Below, in pieces: positions 1 through 64,000 of a stretch of 64,000 nucleotides of DNA (the stretch's first letter is position 1; each line of letters opens with the position of its first letter). The position numbers and the translations under genes are program-made. The notes under the pieces were generated by a model, which worked only from the letters and a program-made list of their open reading frames with translations, was not told where the DNA came from and did no database searches. This DNA is from Asanoa sp. WMMD1127. Lineage in GTDB: Bacteria; Actinomycetota; Actinomycetes; Mycobacteriales; Micromonosporaceae. The stretch is taken from NCBI RefSeq assembly GCF_029626225.1, contig NZ_JARUBP010000001.1, forward strand, positions 992,001 through 1,056,000, read 5' to 3'.

Positions 1-39
1 GCTGGGACGAGCTTGTTCAGTTTTGGTGCCGCCCGGGAC

Positions 40-153
40 TCAGCCCTGGCGCTGCTTGTGGCGCGGGTCGGTGCAGATCACCATGACCCGGCCGTGCCGG
101 CGGATGACCCGGCACTTGTTGCAGATTCGCTTGACGCTCGGCTTGACCTTCAC
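40..153 (-). CDS. rpmJ: 50S ribosomal protein bL36
   Basis: A 37-residue protein of the large subunit with a GTG start. It reads [14 protein letters not shown] and ends HKQRQG. C11, C14, C27 and H32 form the CxxC...C....H zinc ribbon of the C+ type of bL36. It lies 93 bases downstream of infA on the same strand, the usual infA-rpmJ-rpsM order; rpsM would lie beyond the left edge of the window. It is too short for many gene finders, but length and zinc ligands are exactly as expected. Confidence 0.95.
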
Positions 154-246
154 GGTTTGCCTTTACTTCCCATCAACGCCCGGCGGCGCCGCACTGGCAT
201 GCCGGACCGTCGTAACGGACGGGGACTGGAGTCCCGCCGTCAGGTG

Positions 247-468
247 TCACTTGTAGCGGTAGACGATGCGCCCACGGGTCAGGTCATATGGCGAGAGCTC
301 CACCACGACCCGATCCTCGGGCAGGATGCGGATGTAGTGCTGCCGCATCTTGCCGCTGATGTGAGCCAAAACCTTGTGGCCGTTGGCGAGCTCAACCCTG
401 AACATGGCGTTCGGCAATGGCTCGATGACCCGGCCTTCGATCTCGATGGCCCCGTCTTTTTTCGGCAT
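247..468 (-). CDS. infA: Translation initiation factor IF-1
   Basis: IF-1 binds the 30S A site during initiation. The 73-residue product ([12 protein letters not shown]...) is a single S1-like OB fold of full family length, with the typical [19 protein letters not shown] core and a C-terminal GRIVYRYK. It begins a new transcription unit: the neighbour on the right (DUF1707) ends 180 bases away and a promoter-like pair lies in that gap. rpmJ follows on the same strand. Confidence 0.97.
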
Positions 469-611
469 GTCCTCCGCTGTCCTGACGTCGGTGTTCCGGA
501 TCGGTGCACAGAATCTCCCGAGCGAGGGATCACTCAGGCCAGCCGCGGGCCCTGTCGACCGCCGAAGCGCGTGGCGGGCATGACAGAGCGGACGCTGTGC
601 GCCGACAGGTA

Positions 612-641
612 ATACTACGCGGGGGTAAGCATCGACGCCAA
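612..641 (-). promoter_or_regulatory. Putative infA promoter
   Basis: On the minus strand a -35-like TTGGCG (636-641) is followed after 18 bases by a -10-like TAGTAT (612-617). This would start transcription near 605 and give infA a leader of about 140 bases. The match is reasonable for a vegetative sigma factor but has no experimental support. Confidence 0.45.
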
Positions 642-648
642 ACCGGCG

Positions 649-1179
649 TCAGTCCTCGTCGCCCTCGGCGTCTTCCTTGGCCCGTTTGCGCTGCTGCTCG
701 CGGGCCTTCTCGGCCGCCCACTTCTGGGGTTCGCCGCTGGCCAGGCCGCCGATCGTGGAGACCAGCAGGACGGCGCCCCACGGCCCGGCAACCCAGGCGG
801 GCCAGAAATAGAGCCACTCCGCGGTCATCAGGCAGATGACCGCCCAGATCGCCACGACGATCGCGACCGTGGCGAAATAGCCGTCCCAGGTGTGCGCCAG
901 CCAGCGGGCGGTGGCGTTGGGGAACCGGCCGTCCGGCCCGGCCACGAGACCGTCGTTGCCGCTGGGCACCATGAGCTGCGCGCCGGCGGTGGGTGGCACG
1001 GTGTCCGGGAGGTCGTCGAGGAGCCCGTCGAGATCGCCGAAGGTCTTGGCCGCGTAGGTCCGCTGCACCCGCTCGTCGTATTCGTGCAGGTCGAGGCGCC
1101 CGAGTTCGAGGGCTGTCCGCAGCTGCTCGGCCACGTGCTGCCGTTCCGCGTCACCCGCCCGCATCTGGCGCCGGTCCAT
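649..1179 (-). CDS. DUF1707 / 2TM domain membrane protein
   Basis: A 176-residue protein. Residues about 5-58 match the actinobacterial DUF1707 (SHOCT-like) domain, with the pattern MRAGDAERQHVAEQLRTA and a LDLHEYDERV core. About residues 88-150 form two transmembrane segments as in the 2TM domain. The tail is highly charged (KRAKEDAEGDED). DUF1707 proteins are common in actinomycetes and their role is mostly unknown. It is divergent from the methyltransferase at 1221, with 41 bases between starts. Confidence 0.85.
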   Translation of the reverse strand: MDRRQMRAGDAERQHVAEQLRTALELGRLDLHEYDERVQRTYAAKTFGDLDGLLDDLPDTVPPTAGAQLMVPSGNDGLVAGPDGRFPNATARWLAHTWDGYFATVAIVVAIWAVICLMTAEWLYFWPAWVAGPWGAVLLVSTIGGLASGEPQKWAAEKAREQQRKRAKEDAEGDED

Positions 1180-1220
1180 AGTTCGAGGATGCCATCAGCG
1201 GGCCGCTAACGTGCGGGCAC

Positions 1221-1997
1221 ATGAATGTCTCCGCGAATTACGAAACAGACCAGAACCTCCGGACCCGGCAGGGCATCTGGGCGTACGGTGCCGGCGCCCC
1301 ACTGGTTGATCGGGTGTTGGATCTGGCCGCGGTGGCGGAGACGGCGACCACGGTCGACGTGGGCTGCGGAAACGGCGGTTATCTGGCGCGCCTCCGGCAG
1401 CGCGGGCACCGCGGGTCGCTGCTCGGCGTCGACCTGTCGCCCGGGATGGCGGCCAAGGCCGGGGCGGCGTCCGGCGCGACCACCGCGGTCGCGGACGTTC
1501 AGTTCCTTCCCCTGCGCACCGGCGTCGCCGACCTCACGCTCGCGCCGCACATGCTCTACCACGTCCCTGACATCCCCCTGGCCATCGCCGAGATCCGGCG
1601 CATCACCGCCCCCAGCGGCCGCGCGGTGATCGTCACCAACACCCCCCGGCATGCGTACGAGGTGCACGCGATGTTCGCCGGGGTCACGGCCGATCTTCTG
1701 GGTCGCGCGGCCACCATCGCCTGGGACGGCCCGCGGTTCCGCAGCGACCAGGCCGAGGAGCTGCTGCCCGCCGCGTTCGACGTGGTCGAGCGACACGACC
1801 TCGGCCGGGTGTCCGCGGTGCCGGCGGCGGCCGCGGTCAGCGGCTATGTGGGCAGCCTGCCGCCCGACGCGTTGGGTGTGCCGGCGGACCGGCGGGCCGA
1901 GGTGCTGGCCGAGCTGGAGCGGCGGGTGGCCGCGCACATCGCGGCCCACGGCAGCTTCGAGGTGACCAGCGGAGCGGTCGCTTTCGTCTGCCGGTGA
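1221..1997 (+). CDS. Class I SAM-dependent methyltransferase
   Basis: A 258-residue Rossmann-fold methyltransferase. Motif I is VDVGCGNGG at residues 45-53 and the acidic ribose-binding strand is LLGVDLSPGM at about 71-80. LTLAPHMLYHVPD corresponds to the strand-4 region. The substrate cannot be told from sequence; the layout resembles the UbiE/Methyltransf_11 group of small-molecule enzymes. It converges on map with only two bases between stop codons and shows no operon partner on its strand. Confidence 0.88.
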   Translation: MNVSANYETDQNLRTRQGIWAYGAGAPLVDRVLDLAAVAETATTVDVGCGNGGYLARLRQRGHRGSLLGVDLSPGMAAKAGAASGATTAVADVQFLPLRTGVADLTLAPHMLYHVPDIPLAIAEIRRITAPSGRAVIVTNTPRHAYEVHAMFAGVTADLLGRAATIAWDGPRFRSDQAEELLPAAFDVVERHDLGRVSAVPAAAAVSGYVGSLPPDALGVPADRRAEVLAELERRVAAHIAAHGSFEVTSGAVAFVCR

Positions 1998-1999
1998 GG

Positions 2000-2848
2000 T
2001 CAGGACGGCTGCGGCGCCGTGGCGCGGGCGGTGAGGAGCTCACCGAGCCGCTCGCGGCCGCCGTCGGCCGCGGTCAGCACCCAGACGCCGTCGTCAAGCA
2101 GCGCGATCGAGTGCTCGACGTGGGCGGCCACCGAGTGGTCGCGGGTGATCACGGTCCAGCCGTCGTCGAGCTCCACCGAGCGCGGCGAGCCCATCGTGAT
2201 CATCGGTTCGATGGCGAGGCAGAGGCCCGGGCGTAGTGCGATGCCGCGGCCCGGCCGGCCGTGGTTGAGCACGTGCGGGTCCTGGTGCATCTCGGTGCCG
2301 ATGCCGTGCCCGCCGTAGCCGTCGACGATCCCGTAGCGGCCGCCCGCCTTGACCGCCGTCTCCACGGCGTGGCTGATGTCGGTCAGCCGGCCCCGGCCCG
2401 AGCGGACCCCGCGGGCGGCGGCGGCGATGCCCGCCCACATCGAGTCCTCGGCGACCGCGGCCATCTTCAGCAGGGCCGGGTCGACGTCGCCGACGGGCAC
2501 GGTGATCGCCGAGTCGCCGTGCCAACCGTCGAGGATGGCACCGCAGTCCAGCGAGATCAGGTCGCCGTTCTTGAGGACCTGCTGGGGCGAGGGGATGGCG
2601 TGCACGATCTGCTCGTTGACCGACGAGCAGATCGAGCCGGGGAAGCCGTGGTAGCCCTTGAAGGAGGGGATGCCGCCGGCGTCGCGGATGACGCCCTCGG
2701 CGATCGCGTCGAGGTCGGCGGTGGTCACACCGGGCGCGACGGCGGCGCGCATGGCGGCCAGGGCGTTGGCCACGACCAGACCCGCGCGGCGCATCAGGTC
2801 GATCTGCTCAGGAGTCTTCAGCTGAATGTTCAGCTGGTGTCGGCGCAT
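2000..2848 (-). CDS. map: Methionine aminopeptidase, type I
   Basis: Removes the initiator methionine from nascent proteins. The 282-residue product carries all five metal ligands of the family: the two Asp of LDCGAILDGWHGD, the His of GGHGIGTEMHQD, and the Glu of AIEPMI and of VEHSIAL. ATG at 2848 is taken as the start (MRRHQLNIQLKTPEQ); an in-frame TTG lies one codon upstream. It follows adk and secY on the same strand, the classic secY-adk-map arrangement. Confidence 0.95.
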   Translation of the reverse strand: MRRHQLNIQLKTPEQIDLMRRAGLVVANALAAMRAAVAPGVTTADLDAIAEGVIRDAGGIPSFKGYHGFPGSICSSVNEQIVHAIPSPQQVLKNGDLISLDCGAILDGWHGDSAITVPVGDVDPALLKMAAVAEDSMWAGIAAAARGVRSGRGRLTDISHAVETAVKAGGRYGIVDGYGGHGIGTEMHQDPHVLNHGRPGRGIALRPGLCLAIEPMITMGSPRSVELDDGWTVITRDHSVAAHVEHSIALLDDGVWVLTAADGGRERLGELLTARATAPQPS

Positions 2849-2917
2849 CAATCGAGACTACCTAAGGGTTCGAGGTCCTCAGCCGTCGTGACGCTGCCGC
2901 GTCACGACGCCTTCCGG

Positions 2918-3571
2918 TCAGCCGCCGTAGGACCGAAGTGCGTCGATCGCCCGGACCGTGACGTCTTCGACCGGCCCGGTGGCGTCGATGCCGACCAGCT
3001 TGCCCTGCGCGCCGTAGTAGTCGACCAGCGGCGCCGTCTTCTCGGCGTATTCGACGAGCCGCTTTGCGATCGTCTCGGCCTTGTCGTCGTCGCGCTGGAA
3101 CAGCTCCGAGCCGCAGCGGTCGCAGATGCCCTCGCGGGACGGCGCGTCGAACTCGACGTGCCAGATCTTGCCGCAGCCGCGGCAGGTGCGCCGGCCGGAC
3201 AGCCGCCGGATCACCTCGTCGTCGTCGACCACGAGCTCCATCACGAGGTCGAGCGCCGTGCCCAGGTCGGCCAGCAGCTTGTCGAGCGCGGCCGCCTGGG
3301 GCGTCGTGCGAGGGAAGCCGTCGAGCAGGAAGCCCTCGCCGGCGTCGGGCTCCGCGAGCCGCTCCCGCACCATGTTGATGGTCACCTCGTCGGGGACCAG
3401 CTTGCCGGCGTCCATGTAGCGCTTGGCTTCGACGCCCAGCGGGGTGCCCTGGGAGACGTTGGCGCGGAAGATGTCCCCGGTCGAGATCTTGGGCACGGCG
3501 AGGTGCGCGGCGATGAACTCGGCCTGCGTCCCCTTTCCCGCGCCCGGAGGACCTACGAGAACAATTCGCAC
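2918..3571 (-). CDS. adk: Adenylate kinase
   Basis: Interconverts ATP + AMP and 2 ADP. The 217-residue protein has the P-loop [10 protein letters not shown] at residues 7-16 and the DGFPRT motif of the AMP-binding region. Its long LID domain has four cysteines (CRGC and CDRC), so it is the zinc-binding LID type. The start is GTG at 3571, overlapping the secY stop by one base, which implies translational coupling. Confidence 0.97.
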
Positions 3572-4902
3572 TAGCGGAGGAACCCTTCGTAGTTCCGCTG
3601 CATGAGCTGGCTCTCGATCTGCTTCACCGTCTCGAGGCCGACACCGACCATGATCAGCACGGCCGTGCCGCCGAACGGGAAGTTCAGGTACTGCTGGCGG
3701 TCGAGCCAGATGAAGAAGAAGCTCGGCAGGATCGAGATGACACCCAGGTAGATCGCGCCGGGAAGGGTGATCCGGCTCAGGATGTAGTCCAGGTATTCAG
3801 CGGTCGGCTTGCCAGGCCGGATGCCGGGCACGAATCCACCGTACTTCTTCATGTTGTCGGCAACCTCGGTCGGGTTGAACGTGATCGACACGTAGAAGTA
3901 GGTGAAGAAGATGATCAGCAGGAAGTAGAGCGTGATGTAGATGTAGCTGGTCGGGTCGACCAGGTTGTTCTGGATCCACGACTGCCAGTCGTTGAGGTTG
4001 TTGCGGTCGTAGAACTGCAGCAGCAGCGCGGGCAGGTAGAGCAGCGACGACCCGAAGATGACGGGGATGACGCCGGCCTGGTTGACCTTCAGCGGTATGT
4101 AGGTCGAGGTGCCGCCGTACATCCGTCGACCGATCATGCGCTTCGCGTATTGCACCGGGATGCGGCGCTGGGCCTGCTCGATGAAGACCACGAAGAAGAT
4201 GATCAGCAGGACGAGCGCGATCACCAGGAAGAACTTCCACCAGCCCTGGCTGATCTTGATCTGCCAGCCTTCGCTGGGGAGGCGGGCCACGATCGAGGTG
4301 AAGATCAGGACCGACATGCCGTTGCCGACGCCGCGGTCGGTGATCAGCTCGCCCAGCCACATGACGACGCCGGTGCCGGCGGTCATGGTGATCACGAGCG
4401 CGACCAGGGTGACCCAGGTCGGCAGGCCGGTGCCGTCCGGCACGATCGGGAACTGGTCGCACATGTTGTTGAACAGCTGGCCCGACCGGGCCAGGGCGAC
4501 GAACGCCGACGCCTGCAGGACACCGAGGCCCAGGGTCAGGTAGCGGGTGTACTGCGTGATCTTGGCTTGGCCGGCCTGACCCTCCTTGCGAAGCTGCTCG
4601 AGTCGCGGGATCACGACCGTCAGCAGCTGCAGGATGATCGACGCTGTGATGTAGGGCATGATGCCCAGCGCGAAGACCGACAGCGACAGCAGTGCGCCAC
4701 CGGAGAACAGGTTCAGCAGGTTGAAGACGCCACCCGCGTTGTTCGTCGCCATGAGATCCATGCACTTCTGCACGTTTCCGTAGGAAACGCCCGGGCTGGG
4801 CAGCGTGGCGCCCAGCCGGTAGACCGCGATGATGCCGAGTGTGAACAACAGTTTCTTACGCAGGTCAGGCGTGCGGAACGCACTGAGAAATGCGGAGAGC
4901 AA
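3571..4902 (-). CDS. secY: Preprotein translocase channel subunit SecY
   Basis: Core pore of the SecYEG translocon in the cytoplasmic membrane, 443 residues with ten hydrophobic spans. It starts [15 protein letters not shown]-like and ends [14 protein letters not shown]. The start is TTG (4900-4902), preceded by AGGAGG six bases upstream. A strong terminator hairpin separates it from rplO, so secY-adk-map probably has its own promoter in the 176 bases between that hairpin and the start, although I could not identify a convincing -35/-10 pair there. Confidence 0.97.
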
Positions 4903-5078
4903 CGTCTTCCTCCTGCGCGAACGGACCGCCGGGGTCGTGGCGGCCGGGGTGGCTGTCGGTAGTGGCCCGACACCCTTTCGGGAACGGACTCTAACTTATC
5001 TGGCTCTGCTCGCGACCGGCTGGCCGCACCCATCCATCGGGAACGATATCTGTCCGGATCGCTCCGGATCAACGCCGG

Positions 5079-5124
5079 AGGGGCGCGGCTCCCAACGGTC
5101 CCTGACCATTGGAGCCGCGCCCCT
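5079..5124 (-). terminator. Terminator after rplO
   Basis: A perfect 14-bp stem, AGGGGCGCGGCTCC at 5079-5092 and its complement at 5111-5124, with an 18-base loop. It begins eight bases downstream of the rplO stop on the minus strand. There is no long U tract, as is usual for actinomycete terminators. It marks the end of the spc ribosomal series before secY. Confidence 0.8.
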
Positions 5125-5131
5125 GCCCGCG

Positions 5132-5575
5132 CTACAGCTCGGTGGTGGCGCCGCCCGCGGCGGCGATCTTCTCCTTCGCCGACGCGCTGAACGCGTGGGC
5201 GGAAACACGGAGTGATACGCCACCCAGGTCGCCGCTGCCGAGCACCTTGACCGGCTGGCCCTTGCGCGCGGCGCCCGCGTCGACGAGCTCGGCCGGGCCG
5301 ATCTCGCCGCCGTTCGGGAACAGCTGGGCCAGCTTGTCCAGGTTGACGACCTGGAAGACGACCTTGTTCTGGTTGCGGAAGCCCTTCATCTTCGGCAGCC
5401 GCATGTGGATGGGCATCTGCCCACCCTCGAACGACGCCGGGACGTTCTTGCGGGCCTTGGAGCCCTTGGTGCCGCGACCAGCGGTCTTGCCCTTGGAGCC
5501 CTCACCGCGACCCACGCGGGTCTTCTCGGTCTTGGCGCCGGGGGCCGGACGCAGGTGGTGAACCTTGATGGTCAT
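5132..5575 (-). CDS. rplO: 50S ribosomal protein uL15
   Basis: A 147-residue large-subunit protein of normal length. The basic N-terminus contains [21 protein letters not shown], the signature region of uL15 that threads into 23S rRNA. The ATG overlaps the rpmD stop by one base (TAATG), so the two are probably coupled. It is the last gene before the terminator ahead of secY. Confidence 0.97.
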
Positions 5576-5757
5576 TACTCGACCTCCTCGACCTTCACGA
5601 GGTGGTTGACGGTGAAGATCATGCCGCGAATCTCGGGCCGATCCTCCTTGACCACCACGTCGTTGATCCGCTTCAGGCCGAGCGACCGCAGCGACTCGCG
5701 CTGGTTGTGCTTCGACCCGATCTCGGACCGGACCTGGGTGACCTTGAGACGAGCCAT
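5575..5757 (-). CDS. rpmD: 50S ribosomal protein uL30
   Basis: A 60-residue protein starting [20 protein letters not shown] and ending [10 protein letters not shown]. It overlaps rpsE (TGATG) upstream and rplO (TAATG) downstream by one base each, so the three genes form a coupled run. Length and the SLGLKRIND core fit uL30. Confidence 0.95.
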
Positions 5758-6371
5758 CACGCAGTCACCCCAGCCCGGCTGGCCAGCATCGCGGCCGGCG
5801 CGACGTCTTCGACCGGGAGGCCACGACGGGTCGCGACCGCCTCGGGCGACTCGAGCGCCTTCAGGGCCGCCACGGTCGCGTGCACGATGTTGATCGGGTT
5901 CGACGAGCCGAGGCTCTTGGAGAGCACGTCGTGGATGCCCGCGCACTCCAGCACGGCGCGGACCGGCCCACCGGCGATGACGCCCGTACCGGCCGAGGCC
6001 GGCTTGAGCAGCACCACGCCCGCGGCGTCCTCGCCCTGCACCGGGTGCGGGATCGACTGGGCGATCCGCGGCACCTTGAAGAAGTGCTTCTTGGCCTCCT
6101 CGACACCCTTGGCGATCGCCGCGGGCACCTCCTTGGCCTTGCCGTACCCGACGCCGACCGTGCCGTCGCCGTCGCCGACGATCACGAGGGCGGTGAAGCT
6201 GAAGCGCCGACCACCCTTGACGACCTTGGCAACACGGTTGATCGCGACGACCCGCTCGAGGTGCGGGGTCTTCTCGACGGGCGCGTTTCCGCGGCCGCCC
6301 TCACGGCGGTTGTCGCGGCGACCACCCTCGTTGCCACCGGACCCGCCGCCACGGCGCTGTTGACCTGGCAT
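5757..6371 (-). CDS. rpsE: 30S ribosomal protein uS5
   Basis: A 204-residue small-subunit protein involved in decoding accuracy. The start chosen is ATG at 6371 ([10 protein letters not shown]), because the first 30 residues form the Gly/Arg-rich extension common in actinobacteria; the ORF can be read further upstream without a likely start. The core has [19 protein letters not shown] and the [19 protein letters not shown] region. It overlaps rpmD by one base. Confidence 0.96.
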
Positions 6372-6402
6372 CAGCAGCCTTCCTTTCTCAGATGTGACGG
6401 GG

Positions 6403-6792
6403 TCAGAACTCGAGCCCGGCTTCGCGCGCGGCGTCGGCCAGCGCGGCGATGCGACCCGCGTACTTGCTGCCACCGCGGTCGAAGACGACCTTCGACACAC
6501 CGGCGGCCTTGGCCCGCTCGGCGAGGAGCGCGCCGACCTTGCCGGCCAGGGCGCTCTTGTCGCCGTCGGTGCCCCGGATCGAGGCGTCCAGGGTCGACGC
6601 CGACGCCAGGGTGTGGCCCTTGGCGTCGTCGACGATCTGCGCGGTGATGTTCCGCAGCGAGCGGGTGACGACCAGGCGCGGACGCTCGGCCGAACCCACC
6701 AGGTGCTTGCGGACCCGGAAGTGCCGACGCGCCCGGCCCACGGCCCGCTTCGCGGCGACGCCGCGACGGCGCTTGAGTAGCGTGGCGGTCAC
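6403..6792 (-). CDS. rplR: 50S ribosomal protein uL18
   Basis: A 129-residue protein that binds 5S rRNA. It has the characteristic [20 protein letters not shown] strand and the C-terminal [20 protein letters not shown] helix region. The N-terminus is strongly basic. It overlaps rplF by four bases (ATGA) and is followed by rpsE after 31 bases. Confidence 0.96.
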
Positions 6793-7328
6793 TTCTTACC
6801 TGCCTTTCCGGCCTTGCGGCGGATGACCTCGCCCTGGTACTTGACGCCCTTGCCCTTGTAGGGCTCCGGCGGGCGGATCTTCCGGATGTTGGCGGCCACT
6901 TCACCGACCTGCTGCTTGTCGATGCCGGCGATGTGGAACAGCGTGGGCCGCTCCACGGTGAAGGTGATGCCCTCCGGCGCCGGGACGAGAACCGGGTGCG
7001 AGAACCCGAGCGCGAACTCGAGGTCCTTGCCCTTGGCCGTGACCCGGTAACCGGTGCCCGCGATCTCCAGGGTCTTGCGGTAACCGTCGGTCACCCCGAC
7101 CACCATGTTCGCGACCAGCGTACGGGAGAGACCGTGCAGCTCCTTGGCCTTGCGCTCGTCGTTCGGGCGCTTGACCACGAGCTCGTTCTCGGCGCGCTCG
7201 ATGGTGATCGGCTCGGCCAGCGTGTGGCTGAGCTCACCCTTCGGGCCCTTCACCTTGACGGTCTGGCCGTTGATGGTGATGTCGACGCCGGACGGAACCG
7301 GGATCGACTTGCGTCCAATTCGCGACAT
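6789..7328 (-). CDS. rplF: 50S ribosomal protein uL6
   Basis: A 179-residue protein with two related alpha/beta domains near the sarcin-ricin loop. It starts [17 protein letters not shown] and ends with the basic [10 protein letters not shown]. The [15 protein letters not shown] motif near the C-terminus is the family signature. It overlaps rplR by four bases and follows rpsH after 15 bases. Confidence 0.97.
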
Positions 7329-7343
7329 TTCAGTTCTCCCCGG

Positions 7344-7751
7344 TTACCAGACGAAGGCGAGGACTTCCCCGCCAACGCTCCGCTTGCGGGCCTGCCGGTC
7401 GGTCAGCAGTCCCTGGGACGTCGAAATGATCGCCACGCCCAGACCGCCGAGCACCCGCGGGAGCCCGTCCGACTTGGCGTAGACCCGCAGACCGGGCTTG
7501 GACACGCGCTTGATCCCGGCCAGGCTCCGCTCGCGGTTCTGGCCGTACTTCAGCTCGACAATCAGACGCTTGCCGACGACACCCTCGGTGGGATCCTCGA
7601 CCGACCAGGTGGCGATGTAGCCCTCGCTCTTGAGGACCTCGGCGATGTTCGCCTTGATCTTCGAGTAGGGCATCGTCACCCGGTCGTGGTACGCCTGGTT
7701 GGCGTTGCGCAGACGGGTCAGCATGTCTGCGATCGGGTCGGTCATCGTCAT
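7344..7751 (-). CDS. rpsH: 30S ribosomal protein uS8
   Basis: A 135-residue 16S rRNA-binding protein, starting [17 protein letters not shown]. The C-terminal [20 protein letters not shown] region is the uS8 signature. A second ATG two codons in (MTDPIAD) is an alternative start. In enterobacteria S8 autoregulates the spc operon; whether that holds here cannot be seen from sequence. Confidence 0.96.
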
Positions 7752-7824
7752 GAGTTCTCGTCAACCTTTCTCGCCGTGGTTCCCCGCCAAGGGCCTGCGG
7801 CGAAGCGGCATTTCGGGTGGTGAG

Positions 7825-8010
7825 TTACCACGAGGCCTTCGACACACCGGGCAGCTCACCGCGGTGAGCCATCTCCCGGATGCAGACGCGGCAGAGGCCG
7901 AACTTGCGGTAGACCGCCTTGGGACGCCCGCAGCGCTGGCAACGGGTGTACGCGCGGACCGCGAACTTCGGCTTCGCGGCGGCCTTGAGGATCAGCGCCT
8001 TCTTAGCCAT
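7825..8010 (-). CDS. rpsN: 30S ribosomal protein uS14, zinc type
   Basis: A 61-residue uS14 of the short zinc-binding (type Z) form, with C24, C27, C40 and C43 as CxxC pairs around [12 protein letters not shown]. It lies four bases after the rplE stop and 73 bases before rpsH. The zinc-free paralogue used under zinc limitation in many actinomycetes is not in this window. Confidence 0.96.
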
Positions 8011-8013
8011 GTG

Positions 8014-8580
8014 TCAGTTCTCCTTGAACGGGAAGCCCAGGAGCTTCAGCAGCGCCCGGCCCTCGTCGTCGGTCTTCGCGGTCGTGACCACCGTGATGTC
8101 CATGCCCCGCACGCGGTCGATCCGGTCCTGGTCGATCTCGTGGAACACCGACTGCTCGGTCAGCCCGAACGTGTAGTTGCCGTTGCCGTCGAGCTTGCGG
8201 GCGTCGAGGCCACGGAAGTCGCGGATACGCGGGAGGGCGATCGACAGCAGCCGGTCGAGGAACTCCCACATCCGGTCGCCGCGCAGCGTCACCTTCGCGC
8301 CGATCGGCATGCCCTCCCGCAGCTTGAACTGCGCGATGGACTTGGTCGCCCGGCGGACCTGCGGCTTCTGGCCGGTGATGGTGGCCAGGTCGCGGACCGC
8401 GCCGTCGATCAGCTTCGCGTCCCGGGCCGCCTCGCCGACGCCCATGTTGACGACGATCTTGACCAGGCCCGGGGTCTGCATCGGGTTGGCGTACTCGAAC
8501 TGCTCGCGCAGCTGCCGCACGACCTCTTCGCGGTAGCGCTGCTTGAGACGCGGCAGCGTCTTCTCAGCTGTCGTGGTCAT
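8014..8580 (-). CDS. rplE: 50S ribosomal protein uL5
   Basis: A 188-residue protein that contacts 5S rRNA and P-site tRNA. Recognisable stretches are [18 protein letters not shown] near the N-terminus and PLTE-like [20 protein letters not shown] near the C-terminus. Its ATG overlaps the rplX stop by one base. Confidence 0.97.
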
Positions 8581-8894
8581 CAGAGTTCCTTACCGGTCGT
8601 CCGTGCGATGCGCACCTTGACGCCGTTCTCGTCGATGCGGTAGCCGACGCGGGTCGGCTTGCCGTCGGAGTCCAGCACCATGACGTTCGAGACGTCGATG
8701 GGGGCCTCCTGCGTGACGATGCCGCCGGTCTTCGCTCCGCGCTGCGTCGTCTGGATGCGCTGGTGCTTCTTCACCCGGTTGACGCCCTCGACAATGACCT
8801 TGTCCTGGCGCGGCATGGCCTGGATGACCTTGCCCTTGGCGCCCTTGTCCTTGCCGGCGATGACGACGACCGTGTCGCCCTTCTTCACCTTCAT
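8580..8894 (-). CDS. rplX: 50S ribosomal protein uL24
   Basis: A 104-residue assembly initiator with an N-terminal KOW motif ([20 protein letters not shown]) and the [14 protein letters not shown] segment. It sits between rplN (two-base gap) and rplE (one-base overlap). Confidence 0.97.
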
Positions 8895-8896
8895 GG

Positions 8897-9265
8897 TCAG
8901 AGCACCTCCGGTGCCAACGAAATGATCTTCATGAAACGCTTGTCCCGGAGCTCCCGGCCGACCGGGCCGAAGATACGGGTGCCGCGCGGGTCACCGCCAT
9001 CCTTGATGATCACGGCGGCGTTCTCGTCGAAGCGGATGTACGAGCCGTCGGGGCGCCGCTTCTCCTTCGCGGTGCGAACGACGACCGCCTTGACGACGTC
9101 GCCCTTCTTCACACCGGCGCCGGGGATGGCGTCCTTGACGGTGGCGACGATGACGTCACCGATGCCCGCGTAGCGCCGACCCGAGCCGCCGAGCACCCGG
9201 ATGCACAGGATCTCCCGCGCACCCGTGTTGTCGGCGACACGCAGTCGCGACTCCTGCTGAATCAC
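8897..9265 (-). CDS. rplN: 50S ribosomal protein uL14
   Basis: A 122-residue beta-barrel protein, starting [20 protein letters not shown]. The [21 protein letters not shown]-terminus is the family signature. A 63-base gap separates it from rpsQ, larger than most gaps in this run, but I see no clear promoter there. Confidence 0.97.
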
Positions 9266-9328
9266 GTCTATCTCCTCTGTCTGCCAGTCCTCCGGAGAAC
9301 CGGAGCTTGGAAGAACCGGTCGGCTTAC

Positions 9329-9610
9329 TTACTTCGCGCGCTCGAGGATCTCCACGACGCGCCAGCGCTTGGTGGCGGACAGCGGACGGGTCTCCATGAT
9401 CAGGACCCGGTCGCCGATGCCACACGAGTTCTGCTCGTCGTGGACCTTGAGCTTGCTCGTACGCCGCATGACCTTGCCGTAGAGCGGGTGCTTGACCCGG
9501 TCCTCGACCTCGACCACGACGGTCTTGTCCATCTTGTCGCTGACCACGAGGCCCTCACGGGTCTTGCGGCGCGCCCGCTCGGGAGCGGCGGTGGTGTTCT
9601 CAGTCATCAC
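9329..9610 (-). CDS. rpsQ: 30S ribosomal protein uS17
   Basis: A 93-residue OB-fold protein. The signature is [20 protein letters not shown] with the later [20 protein letters not shown]. It overlaps rpmC by four bases (ATGA), so rpmC-rpsQ translation is coupled. Confidence 0.96.
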
Positions 9611-9840
9611 GCAGTCACCTCAGTCGGCGCGGCCGAGAGCCCCAGCTCACGCTCACGCATGATCGTGTAGATCCGGGCGATCTCCCGACGGATGACCTGC
9701 AGCCGGCGGTTGTTGTCCAGCTGGCCGGTGGCCGATTGCACGCGGAGGTTGAACAGCTCCGCCTTGGCCTCCCGCAGCAGCGAGATCAGCTCCTCTTCGG
9801 GGAGCTCACGCAGCTCGGAGGCCTTGGTGCCCGCTGCCAT
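9607..9840 (-). CDS. rpmC: 50S ribosomal protein uL29
   Basis: A 77-residue two-helix protein at the polypeptide exit site. Signature: [20 protein letters not shown] and [15 protein letters not shown]. It overlaps rpsQ by four bases and abuts the rplP stop at one base. Confidence 0.95.
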
Positions 9841-10265
9841 CAGGATTCACCCACTTCGCGCGTCACGATGCGGCACTTCATCGGAAGCTTGTGGATCGCG
9901 CGACGCATCGCCTCTCGCGCGATCTGCTCGTTGGGGAAGGACATCTCGAAGAGCACCCGACCCGGCTTGACGTTGGCCACCCACCACTCGGGCGAGCCCT
10001 TGCCGGAACCCATCCGGGTTTCGGCGGGCTTCTTGGTCAGCGCCTGGTCCGGGAACACCGTGATCCAGACCTTGCCACCACGCTTGATGTGTCGGGTCAT
10101 CGCGATACGCGCCGACTCGATCTGACGGTTGGTGACGTAGGCCGGCTCCAGCGCCTGGATTCCGAACTCGCCGAAGACCACCCGGTTGCCGCCCTTGGAC
10201 GCGCCGTGGCGGTCCGGGTGGTGCGGCTTGCGGAAGCCCTTCGGGGGCTTACGCGGCATCAGCAT
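9840..10265 (-). CDS. rplP: 50S ribosomal protein uL16
   Basis: A 141-residue protein at the tRNA-binding site of the large subunit. It carries [20 protein letters not shown] and [19 protein letters not shown]. The start at 10265 ([11 protein letters not shown]) is supported by an AGGAGG inside the end of rpsC, ten bases upstream. Length is typical. Confidence 0.97.
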
Positions 10266-10270
10266 CGAAA

Positions 10271-11188
10271 TCAGCCCTCCTGCGCTGAGTTTTCCGACCC
10301 AGCAGAAGCTGCTGGCGAAGTAGCCGGCGCAGCCGGAGCCGCGCTGGCGGTGTCGTTCGTGGTGGGCTCGGCGGCCGGGGCGGCCGGCGCCGCCGGAGCG
10401 GCCTGCTCGGCCTGGGCCTGCTGCTGCGCGGCCCGACCCGCCTCGGTGCCACCCGCGGTCGTGCCGGACGAGCCGGACCGGCCGCGGCGCGGACGCTCGG
10501 GACGGTCGCCCCGCTCGCGACGCGGACGCGGCGCGCCGGCGTCAGCCGGAGCCTCCCGACCCGGAACGGCGTCGCCCTTGTAGATCCAGACCTTCACGCC
10601 GATGCGGCCGAACGTGGTGCGGGCCTCGAAGAACCCGTACTCGATGTTGGCGCGCAGCGTGTGCAGCGGAACGCGACCCTCACGGTAGAACTCCGTGCGG
10701 CTCATCTCGGCGCCGCCGAGGCGGCCCGAGACCTGCACCCGGATGCCCTTGACGATCGGGTTCTTCATCGCCGACTGCATGGCCTTGCGCATCGCCCGGC
10801 GGAAGCTGACCCGGCTCGACAGCTGCTCGGCCACGCCCTGCGCGACGAGCTGCGCGTCCGACTCGGGGCTCTTCACCTCGAGGATGTTGAGCTGCACCTG
10901 CTTGCCGGTGAGCTTCTCGAGCTCGCCGCGGATCCGGTCGGCCTCCGCGCCCTTACGGCCGATGACGATGCCCGGCCGGGCGGTGTGGATGTCGACGCGG
11001 ACCCGGTCGCGGGTGCGCTCGATGTCGACCTTGGAAATGCCCGCGCGCTCCAGGCCCTTGGACATCATGCGGCGGATCTTGACGTCCTCCGCGATGTAGT
11101 CCTTGTAGAGCTTGTCCGCGTACCAGCGGGACTTCCAGTCGGTCGAGATGCCGAGCCGGAACCCGTGCGGGTGAACCTTCTGACCCAT
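10271..11188 (-). CDS. rpsC: 30S ribosomal protein uS3 with long Ala-rich tail
   Basis: A small-subunit head protein at the mRNA entry tunnel. The start is ATG at 11188 ([15 protein letters not shown]); the frame stays open upstream but the conserved N-terminus fixes the start. Residues 1 to about 215 are the conserved KH and C-terminal domains. The rest, to residue 305, is a disordered-looking tail: an Arg/Pro-rich patch, then Ala/Pro/Thr-rich sequence ending [12 protein letters not shown]. Most uS3 proteins are 210-280 residues, so this tail is long. It overlaps the rplV stop by one base. Confidence 0.96.
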
Positions 11189-11775
11189 TACTCGGTCCCC
11201 TCCTCGGCGGTCTCGTCCGCCTTGGTGTCCGTCGCCTTGCTCTCGGTGGCCTTGGTCGCCTTGGTGGCCTTGGTCGCCTTCTTCGCGGCCTTCTTGGCCG
11301 GCGCCGGCTCGTCGGCGGCGGTCGCCTCGGTCGTCTCGGGCGCCTCGGTCGCCGGAGCGGCCTTGGTCGCCTTCTTGGCCGGAGCGGCCTTCTTGCCCGG
11401 GCGGGCGGCCGGAGCCACCGCCTCGACCGCCACGGTGATGTGGCAGGTGCGCTTGCGGATCCGGTACGCGCGACCCTGCGCCCGCGGCCGGAACCGCTTC
11501 ATGGTCGGCCCCTCGTCGACGAACGCCTCGCTGACGAGCAACGCGTCGGGGTCCAGCCGCTCGTTGTTCTCCGCGTTGGCGATCGCGCTGGCGAGCACCT
11601 TGTAGACCTGCTCGCTCGCCGACTGCGGAGCGAACTGGAGCACCGTGAGCGCCTCCTTCGCGGGCAGACCGCGGACGAGGTTGACCACTCGGCGCGCCTT
11701 GTTCGGCGAGATGCGCACGTGGCGCGCAACCGCCCGCGCGCCCGGAAGCGCCGGAGCGTCGCCCTTGACTGGCAT
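11188..11775 (-). CDS. rplV: 50S ribosomal protein uL22 with Lys/Ala/Thr-rich tail
   Basis: A 195-residue protein lining the exit tunnel. Residues 1 to about 120 are the normal uL22 fold ([38 protein letters not shown]). The remaining 75 residues are low-complexity, with repeated KKA and KAT units and an acidic end ([10 protein letters not shown]), reminiscent of histone-H1-like tails. Typical uL22 is 110-130 residues. It lies between rpsS and rpsC. Confidence 0.96.
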
Positions 11776-11810
11776 CGCTGTAACCCCTCTGATCCTCTAT
11801 CTGCACCGCG

Positions 11811-12092
11811 TCAGCGGCGGCGGCTCTTCCGGTCGTCCTTCTCGTGACCCTTGAACGTGCGGGTCAGCGCGAACTCGCCGAGCTTGTGCCCGACCATCGC
11901 CTCGGTGACGAACACCGGGACGTGCTTGCGCCCGTCGTGCACGGCGATCGTGTGACCGAGCATGTCCGGAACGATCATCGAGCGGCGCGACCAGGTCTTG
12001 ATGACGTTCTTGGAGCCCTTCTCGTTCTGCGTGTCCACCTTCTTCATCAGGTGGTCGTCGACGAACGGGCCCTTCTTGAGGCTGCGTGGCAC
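11811..12092 (-). CDS. rpsS: 30S ribosomal protein uS19
   Basis: A 93-residue head protein, starting [37 protein letters not shown] is the family signature. It follows rplB after three bases and precedes rplV after 35 bases. Confidence 0.97.
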
Positions 12093-12095
12093 GGA

Positions 12096-12935
12096 TTAAC
12101 CCCGCTTCCGGTTGGCGTAACGACGGCGGACGATCAGCCGGTCGCTCGGCTGGCCCTTACGGCGGGTGCGGCCCTCGGGCTTACCCCACGGGTTGACCGG
12201 GTGGCGACCACCGGACGTCTTGCCCTCACCACCACCGTGCGGGTGGTCGATCGGGTTCATCGCGACACCGCGGACGGTCGGGCGCTTGCCCTTCCACCGC
12301 ATGCGGCCGGCCTTACCCCAGTTGATGTTGCTCTGGTCGGCGTTGCCGATCTCACCCACGGTCGCGCGGCACCGCACGTCGACCCGGCGGATCTCGCCCG
12401 AGGGCATCCGCAGCGTCGCGTACTGGCCCTCGCGGCCGAGCAGCTGGATGCCGACGCCGGCCGAGCGGGCCAGCTTGGCGCCGCCGCCGGGGCGCAGCTC
12501 CACGCCGTGCACCTGGGTGCCGACGGGGATGTTGCGCAGCGGCAGGTTGTTGCCCGGCTTGATGTCGGCGGTCGGACCCGACTCGACGCGGTCGCCCTGC
12601 TTCAGGTCCTTCGGCGCGATGATGTAGCGCTTCTCGCCGTCGGCGTAGTGCAGCAGCGCGATGCGCGCGGTGCGGTTCGGGTCGTACTCGATGTGCGCGA
12701 CCTTGGCCGGCACGCCGTCCTTGTCGACCCGCTTGAAGTCGATGATCCGGTACTGCCGCTTGTGGCCGCCGCCCTGGTGCCGGGTGGTGATCCGGCCGTG
12801 GGCGTTGCGCCCGCCCTTCTTGGGCAGCGGGGCCAGCAGCGACTTCTCCGGCGTCGACCGGGTGATCTCAGCGAAGTCGGCGACGCTGGAGCCACGCCGG
12901 CCCGGCGTCGTCGGCTTGTACTTACGGATAGCCAT
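12096..12935 (-). CDS. rplB: 50S ribosomal protein uL2
   Basis: A 279-residue protein near the peptidyl transferase centre. It starts [20 protein letters not shown] and contains the signature [18 protein letters not shown], including the His implicated in activity. Length is standard. It follows rplW after 12 bases. Confidence 0.98.
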
Positions 12936-12947
12936 TGTCTATACCCC

Positions 12948-13250
12948 TCAGCTGACCGGGCCGCCGAAGGCCTCGATGCGGTCGCCCTCAGCCAGCTTCA
13001 CCATCGCGCGCTTGGTGTCCTTGCGCTTGCCGAAACCGCTGCGGGTGCGCTTGCGCTTGCCCTCGCGGTTGAGCGTGTTGACGGTCAGGACGCGGACGTT
13101 GAAGATCTGCTGAATCGCGATCTTGATCTGCGTCTTGTTGGCGGACGGGCTCACCTCGAACGTGTACCAGTTACGGTTCAGCTCGCTGTAGCTCTTCTCC
13201 GACACGATCGGCGCGACGATGATGTCGCGCGGATCCGCGATGGTCGCCAT
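12948..13250 (-). CDS. rplW: 50S ribosomal protein uL23
   Basis: A 100-residue exit-site protein that docks signal recognition particle and trigger factor. It starts with [16 protein letters not shown] and has the [18 protein letters not shown] core. Its ATG overlaps the rplD stop by one base. Confidence 0.96.
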
Positions 13251-13894
13251 CAGTTCTCCTCCTGCGCGGCCTCGGCCGGCACACCCAGGAACTCGTCCAG
13301 GGCGTCCTTGGTGAAGACCACGTCGTCGGCGACCAGCACGTCGTACGTGTTGAGCTGGCCGGCCTCGATCAGGTGCACCCGCGGCTCGTTGCGCAGCGAC
13401 ACCCAGTTGTTCTCGTCGGTCTCGGAGAGCACCACGAGGACCCGCTTGGCCGTCGTCACCTTGGCCAGCGTGGCCAGGGCGGCCTTCGTCGACTTGCCGT
13501 CGTTGACGAAGGTCTCGACCACGTGGACGCGCCCGCCGCGGGCCCGGTCGGAGAGGGCGCCACGCAGGGCGGCGGCCTTCATCTTCTTCGGGGTCCGCTG
13601 GCTGTAGTCACGCGGGACCGGGCCGTGCACCACGCCACCGCCGGTGAACTGCGGTGCGCGCAGCGAGCCCTGCCGGGCGCGGCCGGTGCCCTTCTGCTTG
13701 TAGGGCTTCTTGCCGCCACCGCGAACCTCGCCGCGGGTCTTGGCCTTGTGCGTGCCCTGGCGCGCGGCGGCCAGCTGGGCCACCACGACCTGGTGCATCA
13801 GCGGGATGTTGGCCTGCGCGTCGAAGATGTCGCCGGGCAGCTCGACCGAGCCGCTCTTGCCACCGTCGACGGTGATCACGTCGACCGAAGTCAT
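13250..13894 (-). CDS. rplD: 50S ribosomal protein uL4
   Basis: A 214-residue protein with the conserved extended loop [20 protein letters not shown] that lines the exit tunnel. I use the ATG at 13894 (TGATG overlap with rplC); a GTG one codon upstream at 13897 (GTGA overlap) is equally possible. In enterobacteria L4 represses the S10 operon; no equivalent can be proven from this leader. Confidence 0.96.
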
Positions 13895-14553
13895 CACGCA
13901 CCACCCTTCGTGACCAGCGTCTTGGCCGCGGAGCGGACCAGGATCAGCGCGCCCTTGGGGCCCGGGATGGCGCCCTTGACGAGCAGCAGGTTGTTCTCGG
14001 CGTCGACCGCCTGAACGGTCAGGTTCTGCACGGTGTAGCGGCGACCGCCCATGCGACCGGCCATCCGCACGCCCTTGAAGACGCGACCCGGGGTCGCGCA
14101 GGCGCCGATGGAGCCGGGCGAGCGGTGCTTGCGCTCGACACCGTGGCTGGCGCGCAGGCCGTGGAAGCCGTGGCGCTTCATGACGCCCGCGAAGCCCTTG
14201 CCCTTGGTGCGGCCGGTCACGTCGATCGCCGCGCCGGGCGCGAACGTGTCGACGGTGACCTCCTGGCCGAGCTCGTAGTCGCCGGCGTCGGTCGTGCGCA
14301 GCTCGACGATGTGCCGCCGCGGCGCCACACCCGCCTTCGCGTAGTGACCGGCCTTCGGCTTGTTGGCCTTGCGCGGGTCGATCGCGCCGTAGGCGAGCTG
14401 CACGGCCGAGTAGCCGTCCTTGTCACCGGTGCGGACCTGGGTCACGACGCACGGGCCGGCCTGAACCACCGTGACCGGGACGACGCGGTTGTTGTCCCAG
14501 ACCTGGGTCATGCCGAGCTTGGCGCCCAGGATGCCCTTCACTTGCCTGTCCAT
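13894..14553 (-). CDS. rplC: 50S ribosomal protein uL3
   Basis: A 219-residue protein near the peptidyl transferase centre. It starts [20 protein letters not shown] and has [19 protein letters not shown] and [15 protein letters not shown]. The Gln methylated in some bacteria is not assessed. It follows rpsJ after 13 bases. Confidence 0.97.
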
Positions 14554-14566
14554 GAGTTCGCAGTCC

Positions 14567-14875
14567 CTACAGCTTGATCTCGATGTCGACGCCGGCCGGC
14601 AGGTCGAGGCGCATCAGCGAGTCGACCGTCTTCGGCGTCGGGTCGATGATGTCGATCAGCCGCTTGTGCGTGCGCATCTCGAAGTGCTCGCGCGAGTCCT
14701 TGTACTTGTGCGGCGAGCGGATGACGCAGAAACGGTTGATCTCCGTGGGCAGCGGCACCGGGCCCGCGACCTGCGCCCCGGTGCGGGTCACCGTCTCGAC
14801 GATCTTGCGCGCCGACGAGTCGACGACCTCGTGGTCGTAGGCCTTGAGCCGGATGCGGATCTTCTGTCCCGCCAT
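14567..14875 (-). CDS. rpsJ: 30S ribosomal protein uS10 (NusE)
   Basis: A 102-residue head protein that is also the transcription antitermination factor NusE. Full signature: [18 protein letters not shown] and [20 protein letters not shown]. It is the first gene of the S10 series and has a structured 263-base upstream region after tuf. Confidence 0.97.
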
Positions 14876-14973
14876 GGTGGCTTCTGTTCCTTCTCTCGAT
14901 GCCGCTCTTGTCGTGGGTTAGCCCCACTCCTCCGACCCCCGCGGTCGGGCGTGTCGCGCCCTGTGGCCAGGCT

Positions 14974-15032
14974 CCGCCGCAAAGCGGCGGTGTCTTCTTC
15001 GGGGGCCGGGCACCCCAAAAATCCGGGGCGCC
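14974..15032 (-). promoter_or_regulatory. Structured S10 leader hairpins
   Basis: Two hairpins precede rpsJ on the minus strand. One is CCGCCGC-TTT-GCGGCGG (14974-14990), a perfect 7-bp stem. The other is GGCGCCCC with GGGGTGCC (15009-15032), eight pairs with one G-U and a loop holding five Us. Together with the larger hairpin at 15036-15079 they make the tuf-rpsJ gap a folded region. It could be leader control of the S10 operon or stacked termination and processing signals. Confidence 0.5.
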
Positions 15033-15035
15033 ACG

Positions 15036-15079
15036 CGCGAGGGTGGCTGTCAACCGAGGGCCGACAGCCACCCGTCGCG
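15036..15079 (-). terminator. Hairpin between tuf and rpsJ
   Basis: An 11-bp perfect stem (GGGTGGCTGTC at 15041-15051 with its complement at 15063-15073), extended by five more pairs past a single bulged base. It begins 60 bases downstream of the tuf stop on the minus strand. The likely role is termination of tuf transcription, but if the proposed S10 promoter at 15094-15123 is real it would also lie inside the S10 leader. Confidence 0.65.
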
Positions 15080-15093
15080 TACGCAACCTGACT

Positions 15094-15123
15094 AGTATGC
15101 CGGATCCAGTCCGGCAGGTCTAA
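15094..15123 (-). promoter_or_regulatory. Possible S10 operon promoter
   Basis: On the minus strand TTAGAC (15118-15123) and CATACT (15094-15099) are spaced by 18 bases, directly after the tuf stop. The match to consensus is modest. If used, transcription would start near 15087, upstream of the large hairpin, giving an S10 leader of about 210 bases. Confidence 0.3.
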
Positions 15124-15138
15124 TCGGGGGTTACCTGT

Positions 15139-16332
15139 TTACTTGATGATCTTCGTGACGCGACCCGCGCCGACCGTACGACCACCCTCACGGATCGCGA
15201 ACTTGAGGTTCTCGTCCATGGCGATGGGCTGGATCAGCTTGACGGTCATCGTCGTGTTGTCGCCCGGCATGACCATCTCGGTGCCCTCAGGCAGCGTGAC
15301 GACGCCGGTGACGTCCGTGGTGCGGAAGTAGAACTGCGGCCGGTAGTTCTGGAAGAACGGGGTGTGCCGGCCACCCTCCTCCTTGGAGAGGATGTAGACG
15401 GTCGCCTCGAACTCCGTGTGCGGGGTCGAGGTGCCCGGCTTCACGACCACCATGCCGCGCTCGACGTCCTCGCGCTTGATGCCGCGGAGCAGCAGACCGA
15501 CGTTCTCGCCCGCACGGGCCTCGTCGAGCAGCTTGCGGAACATCTCGATGCCGGTGCAGACCGTCTTCATCGACTTCTCCTTGATGCCGACGATCTCCAC
15601 CTCCTCATTGGGCTTGAGCACGCCACGCTCGGCGCGGCCGGTCACGACGGTGCCACGACCGGTGATCGTGAAGACGTCCTCGATGGGCATGAGGAACGGC
15701 TTCTCGGTCTCGCGCTCGGGCTGCGGGATCGCGGTGTCGACCGCGTTCATCAGCTCCATGAGCTTGTCGGTCCACTCGGGGTCGCCCTCAAGGGCCTTGA
15801 GCGCCGAGACGCGCACGACCGGCAGGTCGTCGCCCGGGTACTCCTGAGCCGAGAGCAGCTCGCGGACCTCGAGCTCGACCAGCTCGAGCAGCTCCTCGTC
15901 GTCGACCATGTCGCTCTTGTTGAGCGCCACGACGATGTAGGGAACGCCGACCTGGCGGGCCAGGAGCACGTGCTCACGCGTCTGCGGCATCGGGCCGTCG
16001 GTCGCCGCGACCACCAGGATCGCGCCGTCCATCTGCGCGGCACCGGTGATCATGTTCTTGATGTAGTCGGCGTGACCCGGGCAGTCGACGTGCGCGTAGT
16101 GCCGCGCCTCGGTCTGGTACTCGACGTGCGCGATCGAGATCGTGATGCCGCGGGCCTTCTCCTCCGGCGCCTTGTCGATCTCGTCGAACGGCGTGTACGG
16201 GTTCACGTCCGGGTACCGGTCGTGCAGGACCTTGGTGATGGCCGCGGTCAGCGTCGTCTTCCCGTGGTCGATGTGACCAATGGTGCCGATGTTGACGTGC
16301 GGCTTAGTCCGCTCGAACTTCGCCTTCGCCAC
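15139..16332 (-). CDS. tuf: Elongation factor Tu
   Basis: GTPase that delivers aminoacyl-tRNA to the ribosome; 397 residues. G motifs: [21 protein letters not shown] and SALK. The frame is open to an ATG at 16347, but that stretch contains the AGGAGG ribosome-binding site, so the start is the GTG at 16330-16332 ([12 protein letters not shown]), eight bases from the SD. It lies after fusA with a hairpin and possible internal promoter between. Confidence 0.97.
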
Positions 16333-16374
16333 TGGTGTCCTCCTCAAGGACTTCTTGTTCCGTGCGTCCTCGGC

Positions 16375-16401
16375 ACCCTACGGCACCGACGACACTGTCC
16401 A
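16375..16401 (-). promoter_or_regulatory. Possible tuf promoter
   Basis: In the fusA-tuf gap, minus-strand TGGACA (16396-16401) precedes TAGGGT (16375-16380) by 15 bases, or 16 if the -35 box is read one base earlier. The spacing is short. The same TGGACA -35 box occurs at the better rpoB promoter. Separate tuf promoters in this gap are known from streptomycetes. Confidence 0.35.
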
Positions 16402-16407
16402 CTTTGT

Positions 16408-16437
16408 GGGTGCTGGGACGACGAAGCCCCAGCACCC
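16408..16437 (-). terminator. Hairpin after fusA
   Basis: A perfect 10-bp stem, GGGTGCTGGG (16408-16417) with CCCAGCACCC (16428-16437), and a 10-base loop. It starts eight bases after the fusA stop on the minus strand. It may partly terminate transcription before tuf or mark an mRNA processing site. Confidence 0.65.
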
Positions 16438-16445
16438 TCACACAG

Positions 16446-18542
<2,097 letters not shown>

Positions 18543-18578
18543 TTCAATCCCTCTTCGTCGTCGTCGTGCGGTGGGTGG

Positions 18579-19052
18579 TTACCACCGGTAGTGGGCGAAG
18601 GCCTTGTTGGACTCCGCCATCTTGTGCGTGTCCTCGCGTCGCTTCACCGCGGCGCCGAGGCCGTTGCTGGCGTCGAGCAGCTCGTTCATGAGGCGCTCGA
18701 CCATGGTCTTCTCGCGGCGGGCCTTCGAGTACTGCACCAGCCAGCGCAGACCGAGCGTGGTCTGGCGGGGCGCGCGCACCTCGATCGGCACCTGGTAGGT
18801 GGCGCCACCGACGCGGCGGCTCTTCACCTCGATGGCCGGCTTCACGTTGTCCATCGCGCGCTTGAGGATGACGACGGGGTCGGTGCCGCCGCTCTTCTCC
18901 CGAGCGCCCTCGAGCGCGCCGTAGACGATGCGCTCGGCGAGCTGCCGCTTGCCGCGCAGCAGGATCTTGTTGACCAGCTGGGTCACCAGCGGCGAGTTGT
19001 AAACCGGGTCCGCGACCAGCGGACGGCGCGGGGCTGGGCCTTTACGCGGCAT
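18579..19052 (-). CDS. rpsG: 30S ribosomal protein uS7
   Basis: A 157-residue head-assembly protein. The start is ATG at 19052 ([20 protein letters not shown]), fixed by family length; the open frame continues upstream into rpsL sequence. The signature is [20 protein letters not shown]. The rpsL stop is one base upstream of the ATG region. Confidence 0.97.
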
Positions 19053-19053
19053 G

Positions 19054-19428
19054 TCAGCTCTTCTCCTTCTTGGCGCCGTAGCGGCTGCGGGCCTGCTTGC
19101 GGTTGCGGACACCCTGGGTGTCGAGCGACCCGCGCACGATCTTGTAACGGACGCCCGGAAGGTCCTTCACACGGCCGCCACGCACGAGCACGATCGAGTG
19201 CTCCTGCAGGTTGTGGCCGACGCCGGGGATGTAGGCCGTGACCTCGATCTGGCTGCTGAGCTTGACGCGAGCGACCTTGCGCAGCGCCGAGTTCGGCTTC
19301 TTCGGGGTGGTGGTGTACACGCGGGTGCACACGCCGCGCCGCTGAGGGCTCCCCTTCAGCGCGGGGGTCTTCGTCTTGCTCGTCTTCGCCTGCCGGCCCT
19401 TGCGGACCAGCTGCTGGATCGTTGGCAC
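19054..19428 (-). CDS. rpsL: 30S ribosomal protein uS12
   Basis: A 124-residue decoding-centre protein with a GTG start at 19428 ([12 protein letters not shown]). K43 (in [12 protein letters not shown]) and K88/P91 (in [10 protein letters not shown]) are the wild-type residues whose mutation gives streptomycin resistance, so this allele looks streptomycin-sensitive. It is first in rpsL-rpsG-fusA-tuf and has a clear promoter about 270 bases upstream. Confidence 0.97.
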
Positions 19429-19825
19429 CGGGTTTTCCGCTCCCTTCGGCCGCTTCCTCGCGGCCGCGCCGTCGTCGCCTTGGCCGCCCGGGTGGGCGAC
19501 CCTCCAACACTCCAACCAGGAGCTGGTGCTCCCGGATCCCGCGGTCGGGCGTGTCGGCCCTTCCACGGTCCCCGTGCGCGCTGACGCGAGCCCGGGTTTT
19601 CTGCCATTGTCGTGCTCACGCACTCGGCGGCTTGTCGCTGCCTGGCCAGAACGGTGCGCGCACGCACGGATTGCCCGGGCGAGCCCGGGCACGAAAGGAA
19701 AGAGTACCCATCGCCGGCGCGCAGGTCAAAACCCCTGTGACACCCGCGGTTGGCCCCTATCTCCATCAATTGTAGCGGCTGCGTCGGCGAGCCGCCGAGC
19801 CAGGCGCTTTGGCCGGGTTCGGGCC
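19429..19825. other. Non-coding leader of the rpsL operon
   Basis: About 400 bases with no supported gene. It holds the rpsL promoter (19701-19729) and a leader of about 265 bases. Right at the predicted transcript start is a GCCCGGGC repeat pair (19673-19680 and 19683-19690), which can fold into a tight 5' hairpin. No other signal stands out. Confidence 0.7.
19701..19729 (-). promoter_or_regulatory. rpsL operon promoter
   Basis: On the minus strand TTGACC (19724-19729) and TACTCT (19701-19706) are exactly 17 bases apart, close to the vegetative consensus. Transcription would start near 19693. This is the best-scoring promoter-like site I found in the window. Confidence 0.75.
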
Positions 19826-20317
19826 TTACGCCGCGATCTGGAGGCTCAGCGCGGCGAAGAACGCGATCACGGCGATGACCAGCCCGACGATGCCGCAGAT
19901 GAACCCCGACGTGGCCAGGCCGCGCCCCTGGAACCGCATGGCCGCGGCGGGCCCCACGCGGCGGATCTGCCGGCGGGCCAGTACCCCGAGCGCCACACCG
20001 GCCACTCCGGCCACGACCGCCAGCACGGTGAACGCGCCGGCGGCCCAGGCGCCCCACCCGGCCTCGGAGCCGACCAGCCCGAAGCAGAGCACGATGAACG
20101 CCACGACGATCGAGGCGACGCCCGTGATCAGCGCGCCGATCGCCAGCCCGGAGGTGGCCGGCGGAACCTCCAGGTGCACGACGCCGAAGCCGGTGCCCGG
20201 CACGGCGTCGACCCGCCGGGTGCGCTGCTGCGCGTCGGTCGGCGGCGGCACCGACACGGGCCGCGGCTGATTCACCGGGTACGACGGTCCGCCCTGCTGC
20301 GCCACGCCCACGAGCAT
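19826..20317 (-). CDS. DUF4190-like membrane protein
   Basis: A 163-residue protein, taking ATG at 20317 (MLVGVAQQGGPSYP). A Pro-rich cytoplasmic N-terminus of about 50 residues is followed by three to four hydrophobic spans: SGLAIGALITGVASIVVAF, AGAFTVLAVVAGVAGVALG and FICGIVGLVIAVIAFFAA. The GLAxGxxxGIVG-like pattern fits DUF4190. No function is known. It is paired with a similar gene at 20338 on the same strand. Confidence 0.75.
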   Translation of the reverse strand: MLVGVAQQGGPSYPVNQPRPVSVPPPTDAQQRTRRVDAVPGTGFGVVHLEVPPATSGLAIGALITGVASIVVAFIVLCFGLVGSEAGWGAWAAGAFTVLAVVAGVAGVALGVLARRQIRRVGPAAAMRFQGRGLATSGFICGIVGLVIAVIAFFAALSLQIAA

Positions 20318-20337
20318 GCCATGCCGCCGCGAGCGGA

Positions 20338-20682
20338 TCAGTCGACGCCGGGGGCGAAATCCTGGACGCCGGCCGGGTCGGCGGAGTTGAGGATGCCGAT
20401 CACGGTGGCGATGACGACCGTGGCGATGCACAGCATGACGCCGATCCAGGCCAGGCGTTCGCCGCGGCGGATCCAGAGGCCGCCGGTGAGGAAACCACCC
20501 GATGCGTACGCCTCGCGGCGGGCCTGGCGGGCCAGCACCAGCGCCACCGTGGCCGGGACGATCCCGCCGACGACCACGCCGGTCATGGCGGCCAGCAGCC
20601 CCAGACCGAACACCGCGCCGGCCTTCGTCGACCGGACCGGGTCCGGGTCGAGCGGGTGCCGCAGCGCTTCCGTGGGTTGCAC
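20338..20682 (-). CDS. Small DUF4190-like membrane protein
   Basis: A 114-residue protein with GTG start. It has hydrophobic spans around residues 22-50 (GAVFGLGLLAAMTGVVVGGI) and 77-98 (LAWIGVMLCIATVVIATVIG), with a basic loop RQARREAYASGG between. It ends 21 bases before the next gene and is probably co-transcribed with it. I infer a duplicated DUF4190-type pair; function unknown. Confidence 0.7.
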   Translation of the reverse strand: MQPTEALRHPLDPDPVRSTKAGAVFGLGLLAAMTGVVVGGIVPATVALVLARQARREAYASGGFLTGGLWIRRGERLAWIGVMLCIATVVIATVIGILNSADPAGVQDFAPGVD

Positions 20683-20713
20683 GATCCTGACCCTATCCGC
20701 CCATCATGGCCGC

Positions 20714-21415
20714 GTGACCGAATGGCACCTGGTATCCACCGGTAGGTCCGGCGCGCTGGTCTGGCGGGGGCCCGGCGTCTATCGCAAGCGGGGCAAGCCG
20801 GACGAGATCGCCGCCGAGGCGGCCCGGCTGAGCTGGCTCGCCGGCCAGGGCTTCCCGTGCCCGGAGGTCGTCGACCACCGCCCGGGCGAGCTGGTCACGA
20901 CGGCGCTCCCCGGCCGCCCGGGGTCCGCGGACTGGCCCACCGCCCGCCGGCCGGCCCTGGCCGCGGCGATCGGGGCCCTGCTCCGCGACCTGCACCAGCT
21001 GCCGGTCGCCGACTGCCCGTTCGACCGCACCCTGGCTACGACGATGGCGCTGGCCGCGGCGAATACCGACGTCGACCTCGACGACCTCGACCCGGCCCGG
21101 GCCGGCTGGTCCGCCGATCGCCTGCTGGCCGAGCTGCGCGCGACCCGCCCCCGCGATCCGGAGGACCTGGTGGTGGGCCACGGCGACCCCTGCCTGCCCA
21201 ACTTCCTCTTCGACGACGACTTGCGCCCCACCGGCGTCGTCGACGTCGTCCGGCTCGGCGTGGCCGACCGCCACAACGACCTGGCCATCGCCACGCGCCA
21301 CCTCACCGCCCGCTGGTCGTCCGCGTCCGCGGCGGACCTGCTGACGGCGTACGGCCGACCGGACCCGGATCCGGCGAAGATCGCCTTCTACCGACTGCTG
21401 GACGAGTTCTTCTGA
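20714..21415 (+). CDS. Aminoglycoside 3'-phosphotransferase-like kinase
   Basis: A 233-residue kinase-fold protein with GTG start. The catalytic loop is HGDPCLPN (H156, D158, N163). The metal-binding Asp is in VVDVVRLGVADRHNDLA (D177), a pattern typical of APH(3') enzymes, which add phosphate to kanamycin/neomycin-type drugs. The N-lobe has VYRKRG with the ATP-binding Lys. It is slightly shorter than APH(3') proteins of known activity (about 260 residues), so resistance is an inference. A broken second phosphotransferase follows after 23 bases. Confidence 0.8.
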   Translation: MTEWHLVSTGRSGALVWRGPGVYRKRGKPDEIAAEAARLSWLAGQGFPCPEVVDHRPGELVTTALPGRPGSADWPTARRPALAAAIGALLRDLHQLPVADCPFDRTLATTMALAAANTDVDLDDLDPARAGWSADRLLAELRATRPRDPEDLVVGHGDPCLPNFLFDDDLRPTGVVDVVRLGVADRHNDLAIATRHLTARWSSASAADLLTAYGRPDPDPAKIAFYRLLDEFF

Positions 21416-21438
21416 CGCCGCGTGACCTGGATCACTGA

Positions 21439-21828
21439 AGCGGGAAGACGATCCGCGCCTCCGGGTCGTTCCGCCACGACGTCCCGGTGCACGCGGACGG
21501 CGACTGGGGCAACTGGCTGGTGAGCGACGACGCGGTCACGCTGCTGGACTTCGAGCGCGCCCGCTTCGGCGCACCGGCCGACGACTGGATGCTGCTGGCC
21601 GTCACCAGCGGCCAGCACCTCGACCTGGTGCTCGACCTGATCGCGGATGCGACGGCCACCGATGTGACGACCCTCCGGACCGCCTGCGAGCTCCGCGACG
21701 CCGCCTGCCTCGCCGAGGATCTCGCCAACGCCCTGGCGCAGCCCGAGGCACCAGCCTGGCTGCCGCAACGCCTCGACGACCTCGAAGGCTTGGTCACCGG
21801 CCGCCGCTGGTGGCGCGGCGCCGGCTGA
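21439..21828 (+). pseudogene. Truncated phosphotransferase (C-terminal half)
   Basis: This frame opens only after a stop at 21436-21438 and encodes a C-lobe: VPVHADGDWGNWLV is the catalytic loop (HxDxxxxN-like) and LLDFERARFGAPADDW the metal-binding motif of the APH/choline kinase superfamily. The N-lobe with the ATP-binding Lys is missing, and nothing upstream in any frame supplies it before the intact aph gene ends at 21415. It most likely is the remnant of a second, different phosphotransferase. Confidence 0.7.
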
Positions 21829-21871
21829 CCGGCGATAGCGTCCTGTGCAGACCACGACCCGAGGAGGGCAA

Positions 21872-22444
21872 TTGGGAGCGTCCGTACTGTTCATGTCGAT
21901 GTCCGTGGACGGGTTCATCGCCGACCCGGACGACAGTCTCGGCGGCGCCGACGGCAACCGGCTGCACCACTGGGGGCAGGAGGCCGACGGCGAGACGTTT
22001 CGCACCGACGGCGTGGCCGGTCAGCTGATGGCCGAATACAACGCGACCGGGGCCGTCGTGGCCGGCCGGCGGACCGCGGAGATCACCGATCATTGGGGCG
22101 GCTCGCATCACGGCATGCCGATCTTCGTGCCGACCCATCGCCCGCCCGGCCCGACCGTGGCCGACCAACCGCTGGTCACCTATGTCCAGGACGGCATCGA
22201 GAGCGCGATCGCGCAGGCCAAGGCCGCCGCCGGTGACCGGGACGTGCTCGTGCACGGCGCGTACACCGGGCAGCGGGCCCTCGAGGCCGGCGTACTCGAC
22301 GAGATCCAGATCCACCAGATCCCGATCCTGCTCGGCCGCGGCCGCCGGCTCTTCGACGTGCTCCCCCGCGAGATCGAGCTCGAGATCGTCCGGGTCATCG
22401 ACACCCCGGAGGCCACCCACCTGCGCTACCGGGTGAAGCGATAG
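21872..22444 (+). CDS. RibD C-terminal / DHFR-fold family protein
   Basis: A protein of about 190 residues with the RibD_C fold: FMSMSVDGFIADPDD at the N-terminus, GAVVAGRRTAE, and ILLGRGRRLFDVLP near the end. These are stand-alone reductase-like proteins of the dihydrofolate reductase superfamily, with unknown substrates. I choose TTG at 21872 because GAGGAGG lies just upstream; a GTG at 21845 gives nine more residues. It converges on rpoC across a terminator. Confidence 0.8.
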   Translation: MGASVLFMSMSVDGFIADPDDSLGGADGNRLHHWGQEADGETFRTDGVAGQLMAEYNATGAVVAGRRTAEITDHWGGSHHGMPIFVPTHRPPGPTVADQPLVTYVQDGIESAIAQAKAAAGDRDVLVHGAYTGQRALEAGVLDEIQIHQIPILLGRGRRLFDVLPREIELEIVRVIDTPEATHLRYRVKR

Positions 22445-22482
22445 CGAAAGGCGCCCTCCCCCGAAGGGAAGGGCGCCTTTCG
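22445..22482. terminator. Bidirectional terminator between RibD-like gene and rpoC
   Basis: A perfect 13-bp stem, CGAAAGGCGCCCT (22445-22457) and its complement (22470-22482), with a 12-base loop that can pair further. It lies directly after the stop of the plus-strand gene and 12 bases after the rpoC stop, so it can serve both convergent transcripts. Confidence 0.85.
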
Positions 22483-22493
22483 GAACGATCCGA

Positions 22494-26384
<3,891 letters not shown>

Positions 26385-26463
26385 TTTATGTCCCTCGAGT
26401 CTGTCGTTGCTCTTTACCTACCGGGCGGGGAGCCGGGACCCCTGTCGGAGCCCCGGCTCCTAC

Positions 26464-29895
<3,432 letters not shown>

Positions 29896-30021
29896 GATGC
29901 GTCCTTCCGAGGACCGGTGTTGCTAAACGGCCGTTGTTCGTGCAGTCCGACGGGCCCTCCCCGCAAACGTCCAGTTGGACATTACGGACAGGGTCAAAGA
30001 CGGAAGACACGGCAAACTAGC

Positions 30022-30050
30022 AGTGTAGCCGAATGGCTAACCGCTGTCCA
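30022..30050 (-). promoter_or_regulatory. rpoB-rpoC promoter
   Basis: Minus-strand TGGACA (30045-30050) and TACACT (30022-30027) with a 17-base spacer, a good vegetative match. Transcription would start near 30015. Together with the rplL terminator upstream it suggests that rpoBC are transcribed separately from rplJL. Confidence 0.7.
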
Positions 30051-30287
30051 GCCCGTGGCGCAGGAGGCCGCGGAGCGTGTCTCAGGGCGCTGGAAAGGCG
30101 CCAAACTGGCCGCTCAGAACGCGTCTTCTGCACCTCAATCAGGTCTGGTGTCCCATACCCAACCGGTGGCTGTTGCAAGCGCGGAAGGTCTTGCTGATGT
30201 CAGCGTGCCTGTCAGCACACTCCGCGTCAAGGGTTATGACGCGGGTCGGACCAGGTCTTTGAACTAGATCCGGATCCAGCGTACGCC

Positions 30288-30322
30288 GACGGGCGGCAAC
30301 CGTGTCCTGGTCGCCGCCCGTC
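30288..30322 (-). terminator. Terminator after rplL
   Basis: A 10-bp perfect stem (GACGGGCGGC at 30288-30297 with its complement at 30313-30322) that extends by four more pairs, leaving a seven-base loop. It starts 12 bases after the rplL stop on the minus strand. Confidence 0.85.
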
Positions 30323-30334
30323 CGGTGTCCGTAC

Positions 30335-30724
30335 TTACTTCAGGGTGACCTTGGCGCCCTCGGCCTCGAGCTTGGCCTTGGCCTTCTCCGCGGTCTCCTT
30401 GTTGGCCTTCTCGACAACGGCCTTCGGCGCGCTCTCGACCAGGTCCTTGGCCTCCTTGAGGCCCAGGCCGGTCAGCTCGCGCACGACCTTGATGACCTGG
30501 ATCTTCTTGCCGCCGTCCGCGTCGAGGATGACGTCGAACTCGTCCTGCTCCGCGACCTCTTCGGCCGGGGCGGCAGCGCCACCGGCGCCCGCCGCCGCGA
30601 CGGCCACGGGGGCGGCGGCCTTGACGTCGAAGGTCTCCTCGAACTGCTTCACGAACTCGGAGAGCTCGATCAGCGTCATCTCCTTGAACGCGTCGAGCAG
30701 CTCGTCGGTGCTGAGCTTCGCCAT
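30335..30724 (-). CDS. rplL: 50S ribosomal protein bL12
   Basis: A 129-residue stalk protein that recruits translation GTPases. N-terminal dimerisation domain ([20 protein letters not shown]), an Ala-rich hinge (about residues 38-57), and a globular C-domain with [20 protein letters not shown]. It follows rplJ after 42 bases in the rplJL pair. Confidence 0.97.
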
Positions 30725-30766
30725 GTTTCCTTACCTCTTTTGGTAGATCGTGGGTCGGTGATGCGC

Positions 30767-31321
30767 TCAGGCCGCGTCGGCGACCGGGGCGCCTTCCTGC
30801 TCGCGCTTGTCCTGCAGAGCGGCGACCGTGCGAACGGTCTTCGACAGCGGCGCCTGGAACAGGGCCGCGGCCTTGGCCAGGTTGGCCTTCATGCCGCCGG
30901 CCAGCTTGGCCAGCAGCACCTCGCGGGACTCGAGGTCGGCCAGGCGGTTGACCTCAGCGGCCGTGATCGCCTTGCCCTCGAAAACGCCGCCCTTGATGAC
31001 GAGAAGCGGGTTGGCCTTCGCGAACTCGCGCAGGCTCTTGGCCGCTTCCACGACGTCGCCGGAGACGAAGGTGAGCGCGGTAGGACCGGAGAACAGCTGC
31101 TCGAGGCCGTTGATACCTGCCTCCGACGCCGCCCGCTTCGCCAGCGTGTTCTTGGCGACCGAGTAGGTGACCTCCTTGCCGAGCGAGCGCCGCAGCTGGG
31201 TCAGCTGCGACACCGTCAGGCCGCGGTACTCGGTCAGCACGGTGGCGCCGGAGCTACGGAACTGCTCGGTGAGCTCGGCGACGGCGGTGGCCTTGTCGGC
31301 CCGAACCGGCTTGTCCGCCAT
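30767..31321 (-). CDS. rplJ: 50S ribosomal protein uL10
   Basis: A 184-residue stalk base protein. Start ATG at 31321 ([14 protein letters not shown]) after GGAAGGAGGG; upstream codons in the same frame run through the leader and are not used. Typical features: [18 protein letters not shown], and the C-terminal helix that binds bL12 dimers. Expression is likely controlled by the attenuator in its leader. Confidence 0.97.
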
Positions 31322-31528
31322 GTCCCTCCTTCCAAATGCTCGAAGCTGGTCGGTGCTCGGCTCCGGCAAACGAAAACGCCCCGGCGCAGGGCGCACGGGG
31401 CGGGAGGGCGGCTTGCGGCCGCGGGCTCACGATCCGTCCAACCTGCGCGGGCCGCCCGTTGTCTGCAGGGCCTTCGACCGCGCCTCGCGGCGCGATGACC
31501 AGCGGTCTCTGGTGGAACTTCGCGGCAA
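31322..31528 (-). promoter_or_regulatory. rplJ (L10) leader region
   Basis: About 200 bases between the predicted promoter and rplJ. It can fold into several stems, including GCGCC/GGCGC near its 5' end, followed by an intrinsic terminator-like hairpin (31368-31402) and the SD. This layout, an L10-binding leader ahead of rplJL, is known in many bacteria; binding of L10 here is inferred, not seen. Confidence 0.6.
31368..31402 (-). terminator. Attenuator hairpin ahead of rplJ
   Basis: On the minus strand a 7-bp stem CGCCCCG/CGGGGCG continues as four more GCGC pairs past a bulged base, and is followed directly by TTTTCGTTT. It is the most classic rho-independent signal in the window, yet it lies inside the rplJ leader, 47 bases before the start codon, so it should act as an attenuator. 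Confidence 0.75.
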
Positions 31529-31558
31529 AGGTTACGCGACGCGGCCGGTCGGTGCCAA
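31529..31558 (-). promoter_or_regulatory. Putative rplJL promoter
   Basis: Minus-strand TTGGCA (31553-31558) and TAACCT (31529-31534) separated by 18 bases. The site begins right at the stop of the upstream permease gene. It would give a leader of about 200 bases. Confidence 0.5.
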
Positions 31559-31559
31559 A

Positions 31560-32216
31560 TCAGCTCCGGGTACGGCGGAACCGGGCATAGCCGGTGATCA
31601 CCACGGCGGCCCAGAGCGCGGCCTGCACGGTGAGGGCCGGGATGCCGGTGCTGCCCCGGCGGTCGGCCAGGGTGCGGGCGGCGGCCATGAGCGGCGGGGC
31701 GAGCCACGGGACCGCCGAGCCGTCGAGACCGAGGACGATCGCCAGCACCGAGCCGGTGACCAGGACGGCTATGCCGTACAGCGTCGATCTGGTGATCGGG
31801 CGGCTGGCCAGGGCGCCGAGGCCGACGGCCGCGACCAGGCTGGCGGCGTGGGCCCAGAGGCCCGGGCCGATGCCGGCCGGGTGCTCGATGCCGCCGACCA
31901 GCCAGGGCAGCACCATCGCGAGCGCCACCGTCGCGCCACCGACCACGGCCGCGGCGGCCAGGCCGGCGGTCACCTCGCGGCGGAGGCCGACCGCGGTGAT
32001 CGCGAGCCGGCGCTGGACGTCGGGTTCGGTGTCGAGGAGCAGCTTGACCTGCCAGGCGATGACCGGGAAGAGGGCGACGGCGGAGAAGCCGTAGGCCTCG
32101 GCCGCGTCGGACCGGCCGCCGCCGTAGATGGTGCCGACGACGACCAGGGTGCCGAGCAGGCCAGGCAGGGCGCGGCCGCTGCGCAGGAAGGCGGTCAGGC
32201 GCATCCGGACCAGCAT
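31560..32216 (-). CDS. ABC transporter permease-like membrane protein
   Basis: A 218-residue protein with about six hydrophobic spans (for example LPGLLGTLVVVGTIYGGG, AGLAAAAVVGGATVALAMV, LAALWAAVVITGYARF-like end). Start ATG at 32216 (MLVRMRLTAFLRSG), overlapping the stop of the ATPase gene by one base, so the two are coupled. I infer it is the membrane partner of that ATPase. The transported substrate is unknown. Confidence 0.75.
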   Translation of the reverse strand: MLVRMRLTAFLRSGRALPGLLGTLVVVGTIYGGGRSDAAEAYGFSAVALFPVIAWQVKLLLDTEPDVQRRLAITAVGLRREVTAGLAAAAVVGGATVALAMVLPWLVGGIEHPAGIGPGLWAHAASLVAAVGLGALASRPITRSTLYGIAVLVTGSVLAIVLGLDGSAVPWLAPPLMAAARTLADRRGSTGIPALTVQAALWAAVVITGYARFRRTRS

Positions 32217-32944
32217 CAGACCCTCGCCTTCGTACGCACGGCGACGACGTCGTGCCCGTCCGCCCGCAGCGCCTCGGCGGTCGCTTCGGCGGTCGCGGCG
32301 GGCACCTGGATCTCGATGATCGCGGTGTCGTCCGGTGTCGCCTCCTGTGCGGTGACCGTGCCGTCGGCGACCGTCACGGTGGTCGCGCCGGGGAGGCGGC
32401 CGGTCTCGCCGCGGTGGTCGCTGACCAGCACGATGCCGCCGGCGCCGACCACCTCCGCGACGATCCCGGGCACGAGGTCGCGGGCCGCGGCGTCGAGGCC
32501 CTCCCAGGGCTCGTCGAGGACGAGCAGCTTCGGGCCGGGGATCAGGGCCTGGGCCAGGCCGACCTTCTGCGCGGTGCCCTTGGAGAGCTCGGCGAGCCGG
32601 GTGCCGCGGTAGGGCTCGAGGCCGAGCCGGTCGACCCAGGCGTCGATGGCGTGCCGGGCCGCTCCTGGGTGGAGCCGGGCCATCGCGGTCAGGTAGCCGG
32701 CGACGGTGAACGGCTGGTCGGCTGGGAAGCGCTCGGGCACCCAACCGACCGGCGTGGGTCGATCATGGACGCGGCCACGGCTGGGTCGCAGGACGCCGGC
32801 GACCAGTTGGAGCAGCGTCGACTTGCCGACGCCGTTGCGGCCGAGCACGACGACCGTGCCGCCCGGCGGCAGATCGAGACAGATGTCGCGCAGCACCCAC
32901 CGACCCTGCCGCCCGTAGCGGTAGGAGACCCCGTCCAGACGCAC
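32216..32944 (-). CDS. ABC transporter ATP-binding protein
   Basis: A 242-residue ATPase. Walker A GRNGVGKST (residues 35-43), a diverged signature LSKGTAQKVGLAQAL, Walker B LLVLDEPWEGLD and switch His in VSDHRGE. I choose the GTG at 32944 (VRLDGVSYRYG), since an SD-like GGAAGAG precedes it and domain homology begins there; the frame is open to 33037. The C-terminal 40 residues form an extra alpha/beta tail. It is divergent from the gntR operon. Confidence 0.85.
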   Translation of the reverse strand: MRLDGVSYRYGRQGRWVLRDICLDLPPGGTVVVLGRNGVGKSTLLQLVAGVLRPSRGRVHDRPTPVGWVPERFPADQPFTVAGYLTAMARLHPGAARHAIDAWVDRLGLEPYRGTRLAELSKGTAQKVGLAQALIPGPKLLVLDEPWEGLDAAARDLVPGIVAEVVGAGGIVLVSDHRGETGRLPGATTVTVADGTVTAQEATPDDTAIIEIQVPAATAEATAEALRADGHDVVAVRTKARV

Positions 32945-32982
32945 GCCGTGACTCTTCCATGGCCGGCCGGGAAACGGAACCT

Positions 32983-33038
32983 TTGCATCAAGCGCTTGAT
33001 ACAAGCACTCGTCATTTGTGACAATCGGCCGATACAAA
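32983..33038. promoter_or_regulatory. Overlapping divergent promoters with GntR-like operator
   Basis: A 22-bp dyad (32983-33004, core ATCAAGCGCTTGAT perfect, one mismatch in the arms) lies in the divergent gap. Minus-strand TTGTCA (33019-33024) and TATCAA (32996-33001), 17 bases apart, form a promoter for the ABC genes; the same TTGATA on the plus strand with GACAAT 18 bases on could drive the gntR operon. A second palindrome, ATCGGCCGAT, is at 33024-33033. The dyad fits a GntR-family binding site that would block both promoters. Confidence 0.6.
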
Positions 33039-33052
33039 TGAGGAGGGCGCGC

Positions 33053-33814
33053 ATGGAGCTGTTCCGATTGGCCGGCCTGATCGCGGGGGTCCTGGCCGCC
33101 TGGGTGTTGAGCGTCTGGGGCGAGCCGAACATCGCGCCGGCGCTCGCGGTGCCGGCGCTGGCGGCGTCGCTCGCGGCCGGCCTGTGGCTGGCGGACCGGG
33201 CGGTGCCCCGGCCGGCCGGCGCGGGTGTCCGGACCGCCCGCCTCGTCCCGCGCCGCACCCTCGACCTGGTGCCGGCCGGTCCGGCGGCCGGCGTGGTGCT
33301 ACTGACCGTCGCCCTCGGCGGCCTGCTCGGTGTCACCGGGCCGGCGTCGACGGCGCACACCCGGTCGACGGTCATGCCCAACAACCCGCTCGACGGCCGG
33401 CACATCGGCTGCGTCTCGGGCGGCGTCGGGCAGCAGGGACCGTGGCCTGGTTGGTTCTACGCGATCACGATCGGCGCCACGCTGGCTCTGGTCGCGGCCG
33501 GCACGGTGGTGGTGCTGCGCCGGCTGGTCACCCGACCGGTCGACGACGCGGACCGCCGGGCGACGGCGAACGGCGTCGTGTCGGCGCTCGGGGTGCTGAC
33601 CGCGGTGACCCTGGGCGGCTGCGCCTATTTCACCCATTCGATCCTGGGCCAGCCGGGCGTCTGCGAGAGCCCGGTGGCGACGTCCACCCGCCCGTGGCTG
33701 CTCGCCCCGATGCTCGTGGCGCTAGCCGCCGGCGGCTACTACGCGGTCCGTCTGGTCCGTCCACCGTCCAACCCGGAGGCCCGCCGCGTCGGCGCGGTCG
33801 TCGCGGCCCGATGA
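33053..33814 (+). CDS. Multi-spanning membrane protein
   Basis: A 253-residue protein with AGGAGG six bases before its ATG. It has about six hydrophobic spans, including FRLAGLIAGVLAAWVLSVWG at the N-terminus and an outside loop with two Cys (HIGCVSGG and QPGVCESP regions). I do not recognise a family beyond DUF-type membrane proteins that accompany YtrA-like regulators. It overlaps the gntR start by four bases (ATGA). Confidence 0.7.
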   Translation: MELFRLAGLIAGVLAAWVLSVWGEPNIAPALAVPALAASLAAGLWLADRAVPRPAGAGVRTARLVPRRTLDLVPAGPAAGVVLLTVALGGLLGVTGPASTAHTRSTVMPNNPLDGRHIGCVSGGVGQQGPWPGWFYAITIGATLALVAAGTVVVLRRLVTRPVDDADRRATANGVVSALGVLTAVTLGGCAYFTHSILGQPGVCESPVATSTRPWLLAPMLVALAAGGYYAVRLVRPPSNPEARRVGAVVAAR

Positions 33815-34221
33815 CCGCCGAGCCGCTGATCACCGTCGACCCGGCCGCGCCGGTGCCGCCCTACGTGCAGATCCGCGACCAGATCGCCGACCTGGTCAGC
33901 ACCGGTGGACTGACCGCGGGCACCCGCCTGCCGCCGGTGCGCCAGCTGGCGGCCGACCTGGGCCTGGCCGCCGGCACCGTGGCCCGCGCCTACCAGGAGC
34001 TGGAGGCCACCGGCCACCTGGAAACCCGCCGCGGCGGTGGCACCCGGGTGGCCGCCCAGGCCGGCGATCGCCGGGACGCCGTGCTCCGGCAACACGCCGC
34101 GGACTTCGCCGCCATCATGCGCCGCCTCGGCGTGCCACTCGACGAGGCCTTGACGGCCGTCACCGACGCCTTCGCCGACTCGACCGCGACCGCCGGGCTA
34201 CCGGGCCGGCGGCCGTCCTGA
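33811..34221 (+). CDS. GntR-family regulator, YtrA type
   Basis: A 136-residue protein. The N-terminal winged helix is typical (VPPYVQIRDQIADLVSTGGL; LPPVRQLAADLGLAAGTVAR; AYQELEATGHLETRRGGGT). The C-terminal part is only about 50 residues, too short for a FadR or UTRA ligand domain, which places it in the YtrA subfamily that usually represses nearby ABC transporters. It probably binds the dyad at 32983-33004. Confidence 0.87.
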   Translation: MTAEPLITVDPAAPVPPYVQIRDQIADLVSTGGLTAGTRLPPVRQLAADLGLAAGTVARAYQELEATGHLETRRGGGTRVAAQAGDRRDAVLRQHAADFAAIMRRLGVPLDEALTAVTDAFADSTATAGLPGRRPS

Positions 34222-34229
34222 TCGAAGGG

Positions 34230-34319
34230 GACCGCCGGACCACGGGGCGTCCCGCTCGGACGAGACCGCCGGACCACGGGACGTCCCGCTCGAAGGAGAC
34301 CGCCGGACCACCGGGCGGC
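34230..34319. repeat. 34-bp tandem repeat
   Basis: Units start at 34230, 34264 and 34298 with GACCGCCGGACCAC; the first two are full 34-bp copies (three differences) and the third is partial. A block resembling the end of gntR (GCGGCCG then GTCCTGATCG) occurs on both sides, at about 34207-34223 and 34314-34333. It looks like a local duplication in non-coding DNA. Confidence 0.8.
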
Positions 34320-34402
34320 CGACCGTCCTGATCGGAACCGACGGCGGACGCCGAGCTCTGGCGGGAGCGGCGGTCGTGCCCACGACGGGCCCGAGCAATG
34401 AA

Positions 34403-34441
34403 AATCGCCCGTCACCCTCGAACGGAGGGTGACGGGCGATT
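34403..34441. terminator. Terminator after rplA
   Basis: A perfect 17-bp stem (34403-34419 with 34425-34441) and a 5-base loop, beginning 14 bases after the rplA stop; the minus-strand exit is U-rich (AUUUUCAUU). It can also stop the convergent gntR transcript. Confidence 0.92.
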
Positions 34442-34455
34442 CTTGGCGCTGAGGG

Positions 34456-35163
34456 TCAGCTCTCCTCGCGGAGGTTCTTGACCACCTTGGGGTCGACCGG
34501 GACGCCCGGGCCCATCGTGGTGGTGAAGGTGACCTTCTTGAGGTAGGTGCCCTTGGCCGCGGACGGCTTGGCCCGGAGGACCTCGTCGAGCACGGCGGCG
34601 TAGTTGTCCACCAGCTGCTCCTCGGAGAACGAGGCCTTGCCGATGATCAGGTGCAGGTTGGAGTGCTTGTCGACGCGGAAGGTGATCTTTCCGCCCTTGA
34701 TGTCCGAGACGGCCTTGGTCACGTCCATGGTGACGGTGCCGGTCTTCGGGTTCGGCATCAGGCCGCGCGGGCCCAGGATCCGCGCGATCCGGCCGATCTT
34801 GGCCATCTGGTCCGGCGTGGCGATTGCCGCGTCGAAGTCGAGCCAGCCCTCCTGGATGCGGGCGACCAGGTCGTCGGTGCCGACGGCGTCGGCGCCGGCC
34901 GCGGTGGCCTCGTCGGCCTTGGCGCCGGCCGCGAACACGATGACGCGCGCGGTCTTTCCGGTGCCGTGCGGCAGGTTGACCGTGCCGCGGACCATCTGGT
35001 CAGCCTTACGCGGGTCGACCCCGAGGCGCATCGCGACCTCGACCGTGGGGTCGAACTTGACCGTGGTGGAACCCTTGGTGAGCTTGACGGCTTCGGCCGG
35101 GGTGTAGAGCTTGTCCCGGTCGATCTGCTCGGCCGCCTTGCGGTAACTCTTGCTGCGCTGCAT
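34456..35163 (-). CDS. rplA: 50S ribosomal protein uL1
   Basis: A 235-residue protein of the L1 stalk. Start ATG at 35163 ([17 protein letters not shown]) with AGGAGA eight bases upstream. The signature is [21 protein letters not shown]1 represses its own operon in enterobacteria. It ends the rplK-rplA pair at a strong terminator. Confidence 0.97.
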
Positions 35164-35227
35164 GTCGGTAGATCTCCTGTGGTAGTTGGCGGACCGCCAC
35201 GTCCAGGGCGGCCCTCCCACGAATAGG

Positions 35228-35659
35228 TCAGTCGCGGACCGTGATGCCCATCGAGCGGGCGGTGCCGGCGATGATCCGCTCGGCGTGCTCCACGTCGTTG
35301 GCGTTGAGGTCGGCCATCTTGCGCTCGGCGATCTCGCGGAGCTGGGCGCGGCTCACCGAGCCGACCTTGGCCGTGTGCGGGGTGCCGGAGCCCTTGGGCA
35401 CGCCGGCGGCCTTGATCAGCAGGCGCGCGGCGGGCGGGGTCTTCAGCACGAAGCTGAACGAGCGGTCCTCGAAGACGCTGATCTCAGCCGGGACGATGTC
35501 GCCCCGCTGCTGCTCGGTCTCCTTGTTGTACTGCTTGCAGAACTCCATGATGTTCACGCCGTGCTGGCCGAGGGCCGGACCGACCGGCGGCGCCGGGGTC
35601 GCCTGGCCCGCGGGCAGCTGCAGCGTGAAGGTCTTCACGAGCTTCTTCTTCGGAGGCAT
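35228..35659 (-). CDS. rplK: 50S ribosomal protein uL11
   Basis: A 143-residue protein of the GTPase-associated centre and the stringent response (RelA activation). It starts with a basic [19 protein letters not shown] and contains [20 protein letters not shown] and the Pro-rich [11 protein letters not shown]. It precedes rplA by 64 bases and follows nusG after a 105-base gap. Confidence 0.97.
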
Positions 35660-35764
35660 GTCACTTCCTGGGCTTCGGGTGGATTCGACCGGCCGATCAG
35701 CCGGAGCCCGCGCACGGTCAAGCGCGGCCCCGGCGGGCCGACGTACAAGCGTAACTCAGCGGTT

Positions 35765-36514
35765 TTAGATCTTCGCGACCTGGTTGAAGTTGAGCTCCAC
35801 CGGCGTCTCCCGACCGAAGATCGAGACGAGCACCTTGAGCTTCTGCTGGTCGGCGTTGATCTCACTGATCGTCGCGGGCAGCGAGGCGAACGCGCCGTCG
35901 GTGACGGTGACGGAGTCGCCGACCTCGAAGTCGAGCACCTTGACCTCGACCTTGGTCTTCTTGGTCTCGGCGGTTTCGACCGCGGGCGCCAGCCACTTGA
36001 GCACCTCGTCGAGCGAAAGCGGCGCGGGGCGGTCGGCCCGGTCGGTGGCGCCGACGAAGCCGGTGACACCAGGCGTGTTGCGCACGCAGGAGTACGACTC
36101 CGGGGTCAGCTCCATCCGGACCAGGATGTAGCCCGGGAAGACCTTGTTCTGCACCTGGAGCCGCTTGCCGTTCTTGACCTCGACCTCTTCGCGGGTCGGC
36201 ACCTCGACCTGGAAGATGAACTCCTCCATGTCGAGGCTGGTGATCCGGGTCTCGAGGTTGGTCTTGACCTTGTTCTCGTAGCCGGCGTACGAGTGCACGA
36301 CGTACCAGTCGCCGGGCGCGTAACGCAGCTTCTGCCGCAGCTCGGCAACCGGGTCGTAGTCTTCGTCGGGCTCGACCAGCGCGGTGTCGCCGGCCTCGTC
36401 GCTGGTTTCGGTGTCGTCGGTCGCGGCCTCGATCGAACCGTCGGTGTCCGCCGTGGCCACCGACGACTGCTCGTCGATGATCTCGCCGGTCTCGTCGTAC
36501 TCAGGCACGCTCAT
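35765..36514 (-). CDS. nusG: Transcription antitermination factor NusG
   Basis: 249 residues. An acidic actinobacterial N-terminal extension of about 65 residues precedes the NGN domain ([30 protein letters not shown]) and the KOW domain ([20 protein letters not shown]). The NGN domain binds RNA polymerase. It follows secE after 36 bases, the universal secE-nusG pairing. Confidence 0.97.
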
Positions 36515-36550
36515 TCACTTCCGTCTGTGTGTGGGTCGGCTCCGCCGCCC

Positions 36551-36934
36551 TCAGTTGCCGAAGACCGCCAGGACGCCCTTGGCGAAGCCGAGGTCGAGCA
36601 GGCCGACGATCGCCAGCATGAACGCGACGAACACGACCACGACGGCCGTGTAGGTCAGCAGCTCCTTGCGGGTCGGCCAGATGACCTTACGCAGCTCGGC
36701 GACGACCTCGCGGAAGAACCGGGCGATCCGCCCGAAGAACCCCACGCGACCCGTTTCGGTGCGCTTGGTCTCGCTCTTCTCGCCGGCCTTGGCGACGCGG
36801 GAGCGCGTCGCGGTGCCGCCGCGGGAAACCGGCTCGTCCTCATCGGTGGCGTCGTCGTCGACAGCGTCGTCGAACGCCTCGTCGTCAAGGCGGTCGTCGG
36901 CGAACTCGTCGTCGCGCCGATTCTTCTCGGCCAC
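36551..36934 (-). CDS. secE: Preprotein translocase subunit SecE
   Basis: 127 residues with GTG start. The first 70 are an acidic, low-complexity actinobacterial extension. The functional core follows: FFREVVAELRKVIWPTRKEL and one C-terminal membrane span (YTAVVVVFVAFMLAIVGLLD). It clamps SecY in the membrane. Confidence 0.95.
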   Translation of the reverse strand: MAEKNRRDDEFADDRLDDEAFDDAVDDDATDEDEPVSRGGTATRSRVAKAGEKSETKRTETGRVGFFGRIARFFREVVAELRKVIWPTRKELLTYTAVVVVFVAFMLAIVGLLDLGFAKGVLAVFGN

Positions 36935-36974
36935 TTCGCCCTCCGTCGCGGTCGCGTGGTGCTTCGGTCACCCG

Positions 36975-37003
36975 ACCTTAGCCGCTCGACGGGGCTGGCT
37001 GAA
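36975..37003 (-). promoter_or_regulatory. Possible secE-nusG promoter
   Basis: Minus-strand TTCAGC (36998-37003) and TAAGGT (36975-36980) with a 17-base spacer, in the gap between tRNA-Trp and secE. The -10 box resembles other actinomycete promoters; the -35 box is weak. Confidence 0.4.
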
Positions 37004-37069
37004 CGATCGCCGGCAGGGCCCCCTGCTCGGCGAAGCCAATCCCTAGTCAAGCCGGTCAGGCCATGGGCG

Positions 37070-37142
<73 letters not shown>

Positions 37143-37223
37143 TTGCGAGGTGCAACCCCACGAGCGCAAGCAGCGTCGCAGGGGTCACGGACCCCACGGC
37201 GGACCAGTGTACGGGTAGCCGCC

Positions 37224-37625
37224 CTACTTTCCCAACCGGGAGGTTCGCACCGTCGCCTTCGCCTGCGACAGCACCTTCTCGCCGCGGCAGGTGGCCGTGA
37301 TGGCCAGCACGGTGTGACCTTCGTCGGTCGTGCCCTTCACCTCGGCGGACACCTCGACCTCGGTGCCGGTGTCGTCGTCGGGCACCGGCACCGGGCGGCT
37401 GAACCGCACCGAGAAGTCGACGACCGCGTCGGGCGCGCCGGCCCATTCGGTGACCGCGCGACCGACCAGCGCCATCGTCAGCATGCCGTGGGCGATCACG
37501 CCCGGCAGGCCCACCTTGGTGGCGAACCGCTCGTTCCAGTGGATCGGGTTGAAGTCACCGGACGCGCCCGCGTAGCGGACGAGGTCGGCCCGGGTCACCG
37601 GGTAGGTGCGCTTCGGCAGGTCCAT
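37224..37625 (-). CDS. hadB: (3R)-hydroxyacyl-ACP dehydratase subunit HadB-like
   Basis: A 133-residue hot-dog-fold protein of the MaoC family. The catalytic GDFNPIHWNERFA segment carries the Asp/His pair of R-hydratases, and GVIAHGMLTMALVG follows. In mycobacteria HadB is the catalytic partner of HadA in fatty-acid/mycolic-acid elongation. This organism is not expected to make mycolates, so the substrate is open. It lies three bases after the hadA stop. Confidence 0.85.
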   Translation of the reverse strand: MDLPKRTYPVTRADLVRYAGASGDFNPIHWNERFATKVGLPGVIAHGMLTMALVGRAVTEWAGAPDAVVDFSVRFSRPVPVPDDDTGTEVEVSAEVKGTTDEGHTVLAITATCRGEKVLSQAKATVRTSRLGK

Positions 37626-37628
37626 CGG

Positions 37629-38075
37629 TCAGCCCTCCCCACGGATGACGAGCTTCGACCAGGCGGTCGCCACGGGCTGGCCCGCGGTGTCGCTGATGTC
37701 GGTGCGCGTGGTGATGAAGTCGTGGCCGCCGCGCGAGATGATCTCCTCGATCGTCTGCACGCCGACGAGCTCGTCGCCCGCCACGATCGGCCGGGTGTAG
37801 TGGAAGCGCTGGTCGCCGTGCACGACCCGCGAGTAGTCGATCGCCAGGTCCGGGTCGTCGACGACGTCGTTGTTGGACGCGAACGAGACCACGGTCGGGA
37901 ACGTCGGTGGCGCGATCACGTCGGCGTAGCCGAGGGCGCGGGCCGCCTCCGGGTCGTGGTAGGCGGCGTCGGTGGCGCCGATCGCCTTCGCGAACTCACG
38001 GATCTTCTCGCGGCCGACCAGGTAGGGCGGGGTGGGCGGGTAACTGCGGCCTACGTACGACGGGTCCAGAGGCAT
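37629..38075 (-). CDS. hadA: Dehydratase subunit HadA-like (UPF0336)
   Basis: A 148-residue hot-dog protein. ATG at 38075 (MPLDPSYVGRSYPPTPPY) is preferred to an upstream in-frame ATG by family length. KIREFAKAIGATDAAYHDP and IVHGDQRF-like VVHGDQRFHYTRPIVAGDE match the non-catalytic, substrate-binding MaoC_dehydrat_N subunit. Encoded with hadB and downstream of rpmG. Confidence 0.85.
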   Translation of the reverse strand: MPLDPSYVGRSYPPTPPYLVGREKIREFAKAIGATDAAYHDPEAARALGYADVIAPPTFPTVVSFASNNDVVDDPDLAIDYSRVVHGDQRFHYTRPIVAGDELVGVQTIEEIISRGGHDFITTRTDISDTAGQPVATAWSKLVIRGEG

Positions 38076-38170
38076 GCGCTGATGGTAAGCGCCCGGGGCC
38101 GGGTGCAGCACAACGGCCGGCCCGCCGTGTTGGCGGTGCCGGCCGAGTGAAGCCTGAACGGAGCGCTGGG

Positions 38171-38338
38171 TCAGCGGGTCTCGCGGTGGACCGTGTGGCG
38201 GCCGTCGCGCGGGCAGAACTTGCGCAGCTCGATGCGGTCCGGGTCGTTACGCCGGTTCTTCCGCGTGATGTAGTTGCGCTCCTTGCACTCCGTGCACGCC
38301 AAAGTGATCTTGGGACGGACGTCGGTCGCCTTGGCCAC
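38171..38338 (-). CDS. rpmG: 50S ribosomal protein bL33
   Basis: 55 residues from a GTG start at 38338 ([18 protein letters not shown]). It has three cysteines: CTEC and one in FCPRDGRH. The fourth zinc ligand of the C+ form (CPxC) is Asp here, with a nearby His. It heads the rpmG-hadA-hadB run. Too short to be found by a length cutoff, but unmistakable. Confidence 0.95.
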
Positions 38339-38410
38339 GGCGGGGTGCCTTCCTCGTAACGGGTGTGAACCTACCGGCCGACCAGATTACCTGGCCGTGC
38401 GGTCATTCAG

Positions 38411-38433
38411 CAAAACGGGCGCCGGTGGCGCCC
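38411..38433 (-). terminator. Terminator of the tRNA-Thr/tRNA-Met unit
   Basis: A perfect 7-bp stem GGGCGCC/GGCGCCC with a 3-base loop followed by GTTTT on the minus strand, 11 bases after the end of tRNA-Met. It ends the two-tRNA transcript before rpmG. Confidence 0.8.
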
Positions 38434-38443
38434 GAATCAACAG

Positions 38444-38516
38444 TAGCGGTGGCCGGACTTGAACCGGCGACACAGCGATTATGAGCCGCTTGCTCTGCCA
38501 ACTGAGCTACACCGCC
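38444..38516 (-). tRNA. metT: tRNA-Met (CAU), elongator type
   Basis: 73 bases with acceptor GGCGGUG/CACCGCU (first pair G-U), discriminator A and anticodon loop CUCAUAA. The first pair is formed, unlike the mismatched C1-A72 of initiator tRNA, so this is the elongator. No encoded CCA. Downstream of tRNA-Thr by 13 bases. Confidence 0.95.
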
Positions 38517-38529
38517 GCGGGTGGAACAG

Positions 38530-38602
38530 AGCCCCCTTACGGAATCGAACCGTAGACCTTCTCCTTACCATGGAGACGCTCTGCCGACTGAGCTAAGGGG
38601 GC
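38530..38602 (-). tRNA. thrT: tRNA-Thr (GGU)
   Basis: 73 bases, acceptor GCCCCCU/AGGGGGC, anticodon loop AUGGUAA giving GGU, T arm GUUCGAUUC. Discriminator U. No encoded CCA. It leads the thrT-metT pair. Confidence 0.96.
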
Positions 38603-38633
38603 GCGCGATCTAGCTCGCTGACGCGCAGGGGTA

Positions 38634-38662
38634 AGAGTACACGGCCGTTGTCAGGCCACGAA
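38634..38662 (-). promoter_or_regulatory. Possible tRNA-Thr promoter
   Basis: Minus-strand TACTCT (38634-38639), the same -10 as rpsL, with a weak -35 TTCGTG (38657-38662) 17 bases upstream. The start would be about 25 bases before the tRNA, a normal distance. Confidence 0.4.
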
Positions 38663-38694
38663 ATCGGGATACGCGTGCCGTCCGGGCGAGTATG

Positions 38695-41238
38695 TCAGGT
38701 GACCGCGCGCAGTCTGCGGACCTCGCCGGCGGCCGTCGAGTCGGCCTCCGTCTGCGCCGCGAACCAGGCCTCGAGCCGCTCGTAGGGCAGTGGACGGCTG
38801 AACAGGAAGCCCTGGCCGACCTCGCAACCGATGTCCTGCAACAGCTCCAGCGTCAGCTCGCTCTCGACGCCTTCGGCGACCACCGTGAGGCCGAACTGCT
38901 GCGAGAGCGTCACGACCGCGTTGACGATCGCGAGGTCGGCCGGGTCGGTCGCCATGCCCTGCACGAACGAGCGGTCCACCTTGACCTCGTGCACCGGCAA
39001 CCGGCGGAGGTACGACAGCGACGAGTAGCCGGTGCCGAAGTCGTCCACCGACAGGCGTACGCCGATGTCGCGCAACCGGCGCAACGTGGGCATCGGCCGG
39101 TCGGTGCCGTCCAGGACGCCCTCTTCCTTGATCTCGAAGGTCAGCCGGTGCGGGGCGACGCCGTACTCGCCCAGGAGCTCCTGGACACGGGTCGGGAAGT
39201 CGGCGTCGATCAGCGTACGGGCGGAGAGGTTGACCGAGATCGACAACGGGTGGTCGGTGGCGGCCCAGTCGCGGCAGCGCTTGAGACCCTCCTTGAGGAC
39301 GGCCTCGGTGAGCCGGCCGAGCTGCCCGGTGTGCTCGGCGACGGCGACGAAGTCCTCCGGTGGCACGGCGCCGTGGGCCGGGTGCTCCCAGCGGGCGAGG
39401 CACTCGACACCGATCAACCGGCGGTCGGTGAGCGTGACCTTGGGCTGGAAGTAGACCTCGATCTGGTCGTCGTCGAGGGCCTGGCGCAGGTCGCCGGCGA
39501 GCGAGAGGCGGCGGACCGAGCGCGATTCGAGGCCGGCGTTGAAGAGCTGGATGCTGCCGGGCACGGTCTTGGCCGCGGTGGCGGCGAGATCGGCCCGCTG
39601 CAGCAACGTGGCCGCGTCACTCCCGTGATCGGGATGCACGACGATCCCGACGGCGGTCTCGACGTCGACCGTCAGGGAACCGAACACCATTTGATCGCGG
39701 ATCTGCCGACGCATCTGCGCGCCCAGCGCCTCGGCCGCTTCGGGACTCTCGACCCGCAACGTCACCGCGAACTCGTCGCCGCTGGCCCGCCCGACGAGCG
39801 CGCCAGATGGCGCATGCCGACGCAGGCGCCGACCAACCTCGGCGAGGACCTGGTCGCCCGCACCGTGGCCGAGCGACTCGTTGACCTGACGCAGGCCATC
39901 CACATCGAACAGAAGCAGCGCGACCTGTTCGCCAGGCGCACGAACGCCCACTGATTCTTCGATCGCTGCGGTGATCCGCCGCCGATTGGGCAGGCCGGTC
40001 AGCGAGTCGTGGTTGGCGTCGTGGCGCAGGCGATCAACCAAGCGCGAGTTCTCGACCGCAACGGCCGCATGAGCCGCGATGGTCTCCAGCAACCGCGCGT
40101 CGCCGGGACCCAACGTGGCGTTGTCACCCAGCCGGTTGGCCACCTCGAGCGTGCCGATGACCGCCGAGCCTGCCCGCAACGCTACGACGATGGCATCCTT
40201 CGACCCCACCGCGGCCAACTCGGCGCGCAAGTCCTCACCGCCGAGGCGGTGACCGATGGCTATCGTCTCCCCGCTCTCCCGAACACGATGACGGATCGAA
40301 TCGGGCACCCCGGTGAGATCGACCAGCCCCGAGTCGTCGATGCGGGCGCTAAGCAGAATTTCCGGGTAGCGCCCTAGCGCGGGCAACCACAGGGTGGCGT
40401 ATTCGACTTGGAGCAACCCCCGCACCTGCTGCAACAGGACGTCGGTGAGACGGCCGTCGTGCGGAGTGTCAGCGATGGCGCGGGTCAGGTCATAGATTTC
40501 GCTGAGGGTGCGGTGCTGACGCACGAACTGGGTATACGAGCGGTAGGCGGCGACGAAACAGATACCCAGGGCCGCCAACAAGGCAACTGCCCACGGTCCC
40601 TGCTGGATGATCACCAGCGTGACGAGACCGATCGTGAGATTGATACCGCTGACGATGTGACCGGGTGTGGCGATCTGCACCAGCGTGCGGGTGGAGATGC
40701 GGCCCTGCACGAGGGTGATGACGCCAACCGTCGCGGCCAGCGTGAAGGTCGCGTAGCCGAACACCGCGACGGCGATGACGGCCCACTCGAACGGGCCGGC
40801 TTCCTTGGGCATGCCCGGCGCGTGCAAGGGCCCGAACGCGAAGACCAGCAGGCACGCCAGCGCCGTTCCGGCCGCGTTGCTGGCGACGTTGAACCAGAGC
40901 TTGACCGGCGATGAACGGTGGACCTGGCGCGAGATGAGGATCGCCAGGACGCGAGCGACGATCAGCGTTAGGGGCGGGACCCAATACAGCGCCAGTACCA
41001 GCGGGATCTCTGTTAGAACGATCTTGAACGCTTGACGACGAACCTGGAAGACGAGTGGCGTCAGGTCGGCCGTGACGAACAGACCCAGGAAAAGCAGGCC
41101 GAGAAGCCAGCTACCGGCGAAGTCCCTCTGGTTGAGGCAGATGACCAGCGTGACCAGGACAGCGAACAGCGCCATCGGCGCGGTCAGCAGCCAGGCAAGA
41201 TCTTCTGAGCGACGAACGTTGCTGCGGGCAGCGGTCAC
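38695..41238 (-). CDS. Membrane GAF-GGDEF-EAL cyclic-di-GMP protein
   Basis: 847 residues. About 1-230: seven or eight membrane spans (MASE-like sensor). About 245-400: GAF domain. 405-560: GGDEF domain with SGDEF at 486-490 and metal-binding Asp in LLLFDVDG. 575-830: EAL domain with ECL at 612-614 in place of EAL, plus VDDFGTGYSSL (731-741) and EGVE (789-792). The EAL Glu is kept. It may make or break cyclic-di-GMP, or both; which activity remains cannot be told. No clear operon partner. Confidence 0.9.
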   Translation of the reverse strand: MTAARSNVRRSEDLAWLLTAPMALFAVLVTLVICLNQRDFAGSWLLGLLFLGLFVTADLTPLVFQVRRQAFKIVLTEIPLVLALYWVPPLTLIVARVLAILISRQVHRSSPVKLWFNVASNAAGTALACLLVFAFGPLHAPGMPKEAGPFEWAVIAVAVFGYATFTLAATVGVITLVQGRISTRTLVQIATPGHIVSGINLTIGLVTLVIIQQGPWAVALLAALGICFVAAYRSYTQFVRQHRTLSEIYDLTRAIADTPHDGRLTDVLLQQVRGLLQVEYATLWLPALGRYPEILLSARIDDSGLVDLTGVPDSIRHRVRESGETIAIGHRLGGEDLRAELAAVGSKDAIVVALRAGSAVIGTLEVANRLGDNATLGPGDARLLETIAAHAAVAVENSRLVDRLRHDANHDSLTGLPNRRRITAAIEESVGVRAPGEQVALLLFDVDGLRQVNESLGHGAGDQVLAEVGRRLRRHAPSGALVGRASGDEFAVTLRVESPEAAEALGAQMRRQIRDQMVFGSLTVDVETAVGIVVHPDHGSDAATLLQRADLAATAAKTVPGSIQLFNAGLESRSVRRLSLAGDLRQALDDDQIEVYFQPKVTLTDRRLIGVECLARWEHPAHGAVPPEDFVAVAEHTGQLGRLTEAVLKEGLKRCRDWAATDHPLSISVNLSARTLIDADFPTRVQELLGEYGVAPHRLTFEIKEEGVLDGTDRPMPTLRRLRDIGVRLSVDDFGTGYSSLSYLRRLPVHEVKVDRSFVQGMATDPADLAIVNAVVTLSQQFGLTVVAEGVESELTLELLQDIGCEVGQGFLFSRPLPYERLEAWFAAQTEADSTAAGEVRRLRAVT

Positions 41239-41281
41239 CGGTTCACGCTCTCACTATGGGCGCGACGCCGCGCCGTCCCTG

Positions 41282-41479
41282 TCAGCCCCAGTCGTAACTG
41301 AAGGCGGTGAACGCGGACTCGGACGCGACGTTCGACACCACGGAGCCGACACCCGAGACCTCGGCGCGGTCGACGTAGGCGTCGGCCGACGCGACACCTC
41401 CTGCGACCAAGGCTCCAAAACCGAGAACGGCAAAGATGGCGGCCCGACCGACCCAACGGCCGAACAAGCGTGCGCGCAT
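41282..41479 (-). CDS. Small secreted peptide
   Basis: 65 residues: Arg-rich start (MRARLFGRWVGR), a hydrophobic core (AAIFAVLGFGALVAGGV) and a signal peptidase site at ASA-DA. The mature peptide of about 32 residues (AYVDRAEVSGVGSVV ... FTAFSYDWG) has no Cys. SD AGGAG lies seven bases before the ATG. I do not recognise a family. It lies just downstream-to-left of a 210-base gap and before the GGDEF-EAL gene. Confidence 0.65.
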   Translation of the reverse strand: MRARLFGRWVGRAAIFAVLGFGALVAGGVASADAYVDRAEVSGVGSVVSNVASESAFTAFSYDWG

Positions 41480-41692
41480 CTGGTTGCTCCTGTCACAAGG
41501 TGGGGCGGTGGTGAGTAAGAAGATGGTGCCACATCATGCACGGCCAAGCACAGGGCATCAGGCCGGGCCCGAACCATCGGCAGATGAAAACCCAACCAAT
41601 CGTATGAGCCCAACCTTAGACGTCCCTTTGCAAGGTCGCATTTGTCCAGTGGCCGGCTGACCGTTCCGGTCCACTGCGGTGACAATCCGGTG

Positions 41693-42154
41693 ATGACCGG
41701 ACGACCCCGAACGGTGGACGCCCCGCCCCCGCGCACCCGCATCCTGGCCGAGTGCGACCGCCGTGGCCGGGATGCGGTGATCGATGGCTGCCTGACCCTG
41801 TTGTCCGGTGGGGACGACCGGGACCCCGCTCTCCTGCTGGTACTCGGCGGTCCGGCCACATCGTGGGCACTCGATCCGGAGCAGGGCGGTCCGGGATCTT
41901 CGCGCTGGTACTGGGTCCGCGTCTGGGCGGCGCGCGGGTTGCTCTGGGCGTGGGACGAGCGGGCCACATCGACGATCATCACGGCCCTGGCCGACCCGGA
42001 ATGGCGCGTCCGCGAGATGGCCGCGAAGGTCGTCGCCCGCCATCTGGTCGGTGACGCATTGGCAGCGGTCACTGTGTTGCGAGCGGACCCGGTGCCGCGG
42101 GTGCGGGCGGCGGCGCAGCGGGCCGTGGTCGTCCTGACCGCCGCGGGCGCCTGA
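41693..42154 (+). CDS. HEAT-repeat-like protein
   Basis: 153 residues from ATG at 41693 (MTGRPRTVDAPPP). The C-terminal half has two helical repeats with the HEAT/PBS lyase pattern (LADPEWRVREMAAKVVARH and LRADPVPRVRAAAQRAVVV). The N-terminal part has YWVRVWAARGLLWAW. Such proteins usually bind other proteins; no partner is evident. Confidence 0.7.
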   Translation: MTGRPRTVDAPPPRTRILAECDRRGRDAVIDGCLTLLSGGDDRDPALLLVLGGPATSWALDPEQGGPGSSRWYWVRVWAARGLLWAWDERATSTIITALADPEWRVREMAAKVVARHLVGDALAAVTVLRADPVPRVRAAAQRAVVVLTAAGA

Positions 42155-42289
42155 CCACCCACTCGCCAGACTTTGATCTAGAAGATGCGGACATGCTTCT
42201 TCTTGCGGATGGCGCACACCCACCGCCAACGCCAGGACCCCAGGCTTCCACGACCGTGTTGGTTCCGCGTTGGACCGACGCGCGTTGCC

Positions 42290-42715
42290 TCAGGCGGTCG
42301 GTGCCGGTCGCGGCGGCCAGTGCCGGTGCTCGTCGTCGCTCGGACTCATCAACCCGATCTGATGCCCGTCCGGATCAGCGACGATCGCGTACCGCGACCC
42401 CCAGAACGCGTCGAACGGCACCTGACGGCTCTCGTACCCGGCCTCCGTGATCTTCCGCCACACCGCGTCCACCTCCTCGCGGCTCGGCAACCGGGTGCTG
42501 AGCACGCCGCTGCCCGCCGACGCCGGAGGCGAGCCGCTGTTCCACAACGCGACCGACCCGATCTCGTCGAGCTCGACCGACAGCCCGTCCGGGAACGCGA
42601 ACTCGACATGTGGCCCGGTCGGCTCGCCCACCCACCCGAGCAGGCGATAGAAAGCGAGACTCGCCGCGAGATCGCGCACGAGATAATTCACCTGCGCCGG
42701 CACCGGGGGCGTCAT
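42290..42715 (-). CDS. VOC-superfamily protein
   Basis: 141 residues, ATG at 42715 (MTPPVPAQVNYLVRD). Two beta-alpha-beta modules: VRDLAASLAFYRLLGW and the later FWGSRYAIVADPDGHQIGLM, the glyoxalase/bleomycin-resistance signature. The Glu/His metal pattern is partly kept (VEFAFPDG; DPDGHQIG). Specific substrate unknown. Confidence 0.82.
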   Translation of the reverse strand: MTPPVPAQVNYLVRDLAASLAFYRLLGWVGEPTGPHVEFAFPDGLSVELDEIGSVALWNSGSPPASAGSGVLSTRLPSREEVDAVWRKITEAGYESRQVPFDAFWGSRYAIVADPDGHQIGLMSPSDDEHRHWPPRPAPTA

Positions 42716-42793
42716 TCGCACAGCGTGCCACGAACGCACACACGAAATTGGCCCCCGCCCGCGTTTCCGCTGGTCAGGGGCCGCTCTCAACGC

Positions 42794-42877
42794 TGGTGGC
42801 GGGTGAAGGATTCGAACCTTCGTAGCTTTCGCGACGGATTTACAGTCCGCTCCCATTGGCCGCTCGGGCAACCCGCC
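42794..42877 (-). tRNA. tyrT: tRNA-Tyr (GUA)
   Basis: 84 bases including an apparent encoded CCA (42794-42796). Acceptor GGCGGGU/ACCCGCC, anticodon loop CUGUAAA (GUA), long variable arm as expected for class II Tyr tRNA, T arm GUUCGAAUC. Confidence 0.96.
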
Positions 42878-43025
42878 AGGGCGTGCCGCCACACCGGATG
42901 CGGCAGCGGAAGCAAGGATAGCGGTAGCACCGGCCCGCAACGCAACCGGGTACGGTCGGCATTGTTCGCGCCGCCGTGCCGGCGCGTAAACCGCCAGAAC
43001 ACCGCACCGACGCAGGAGCATGATC

Positions 43026-43523
43026 ATGGCAGCGAACCCGTCCTTCGACGTCGTCAGCAAGGTCGACCACCAGGAGGTCGACAACGCCGTACGCCAGGCC
43101 GAGAAGGAACTCTCCACCCGCTTCGACTTCCGCGGCACCGGTGCGGAGATCACCTGGGCGGGCGGCGACGCGGCGGTCAACGTCAGCGCCGAGACCGAGG
43201 AGCGCGTCAAGGCCGCCCTCGACGTCTTCAAGGAGAAGCTGGTCAAGCGCAACATCTCGCTCAAGTCGCTGGACGCCGGCGAGCCGCGCCAGTCGGGCAA
43301 GACCTACAAGATCGACGCGAAGATCGTGCAGGGCATCGACTCCGAGAAGGCCAAGGCGATCAGCAAGATGATCCGCGACGAGGGCCCGAAGGGCGTCCAG
43401 GCCCAGATCCAGGGCGACCAGCTCCGCGTCACCGGCAAGAAGAAGGACGACCTCCAGGCCGTCATCACCCTCCTCAAGGGCGGCGACTTCGGCATCGCCC
43501 TGCAGTTCACGAACTACCGCTAG
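43026..43523 (+). CDS. YajQ-family nucleotide-binding protein
   Basis: 165 residues (UPF0234). ATG at 43026 is chosen since AGGAG is seven bases upstream; an ATG two codons earlier is too close to it. It has the conserved [16 protein letters not shown] start, the [13 protein letters not shown] strand and the [12 protein letters not shown] end. YajQ proteins bind nucleotides, and some bind cyclic-di-GMP; binding here is untested. Confidence 0.92.
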
Positions 43524-43562
43524 ATCAAGAGCCAGAGCCGGTCCCGGGTCCGCCGGCGGCAC

Positions 43563-43616
43563 GACCGTCGCTCCCGCCGGGGACCGCTCGCTCCGCTTCG
43601 CTGCCAGGCCCGCGCC
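43563..43616. repeat. Dispersed 54-bp repeat, copy 1
   Basis: This 54-base stretch (GACCGTCGCTCCCGCCGGGG at its start) recurs at 47212-47265 with a single difference. It contains the CTCGCTCCGCTTCGC motif and ends in the left arm of the terminator at 43606. Confidence 0.9.
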
Positions 43617-43639
43617 TCACAACCTAGAGGCGCGGGCCT
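43606..43639. terminator. Terminator after the YajQ gene
   Basis: A perfect 13-bp stem, AGGCCCGCGCCTC (43606-43618) with its complement (43627-43639) and an 8-base loop, 82 bases after the stop. Confidence 0.8.
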
Positions 43640-43684
43640 CGCGCGGCGTGCCTCATGCGGGGCCGAAGGCTCGCACGCCGGCGC

Positions 43685-43690
43685 ACTAGG
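43685..43690. repeat. Target site duplication, left
   Basis: ACTAGG directly abuts the left end of the IS element and is repeated exactly at 44806-44811. The CTAG core is a known preference of IS481-family elements. Confidence 0.85.
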
Positions 43691-44726
43691 TGTGCTGCCC
43701 AGCGAGGTTGGTCAACCTGGTGATGGGTGGTAGGCCGCCGATCGCGGTGTGGGGTCGGTGGTGATTGTAGTGATGCAGGAAGGCCGGTAAGGCCTTCCTG
43801 CGGGCCTGTTCGCTGGTGTAGAGCCGGGCCAGTGCCCAGCCGTCGGTCATCGTGCGGTGGAACCGTTCGACCTTCCCGTTGGTCTGCGGCCGGTAGGGGC
43901 GGGTCTTGCGTGGGCGGATGCCCAGTTGGATGCAGGCGTCGCGCCAGGCGTGGGACTTGTAGGCCGATCCGTTGTCGGACAGGACCCGTTCGACGGTCAC
44001 ACCGCGGGCGGCGAACCACGCCACCGCGTGGCGCAGGACGTCGATGGCGGTGGCTGCCTTCTCGTCGTCGCGGATCTCGGCGTAGGCGACGCGGGAGTGG
44101 TCATCGATGACGGTGTGGACGAACGCGGTCCCGACTCTCGGTTCCCATTTCGCGTTACGGACCCCGGTGCGCTGGGCGGTGGCCTCGCGGTTGCGGTCGC
44201 CCTGGCGGCGCCCGACGAAACGCCAACCGCCCCCGTCGGGGACGTTCCCGTACTTCTTCACATCGACGTGCAGCATCGCCCCGGGATGATCGTGTTCGTA
44301 ACGGCGGACAGGTTCCCCGGTGACCCGATCTATGTGGGTCAGCCGGTTGACCCGGCAGCGGACCAGGACCGCCTACACGGTCGAGGCCGCCATCGCCAGC
44401 TTGGCGGCGATCTGGACCGGTCCGAGACGGCGTTTCAACCGCAGGTGCACGATCGTGCGGACCAGCGGCTGCGGCGTGCGCGTCGGGCTGCGGTGCGGCC
44501 GGCTCGAGCGGTCCTGCATACCGGCCTCACCCGCGGCGTGGTACCGGTCAACCCACCGTTTCGCGGTCCGGTACGACACGTCGAACCGCCGCGCGGCCGC
44601 GGCGATCGTCCAGCCCTGCTCGACCACCAGCCGGGCCAGTTTCAGACGTGCTATCGGAGTCAAAGCTGCGTTAGCGTGTGCCACGAGGCCTCCAGTCAAC
44701 GTGAAGCGGTTCTTCGACAGCTCCAC
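43686..44726 (-). pseudogene. IS481-family transposase, interrupted by amber stop
   Basis: The frame codes for 346 codons. Part 1 (44726-44376) is the helix-turn-helix half (LARLVVEQGWTIAAAARRFD). It ends at TAG (44373-44375); reading continues in the same frame into part 2 (to 43686), the DDE half: HVDVKKYG, LSDNGSAY and GKVERFHR carry the catalytic Asp, Asp and Glu. Only this single nonsense codon breaks the gene. The final TAG stop lies in the target duplication, not in the element. Confidence 0.9.
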
Positions 44727-44805
44727 TTCACGACCGGAGGCCTCACCCGTTCAAGACCTAAATCGTCTCGTCACACAACCTTGACCAACCTCCCCGAACA
44801 GCACA
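43691..44805 (-). mobile_element. IS481-family insertion sequence
   Basis: 1115 bases bounded by imperfect 25-bp inverted repeats, 43691-43715 and 44781-44805, sharing TGTGCTG at the tips and GAGGTTGGTCAA inside. A 6-bp ACTAGG duplication flanks it. The transposase is broken by one amber codon, so the copy is probably immobile unless helped in trans. Ends and duplication are intact, so insertion is fairly recent. Confidence 0.92.
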
Positions 44806-44811
44806 ACTAGG
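44806..44811. repeat. Target site duplication, right
   Basis: Second copy of ACTAGG. Its CTA (44807-44809) is the TAG stop of the MFS gene on the minus strand. Confidence 0.85.
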
Positions 44812-46066
44812 CCGGGTCGGGGGTCAGGGCGTTCTCGAGGCGTAGGTCCGCGTGTTTCTCGGCTCGCCGGATCGGGCCCCTCGCCGGCGCCGCGACCGCC
44901 GCGCCCACCGCCACCGCGACCCCCGCGAACACGAACGCCCACGGCGCCCCCGCCCGGTCGACGAGCCACCCCGCCACCGCACCGCCCACGGCCGACGCCG
45001 CCACCGACACGGTAACCACCCAGGTATAGGCCTCGTTCAGCATCGACCCGGGCGCGATCCGGCCGACCATCGTGTTCTCGACGGTCAAGCCGGGAGCGAT
45101 CACGACGCCGCCGAAGACCAGCGCGATGCCGAGGAGGAGTGGCGTAGGCATCACCGCGTACACCGCGAAGGTCGCCGCCAGCAGCGTCAACAGGAAGGCG
45201 AACTGGCGGGTCATGTTGGCCGCCGGCCGGCGGGTGCCGAACCAGAAGCCGCCGACCGCGCTGCCGACCGCCCACACCGCGAGCAGGATGCCGGCCAGGC
45301 TCTCGGGGTCGGCCACGCCCTCCGCGGCCGCGAACGCCGGCACCGTCACGCCGGTCGCGCCGAATGCCGTGCCGAGGCCGAACACGCAGACCAGCAGCGC
45401 CGGGAAGCCGCCGACCCGCAGCGGGCCCAGGCCCTTCGCGTGTGCCGACGGCGGGTGCGGTTGCCAACCCCGCATGACCTTGCCCAGCGCGACCACGACC
45501 GTGCCGACGAGGGTGACCACGCCCGCGCCCAGCAGGGCCGCGGTGGCGTCGGCGAACAGGAGGAAACCGGAGACCAGCAGCGGGCCGAGCACGAAGACGA
45601 GCTCGAACACCGCGGTCTCGGCGGCGAGGGCGAGGTTGCGCAGCGCGAAGCGACCGGTGGACGGCGCCGTGATGTCGTTCCAGGCGCCGCGAAGGGCGGC
45701 GGACAGCGGCGGGTACGTCGCGCCGGCGAGCGCCGTCGTCGCGTAGATGACGCCCAGGCCGTGGCTGTGCGCCAGCACCAGGGCCAGCAGCGCCAGCGGG
45801 TGGGCGATGCCGGTGGCCAGCAGAACCGGGGTCGGGCCGATCCGGTCGGCGATCCGGCCGGCGAGCGGGCTGAGCACGGCGCCGGACACCGCGTAGATGC
45901 CGCCGGCCACGCCCGCCGGGCCGAAGCGGCCGGTGACGCCCTGCACCACGAGCAGCAGGGCGAGCGGCGTCATGCCGATCCCGAGCCGGCCGATGATGCC
46001 GAAGACGAACAGCGCCGGTGCGCCGGGGATCCGCCAGACCACCAGGTACTGCCGAAGCGCTGCCAC
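44807..46066 (-). CDS. MFS transporter
   Basis: 419 residues, GTG start, with 12 predicted membrane spans. The loop between spans 2 and 3 reads [17 protein letters not shown], a variant of MFS motif A, and a long basic mid-loop ([18 protein letters not shown]) divides two halves. The substrate is unknown; drug efflux is possible. Its stop codon is supplied by the target copy next to the IS element, so the protein is intact. Confidence 0.87.
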
Positions 46067-46088
46067 GAACGAGACACCCCCGTAACGA

Positions 46089-46129
46089 CCGGAAGACCAG
46101 CCGAACCTAACGGTCGACTGGTCTTCCGG
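46089..46129 (-). terminator. Terminator after htpX
   Basis: A perfect 12-bp stem (46089-46100 with 46118-46129) and a 17-base loop, between the htpX stop and the MFS start. Confidence 0.75.
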
Positions 46130-46155
46130 CCTACTTGTTTACGTGGTGACGCGGG

Positions 46156-47043
46156 TTACTGGAACTGCACCGGCCCCACCTCGCGCGGGTTGCGCGCCAT
46201 CTCCTCCAGCCGCCGGACCCGGTCGGCCATCGGCGGGTGGGTGGAGAACAGCTTCGCGATGCCCGCACCGCTGAGCGGGTTGGCGATCATGAGGTGCGCG
46301 GTCCGGGTGTACTGGTTGTCAGCCGGCAGCGGCAGCTGCCGCGCGCCGGCGTCGATCTTCCGCAGCGCGCTGGCGAGGGCCAACGGGTCGCGGCTGAGCG
46401 CGGCGCCGGAGGCGTCGGCCTGGTACTCCCGGTTGCGGCTGATCGCCAGCTGGATGATCGACGCGGCGAACGGGCCGAGCACCAGCATCGCCAGGAACAC
46501 CGCCGGGTTCGGGGCGTCGTCATCGTCGCCGCCGCCCAGCGGCACGAACCAGGCCAGGTACGCCAGGAACGTGATCATGCCGCTGATCGCCGCCGCGACG
46601 CTGGAGATCAGGATGTCGCGGTTGTAGACGTGCGACAGCTCGTGGCCGATCACCGCCCGCAGCTCGCGGTAGTCGAGGATCTGGGTGATGCCGGTCGTGA
46701 CGCAGACCGCGGCGTGCTGCGGGTTGCGCCCGGTGGCGAAGGCGTTGGGCTGCATGGTCGGGCTGACATATAGCCGCGGCATCGGCTGCCGGGCGTCCGC
46801 GGCCAGCTCCCGCACCATCTGGTAGAGCGCCGGGAACTCCGCCTCGCTGACCGGCTGGGCCCGCATCGACCGCAACGCGATCTTGTCAGACCAGAAGTAG
46901 CTGGCACCGTTCATCAACAGCGAGATGATGAGCGCGATGATCAAACCGGACGTGCCGGAAACCGCGAAGCCGATGCCGAGAATGAGCGCTGTGAGCAGGC
47001 CAAGAAGCGCGGCCGTCTTGAGGCCGTTGTAATGCCTGTGCAA
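46156..47043 (-). CDS. htpX: Membrane zinc protease HtpX
   Basis: 295 residues of the M48 family. HELSH (134-138) gives two zinc ligands and the active Glu; REYQADASGA (E206) gives the third ligand. Two N-terminal spans precede the catalytic domain and two more lie between the motifs. The start is TTG, with AGGAGG eight bases upstream. HtpX degrades damaged membrane proteins. Confidence 0.94.
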   Translation of the reverse strand: MHRHYNGLKTAALLGLLTALILGIGFAVSGTSGLIIALIISLLMNGASYFWSDKIALRSMRAQPVSEAEFPALYQMVRELAADARQPMPRLYVSPTMQPNAFATGRNPQHAAVCVTTGITQILDYRELRAVIGHELSHVYNRDILISSVAAAISGMITFLAYLAWFVPLGGGDDDDAPNPAVFLAMLVLGPFAASIIQLAISRNREYQADASGAALSRDPLALASALRKIDAGARQLPLPADNQYTRTAHLMIANPLSGAGIAKLFSTHPPMADRVRRLEEMARNPREVGPVQFQ

Positions 47044-47211
47044 CGCGTCCCTCCTTCAGAACGCGGGTGGGGTGAAACCCGCTGACCAGTGCAACGTCCC
47101 CATGCCATCGACCATGCCCGGAGCGGCTGTGAGTTAGCTGAAGGCGAACACCAGAAAACCTCCAAAGACCAACAAAAGCGGACAAAGATTTCCCGAGTCC
47201 GCGGTGGTCCG

Positions 47212-47265
47212 GACCGTCGCTCCCGCCGGGGACCGCTCGCTCCGCTTCGCCGCCAGGCCCGCGCC
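47212..47265. repeat. Dispersed 54-bp repeat, copy 2
   Basis: 53 of 54 bases identical to 43563-43616. Here it is not part of a terminator stem. Both copies lie in non-coding DNA close to gene ends. Confidence 0.9.
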
Positions 47266-47292
47266 ACCAGACCAGGCGCCGCCGCCGGCGTT

Positions 47293-47340
47293 AGGAACGG
47301 TCCGTTCTTCCGCGGAAAGCGTTGGTAACGGACCGTTCCT
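47293..47340. repeat. Nested inverted repeat
   Basis: A 14-bp inverted repeat, AGGAACGGTCCGTT (47293-47306) and complement (47327-47340). Each arm itself holds a near-perfect palindrome (AACGGtCCGTT), and the loop holds TTCCGCGGAA (47308-47317). It can act as terminator for the gene at 47376 on the minus strand, or be a cruciform-like element. Confidence 0.7.
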
Positions 47341-47375
47341 TACACCGGTCGAGGTCCGCGCGGGACGGCCCGCCG

Positions 47376-48101
47376 CTAACGATCGGCGTTCGGCAGCGGC
47401 GCGGTGCGCAGCAGGGATCGGACGGTCGAGGAGCGGCGGCCCGTTTCCGCTGATCTCACGTGCACGCGCCGGTCGCGGACGGCGACCGCGACCGCGGGCG
47501 CCGCCCGGCGCCACCACCCTCCGCGGCGGCGCACCAGCGCGGTCCAACCGCGCGGATCGACCGGGTCGCCCGGTAGCAGCGCCGTCATCCAACATTCCTG
47601 ATGTGGGCCGTCGCACGCCTCCACCCAGCGCCCGCGAAGCCGGCGCCCGAGACGGCGCACCAGCGGTCGGGTTCGCTGCACGCGCCGGGCCGAGCCCGTC
47701 AGCGACCGCTCGACGTGATCGAAGACGTCTTCGACGGTCGCGTCGTGCAGTGCGACCAGCAACGGACGCAGCAGCGTGAAGGCGCCCTCCGTGGCGACGA
47801 CCAGGCGATGCCGCACGAGGCAACCGTCACCCCGATCGACGATCTCGAACGCGTGATGGCCGCGCATACCGTGACCTGGCTCGAAGTCGAACCGCACCCG
47901 TCGACCGGGCACGTAGTCGGTCACCCGGTAGCGAACCGGACCGTGGCCACCCGCCGCTCCCACGCCGATGGGCTGGTCCAGCCACATCGGCTCCGCCACG
48001 TCGGTCCGCCACATGCGGTCATCAGCCGAGCCCAGCGTCGCCAGAAGCGCGCCGACCCGATCAGCCGGCGCCGCGACCACCCGCTCATGAGTGATGATCA
48101 C
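47376..48101 (-). CDS. SRPBCC-like (START-fold) protein
   Basis: 241 residues, GTG start (VIITHERVVAAPADRVGALL). The first about 150 residues match the SRPBCC/polyketide cyclase fold: an N-terminal strand, RYRVTDYVPGRRVRFDFEP and a long C-terminal helix (LLRPLLVALHDATVEDVFDHVE). The last 90 residues are Arg-rich and unlike the family. Ligand unknown. Confidence 0.65.
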   Translation of the reverse strand: MIITHERVVAAPADRVGALLATLGSADDRMWRTDVAEPMWLDQPIGVGAAGGHGPVRYRVTDYVPGRRVRFDFEPGHGMRGHHAFEIVDRGDGCLVRHRLVVATEGAFTLLRPLLVALHDATVEDVFDHVERSLTGSARRVQRTRPLVRRLGRRLRGRWVEACDGPHQECWMTALLPGDPVDPRGWTALVRRRGGWWRRAAPAVAVAVRDRRVHVRSAETGRRSSTVRSLLRTAPLPNADR

Positions 48102-48188
48102 TCTTCCAGTATCGCCTCGCGGCCCGCCCGGCGGACCCGACCGCGCGGATCCGGCTCGAGTCGAGGGCCGGCAGGGATGCGTTCAGTG

Positions 48189-49676
48189 TCAGCGGGCGGA
48201 CCAGTCCAGGACCAGTTGGGGGGCGAAGCCGATCGCCACCGCGAAGGCGGTGGCGATCAGGAGCACGCCGGCCACCGGCCAGGCCACCGGGCGCGAGGGG
48301 CGGTTCAGGGGGTCGGGCGCATAGAGGAGAGCGGCCACCCGGACGTAGTAGGCCAAGCCGATCACCGCGTTCAGGGCGACCACGACCGCGAGCCAACCCG
48401 AGGAGCCGGTGAGCAGCGAGCGGACCACGGCGACTTTCGCGAAGAGTCCGGCCAGGCCCGGGGGCAGCCCGGCCAGGCCGATCAGGGCCAGCGCCAGCGC
48501 CGCACCGATCCAGCGGTGCCGGCGGGCGGCGCCGCGGTAGGAGTCCAGGCGGCCGCCGTCGGCGGTGGGCTCGCGGAGGGCGACCACGGCCGCGAACGCC
48601 GCCAATTCGAGGACCACGAAGAAGACCGTGTAGGCCACCGCCGCGGTGACCGCCGTCGAGGACGCCGCCGGAGTGCGGCCCGAGGCCAGCGCGAGCGCGC
48701 CCAGCGGCGCCAGGATGTAGCCCGCCTGGGCCACCGACGACCAGGCCAGCAGCCGGGTCATCCGGATCTGTCGCAGCGCCACCAGGTTGCCGACCGTCAT
48801 CGTCAGCACGGCCAGCGCCGCCAATAGCGGGCCGGTCACCGCCGGCGGCAGCGCCACCGTCACCACCGCCAGGATGGCGACCACGCCGCCCAGCTTCGAC
48901 GCCGTCGACAGGTAGGCGGCCACCGGCAGCGGCGCGCCGTCGTAGGTGGCCGGCGCCCACGCGTGGAACGGCACCGCCGCCACCTTGAAGGCCAGCCCCA
49001 GCACCAGCAGCGCGATGCCCACCGAGGTCAGCGGCAGGTCCAGGGCGCGCACGGGAGCACCGCCGGCCAGCGAGACGTCGCCCGTCAGGGCGGGAAGCAG
49101 GGCGGCCAGGTGGAGGCGGCCGGTCACCGCGTAGAGGATGGCGGCGCCGAGCAGGGAGACCGCCGTCGCGACCACGCTGACCACGAAGAACGTAACCGCG
49201 GCCGCCGCGCTCTCCATGGTCTGCCGGCGCAGGCCGACCAGGACGTACAACGGGAGGGTCAGGGTTTCGAGGGCGACGATCAGCGTGATCAGGTCGCCGG
49301 CCGCGGCCAGAACCACGCCGCCGGTCATCGAGCACGCCAGCAGGAAGCAATATTCGCCCGTGGGCGCCACGCCCGCCCGCAGCAGCGGCGCCGACAAGCC
49401 GAGGACGCCCAGGGTCAGGAAGCCGAAGACGGCGGCGACCAGGGCCGACCGGTTGGTCAGCAGGTAGGAGCAACCGTCCGGCAGGCAGAACGTCGACCTG
49501 TCGCCGCCGGCCCCGACGACGATCGCGACCACCGCGGTCGCCAGCGCGCCACCGGCGGCCACCGCGAGCGTCACCACCCGCCGCGCCACGAACAGGTCGG
49601 CCAGCAGGACCAGCACCGCCGTACCCGCGGCCAGGTAGCCCGGCAGCAGCGCGACGTTGTCGACCGCCTGGGTCAC
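48189..49676 (-). CDS. nuoN: NADH-quinone oxidoreductase subunit N
   Basis: 495 residues, GTG start overlapping nuoM by four bases. Antiporter-like proton-pump subunit of complex I. It keeps the pump residues: Glu in ALETLTLPLYVLVG and Lys in LAFKVAAVPFHAWAP, with TASKLGG downstream. It ends the nuoI-N run. Family length is normal. Confidence 0.93.
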   Translation of the reverse strand: MTQAVDNVALLPGYLAAGTAVLVLLADLFVARRVVTLAVAAGGALATAVVAIVVGAGGDRSTFCLPDGCSYLLTNRSALVAAVFGFLTLGVLGLSAPLLRAGVAPTGEYCFLLACSMTGGVVLAAAGDLITLIVALETLTLPLYVLVGLRRQTMESAAAAVTFFVVSVVATAVSLLGAAILYAVTGRLHLAALLPALTGDVSLAGGAPVRALDLPLTSVGIALLVLGLAFKVAAVPFHAWAPATYDGAPLPVAAYLSTASKLGGVVAILAVVTVALPPAVTGPLLAALAVLTMTVGNLVALRQIRMTRLLAWSSVAQAGYILAPLGALALASGRTPAASSTAVTAAVAYTVFFVVLELAAFAAVVALREPTADGGRLDSYRGAARRHRWIGAALALALIGLAGLPPGLAGLFAKVAVVRSLLTGSSGWLAVVVALNAVIGLAYYVRVAALLYAPDPLNRPSRPVAWPVAGVLLIATAFAVAIGFAPQLVLDWSAR

Positions 49677-51190
49677 CGCGTCACCGCCTCGATCAGGGCC
49701 TGCACCGGCGCCTCGGACAGGCCGAGCACGAGCGCCGGCACCAGGCCGACGACGAGCGCGAGCACGACCAGCGGCGACCAGGCCACGAGTTCCATGCCGC
49801 TGAGCCGGACCGGCGCCGCGGACGAAACCGCGGGTGAGGCCGCGCCGTGGGTGACCTTGCGGAGCAGGCGCAGGAAGTACGCCGCGGTCAGCGCGCCACC
49901 GATCGCCGCCAGCACGCCCAGCGTCACCCAGCCGGCGCCGCCCCGTTCGAACGCCGCGACCACCGCGAACGCCTCGCCCCAGAACCCGGCCAGCCCGGGC
50001 AGCCCGAGCGACGCGATCGCGGCGAAGGCCAGCAGCCCGGACAGCCACGGCGACCGCTCCCGCAGCCCGCCGAGCACCGCCAGGTCACCCGTGTGGAACC
50101 GGTCCTTGACCGCCCCAGCGAGGAAGAACAGCAGGCCGGTGATGATGCCGTGCGCCACGTTGCCGATCAGCGCGGCCTGGATGCCGGTCGCGGTCAACGT
50201 CGCGACGCCGAGCAGCACGAAGCCCATGTGGCCCACGCTGGAATAGGCGATCAGCCGCTTGAGCTCGGTCTGCGCGAGGCACACGAGACAGCCGACCAGG
50301 ATCGCGGCGACGGCCAGGGCCCCCAGCAGCGGCGACGCCCACCGGGCGCCCTCGGGCGCGACGCCGACCGCCACCCGGATCAGCCCGTAGGTGCCCATCT
50401 TCAGCAGCACGCCCGCCAGCAGCACGCTCCCCACGGTCGGGGCCTGGGTGTGCGCGTCGGGCAGCCAGGTGTGCAGCGGCCACAGTGGACTCTTCACCGC
50501 GAACGCGATCGCCAGCAGCGTAAAGGCGGCGAGCTGGGTGGTGCGGCTCAGCGTGACCGCGCCCGAGGTCAGCGTGACCAGGTCGGCGGTGCCGGCCGCG
50601 GCGACCACGGTGAACACGCCGACGAGCAGCAGCACCGAGCCGAACAGGGTGTAGAGGGCGAACTTGCGGGCCGCGTGCCGCCGCTGGTCGCCGCCCCAGC
50701 CGGCGATCACCGCGTACATCGGCAGCAGCACGACCTCGAAGAACACGAAGAACAGCACCAGGTCGAGGGCGAGGAACGTGCCGAGCATGCCGACCTCGAC
50801 GACCAGCAGGAGGGCGACCAGCGTGTTGCCCCGGCCGCCGGACGGCACATGCCAGAGCGTGTAGAGGCAGCAGAGCAGGGTCAACAGCGTGGTCAACACG
50901 ACCAGGGGGTACGAGACGCCGTCGACGCCGAAATGCAGCCGCAGGTCGAGCGCCGGCACCCAGGACGCGTCGACGGAGGCCCATGGCACGATCGGCGGCG
51001 CGTTGACAGTCGGCATGTAGCTGAACCAGGCGCTCGGGTGCGACAGCGCGCCGAGCAGCACGCTCGCCACCAGCGCCAGCGCGGCGAACCCCGCGCCGCA
51101 CCACCGGCCGGCCCGGTCGGGCAGCAGCGCCGCCCCCACCGCGCCGGCGGCCGGCAGGGCGAGCACCGCGACCAGCAGAGCGTCGCTCAT
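49673..51190 (-). CDS. nuoM: NADH-quinone oxidoreductase subunit M
   Basis: 505 residues from ATG at 51190. Antiporter-like subunit with Glu in FFEVVLLPMYAVIAGWGG and Lys in AVKSPLWPLHTWLPDAH, both needed for proton pumping. It overlaps nuoL by three bases and nuoN by four. Confidence 0.94.
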   Translation of the reverse strand: MSDALLVAVLALPAAGAVGAALLPDRAGRWCGAGFAALALVASVLLGALSHPSAWFSYMPTVNAPPIVPWASVDASWVPALDLRLHFGVDGVSYPLVVLTTLLTLLCCLYTLWHVPSGGRGNTLVALLLVVEVGMLGTFLALDLVLFFVFFEVVLLPMYAVIAGWGGDQRRHAARKFALYTLFGSVLLLVGVFTVVAAAGTADLVTLTSGAVTLSRTTQLAAFTLLAIAFAVKSPLWPLHTWLPDAHTQAPTVGSVLLAGVLLKMGTYGLIRVAVGVAPEGARWASPLLGALAVAAILVGCLVCLAQTELKRLIAYSSVGHMGFVLLGVATLTATGIQAALIGNVAHGIITGLLFFLAGAVKDRFHTGDLAVLGGLRERSPWLSGLLAFAAIASLGLPGLAGFWGEAFAVVAAFERGGAGWVTLGVLAAIGGALTAAYFLRLLRKVTHGAASPAVSSAAPVRLSGMELVAWSPLVVLALVVGLVPALVLGLSEAPVQALIEAVTR

Positions 51191-53046
51191 GTCGCACTCC
51201 CGTAGAGCGCCGCCGCGAGCCCGAGCACGAGCACGCCGGCCAGCAGCGCCGTCGCCGCGCGCGGCAGCCCGGCCCGGTGCCAGGCCGCCAACCGGTCGCC
51301 GGCGTCCGCGGTGCTCTGGCCCGTGCCTTCCACCGCCCCGTCGACCACCCGCTGATCCGTGGCGGACACACCCCGGGCGAGCGCCACGACGGGCCGCACG
51401 ACCAGCCAGGACTGCACGTTGTCGAGCCAGAACGCGTGGTCGAACGTCGACCGCAACGGGCCGAGATAGCGGGCCGGGTCGGCCGCGGTGTCGCGCCGCC
51501 ACAGCGCCCACACCAGCCCGACCCCGACCACCAGCATCGCCAGCGGCAGTGCGGTCTCGGCGCCGAGGTGGGCCAGCGACGTCTCCGGCAGGTCGACCAC
51601 CAGCGGGGTGAGCCGCTCACCGAACCCGTCGGCGAACGCCAGCAACCCGAGCAGCGCGCTGGGCACCGCCAGCACGAGCACCGGCACCGCCATCGGCCAC
51701 GGCGGCTCGTGGGCCGACTCCGCGCCGGCCGAACGGGGCGCGCCGAAGAACGTCCGCAGCCAGAGGCGGCCCGCGTACCAGGCGGTGACGAGGACCCCGG
51801 CGACGCCGACGCCGTAGACCACGCCCGGCAGCCAGCCCGCGTCGGCCGACGACGCCGCGTGCAGCACCGCGTCCTTGCTCCAGAACCCGGCCAGCGGCGG
51901 CAGCCCGATCAGCGCGCCGAGCCCGATCGTCATCGCCCAGAACGTCCCCGGCATCCGGCGCCGCAGGCCGCCCATCGCCGACATCGAGTTGCTGCCCACG
52001 GCGTGGATCACCGAACCGGCCCCGAGGAACAGCAGCGCCTTGAACGCGGCGTGGGTGAGCAGGTGGAACAGCGCCACCGCGGGCGCGCCGACGGCCAGCG
52101 CGGCCGCCATGTAGCCGATCTGCGAGACCGTCGACCAGGCCAGCACCCGTTTGATGTCGTCCTGCGCGGTCGCGGCGAACGCCCCGATCAGCACGGTGAT
52201 CACGGCCATGACGCCGAGCACCACCAGCGCCGGGTCGCCGAGCACGAACACCGGGTAGAGCCGGGTCACCACGTAGATGCCGGCGGCCACCATCGTGGCC
52301 GCGTGGATCAGCGCGGAGATCGGGGTCGGGCCGGCCATCGCGTCGGGCAACCAGGTGTGCAGCGGGAACTGCGCGCTCTTGCCGGCGACCCCGGCCAGCA
52401 GCAGGAGCGCGGCCGCGGTGACGGTGGCGGCAGGCAGGCCGGGCAGCGCGACCAGCACCTGCGTGATCCAGAAGCTGCCGGCGTTGACCCCGAGCAGCAC
52501 GATGCCCAGCAGGAAGCCGATGTCGCCGACCCGGGTGACCAGGAACGCCTTCACCGCCGCCCGGGGCGCCTCGGGCAGCCGCCGGTCGTGGCCGATGAGC
52601 AGGTAGGAGCAGATGCCCATGACCTCCCAGCCGACCAGCAGCAGGATCAGGTCGCCGGCCACCACGACCAGCAGCATCGCGGCGGTGAAGAGGCTGACCT
52701 GGGCAGCGTACGGCGGGTAGCGGTCGTCGTCGTGCAGGTAGGTCGTCGAGTAGACCTGAACGGCCAGCGCGACCACGCCGACCGCCACCGCCACCAGTGC
52801 CGCCGCCTGGTCGATCCGCACACCCGCCGTGACCGACAGGTCGCCGATGCGGACCCAGTCGACGACCGTCTCGAACGGCTCCCCGACCCGCACGGCCAGC
52901 AGGATCGCGACCACGAGGGCCCCGGCCGCGCCGGCGATGCCGACGGAAGCCGCCGCGGTCCGGGACCGCAGCGGCAGGAGGAAACCGGAAAGAGCCGCCA
53001 CCAGGGGTACGACGGGCAGCAGCGGCCCGAGCACGTCGAGGCTCAT
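51187..53046 (-). CDS. nuoL: NADH-quinone oxidoreductase subunit L
   Basis: 619 residues from ATG at 53046. Distal pump subunit. GWEVMGICSYLLIG carries the key Glu, and GKSAQFPLHTWLPDAM the key Lys. The C-terminal part is long, as expected for the lateral helix. Overlaps nuoK by four bases. Confidence 0.94.
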   Translation of the reverse strand: MSLDVLGPLLPVVPLVAALSGFLLPLRSRTAAASVGIAGAAGALVVAILLAVRVGEPFETVVDWVRIGDLSVTAGVRIDQAAALVAVAVGVVALAVQVYSTTYLHDDDRYPPYAAQVSLFTAAMLLVVVAGDLILLLVGWEVMGICSYLLIGHDRRLPEAPRAAVKAFLVTRVGDIGFLLGIVLLGVNAGSFWITQVLVALPGLPAATVTAAALLLLAGVAGKSAQFPLHTWLPDAMAGPTPISALIHAATMVAAGIYVVTRLYPVFVLGDPALVVLGVMAVITVLIGAFAATAQDDIKRVLAWSTVSQIGYMAAALAVGAPAVALFHLLTHAAFKALLFLGAGSVIHAVGSNSMSAMGGLRRRMPGTFWAMTIGLGALIGLPPLAGFWSKDAVLHAASSADAGWLPGVVYGVGVAGVLVTAWYAGRLWLRTFFGAPRSAGAESAHEPPWPMAVPVLVLAVPSALLGLLAFADGFGERLTPLVVDLPETSLAHLGAETALPLAMLVVGVGLVWALWRRDTAADPARYLGPLRSTFDHAFWLDNVQSWLVVRPVVALARGVSATDQRVVDGAVEGTGQSTADAGDRLAAWHRAGLPRAATALLAGVLVLGLAAALYGSAT

Positions 53047-53387
53047 CGGCCCACCCGGGGTTCGTCGAGCTCGCTGGCCGGCGCGGCGTCGAGCCGCACG
53101 GTGTCGACCGCGACGCTGGCCCGCAGCCGGTAGAGCTGGAGCACGATGGCCAGGCCCACGCCCACCTCGGCCGCGGCGAGCACGATCACGAACAGGGCGA
53201 ACACCTGCCCGCCGTGCGGCAGCGTGGCCCGGACCGTGGTGTCGGCGGTGACCAGGATCAGGTTGACCGCGTTGAGCATCAGCTCGACGGCCATCAGCAC
53301 CAGCACCGCGTTGCGCCGGCGGAGCACGCCGTAGACGCCGGCGCCGAACAGCAGCGCGGCCACGACGTAGGGGATGACGGGTCTCAT
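53043..53387 (-). CDS. nuoK: NADH-quinone oxidoreductase subunit K
   Basis: 114 residues, three membrane spans. It keeps the Glu of VELMLNAVNLILV and the second Glu in AAAEVGVGLAIVLQLYR, both in the proton path. About 15 residues longer than usual at the C-terminus. Coupled to nuoJ by four-base overlap. Confidence 0.93.
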   Translation of the reverse strand: MRPVIPYVVAALLFGAGVYGVLRRRNAVLVLMAVELMLNAVNLILVTADTTVRATLPHGGQVFALFVIVLAAAEVGVGLAIVLQLYRLRASVAVDTVRLDAAPASELDEPRVGR

Positions 53388-53887
53388 CGCCGGCTCCCGA
53401 TGTCGGGCCGGGACACGATGATGGCGCCGACCAGCGCTGCGAGCAGGAGCACCGAGAGCACCTCGAACGGCAGCACCCAGGAGCGGAACAGCTCGGTGCC
53501 GATGGCCTCCGCGGTGCCGGGGGCCGGCAGGTCGACCGACGACCAGCGGAACGCGTCGGCGAACAACGCGGCGAGGCCGAGCCCGGCGCCACCGCCGATC
53601 AGCGCGGCCGGCAGGCCCGGCCGGTCGAGGTCGGGCGAGCGGCCGATCGGCGCGCGGGTCAGCATCACCGCGAACAGCAGCAGCACCACGACCGCGCCGA
53701 CGTAGATCAGCACCTGGACCCAGGCCACCAGCTCGGCGGTGAGCACGAGGAACAGGCCGGCCAGCGCGCCGAGGCAGACCACGAGGTAGAGGCCGGCCCG
53801 GACGAGCTGGTCGGTGGTCACCACGAGGACGCCGGAACCCACTGCCACCGCCCCGAGGGCCAGCAGCAGCACGTCGGCGCCGGTCAC
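53384..53887 (-). CDS. nuoJ: NADH-quinone oxidoreductase subunit J
   Basis: 167 residues, GTG start, five membrane spans. [17 protein letters not shown] matches the conserved span with the pi-bulge region. It overlaps nuoI and nuoK by four bases each. Confidence 0.92.
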
Positions 53888-54423
53888 CTGGGCGCCCTGG
53901 AGGGTGGCTCACCGCCGGCGCGCTTGGCCGCGGTCGCCTCCTCCTTGGCCGGTTCGCCGTTGGGGTCGTGCGCGGGCGGCGGCGGGACGGTGTCCATCCA
54001 CTCCCCGAGCCGGTCCTTGTCGTGCAGCAGGTCGCGGATGTCGTATTCGGCGTACTCGAACTCGGGCGACCAGTAGAGCGCGTCGAACGGGCACGCCTCG
54101 ATGCAGATCCCGCAGTACATGCACAGTGAGAAGTCGATGTCGAACCGGTCGAGCACGTTGCGCTGCCGGGCCCGGGCGGCGCCCGGCACGACGACCTCTT
54201 CCTTGTGCGAGTCGATGTAGATGCACCAGTCGGGGCACTCGCGCGCGCACAACATGCACACCGTGCAGTTCTCGGTGAGGAGGGCGATCACGCCCCGCGA
54301 GCGTGGCGGAAGGTCAGGCGCCACGTCCGGGTACTGGTGGGTGTGCGAACGGCGGGTCATCGTCTTCAACGTGACGGCCAGCCCCTTCGCCAGCCCTTCG
54401 CCGGGTACGCCCATGCCTGACAT
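53884..54423 (-). CDS. nuoI: NADH-quinone oxidoreductase subunit I
   Basis: 179 residues with two complete [4Fe-4S] motifs: C53, C56, C59, C63 and C101, C104, C107, C111. This ferredoxin-like subunit carries clusters N6a/N6b between the hydrophilic and membrane arms. It begins the nuoIJKLMN run on this strand; a terminator hairpin lies before it. Confidence 0.95.
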
Positions 54424-54481
54424 CCTGCCGCTAACGCGACGCGAGCGCGAGACCGGATCGATCTATCGGCGGGCGCGCCAC

Positions 54482-54516
54482 GCAAACAGGACGCCCGGAT
54501 GGGGCGTCCTGTTTGC
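54482..54516 (-). terminator. Terminator upstream of nuoI
   Basis: A perfect 15-bp stem (GCAAACAGGACGCCC at 54482-54496 with 54502-54516) and a 5-base loop, 24 bases after the stop of the unknown gene at 54541. It separates nuoI-N from the genes upstream. Confidence 0.9.
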
Positions 54517-54540
54517 CGGGGAGGGTTGGTGCCAGCGACC

Positions 54541-55290
54541 TCAGGCGGGGCCGCCGCCAGTCAGGCCCCATTGCTCTTGGACCGGGGCCGGATGGTAGTA
54601 GTCGTCACGGTTGACGAATTCGACCGGCAGGCCGCCCGGGAGGGCGACGCCGCGCTGCGGGTCGGTCAGCTCGTCGAGCAGCAGGGCCGAGCCGGCCCGC
54701 AGCTGCAGCGCGTCGCGGTCGCGCGGCGAGAGCTCGACGATGTCGGGGTTGGTCAGGCGGAACCCGGCGATCGACCGGCGGATGCTGAGCGCGAGCTCAC
54801 GCCCGTCGCCGGCGACGCCGCCGGAGAGCATCAGCGCCGGGCGCCGGTTGGAGCGCATCGAGTCGCAGACGATCAGCACGCCCTGCGGGCCCGGGGCCGG
54901 CAGCAGGTGCAACCGCCATGGCCACTGCCAGAGGATCTGGCCGGTGGCCACCCGGGTCCCGCCGCCGAGGGCGGGGCGCCGGCGGGGCCGCGGACCGAAC
55001 GACACCGAGCGGTGCCGCGGGCCGCCGACCCGGGCGAGGTCCCAGTCGTCGCAGACGTAGGCCAGCCGGCGGTCGGTGATGGTCACGTCCGCGTGCCGCG
55101 GCAGCGTCCACCGGCGCTCGGCGTGCCCGCCGGACGCGATCAGGTAACCGGCGACGTTGACCTGGCCACGCCAGAGCGGCTGCTCGCCGGGCTCGAGGAC
55201 GACGGCGCGGTGCCGGTCGAGGACGGGACCGCTGTCGTCAGTCGGGTCGTCGAACCGGTACGGCTGGATGAAGAAGGGTGTGGCGGTCAT
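54541..55290 (-). CDS. Unknown protein, possible GRAM/PH-like fold
   Basis: 249 residues, no signal peptide or membrane span. Middle strands (EQPLWRGQVNVAGYLI; RWTLPRHADVTITDRRLAYV) resemble GRAM/PH-like lipid- or membrane-associated domains, a weak impression only. It lies between the response regulator and nuoI and is followed by a terminator. I cannot assign a function. Confidence 0.7.
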   Translation of the reverse strand: MTATPFFIQPYRFDDPTDDSGPVLDRHRAVVLEPGEQPLWRGQVNVAGYLIASGGHAERRWTLPRHADVTITDRRLAYVCDDWDLARVGGPRHRSVSFGPRPRRRPALGGGTRVATGQILWQWPWRLHLLPAPGPQGVLIVCDSMRSNRRPALMLSGGVAGDGRELALSIRRSIAGFRLTNPDIVELSPRDRDALQLRAGSALLLDELTDPQRGVALPGGLPVEFVNRDDYYHPAPVQEQWGLTGGGPA

Positions 55291-55386
55291 CGGGACGGGG
55301 CCTCCAGGGTGAGGAACCTGTCACCATGTTGGCTTCGCCGCCACGCTGTGTCATGACAGTCAACCGGGGGTCGGTCGATCGGCGGG

Positions 55387-56082
55387 TTATTGCGATGGCC
55401 GATCGGGTGACGCGTATGACCGGTACGTCCCGATCTCCTCGGGCCGGATCAGCCCGTCCTCGATTGCCCGCGCGAGCAGCGCCGACTTGGTCGCCGCCGG
55501 CCGGCCGGCGCGGGCGTACTTGATCCGCGCCCGGTCCACGTACTGCTTGACGGTGTGCTCGCTGATCTGCATGCGCTTGGCCACCGACGCCTTCGACATC
55601 GACTGGAACCAGAGCAGCAGCGCCTCACGCTCCTTGTCGGACAGTGCCGGCCGGGTGCTGCGCCGGTCACCGACCATCGCGCCGGCCAGCGACGGCGGCA
55701 CGTAGGGCCGGTCGGCCGCCGCGGCCAGCACCGTCTCGACGCAGTGGTCGCGCCCCTCGTGCTTGGCCAGGAAGGCGACCGCGCCCGCGTCGAGCACGGC
55801 CAGGATCGTCGACGGCTCGTGGTGCTCGGAGTAGACCACCACCCGCTGGCCGGCGGCGCTCAGCTCGCTGACCTTGTCGACCACCATCCGCCCGTGCAGG
55901 CGCAGGTCGAGCAGGATCACGTCGGCCGGGCCGGCGGTCAGCACGGCGTCGACGTTGTCACCGGTCGCGACCACCTCCAGCCGCGGGTCCGCGGACAACC
56001 AGGAGCGGACGCCTTCGAGTACGACGGGGTGGTCGTCGACGATCGCGACCGCGACCCGTGCGCCTCCCAGCCCGTACGTCAT
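55387..56082 (-). CDS. Response regulator, LuxR/NarL type
   Basis: 231 residues. Receiver domain with VDDHP, phosphoacceptor Asp59 (ILLDLRL) and the Lys of FLAKHEG, then a LuxR HTH (ISEHTVKQYVDRARIKY). I choose ATG at 56082, which overlaps the stop of the upstream gene by four bases; ATGs at 56094 and 56109 are also possible. Likely partner of the kinase at 57199. Confidence 0.9.
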   Translation of the reverse strand: MTYGLGGARVAVAIVDDHPVVLEGVRSWLSADPRLEVVATGDNVDAVLTAGPADVILLDLRLHGRMVVDKVSELSAAGQRVVVYSEHHEPSTILAVLDAGAVAFLAKHEGRDHCVETVLAAAADRPYVPPSLAGAMVGDRRSTRPALSDKEREALLLWFQSMSKASVAKRMQISEHTVKQYVDRARIKYARAGRPAATKSALLARAIEDGLIRPEEIGTYRSYASPDRPSQ

Positions 56083-57209
56083 GCCGCCCGCCATCGTGTC
56101 TGCGCCCATAGAAGTTCCTCGTCCCGCTCGTACCAGTAATCCACTGTGCCGTTCATGTCCCAGGAGAAGGACTCCTTGGCCGGTCCGGCCGTCGCCGGGG
56201 TGGTGAGGCTGACCACCACCTCGTCGGGCTGCGCCACCACCGTCACCCGGGCCCAGTCCCGCGCCGTCGCCAGCGTCGCGGCCAGCGGCTCGGCCAGCCG
56301 GCGGCGGATCGCGACGTCGAGCTCGGGCAGCTCGCCCACGGCGATCAGGTCGACCGGCACGCCCTGCCGCTCGGCCACGTCGACGCAGGCGCGCAGCTCG
56401 TGCAGCAGCGGGTCGGGCACGTCGTCGGACTCGGCGATCAGGCGCCGGAGCCGGGCGGCGGCCAGCGCGCAGGCCCGCTGGACGTCGGGCTCGGCCGGGT
56501 CGGCGCGGCCGGTGGCGAGGTCGTGCAGCAGCGCCCCGGCGGCCTCGGAGACGATCCCGAGCCGCTCCTGGCGTTCCCGTTGGGCCTGCACCGCGCCGAG
56601 GCGCTCGGACTCGAGGGCCGCCCGCTGCGCCTCCTGCGCGGCCGCCCCGCGTGCGGTCTCGCGCAGGGCGCCCATCGCGGCGACCAGCGCGATCGGCAGG
56701 ACACCGGTGCCGTAGATGTACATCACGAACCGGCTGAGGTCGATCGCGCCCTCGCCGTCGGCGCTGGCGTTGACGACGCCGATCAGGCTGACACCGGCGT
56801 TGGCGACGAGCACGCCGACGAGCTGGCCGACGCCCTTGTCGTAGAGCAGCAGCACGGCGAACCAGCCGATCGTGCCCCACGCCCAGTTGCCGCTGTGGAA
56901 GATCAGGTCGCCGGGGCTGACGGCGATGACCAGCACGTCGACGATCAGCAGCACGGCGAGCAGCGGGTAGACCGGCACCGCGAACCCGTAGAAGAGGCGG
57001 GCCGTGGCGAGCACCCCGACAACGATGAACAGCACCCAGCCGGCGGCGGACGCCCACGGCACCGTGTAGTCGGTCCAGGCGCCGGCGATGCCTGGCACGT
57101 TGACCGCGAAGTGCCAGCCGAACGCGATGCCCACGGCCGCGAGGCGGCCACCCCGGTCGGCGGTGGTGACCACGGCGGCCCGCGCGGTCAGCAGCCGTTC
57201 AGTGGACAT
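56079..57209 (-). CDS. Degenerate histidine-kinase-like membrane protein
   Basis: 376 residues. About five or six spans in the first 185, then a coiled coil (RETARGAAAQEAQRAALESE) and a kinase-like C-part with H229-D230 in LLHDLATG. The N-box is lost (LATARDWA instead of xNxxxHA) and no G-boxes are visible, so ATP binding is unlikely. It overlaps the kinase gene by 11 bases and the regulator by four. Probably a sensory partner of the true kinase. Confidence 0.7.
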   Translation of the reverse strand: MSTERLLTARAAVVTTADRGGRLAAVGIAFGWHFAVNVPGIAGAWTDYTVPWASAAGWVLFIVVGVLATARLFYGFAVPVYPLLAVLLIVDVLVIAVSPGDLIFHSGNWAWGTIGWFAVLLLYDKGVGQLVGVLVANAGVSLIGVVNASADGEGAIDLSRFVMYIYGTGVLPIALVAAMGALRETARGAAAQEAQRAALESERLGAVQAQRERQERLGIVSEAAGALLHDLATGRADPAEPDVQRACALAAARLRRLIAESDDVPDPLLHELRACVDVAERQGVPVDLIAVGELPELDVAIRRRLAEPLAATLATARDWARVTVVAQPDEVVVSLTTPATAGPAKESFSWDMNGTVDYWYERDEELLWAQTRWRAA

Positions 57210-58482
57210 CGACCCACTCCAGCTGGATGCGGGTGCCGTTGCCGGGTGCGGTGTCGATCCGGGCGGTGGCCCCGACGGACGCCATCCGCGCCATGATCGA
57301 CTCGCGGATGCCGTAGCGGTAGGGCGGGATGGCCGCCATGTCGAAGCCGGGGCCCACGTCGATCACCTCGACGACGACGGACTCCCGGGTGCGGTGCAGG
57401 CGCAGCCAGGCGACGGCGCCCTCGGCGTGCCGGACCACGTTGGACAGTGCGGCGTCGGCGCTCTCGGCGATCGCGTCGGCCACGGCCGAGGGCACCAGGC
57501 ACGGCTCGAGCGCCGCGGTCAGCGGGTAGCCCTCGAAGCGCTCGACGATCACCCGGAGCCGCTCGTCGAGGGAGATCTTGGCGCCCGGGTCGAGCGGCGT
57601 GCGGCGGGCCGGATCGAAGAGGGTACGCAGATCGCTGGCCGCCCGGGCCCGCAGCATCGCCGACTGGGTGGCGACACCGCCGAGGCCGACCATGGTCAGG
57701 GTGGACAGGACCGTGTCGTGCAGGTCGCGGTTCTGCTTGCGCTCGGCCTCGCGGGCGGCCCGCGAGATCACCGCCTCCCGGTGGGTGGCCTGGTAGGCGG
57801 TGAAGACGCTGTCGGCCGCGCGGGCGCTGCGCCGCGTCAGGTAGACCAGGCCGGCGGCCATGAACGTCTGCACGACCAGCACGACCGAGTGGCTGATGGC
57901 CTCGCCGGTGTCGCCCGCGAGCAGGGCGCCGGTGCAGTACGCGATCGCGATGACGAAGCCGAGCAGCATCCCGTGGACGACCCGCAGCGCGAACTGCGCG
58001 GTGATGATCGAGGTGCTGGCCAGCACCGCAACCCAGCTCACGCCGCCGGGCATCACATCCGGCGAGACCAGGACCCGCATCGCGAGGCAGGCGACGATGG
58101 TCAGCGCCACGTCGATCAGCACCGTCCGGGCCTGGATGCCGTTGTCGACGGTCTGCCGGTAGAACACGTAGGACCAGATGGTCAGCGCCACGACGGCGAT
58201 CGCGAGCGGCACCGCCTGGACCGGCGGCTCCCGCACGGCGAGCGCGACCACCGCGACGGCGATGCCGCAGCTGAGGCGGATGGCCGCGGGAAACAGCGCG
58301 TAGACCCGGGCCAGGGCGACGCCGGCGGGGTTGAAGGTCGGAGCGGCCGGCGGCGGCTCGGGCAACGGCGCCAGTGGGATCGGTTCGGGCCTCAGCCACG
58401 GCCGGTCGGGCGGCCCGGAGTGCGGCCGCCGGAGGCTGTGGTTGGGCACCGACGCACCCAGACGCGTGTCGATGCGGGCCAT
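57199..58482 (-). CDS. NarL-type sensor histidine kinase
   Basis: 427 residues: Pro-rich N-terminus, about six membrane spans (60-215), then a HisKA_3 box NRDLHDTVLSTLTMV with H255, an N-box SNVVRHA (N348) and G1 box DVGPGFD (375-381). The H-box Asp is kept. Signal unknown. First gene of the kinase/kinase-like/regulator set. Confidence 0.9.
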   Translation of the reverse strand: MARIDTRLGASVPNHSLRRPHSGPPDRPWLRPEPIPLAPLPEPPPAAPTFNPAGVALARVYALFPAAIRLSCGIAVAVVALAVREPPVQAVPLAIAVVALTIWSYVFYRQTVDNGIQARTVLIDVALTIVACLAMRVLVSPDVMPGGVSWVAVLASTSIITAQFALRVVHGMLLGFVIAIAYCTGALLAGDTGEAISHSVVLVVQTFMAAGLVYLTRRSARAADSVFTAYQATHREAVISRAAREAERKQNRDLHDTVLSTLTMVGLGGVATQSAMLRARAASDLRTLFDPARRTPLDPGAKISLDERLRVIVERFEGYPLTAALEPCLVPSAVADAIAESADAALSNVVRHAEGAVAWLRLHRTRESVVVEVIDVGPGFDMAAIPPYRYGIRESIMARMASVGATARIDTAPGNGTRIQLEWVDVH

Positions 58483-58529
58483 TCAACCACGCAATGCGAG
58501 CGTCCGGTCGCCGCAGGGTTGCCTAAAAA

Positions 58530-58937
58530 TCAGGCAGGAGGCAACATTTCGACGCCTAGCTGCTGGAGCAGCTGGAACAGTTCGTTGACGCTCCAGACGT
58601 CGGCGATCAGGCCGTCGGCGTCGAAGCGCAGGAAGGTCGCGCCGGAGTAGCTGACGACCGTGCCGGTCGGGGGGACCGGGCCGAACTGGCCGAGCTGCGT
58701 GCCGGCGGCCCGCCAGTGCACGGCCGCCCGGTCGGCGCTGACGACGAGGTCCACGATCTTGTAGCGGAGGTCCGGAAAGGACGCCCGGCGCTCCTGGTGC
58801 CAGGCGAGCACGCCGACCGGGCCGCTGGCGCCGAGGCCCGGGCAGTCCGGCGCGATCAGCTCGTACGCCGTGGCCTCGTTGGCGCCGTTCCAGACGTCGG
58901 CGATCAGCCGCCGGACGGCGGACTCGTGATCGCTCAC
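58530..58937 (-). CDS. SnoaL-like / NTF2-fold protein
   Basis: 135 residues, GTG start at 58937 overlapping the nuoH stop by four bases. The fold pattern (AVRRLIADVWNGANEATAYELIAPD; HQERRASFPDLRYKIVDLVV; GLIADVWSVNELFQLLQQLG) is that of the SnoaL-like family. Catalytic residues are not obvious. Coupling to nuoH suggests co-expression; a role in the respiratory complex is unproven. Confidence 0.78.
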   Translation of the reverse strand: MSDHESAVRRLIADVWNGANEATAYELIAPDCPGLGASGPVGVLAWHQERRASFPDLRYKIVDLVVSADRAAVHWRAAGTQLGQFGPVPPTGTVVSYSGATFLRFDADGLIADVWSVNELFQLLQQLGVEMLPPA

Positions 58938-59893
58938 AGCGCCACCCGGACGGCGGCGGTGAGCACCAGCTGGCCCAGCGACACGGGCACCAGGACGAGC
59001 CAGCACAGCCGCTGGAGCTGGTCCTCGCGCAGCCTCGGGTAGGCGACCCGGAACCAGATCACCACGAACGCGACCGCGAAGATCTTGACCAGGGTCCACA
59101 GCCAGCCGAGCTGGTCGTCGAACGGGCCCTTCCAGCCGCCGAGGAACAGCACCGTGGTCAGCGCCGCGATCACCACGATGCCGACGTATTCCGCGAGCAG
59201 GAAGAACGCGAACCGCAGGCCGGTGTATTCGGTCATGTAGCCGAACACCAGCTCCGAGTCGGCGATCGGCATGTCGAACGGTGGCCGGCGGATCTCGGCG
59301 AGCCCGGCCACGAAGAACACCACCAGCGCCGGCAGCTGCCAGAGCAGCCACCACGGCCGCCAGGCCTCGACGATGCCGGTCAGGCTCAGCGTGCCGGCCG
59401 CCATCGCGACGCTGGCCGCGGCGAGCACCATCGGCAGCTCGTAGCCGAGCAGCTGGGCCGCGCCGCGCAGGCCGCCGAGCAGGCTGTATTTGTTGGCCGA
59501 GGCCCAGGCCGACATGAGCACCGCGACCACGCCGACGCCGAGCACGGCCAGCACGAAGAACAGGCCGACGTCGAGGTTCTGCCCGACCAGGTCGCCCGGC
59601 CCGAGCGGCACGACGAGCAGCACCAGCAGGTAGGGCACCAGCGCGACGAGCGGGGCCAGCCGGAACACGGCACGGTCGGCGGCGGCCGGCGTGACGTCTT
59701 CCTTCTGCACGAACTTGATGCCGTCGGCGATCAGCTGGGCCCAGCCGTGGTAGGCGCCCGCGTACATCGGGCCGAGCCGGCCCTGCATGTGCGCCATCAC
59801 CTTGTGCTCGGTCTGGCCGACGACCAGCGGGAGGACCAGGAACGCGGCGACGACGCCGACCACGCGCACGAGGACCTCGAGCCAGAGTGGCAT
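58934..59893 (-). CDS. nuoH: NADH-quinone oxidoreductase subunit H
   Basis: 319 residues from ATG at 59893 (MPLWLEVLVRVVG), which overlaps the nuoC stop; an ATG at 59908 gives five more. Eight spans. WAQLIADGIKFVQKEDVTP and IRRPPFDMPIADSELVFG match the quinone-site loops, though the usual PEAE acidic pattern is PIAD here. It couples the hydrophilic arm to the membrane arm. Confidence 0.92.
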   Translation of the reverse strand: MPLWLEVLVRVVGVVAAFLVLPLVVGQTEHKVMAHMQGRLGPMYAGAYHGWAQLIADGIKFVQKEDVTPAAADRAVFRLAPLVALVPYLLVLLVVPLGPGDLVGQNLDVGLFFVLAVLGVGVVAVLMSAWASANKYSLLGGLRGAAQLLGYELPMVLAAASVAMAAGTLSLTGIVEAWRPWWLLWQLPALVVFFVAGLAEIRRPPFDMPIADSELVFGYMTEYTGLRFAFFLLAEYVGIVVIAALTTVLFLGGWKGPFDDQLGWLWTLVKIFAVAFVVIWFRVAYPRLREDQLQRLCWLVLVPVSLGQLVLTAAVRVAL

Positions 59894-60462
59894 CAGGCCG
59901 GCCCCCATTCACCCGGAGCGGGTACGCCCGGCGGCCGCATCGGAGCCCGCTTGCTGGTGCCGGCCTCGCTCTCCCCCGGCTCCTTGGCGCCCGGCCAGGC
60001 CTTGGCGACCCGGGCCGCGAGCACGAACTCCTTGCGCAGCGGATGGCCCTCGAACTCGGGCGGCAGCAGCAGCGGCCGCAGGTCGGCGTGGCCGGCGAAG
60101 TCGACGCCGAACATCTCGTGCGTCTCGCGCTCGTGCCAGGCGGCGCCCGGGAAGATCGGCACGACCGTGTCGACCACCGGCTCGGTCCGCGGGACCCGGG
60201 TGCGCAGCAGCACGCCGTGCTTGTGGGTGGTCGACCAGAGGTGGGCGACGATCGCGAAGCCCTCGTCGAGCTCGTCGACGGCGGACAGCCAGTCGAAGAA
60301 GTCGCAGGCCAGCGCGGCGTCGTCGCGGGCGACCCGAGCCGCCTCGGCCCAGCCGGCGGCCGGCACGTCGACGGTCGCCCGGGCGTGGTCGTTGCCGCCC
60401 GAGACGGAGGCCTCGCCGGTGACCAGCTCGGTCAGCCGGGCTCCGATCTCCTCCGGGGTCAT
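59893..60462 (-). CDS. nuoC: NADH-quinone oxidoreductase subunit C
   Basis: 189 residues. The 30-kDa subunit signature HERETHEMFGVDFAGHADLR is at 110-129. A Pro/Gly-rich tail follows. It starts the locus; the gene to its right is divergent. No nuoA, nuoB or nuoD lies on either side. Confidence 0.93.
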   Translation of the reverse strand: MTPEEIGARLTELVTGEASVSGGNDHARATVDVPAAGWAEAARVARDDAALACDFFDWLSAVDELDEGFAIVAHLWSTTHKHGVLLRTRVPRTEPVVDTVVPIFPGAAWHERETHEMFGVDFAGHADLRPLLLPPEFEGHPLRKEFVLAARVAKAWPGAKEPGESEAGTSKRAPMRPPGVPAPGEWGPA

Positions 60463-60484
60463 GCGGAGATCCTAGGCTTTCGGC

Positions 60485-61462
<978 letters not shown>

Positions 61463-61476
61463 TCGGTTTCGGGGCG

Positions 61477-61653
61477 TCAGTCGGTCTCGGGGCGTTCGTC
61501 GAGGCGGTGGGTGCGGGCGGGCAGGCGGCCGGTGCGCCGCACCCGCTCCGCCTGCGCGGGGTCGCCGTAGCAGCTGGGGCAGCCCTCGTCGTCGCACGGG
61601 TCCTGGACCAGCCGACGGGATTGCGAGCCGTTGATTTGTCGCGATCGCGTCAT
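61477..61653 (-). CDS. Small Cys-containing unknown protein
   Basis: 58 residues from ATG at 61653 (MTRSRQINGSQSRR). It has a CDDEGCPSC cluster that could bind metal, and a basic tail. No family recognised. It ends 14 bases from the oxygenase gene stop on the opposite strand. Confidence 0.5.
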   Translation of the reverse strand: MTRSRQINGSQSRRLVQDPCDDEGCPSCYGDPAQAERVRRTGRLPARTHRLDERPETD

Positions 61654-61760
61654 GGCTCTCAGTTTCACCCCAACAACGCCTCGGTGTCGGCCGAATTACG
61701 ACAATGAGGCGGGCGGTATCGACCGGCTACTGTGTTAGTGCCGTCCACCCCGGGAGAGCA

Positions 61761-62258
61761 GTGGCCGACAAGCTCGACTTCGCGGAGTTCTACGCCGCGT
61801 GGTTCCGTCCGCTGACGCATCAGCTGTTCGCCCACACGGGCGATCTGGCCGAGGCGCAGGACGTGGTGCAGGAAGCCTTCTGCCGGGCCTGGCCCCGCTG
61901 GTCCACACTGGACGACCCTGGCGCCTGGGTGCGGCGGGTGGCGTGGAACCTCGCCACCAGCCGCTGGCGGCGGGCCCGCCGGCTGCTCCACCTGACCCGC
62001 GCGGTGCGCGAGGAGCACGCTCCGGGGCCCGGCCCGGACGCGGTGGCGCTGCGGGCGGCGCTGGCCACGCTGCCGGAACGCCAGCGCCAGGCGGTGGTGC
62101 TCTACTACCTGGCCGACGTGTCGATCACCGAGATCGCCGAGCTGACCGGCGCCGCCGAGGGCACCGTCAAGTCCTGGCTGCACCGCGGCCGGGCGACGCT
62201 GGCGTTGCGGCTGGCCGACGACGACGTCACGACCGGATCGGGGGTGCGCAGTGCTTGA
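61761..62258 (+). CDS. ECF sigma factor, SigE family
   Basis: 165 residues from GTG at 61761. Region 2: HQLFAHTGDLAEAQDVVQEAFCRAW. Region 4: LPERQRQAVVLYYLADVSI and GAAEGTVKSWLHRGR. The length and motifs fit the actinobacterial SigE-type ECF group. It overlaps the next gene by eight bases. Confidence 0.88.
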   Translation: MADKLDFAEFYAAWFRPLTHQLFAHTGDLAEAQDVVQEAFCRAWPRWSTLDDPGAWVRRVAWNLATSRWRRARRLLHLTRAVREEHAPGPGPDAVALRAALATLPERQRQAVVLYYLADVSITEIAELTGAAEGTVKSWLHRGRATLALRLADDDVTTGSGVRSA

Positions 62259-63006
62259 CCATCAGCCCTGCGACCGCGTCCGGATCGCGTTCGACGAGCT
62301 CACCGACTCGGTCGACCCACACGTCCGCCCGCCCGGCGCCGACTCCGTGCTCGCGACGGTCCGGCGTCGCAGGCAGCGCCGGTTGGCCGGCTCCACGGCC
62401 GCCGCGCTCGCCGTCGTCGGTGTGCTCGCGCTGGTCCGGTTGCCGCTGGCCGACCGGCCCACGGTCGACCAGGCCGAGCCGGCGCGACCCGCGGCCACGA
62501 CCCAGGGACCGCTGCTGCCGCCGTTCGCGCCGCCGACGGCGGTGACGCCGAGCCCGCCGGCCGCCACCGTCACGGTCGTGCCGTCGGACGCGCCGTCCGA
62601 AGGTGGCGCGACGCGGACCGCGCCACCGCCGCCGGACCGCCCGACCGACGACGCGGTGGCACCGGCCGCGCCGTGCGTTTCCAAGGTGACCGCCGCGGCC
62701 ACCGGCGGCACGCTGGTGTTCTCCGCCGGCCCGGTCTGCCCCGGGGCCGGGATCGTCGTGTCCTGGGCGACCTATGAGACGCAACAGGACGGGTCGCAGC
62801 AGCTCTTCGCCTCCGGGCGGCGCACGTTGACGCCGGACGATCCCCGCTGGACGGCCACGTTGCGCGAGTCGCCGACCTGCGTCGGACCGTGGTACGCCCT
62901 GCGGGCCGACCCGCCCATCCCCGCCACGATCGCCGCCGACGTGGTCGAGCCGTTCCCCGGCGGCACGGTGCTGGCCAGGGAAGACGGCGAGATCTGCCTC
63001 AACTGA
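62251..63006 (+). CDS. Membrane-anchored protein, probable sigma partner
   Basis: 251 residues, GTG start. A cytoplasmic N-terminus of about 45, one membrane span (STAAALAVVGVLALVRLPLA), a Pro-rich linker and an extracytoplasmic domain with four Cys. No zinc anti-sigma motif is seen, so a role as anti-sigma factor is inferred only from the overlap with the sigma gene. Confidence 0.65.
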   Translation: MLDHQPCDRVRIAFDELTDSVDPHVRPPGADSVLATVRRRRQRRLAGSTAAALAVVGVLALVRLPLADRPTVDQAEPARPAATTQGPLLPPFAPPTAVTPSPPAATVTVVPSDAPSEGGATRTAPPPPDRPTDDAVAPAAPCVSKVTAAATGGTLVFSAGPVCPGAGIVVSWATYETQQDGSQQLFASGRRTLTPDDPRWTATLRESPTCVGPWYALRADPPIPATIAADVVEPFPGGTVLAREDGEICLN

Positions 63007-63913
63007 CGAGGTCCATCGACCAGGACTCGTCGATCAGGTCGGCGCCGAACTCGCGGACGGGCTCGGCGCGGTCGAGGTGGAAGCCCGCCCGCTGGTAGAT
63101 CCGGCGTGCCTCGGCCATCGCCTCGTAGGTGCTCAGCACGATCCGGCGGTAGCCGGCCCGACGGGCGAAGCGCAGACACTCGTCGACGAGGCGCCCGCCG
63201 AGCCCGAGCCCGCGGGCGGCCGGCTCGACCAGCAGGACCCGCAGGCGGGCGGTCTCGTCGTCGTCGCGCGCGCACATGATCGAGCCGACCGGCACGCCGT
63301 CGGACTCGGCGATCCAGAGCGCCTCGCGGGCCGGGTCGGGGCTGGTGCCGAACTCGCCGACGATCCGGGCGACGTAGGCCTCGAAGCGGGCGTCCCAGCC
63401 GTGCGCCGCCGCGTAGAGCTCGCCGTGCCGGCGCACGATCCAGCCCAGGTCGCCGGCGACCGGCGGGCGGAGCACCACGAGCCCGGGCGGCGCCGCCGGG
63501 TCGAGCACCTGCTCGATCGCGTCCATCGCGCCGAGCAGCCGGCGGCGCTGGCCGTCGGGCAGCGGTTCGAGCAGCGCGCCGACGTCGGAGCGGGAGCGGG
63601 CGTCGAGATCGCGGGCGGCGGCCCGGCCGGCCGCGGTGAGCGACACGACCTGCCGCCGGCCGTCGCTGGCCGATCGGGCCCGCTCGGCGAGCCCGTCGCT
63701 CTCGAACCGGCCCAGCACCCGGCTGAGGTAGCCGGCGTCGAGACCCAGCGAGCGCCGCAGGTCGACGACCTCGACCCGGTCGGCCTGCGCGAGCTCGAAC
63801 AGCACCCGGGCCTCGGCCAGCGAGTAGGGCGTGTCCAGCAGGCTCTCTCCGAGCACGCCGATCACGCGGGTGTAGAAGCGGTTGAAGGCCCGGACGCGCG
63901 CGATCGGTTCCAT
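62999..63913 (-). CDS. MarR-GNAT fusion protein
   Basis: 304 residues from ATG at 63913; a GTG two codons upstream is an alternative. Residues 1-140: MarR winged helix (YSLAEARVLFELAQ; LGLDAGYLSRVLGRFE). Residues 150-304: GNAT acetyltransferase (VEPAARGLGLGGRLVDECLR). Such fusions are known in actinomycetes. Likely autoregulated via the dyad upstream. Confidence 0.9.
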   Translation of the reverse strand: MEPIARVRAFNRFYTRVIGVLGESLLDTPYSLAEARVLFELAQADRVEVVDLRRSLGLDAGYLSRVLGRFESDGLAERARSASDGRRQVVSLTAAGRAAARDLDARSRSDVGALLEPLPDGQRRRLLGAMDAIEQVLDPAAPPGLVVLRPPVAGDLGWIVRRHGELYAAAHGWDARFEAYVARIVGEFGTSPDPAREALWIAESDGVPVGSIMCARDDDETARLRVLLVEPAARGLGLGGRLVDECLRFARRAGYRRIVLSTYEAMAEARRIYQRAGFHLDRAEPVREFGADLIDESWSMDLVS

Positions 63914-63929
63914 GCCCACCTCAACTAAA

Positions 63930-63948
63930 TCTTTGACTTTGTCAAAGA
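63930..63948. promoter_or_regulatory. Palindromic operator-like site
   Basis: TCTTTGAC-TTT-GTCAAAGA, a perfect 8-bp dyad with 3-base centre, 16 bases upstream of the MarR-GNAT start. It contains TTGACA on the minus strand. Typical of a MarR autoregulatory site. Confidence 0.6.
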
Positions 63949-64000
63949 CTAGGCGGGCGCCGTTTCCGCGCGCAATACCGGGGCAGACAGCAAGATGGTT

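Follow-up and report, generated by a model that had tools for sequence, protein, structure and literature searches.

A nuo locus in Asanoa sp. WMMD1127 as the probable largest fragment of a scattered second complex I-like gene set

The second-set nuo cluster of Asanoa sp. WMMD1127 lies wholly on the minus strand at 48189-60462 of the window, the 64,000-nucleotide stretch of DNA that was analysed, with the start of nuoC at 60462 and the end of nuoN at 48189 (Table 1). An earlier note on this DNA had described intact nuoC, nuoH and nuoI-N genes, a description borne out by exact coordinates and by Pfam matches above cut-off for C, H, I (as Fer4 domains), J, K, L, M and N. NCBIfam gives subunit names that agree with Pfam, at scores mostly below the curated cut-offs, which indicates that the window set is divergent. 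In the translations, read by eye, the pump Glu and Lys are kept in NuoK, L, M and N, at the positions we take to be theirs. The five genes said to separate nuoH2 from nuoI2 are present, and the layout of the locus is repeated in two congeners (L029, L030), so an assembly error is unlikely to be the cause of this odd arrangement. Among 20 H2 loci of relatives, the SnoaL-like protein has a homologue in four, two of them congeners; the histidine kinase is matched in just the two congeners, and the protein of unknown kind has a homologue only in L029 and L030. The terminator claimed between the modules did not emerge from a consensus scan of 53800-60700, which gave a single hit, within nuoH, against a chance expectation of 0.9. 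A 2OG-Fe(II) oxygenase gene lies upstream of the locus on the opposite strand.

Table 1. Genes of the second-set locus and its conserved neighbour, in window coordinates.
Feature	Position	Strand	Evidence and remarks
nuoC2	59893..60462	-	PF00329, 130 bits; 36% identity to canonical-operon NuoC
nuoH2	58934..59908	-	PF00146, 344 bits; 42% identity to canonical NuoH
SnoaL-like protein	58530..58940	-	PF07366; overlaps nuoH2 stop
Histidine kinase, interposed between nuoH2 and nuoI2	57199..58482	-	PF02518
Membrane sensor-like protein, no recognised ATPase domain	56079..57209	-	No Pfam match; overlaps its neighbours
LuxR-type response regulator	55387..56109	-	PF00072 and PF00196
Protein of unknown kind	54541..55290	-	No Pfam or NCBIfam match
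nuoI2	53884..54423	-	Fer4 families; both 4Fe-4S motifs by reading
nuoJ2	53384..53887	-	PF00499
nuoK2	53043..53387	-	PF00420
nuoL2	51187..53046	-	PF00361, PF00662
nuoM2	49673..51190	-	PF00361
nuoN2	48189..49676	-	PF00361
htpX, conserved neighbour of the set	46156..47043	-	PF01435

The same genome also holds a canonical nuoA-N operon, whose 14 called genes follow the order A to N (A, B, D, F and H assigned by Pfam, the remaining genes by reading). Copies were counted genome-wide for A, B, D, H and F, and E and G were judged from gene lists near second-set genes. These searches recovered two NuoH, a second NuoA, NuoB and NuoD outside the canonical operon, and a single NuoF, located within it. A third NuoB-like match was judged from its neighbours to be a [NiFe] hydrogenase small subunit. 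The absence of nuoA, B, D and F from the window, as claimed, agrees with the lack of Pfam matches there; nor was any nuoE or nuoG recognised by reading the frames at 42000-64000, those of the next 10 kb, or the gene lists around the second-set genes. The orphans lie 32 kb (nuoB2), 1.3 Mb (nuoD2) and 1.5 Mb (nuoA2) from nuoH2, and the interval from nuoB2 to the window contains prophage genes. G003, a congener with a closed genome, has A2 1.5 Mb and D2 1.3 Mb away from H2; the remaining four congeners carry both on contigs other than that of H2, which does not by itself prove distance.

The window genes and the three orphans form an 11-subunit set (A2 B2 C2 D2 H2-N2), in which every subunit has its own second-set gene and the N2 ligands and pump residues are retained. 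Eight NuoI2 cysteines are present by reading, as are four NuoB2 cysteines for N2 when aligned with canonical NuoB; which of these cysteines act as cluster ligands is our assumption. The suggestion that a second locus complements this one thus holds for the orphaned A2, B2 and D2, and the canonical operon need not lend subunits. Gene content and sequence make it probable that this second complex I-like set of 11 subunits is distributed over four places in the chromosome, and that the window locus is its largest piece.

This set corresponds to nuo2 of Streptomyces (nuoA2, B2, D2, H2-N2; SCO4599-4608 region), for which a lack of the N-module and a detached nuoD2 are already described in the consulted part of the published work (PMC3765725). 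We scanned the best 80 of 563 relatives, among which 53 named loci, mostly from Streptomyces, exceed 20 kb in length. B2, C2 and H2 occur in 53/53 of these, A2 in 51, htpX in 49, KorA in 47 and KorB in 43. Among the same best 80, NuoH2 in the Streptomyces and Actinomadura matches listed is 68-73% identical to that of Asanoa; subunits, high identity and neighbours (htpX, KorA/KorB) are shared with most named loci. In the listed matches from named Streptomyces, Actinomadura and relatives among these 80, A2-B2-C2-H2-I2..N2-htpX stand in one block, mostly next to KorA/KorB. Since the set is contiguous there save for nuoD2, the Asanoa window shows dispersal rather than decay; unlike in Streptomyces nuo2, the detachment in Asanoa extends to A2 and B2, and five genes separate H2 from I2. 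The gene nuoC2, found in Asanoa and the named loci, is missing from the Streptomyces subunit list in the portion of the literature consulted. Other 11-subunit NADH-less complexes likewise combine A, B, C, D and H-N without E, F and G, with ferredoxin as proposed donor; as far as the consulted section describes them (PMC11238625), they are encoded in one operon, whereas the Asanoa set is scattered and accompanies a 14-gene operon. Cyanobacterial NDH-1 is a further system of this kind.

A presence/absence survey across 61 genomes separated the two sets. Identities of second-set and canonical proteins were 74-100% versus about 40-50% for H2, 61-100% versus 35-43% for D2, 54-100% versus 28-46% for A2, and 66-99% versus 47-53% for B2. 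Calls of A2 and H2 were concordant in 60/61 genomes. D2 was found without H2 in seven genomes, namely five with reduced loci, described below, plus G049 (82% complete) and G059, in both of which D2 and the methyltransferase MidA are present and B2, A2 and H2 were not found; H2 without D2 was seen in G007. Fisher values over these 61 genomes take no account of kinship.

The quinone-tyrosine position is Trp in 38/38 NuoD2 and Tyr in 17/17 NuoD1, and the residue beside cluster N2 is Arg in 38/38 NuoD2 and Thr in 17/17 NuoD1. The quinone His is kept in the same 38 NuoD2, so that the His-Tyr pair is broken by Trp; the roles of these residues are in part assumed by us. D1 and D2 fall on opposite sides of a single branch (support 100/100). 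Loops of NuoH and NuoB are changed in the second set relative to the canonical one and, together with the Trp, count against ordinary quinone reduction; the Trp was compared with NuoD1. The set does not match a group 4 [NiFe] hydrogenase in the CxxC pairs that bind NiFe in the large subunit, as Asanoa NuoD2 by reading has no CxxC; its HDWL presumably occupies the place of the first hydrogenase pair.

Furthermore, nuoD2 overlaps a gene for a MidA/NDUFAF7-type methyltransferase (PF02636). Over the 61 genomes, both are present in 44 and neither in 15, with one alone in 2, so the pair is found in 44/46 genomes holding either. In the consulted parts of the literature, NDUFAF7 targets the arginine of an HRGXE motif (PMC3829151, PMC8042128), Arg85 of NDUFS2, and the corresponding arginine of E. 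coli is not dimethylated (PMC8042128); an HRG arginine is therefore by itself no proof of methylation. The likeness is that a methyltransferase of PF02636 goes with a 49-kDa-type subunit carrying the HRG arginine; the difference is that here the gene of a putative enzyme overlaps a second nuoD in an actinobacterial host, a proteobacterial origin being mentioned in a cited title. By analogy, it appears somewhat more probable than otherwise that the MidA-type enzyme modifies the HRG arginine of NuoD2, thereby maturing the N2 site in the manner of NDUFAF7 acting on NDUFS2.

Reduced loci were observed in 6/61 genomes and hold B2, C2 and mostly I2; a second-set H2 or A2 was not found. NuoI is shortened, mostly lacking the N-terminal stretch carried by NuoI2, and in G057 NuoB is shortened as well. 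In divergent reduced forms, NuoB2 is just 50-53% identical, as distant as canonical NuoB, and was assigned from its neighbours. In a B2-C2-I2 tree, which is unrooted and in which the reduced rows are long, the 16 full forms fall without exception to the same side of one branch (99.2/98). We favour derivation of the reduced loci by loss of the membrane arm. None was seen in the named rows among the best 80 of 563 relatives.

With regard to the electron donor, the lack of a second NuoF fits the ferredoxin-type complex that the earlier note had considered. Kor genes lie near nuoA2 in Asanoa, and in 19/20 A2 regions KorA/KorB are no more than about 6 kb away from nuoA2; from this position, Kor is a plausible electron donor. 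It is not an obligate partner, as its presence does not track the set (Kor without D2 in 15/61 genomes, D2 without Kor in 4/61; Fisher p 1.0 over 61 genomes, a weak KorA match in G010 scored as absent). In Streptomyces, according to the excerpt consulted (PMC9739823), AbrC1/C2/C3 adjoin nuo2. The kinase, sensor and regulator of the window do not correspond to these: compared with Streptomyces toyocaensis L117, where the genes between KorA and nuoA2 were taken as AbrC by place, the kinase is 22-25% and the regulator 26% identical (E 0.003-0.016) and the sensor has no match, and three further loci gave nothing better.

We postulate that the 11 second-set proteins would assemble into a membrane complex, in which a soluble low-potential donor, perhaps ferredoxin, a plausible candidate with about even chances, would feed electrons into NuoI2 and NuoB2. 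The electrons would reach menaquinone in an altered pocket at the NuoB2-NuoD2 site, and the complex would pump protons. It is improbable that the second set instead shares canonical NuoE, F and G, as a second NADH-oxidising isoform, or exchanges single subunits as in cyanobacteria. The single genomic NuoF and the full canonical operon are in line with such a hybrid, as is the exchange of NuoL2/NuoM2 into complex I proposed in the consulted part of the Streptomyces work (PMC3765725); however, A, B, C, D, H and I all have second-set copies of their own, each 35-50% identical to the canonical counterpart, and some relatives retain second-set B, C, I and D where H2 or A2 was not found. That the scattered genes are a nonfunctional remnant decaying in the Asanoa lineage, as their dispersal and the intervening prophage genes might suggest, is very improbable: the reading frames are open, A2, B2, D2 and H2 share 94-99% identity with the copies of the five congeners, and A2, B2, D2, H2 and MidA are missing together in genomes such as G018 and elsewhere mostly retained together.

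More weight falls on the reading that the NuoB2-NuoD2 site uses another substrate, coupled to ion pumping in the full form, unlikely as it still is. The invariant Trp of NuoD2 points this way, as do the reduced loci, which retain peripheral-arm genes; the retained quinone His and the preservation of much of the conserved core of NuoH2 speak against it, and we know of no alternative substrate. A broader proposal, doubtful but slightly less so, is that the second set of actinobacteria forms an enzyme in its own right within the complex I superfamily. Its NuoB2-NuoD2 site, with Trp for the quinone Tyr and a MidA-methylated Arg beside N2, would not perform ordinary quinone reduction, and some relatives would have reduced the enzyme to a soluble NuoB2-C2-D2-I2 form that has no own membrane arm.

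While the set itself has been described before from Streptomyces, our literature searches found no account of the altered site, of the MidA pairing or of the reduced form. As a whole, the probable scattered 11-subunit set indicates that a complex I locus may appear defective although the enzyme is complete, with genes that are megabases apart. The natural replacement of Tyr by Trp at the quinone site, shared by dozens of divergent genomes, offers a ready test of the role of that residue, and through the MidA pairing an arginine methylation needed by human complex I could be studied in bacteria. The reduced form, if real, would be a peripheral arm of complex I that exists by itself and would reveal what the redox arm can do in isolation.

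The complex I locus of the window consists of nuoC and nuoH followed, after five intervening genes, by nuoI, J, K, L, M and N in order, with nuoN ending at 48189 on the minus strand. All nuo subunits are confirmed by Pfam and carry the same names in NCBIfam, mostly under curated cut-offs. The intervening minus-strand genes encode a SnoaL-like protein, a histidine kinase, a membrane sensor-like protein, a LuxR-type regulator and a protein of unknown type. All five are present as the earlier note had described, while the terminator it placed between the two modules was not detected in a consensus scan of 53800-60700. The SnoaL-like gene overlaps nuoH, and the kinase, sensor and regulator genes also overlap one another. 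Genes for an SRPBCC-like protein and htpX lie downstream of nuoN. Integrase-like and helix-turn-helix-like frames at 43686-44726 (minus strand) resemble, by eye, an insertion sequence.

The genome comprises 7.97 Mb in three contigs, with the window at C1:992001-1056000 (C1, the organism's own contig). A genome-wide search recovered two NuoH genes, the window copy and one in a canonical operon at about 1.43-1.44 Mb, where 14 gene calls follow the nuoA-N order (A, B, D, F and H assigned by Pfam, the others by reading of the gene calls). NuoF is present as a single copy inside this operon, the genome-wide counts covering A, B, D, F and H. Because NuoD, NuoB and NuoA each have one extra complex I-type copy outside the canonical operon, the apparent A/B/D gap of the window is filled by orphans, located 32 kb (nuoB2), 1.3 Mb (nuoD2) and 1.5 Mb (nuoA2) from nuoH2. 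The claim that A, B, D and the NADH module are missing thus holds for the locus and not, as regards A, B and D, for the genome, and the suggestion that the locus complements a second locus elsewhere is borne out in part, the dedicated orphans sparing the canonical operon the need to lend these subunits. A third NuoB-like match, judged from its neighbours to be a [NiFe] hydrogenase small subunit, adjoins a gene that probably encodes the large subunit of such an enzyme.

Positions of second-set genes in the window and on contig C1
Gene	Position	Strand	Source
nuoC	window 59893-60462	-	Pfam
nuoH	window 58934-59908	-	Pfam
nuoD2	C1:2348862-2350004		genome-wide search
nuoB2	C1:1083008-1083541		genome-wide search
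nuoA2	C1:2557087-2557464		genome-wide search

The scattered second-set genes belong together. Across 61 genomes (own and 60 relatives), second-set matches are distinct from canonical ones in the case of A, D and H; the same is true of B outside the divergent reduced forms. A2 and H2 are both present in 39 genomes and both missing in 21, the one exception being G049 (82% complete). The corresponding counts are 44 and 14 for D2 and B2, with one alone in three, and 38 and 15 for D2 and H2, with D2 alone in seven and H2 alone in one. When 54 NuoD rows (17 D1, 37 of the 38 D2) are placed in a tree, a single branch with support 100/100 divides D1 from D2. Of 197 genomes sampled from the class, 76 hold D2 at E values up to 1e-100. 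Four assemblies of 1.0-1.7 Mb, 60-100% complete (G090, G125, G141, G153), carry a NuoD2 relative at 47-52% identity, raising the possibility that small genomes of this kind retain the second set or the reduced form of it. In G014 (locus L073), some 7 kb separate nuoD2 from the beginning of the canonical operon, and the two are on opposite strands.

A NuoC2 alignment search, taking the best 80 of 563 relatives, yielded 80 loci, mostly from Streptomyces, with Actinomadura, Kitasatospora, one Salinispora, one Micromonospora and others. Among these best 80, the 53 loci longer than 20 kb all contain B2, C2 and H2; I2-M2 occur in 52, A2 and N2 in 51 each, htpX in 49, KorA in 47 and KorB in 43. The majority of rows examined share the order KorB-KorA, A2-B2-C2-H2-I2..N2, htpX, lacking D2, and this contiguous A2-to-N2 order is likely the ancestral layout. 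Window NuoH2 is 85% identical to the Salinispora row, 87% to Micromonospora and about 70% to Streptomyces rows, again among the best 80, which points to the Micromonosporaceae as the probable family of the organism. In the window's family, A2 frequently stays beside KorA/KorB with the remainder elsewhere (Kor in 19 of 20 A2 regions, picked mainly for detached A2). Comparison across related genomes, as the earlier note had proposed, revealed that the kinase, sensor, regulator and unknown gene between H2 and I2 recur in two congeners fetched, and only there among 20 H2 loci of relatives; in three of these 20 (L037, L042, L043), I2-N2 are not in the stretch fetched. B2 and H2 are 11-13 kb apart in five congeners, compared with 32 kb here, the intervening stretch holding genes for an integrase, a primase, a terminase and head and tail proteins. 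These prophage genes run from L004:5483 to about L013:3248 in the fetched loci (C1, about 1.061-1.079 Mb).

Alignment with solved 49-kDa subunits places the changed NuoD2 residues in the HRG motif, with its arginine beside cluster N2, and at the tyrosine of RLDY, which we take to be the quinone ligand Tyr87 of T. thermophilus. HRG is found in 18/18 NuoD2 (own and 17 relatives) and in 20/20 from a class sample chosen to span families among the 76 D2-bearing genomes; the corresponding motif is HTG in each of the 17 NuoD1 examined, from this organism and 16 relatives. The same 38 NuoD2 carry RHDW (RFDW once), as against R[MA]DY in 17/17 NuoD1. The simulation set-up of one study treats His38 and Tyr87 jointly with quinone (PMC7434922). 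Near the C-terminus, 41 alignment columns occupied in NuoD1 are missing from NuoD2. Aligned with their canonical counterparts, NuoH2 and NuoB2 are altered at conserved loops, which presumably lie near the quinone path.

A PF02636 methyltransferase gene of the MidA/NDUFAF7 type overlaps nuoD2, the pair occupying L014:8862-11043. In 15 of 17 D2 loci fetched, such a match lies no more than 7 kb from D2, and 11 of the 20 class-sample loci show one inside their 3-kb flanks; among the 61 genomes, MidA and D2 are both present in 44 and both missing in 15, with G044 and G041 as exceptions. NDUFAF7 dimethylates the HRG arginine, and T. thermophilus has threonine there, according to PMC3829151. PMC8042128 reports that, in Yarrowia, N2 and quinone reduction are lost when this arginine is changed, and that its E. 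coli counterpart is not dimethylated. On the simplest reading, MidA would serve NuoD2, not NuoD1.

In six genomes we observed reduced loci (L083, L086, L106, L107 and L108, with L087 cut by a contig end). Five (G041, G045, G057, G058, G060) read B2-C2-I2-htpX with no intervening gene called; in G044 the contig ends after C2. Among the membrane-arm subunits, the genome-wide searches covered A and H; in these six genomes they found no second-set A2 or H2, all matches being of canonical type besides a partial NuoH piece (50%) in G060. Five of the six carry D2, which the search did not recover in G041 (86% complete). Four of the loci lie next to KorA/KorB; in G045 and G058 the locus sits directly behind the canonical operon, with no KorA match. 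The NuoI2 of reduced forms seen starts just ahead of the first cluster motif, with most of the full-form N-terminal stretch gone; in G057 a loop is also absent from NuoB2. A B2-C2-I2 tree, unrooted and built from 22 rows, places all 16 full forms on one side of a branch (support 99.2/98). We infer that the reduced loci may represent a peripheral arm after loss of the membrane arm.

A second Streptomyces nuo set lacking the N-module has been published (PMC3765725), as have NADH-less complex I-like enzymes of Desulfitobacterium, with ferredoxin proposed as donor (PMC11238625). A literature search covering few subscription journals returned no report of the tyrosine-to-tryptophan change; nor, in a search not aimed at either in Actinobacteria, of the MidA-NuoD2 pairing or the membrane-arm-less form.

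Kor beside nuoA2 suggests ferredoxin derived from 2-oxoacids as a possible donor. Kor does not itself track the set: in the 61 genomes both Kor and D2 occur in 41, D2 alone in four, Kor alone in 15 and neither in one. Most likely, the second set would form a complex I-like enzyme that works independently of NADH, pumps protons and has an altered quinone pocket; its electrons would come from a soluble carrier, for instance ferredoxin.
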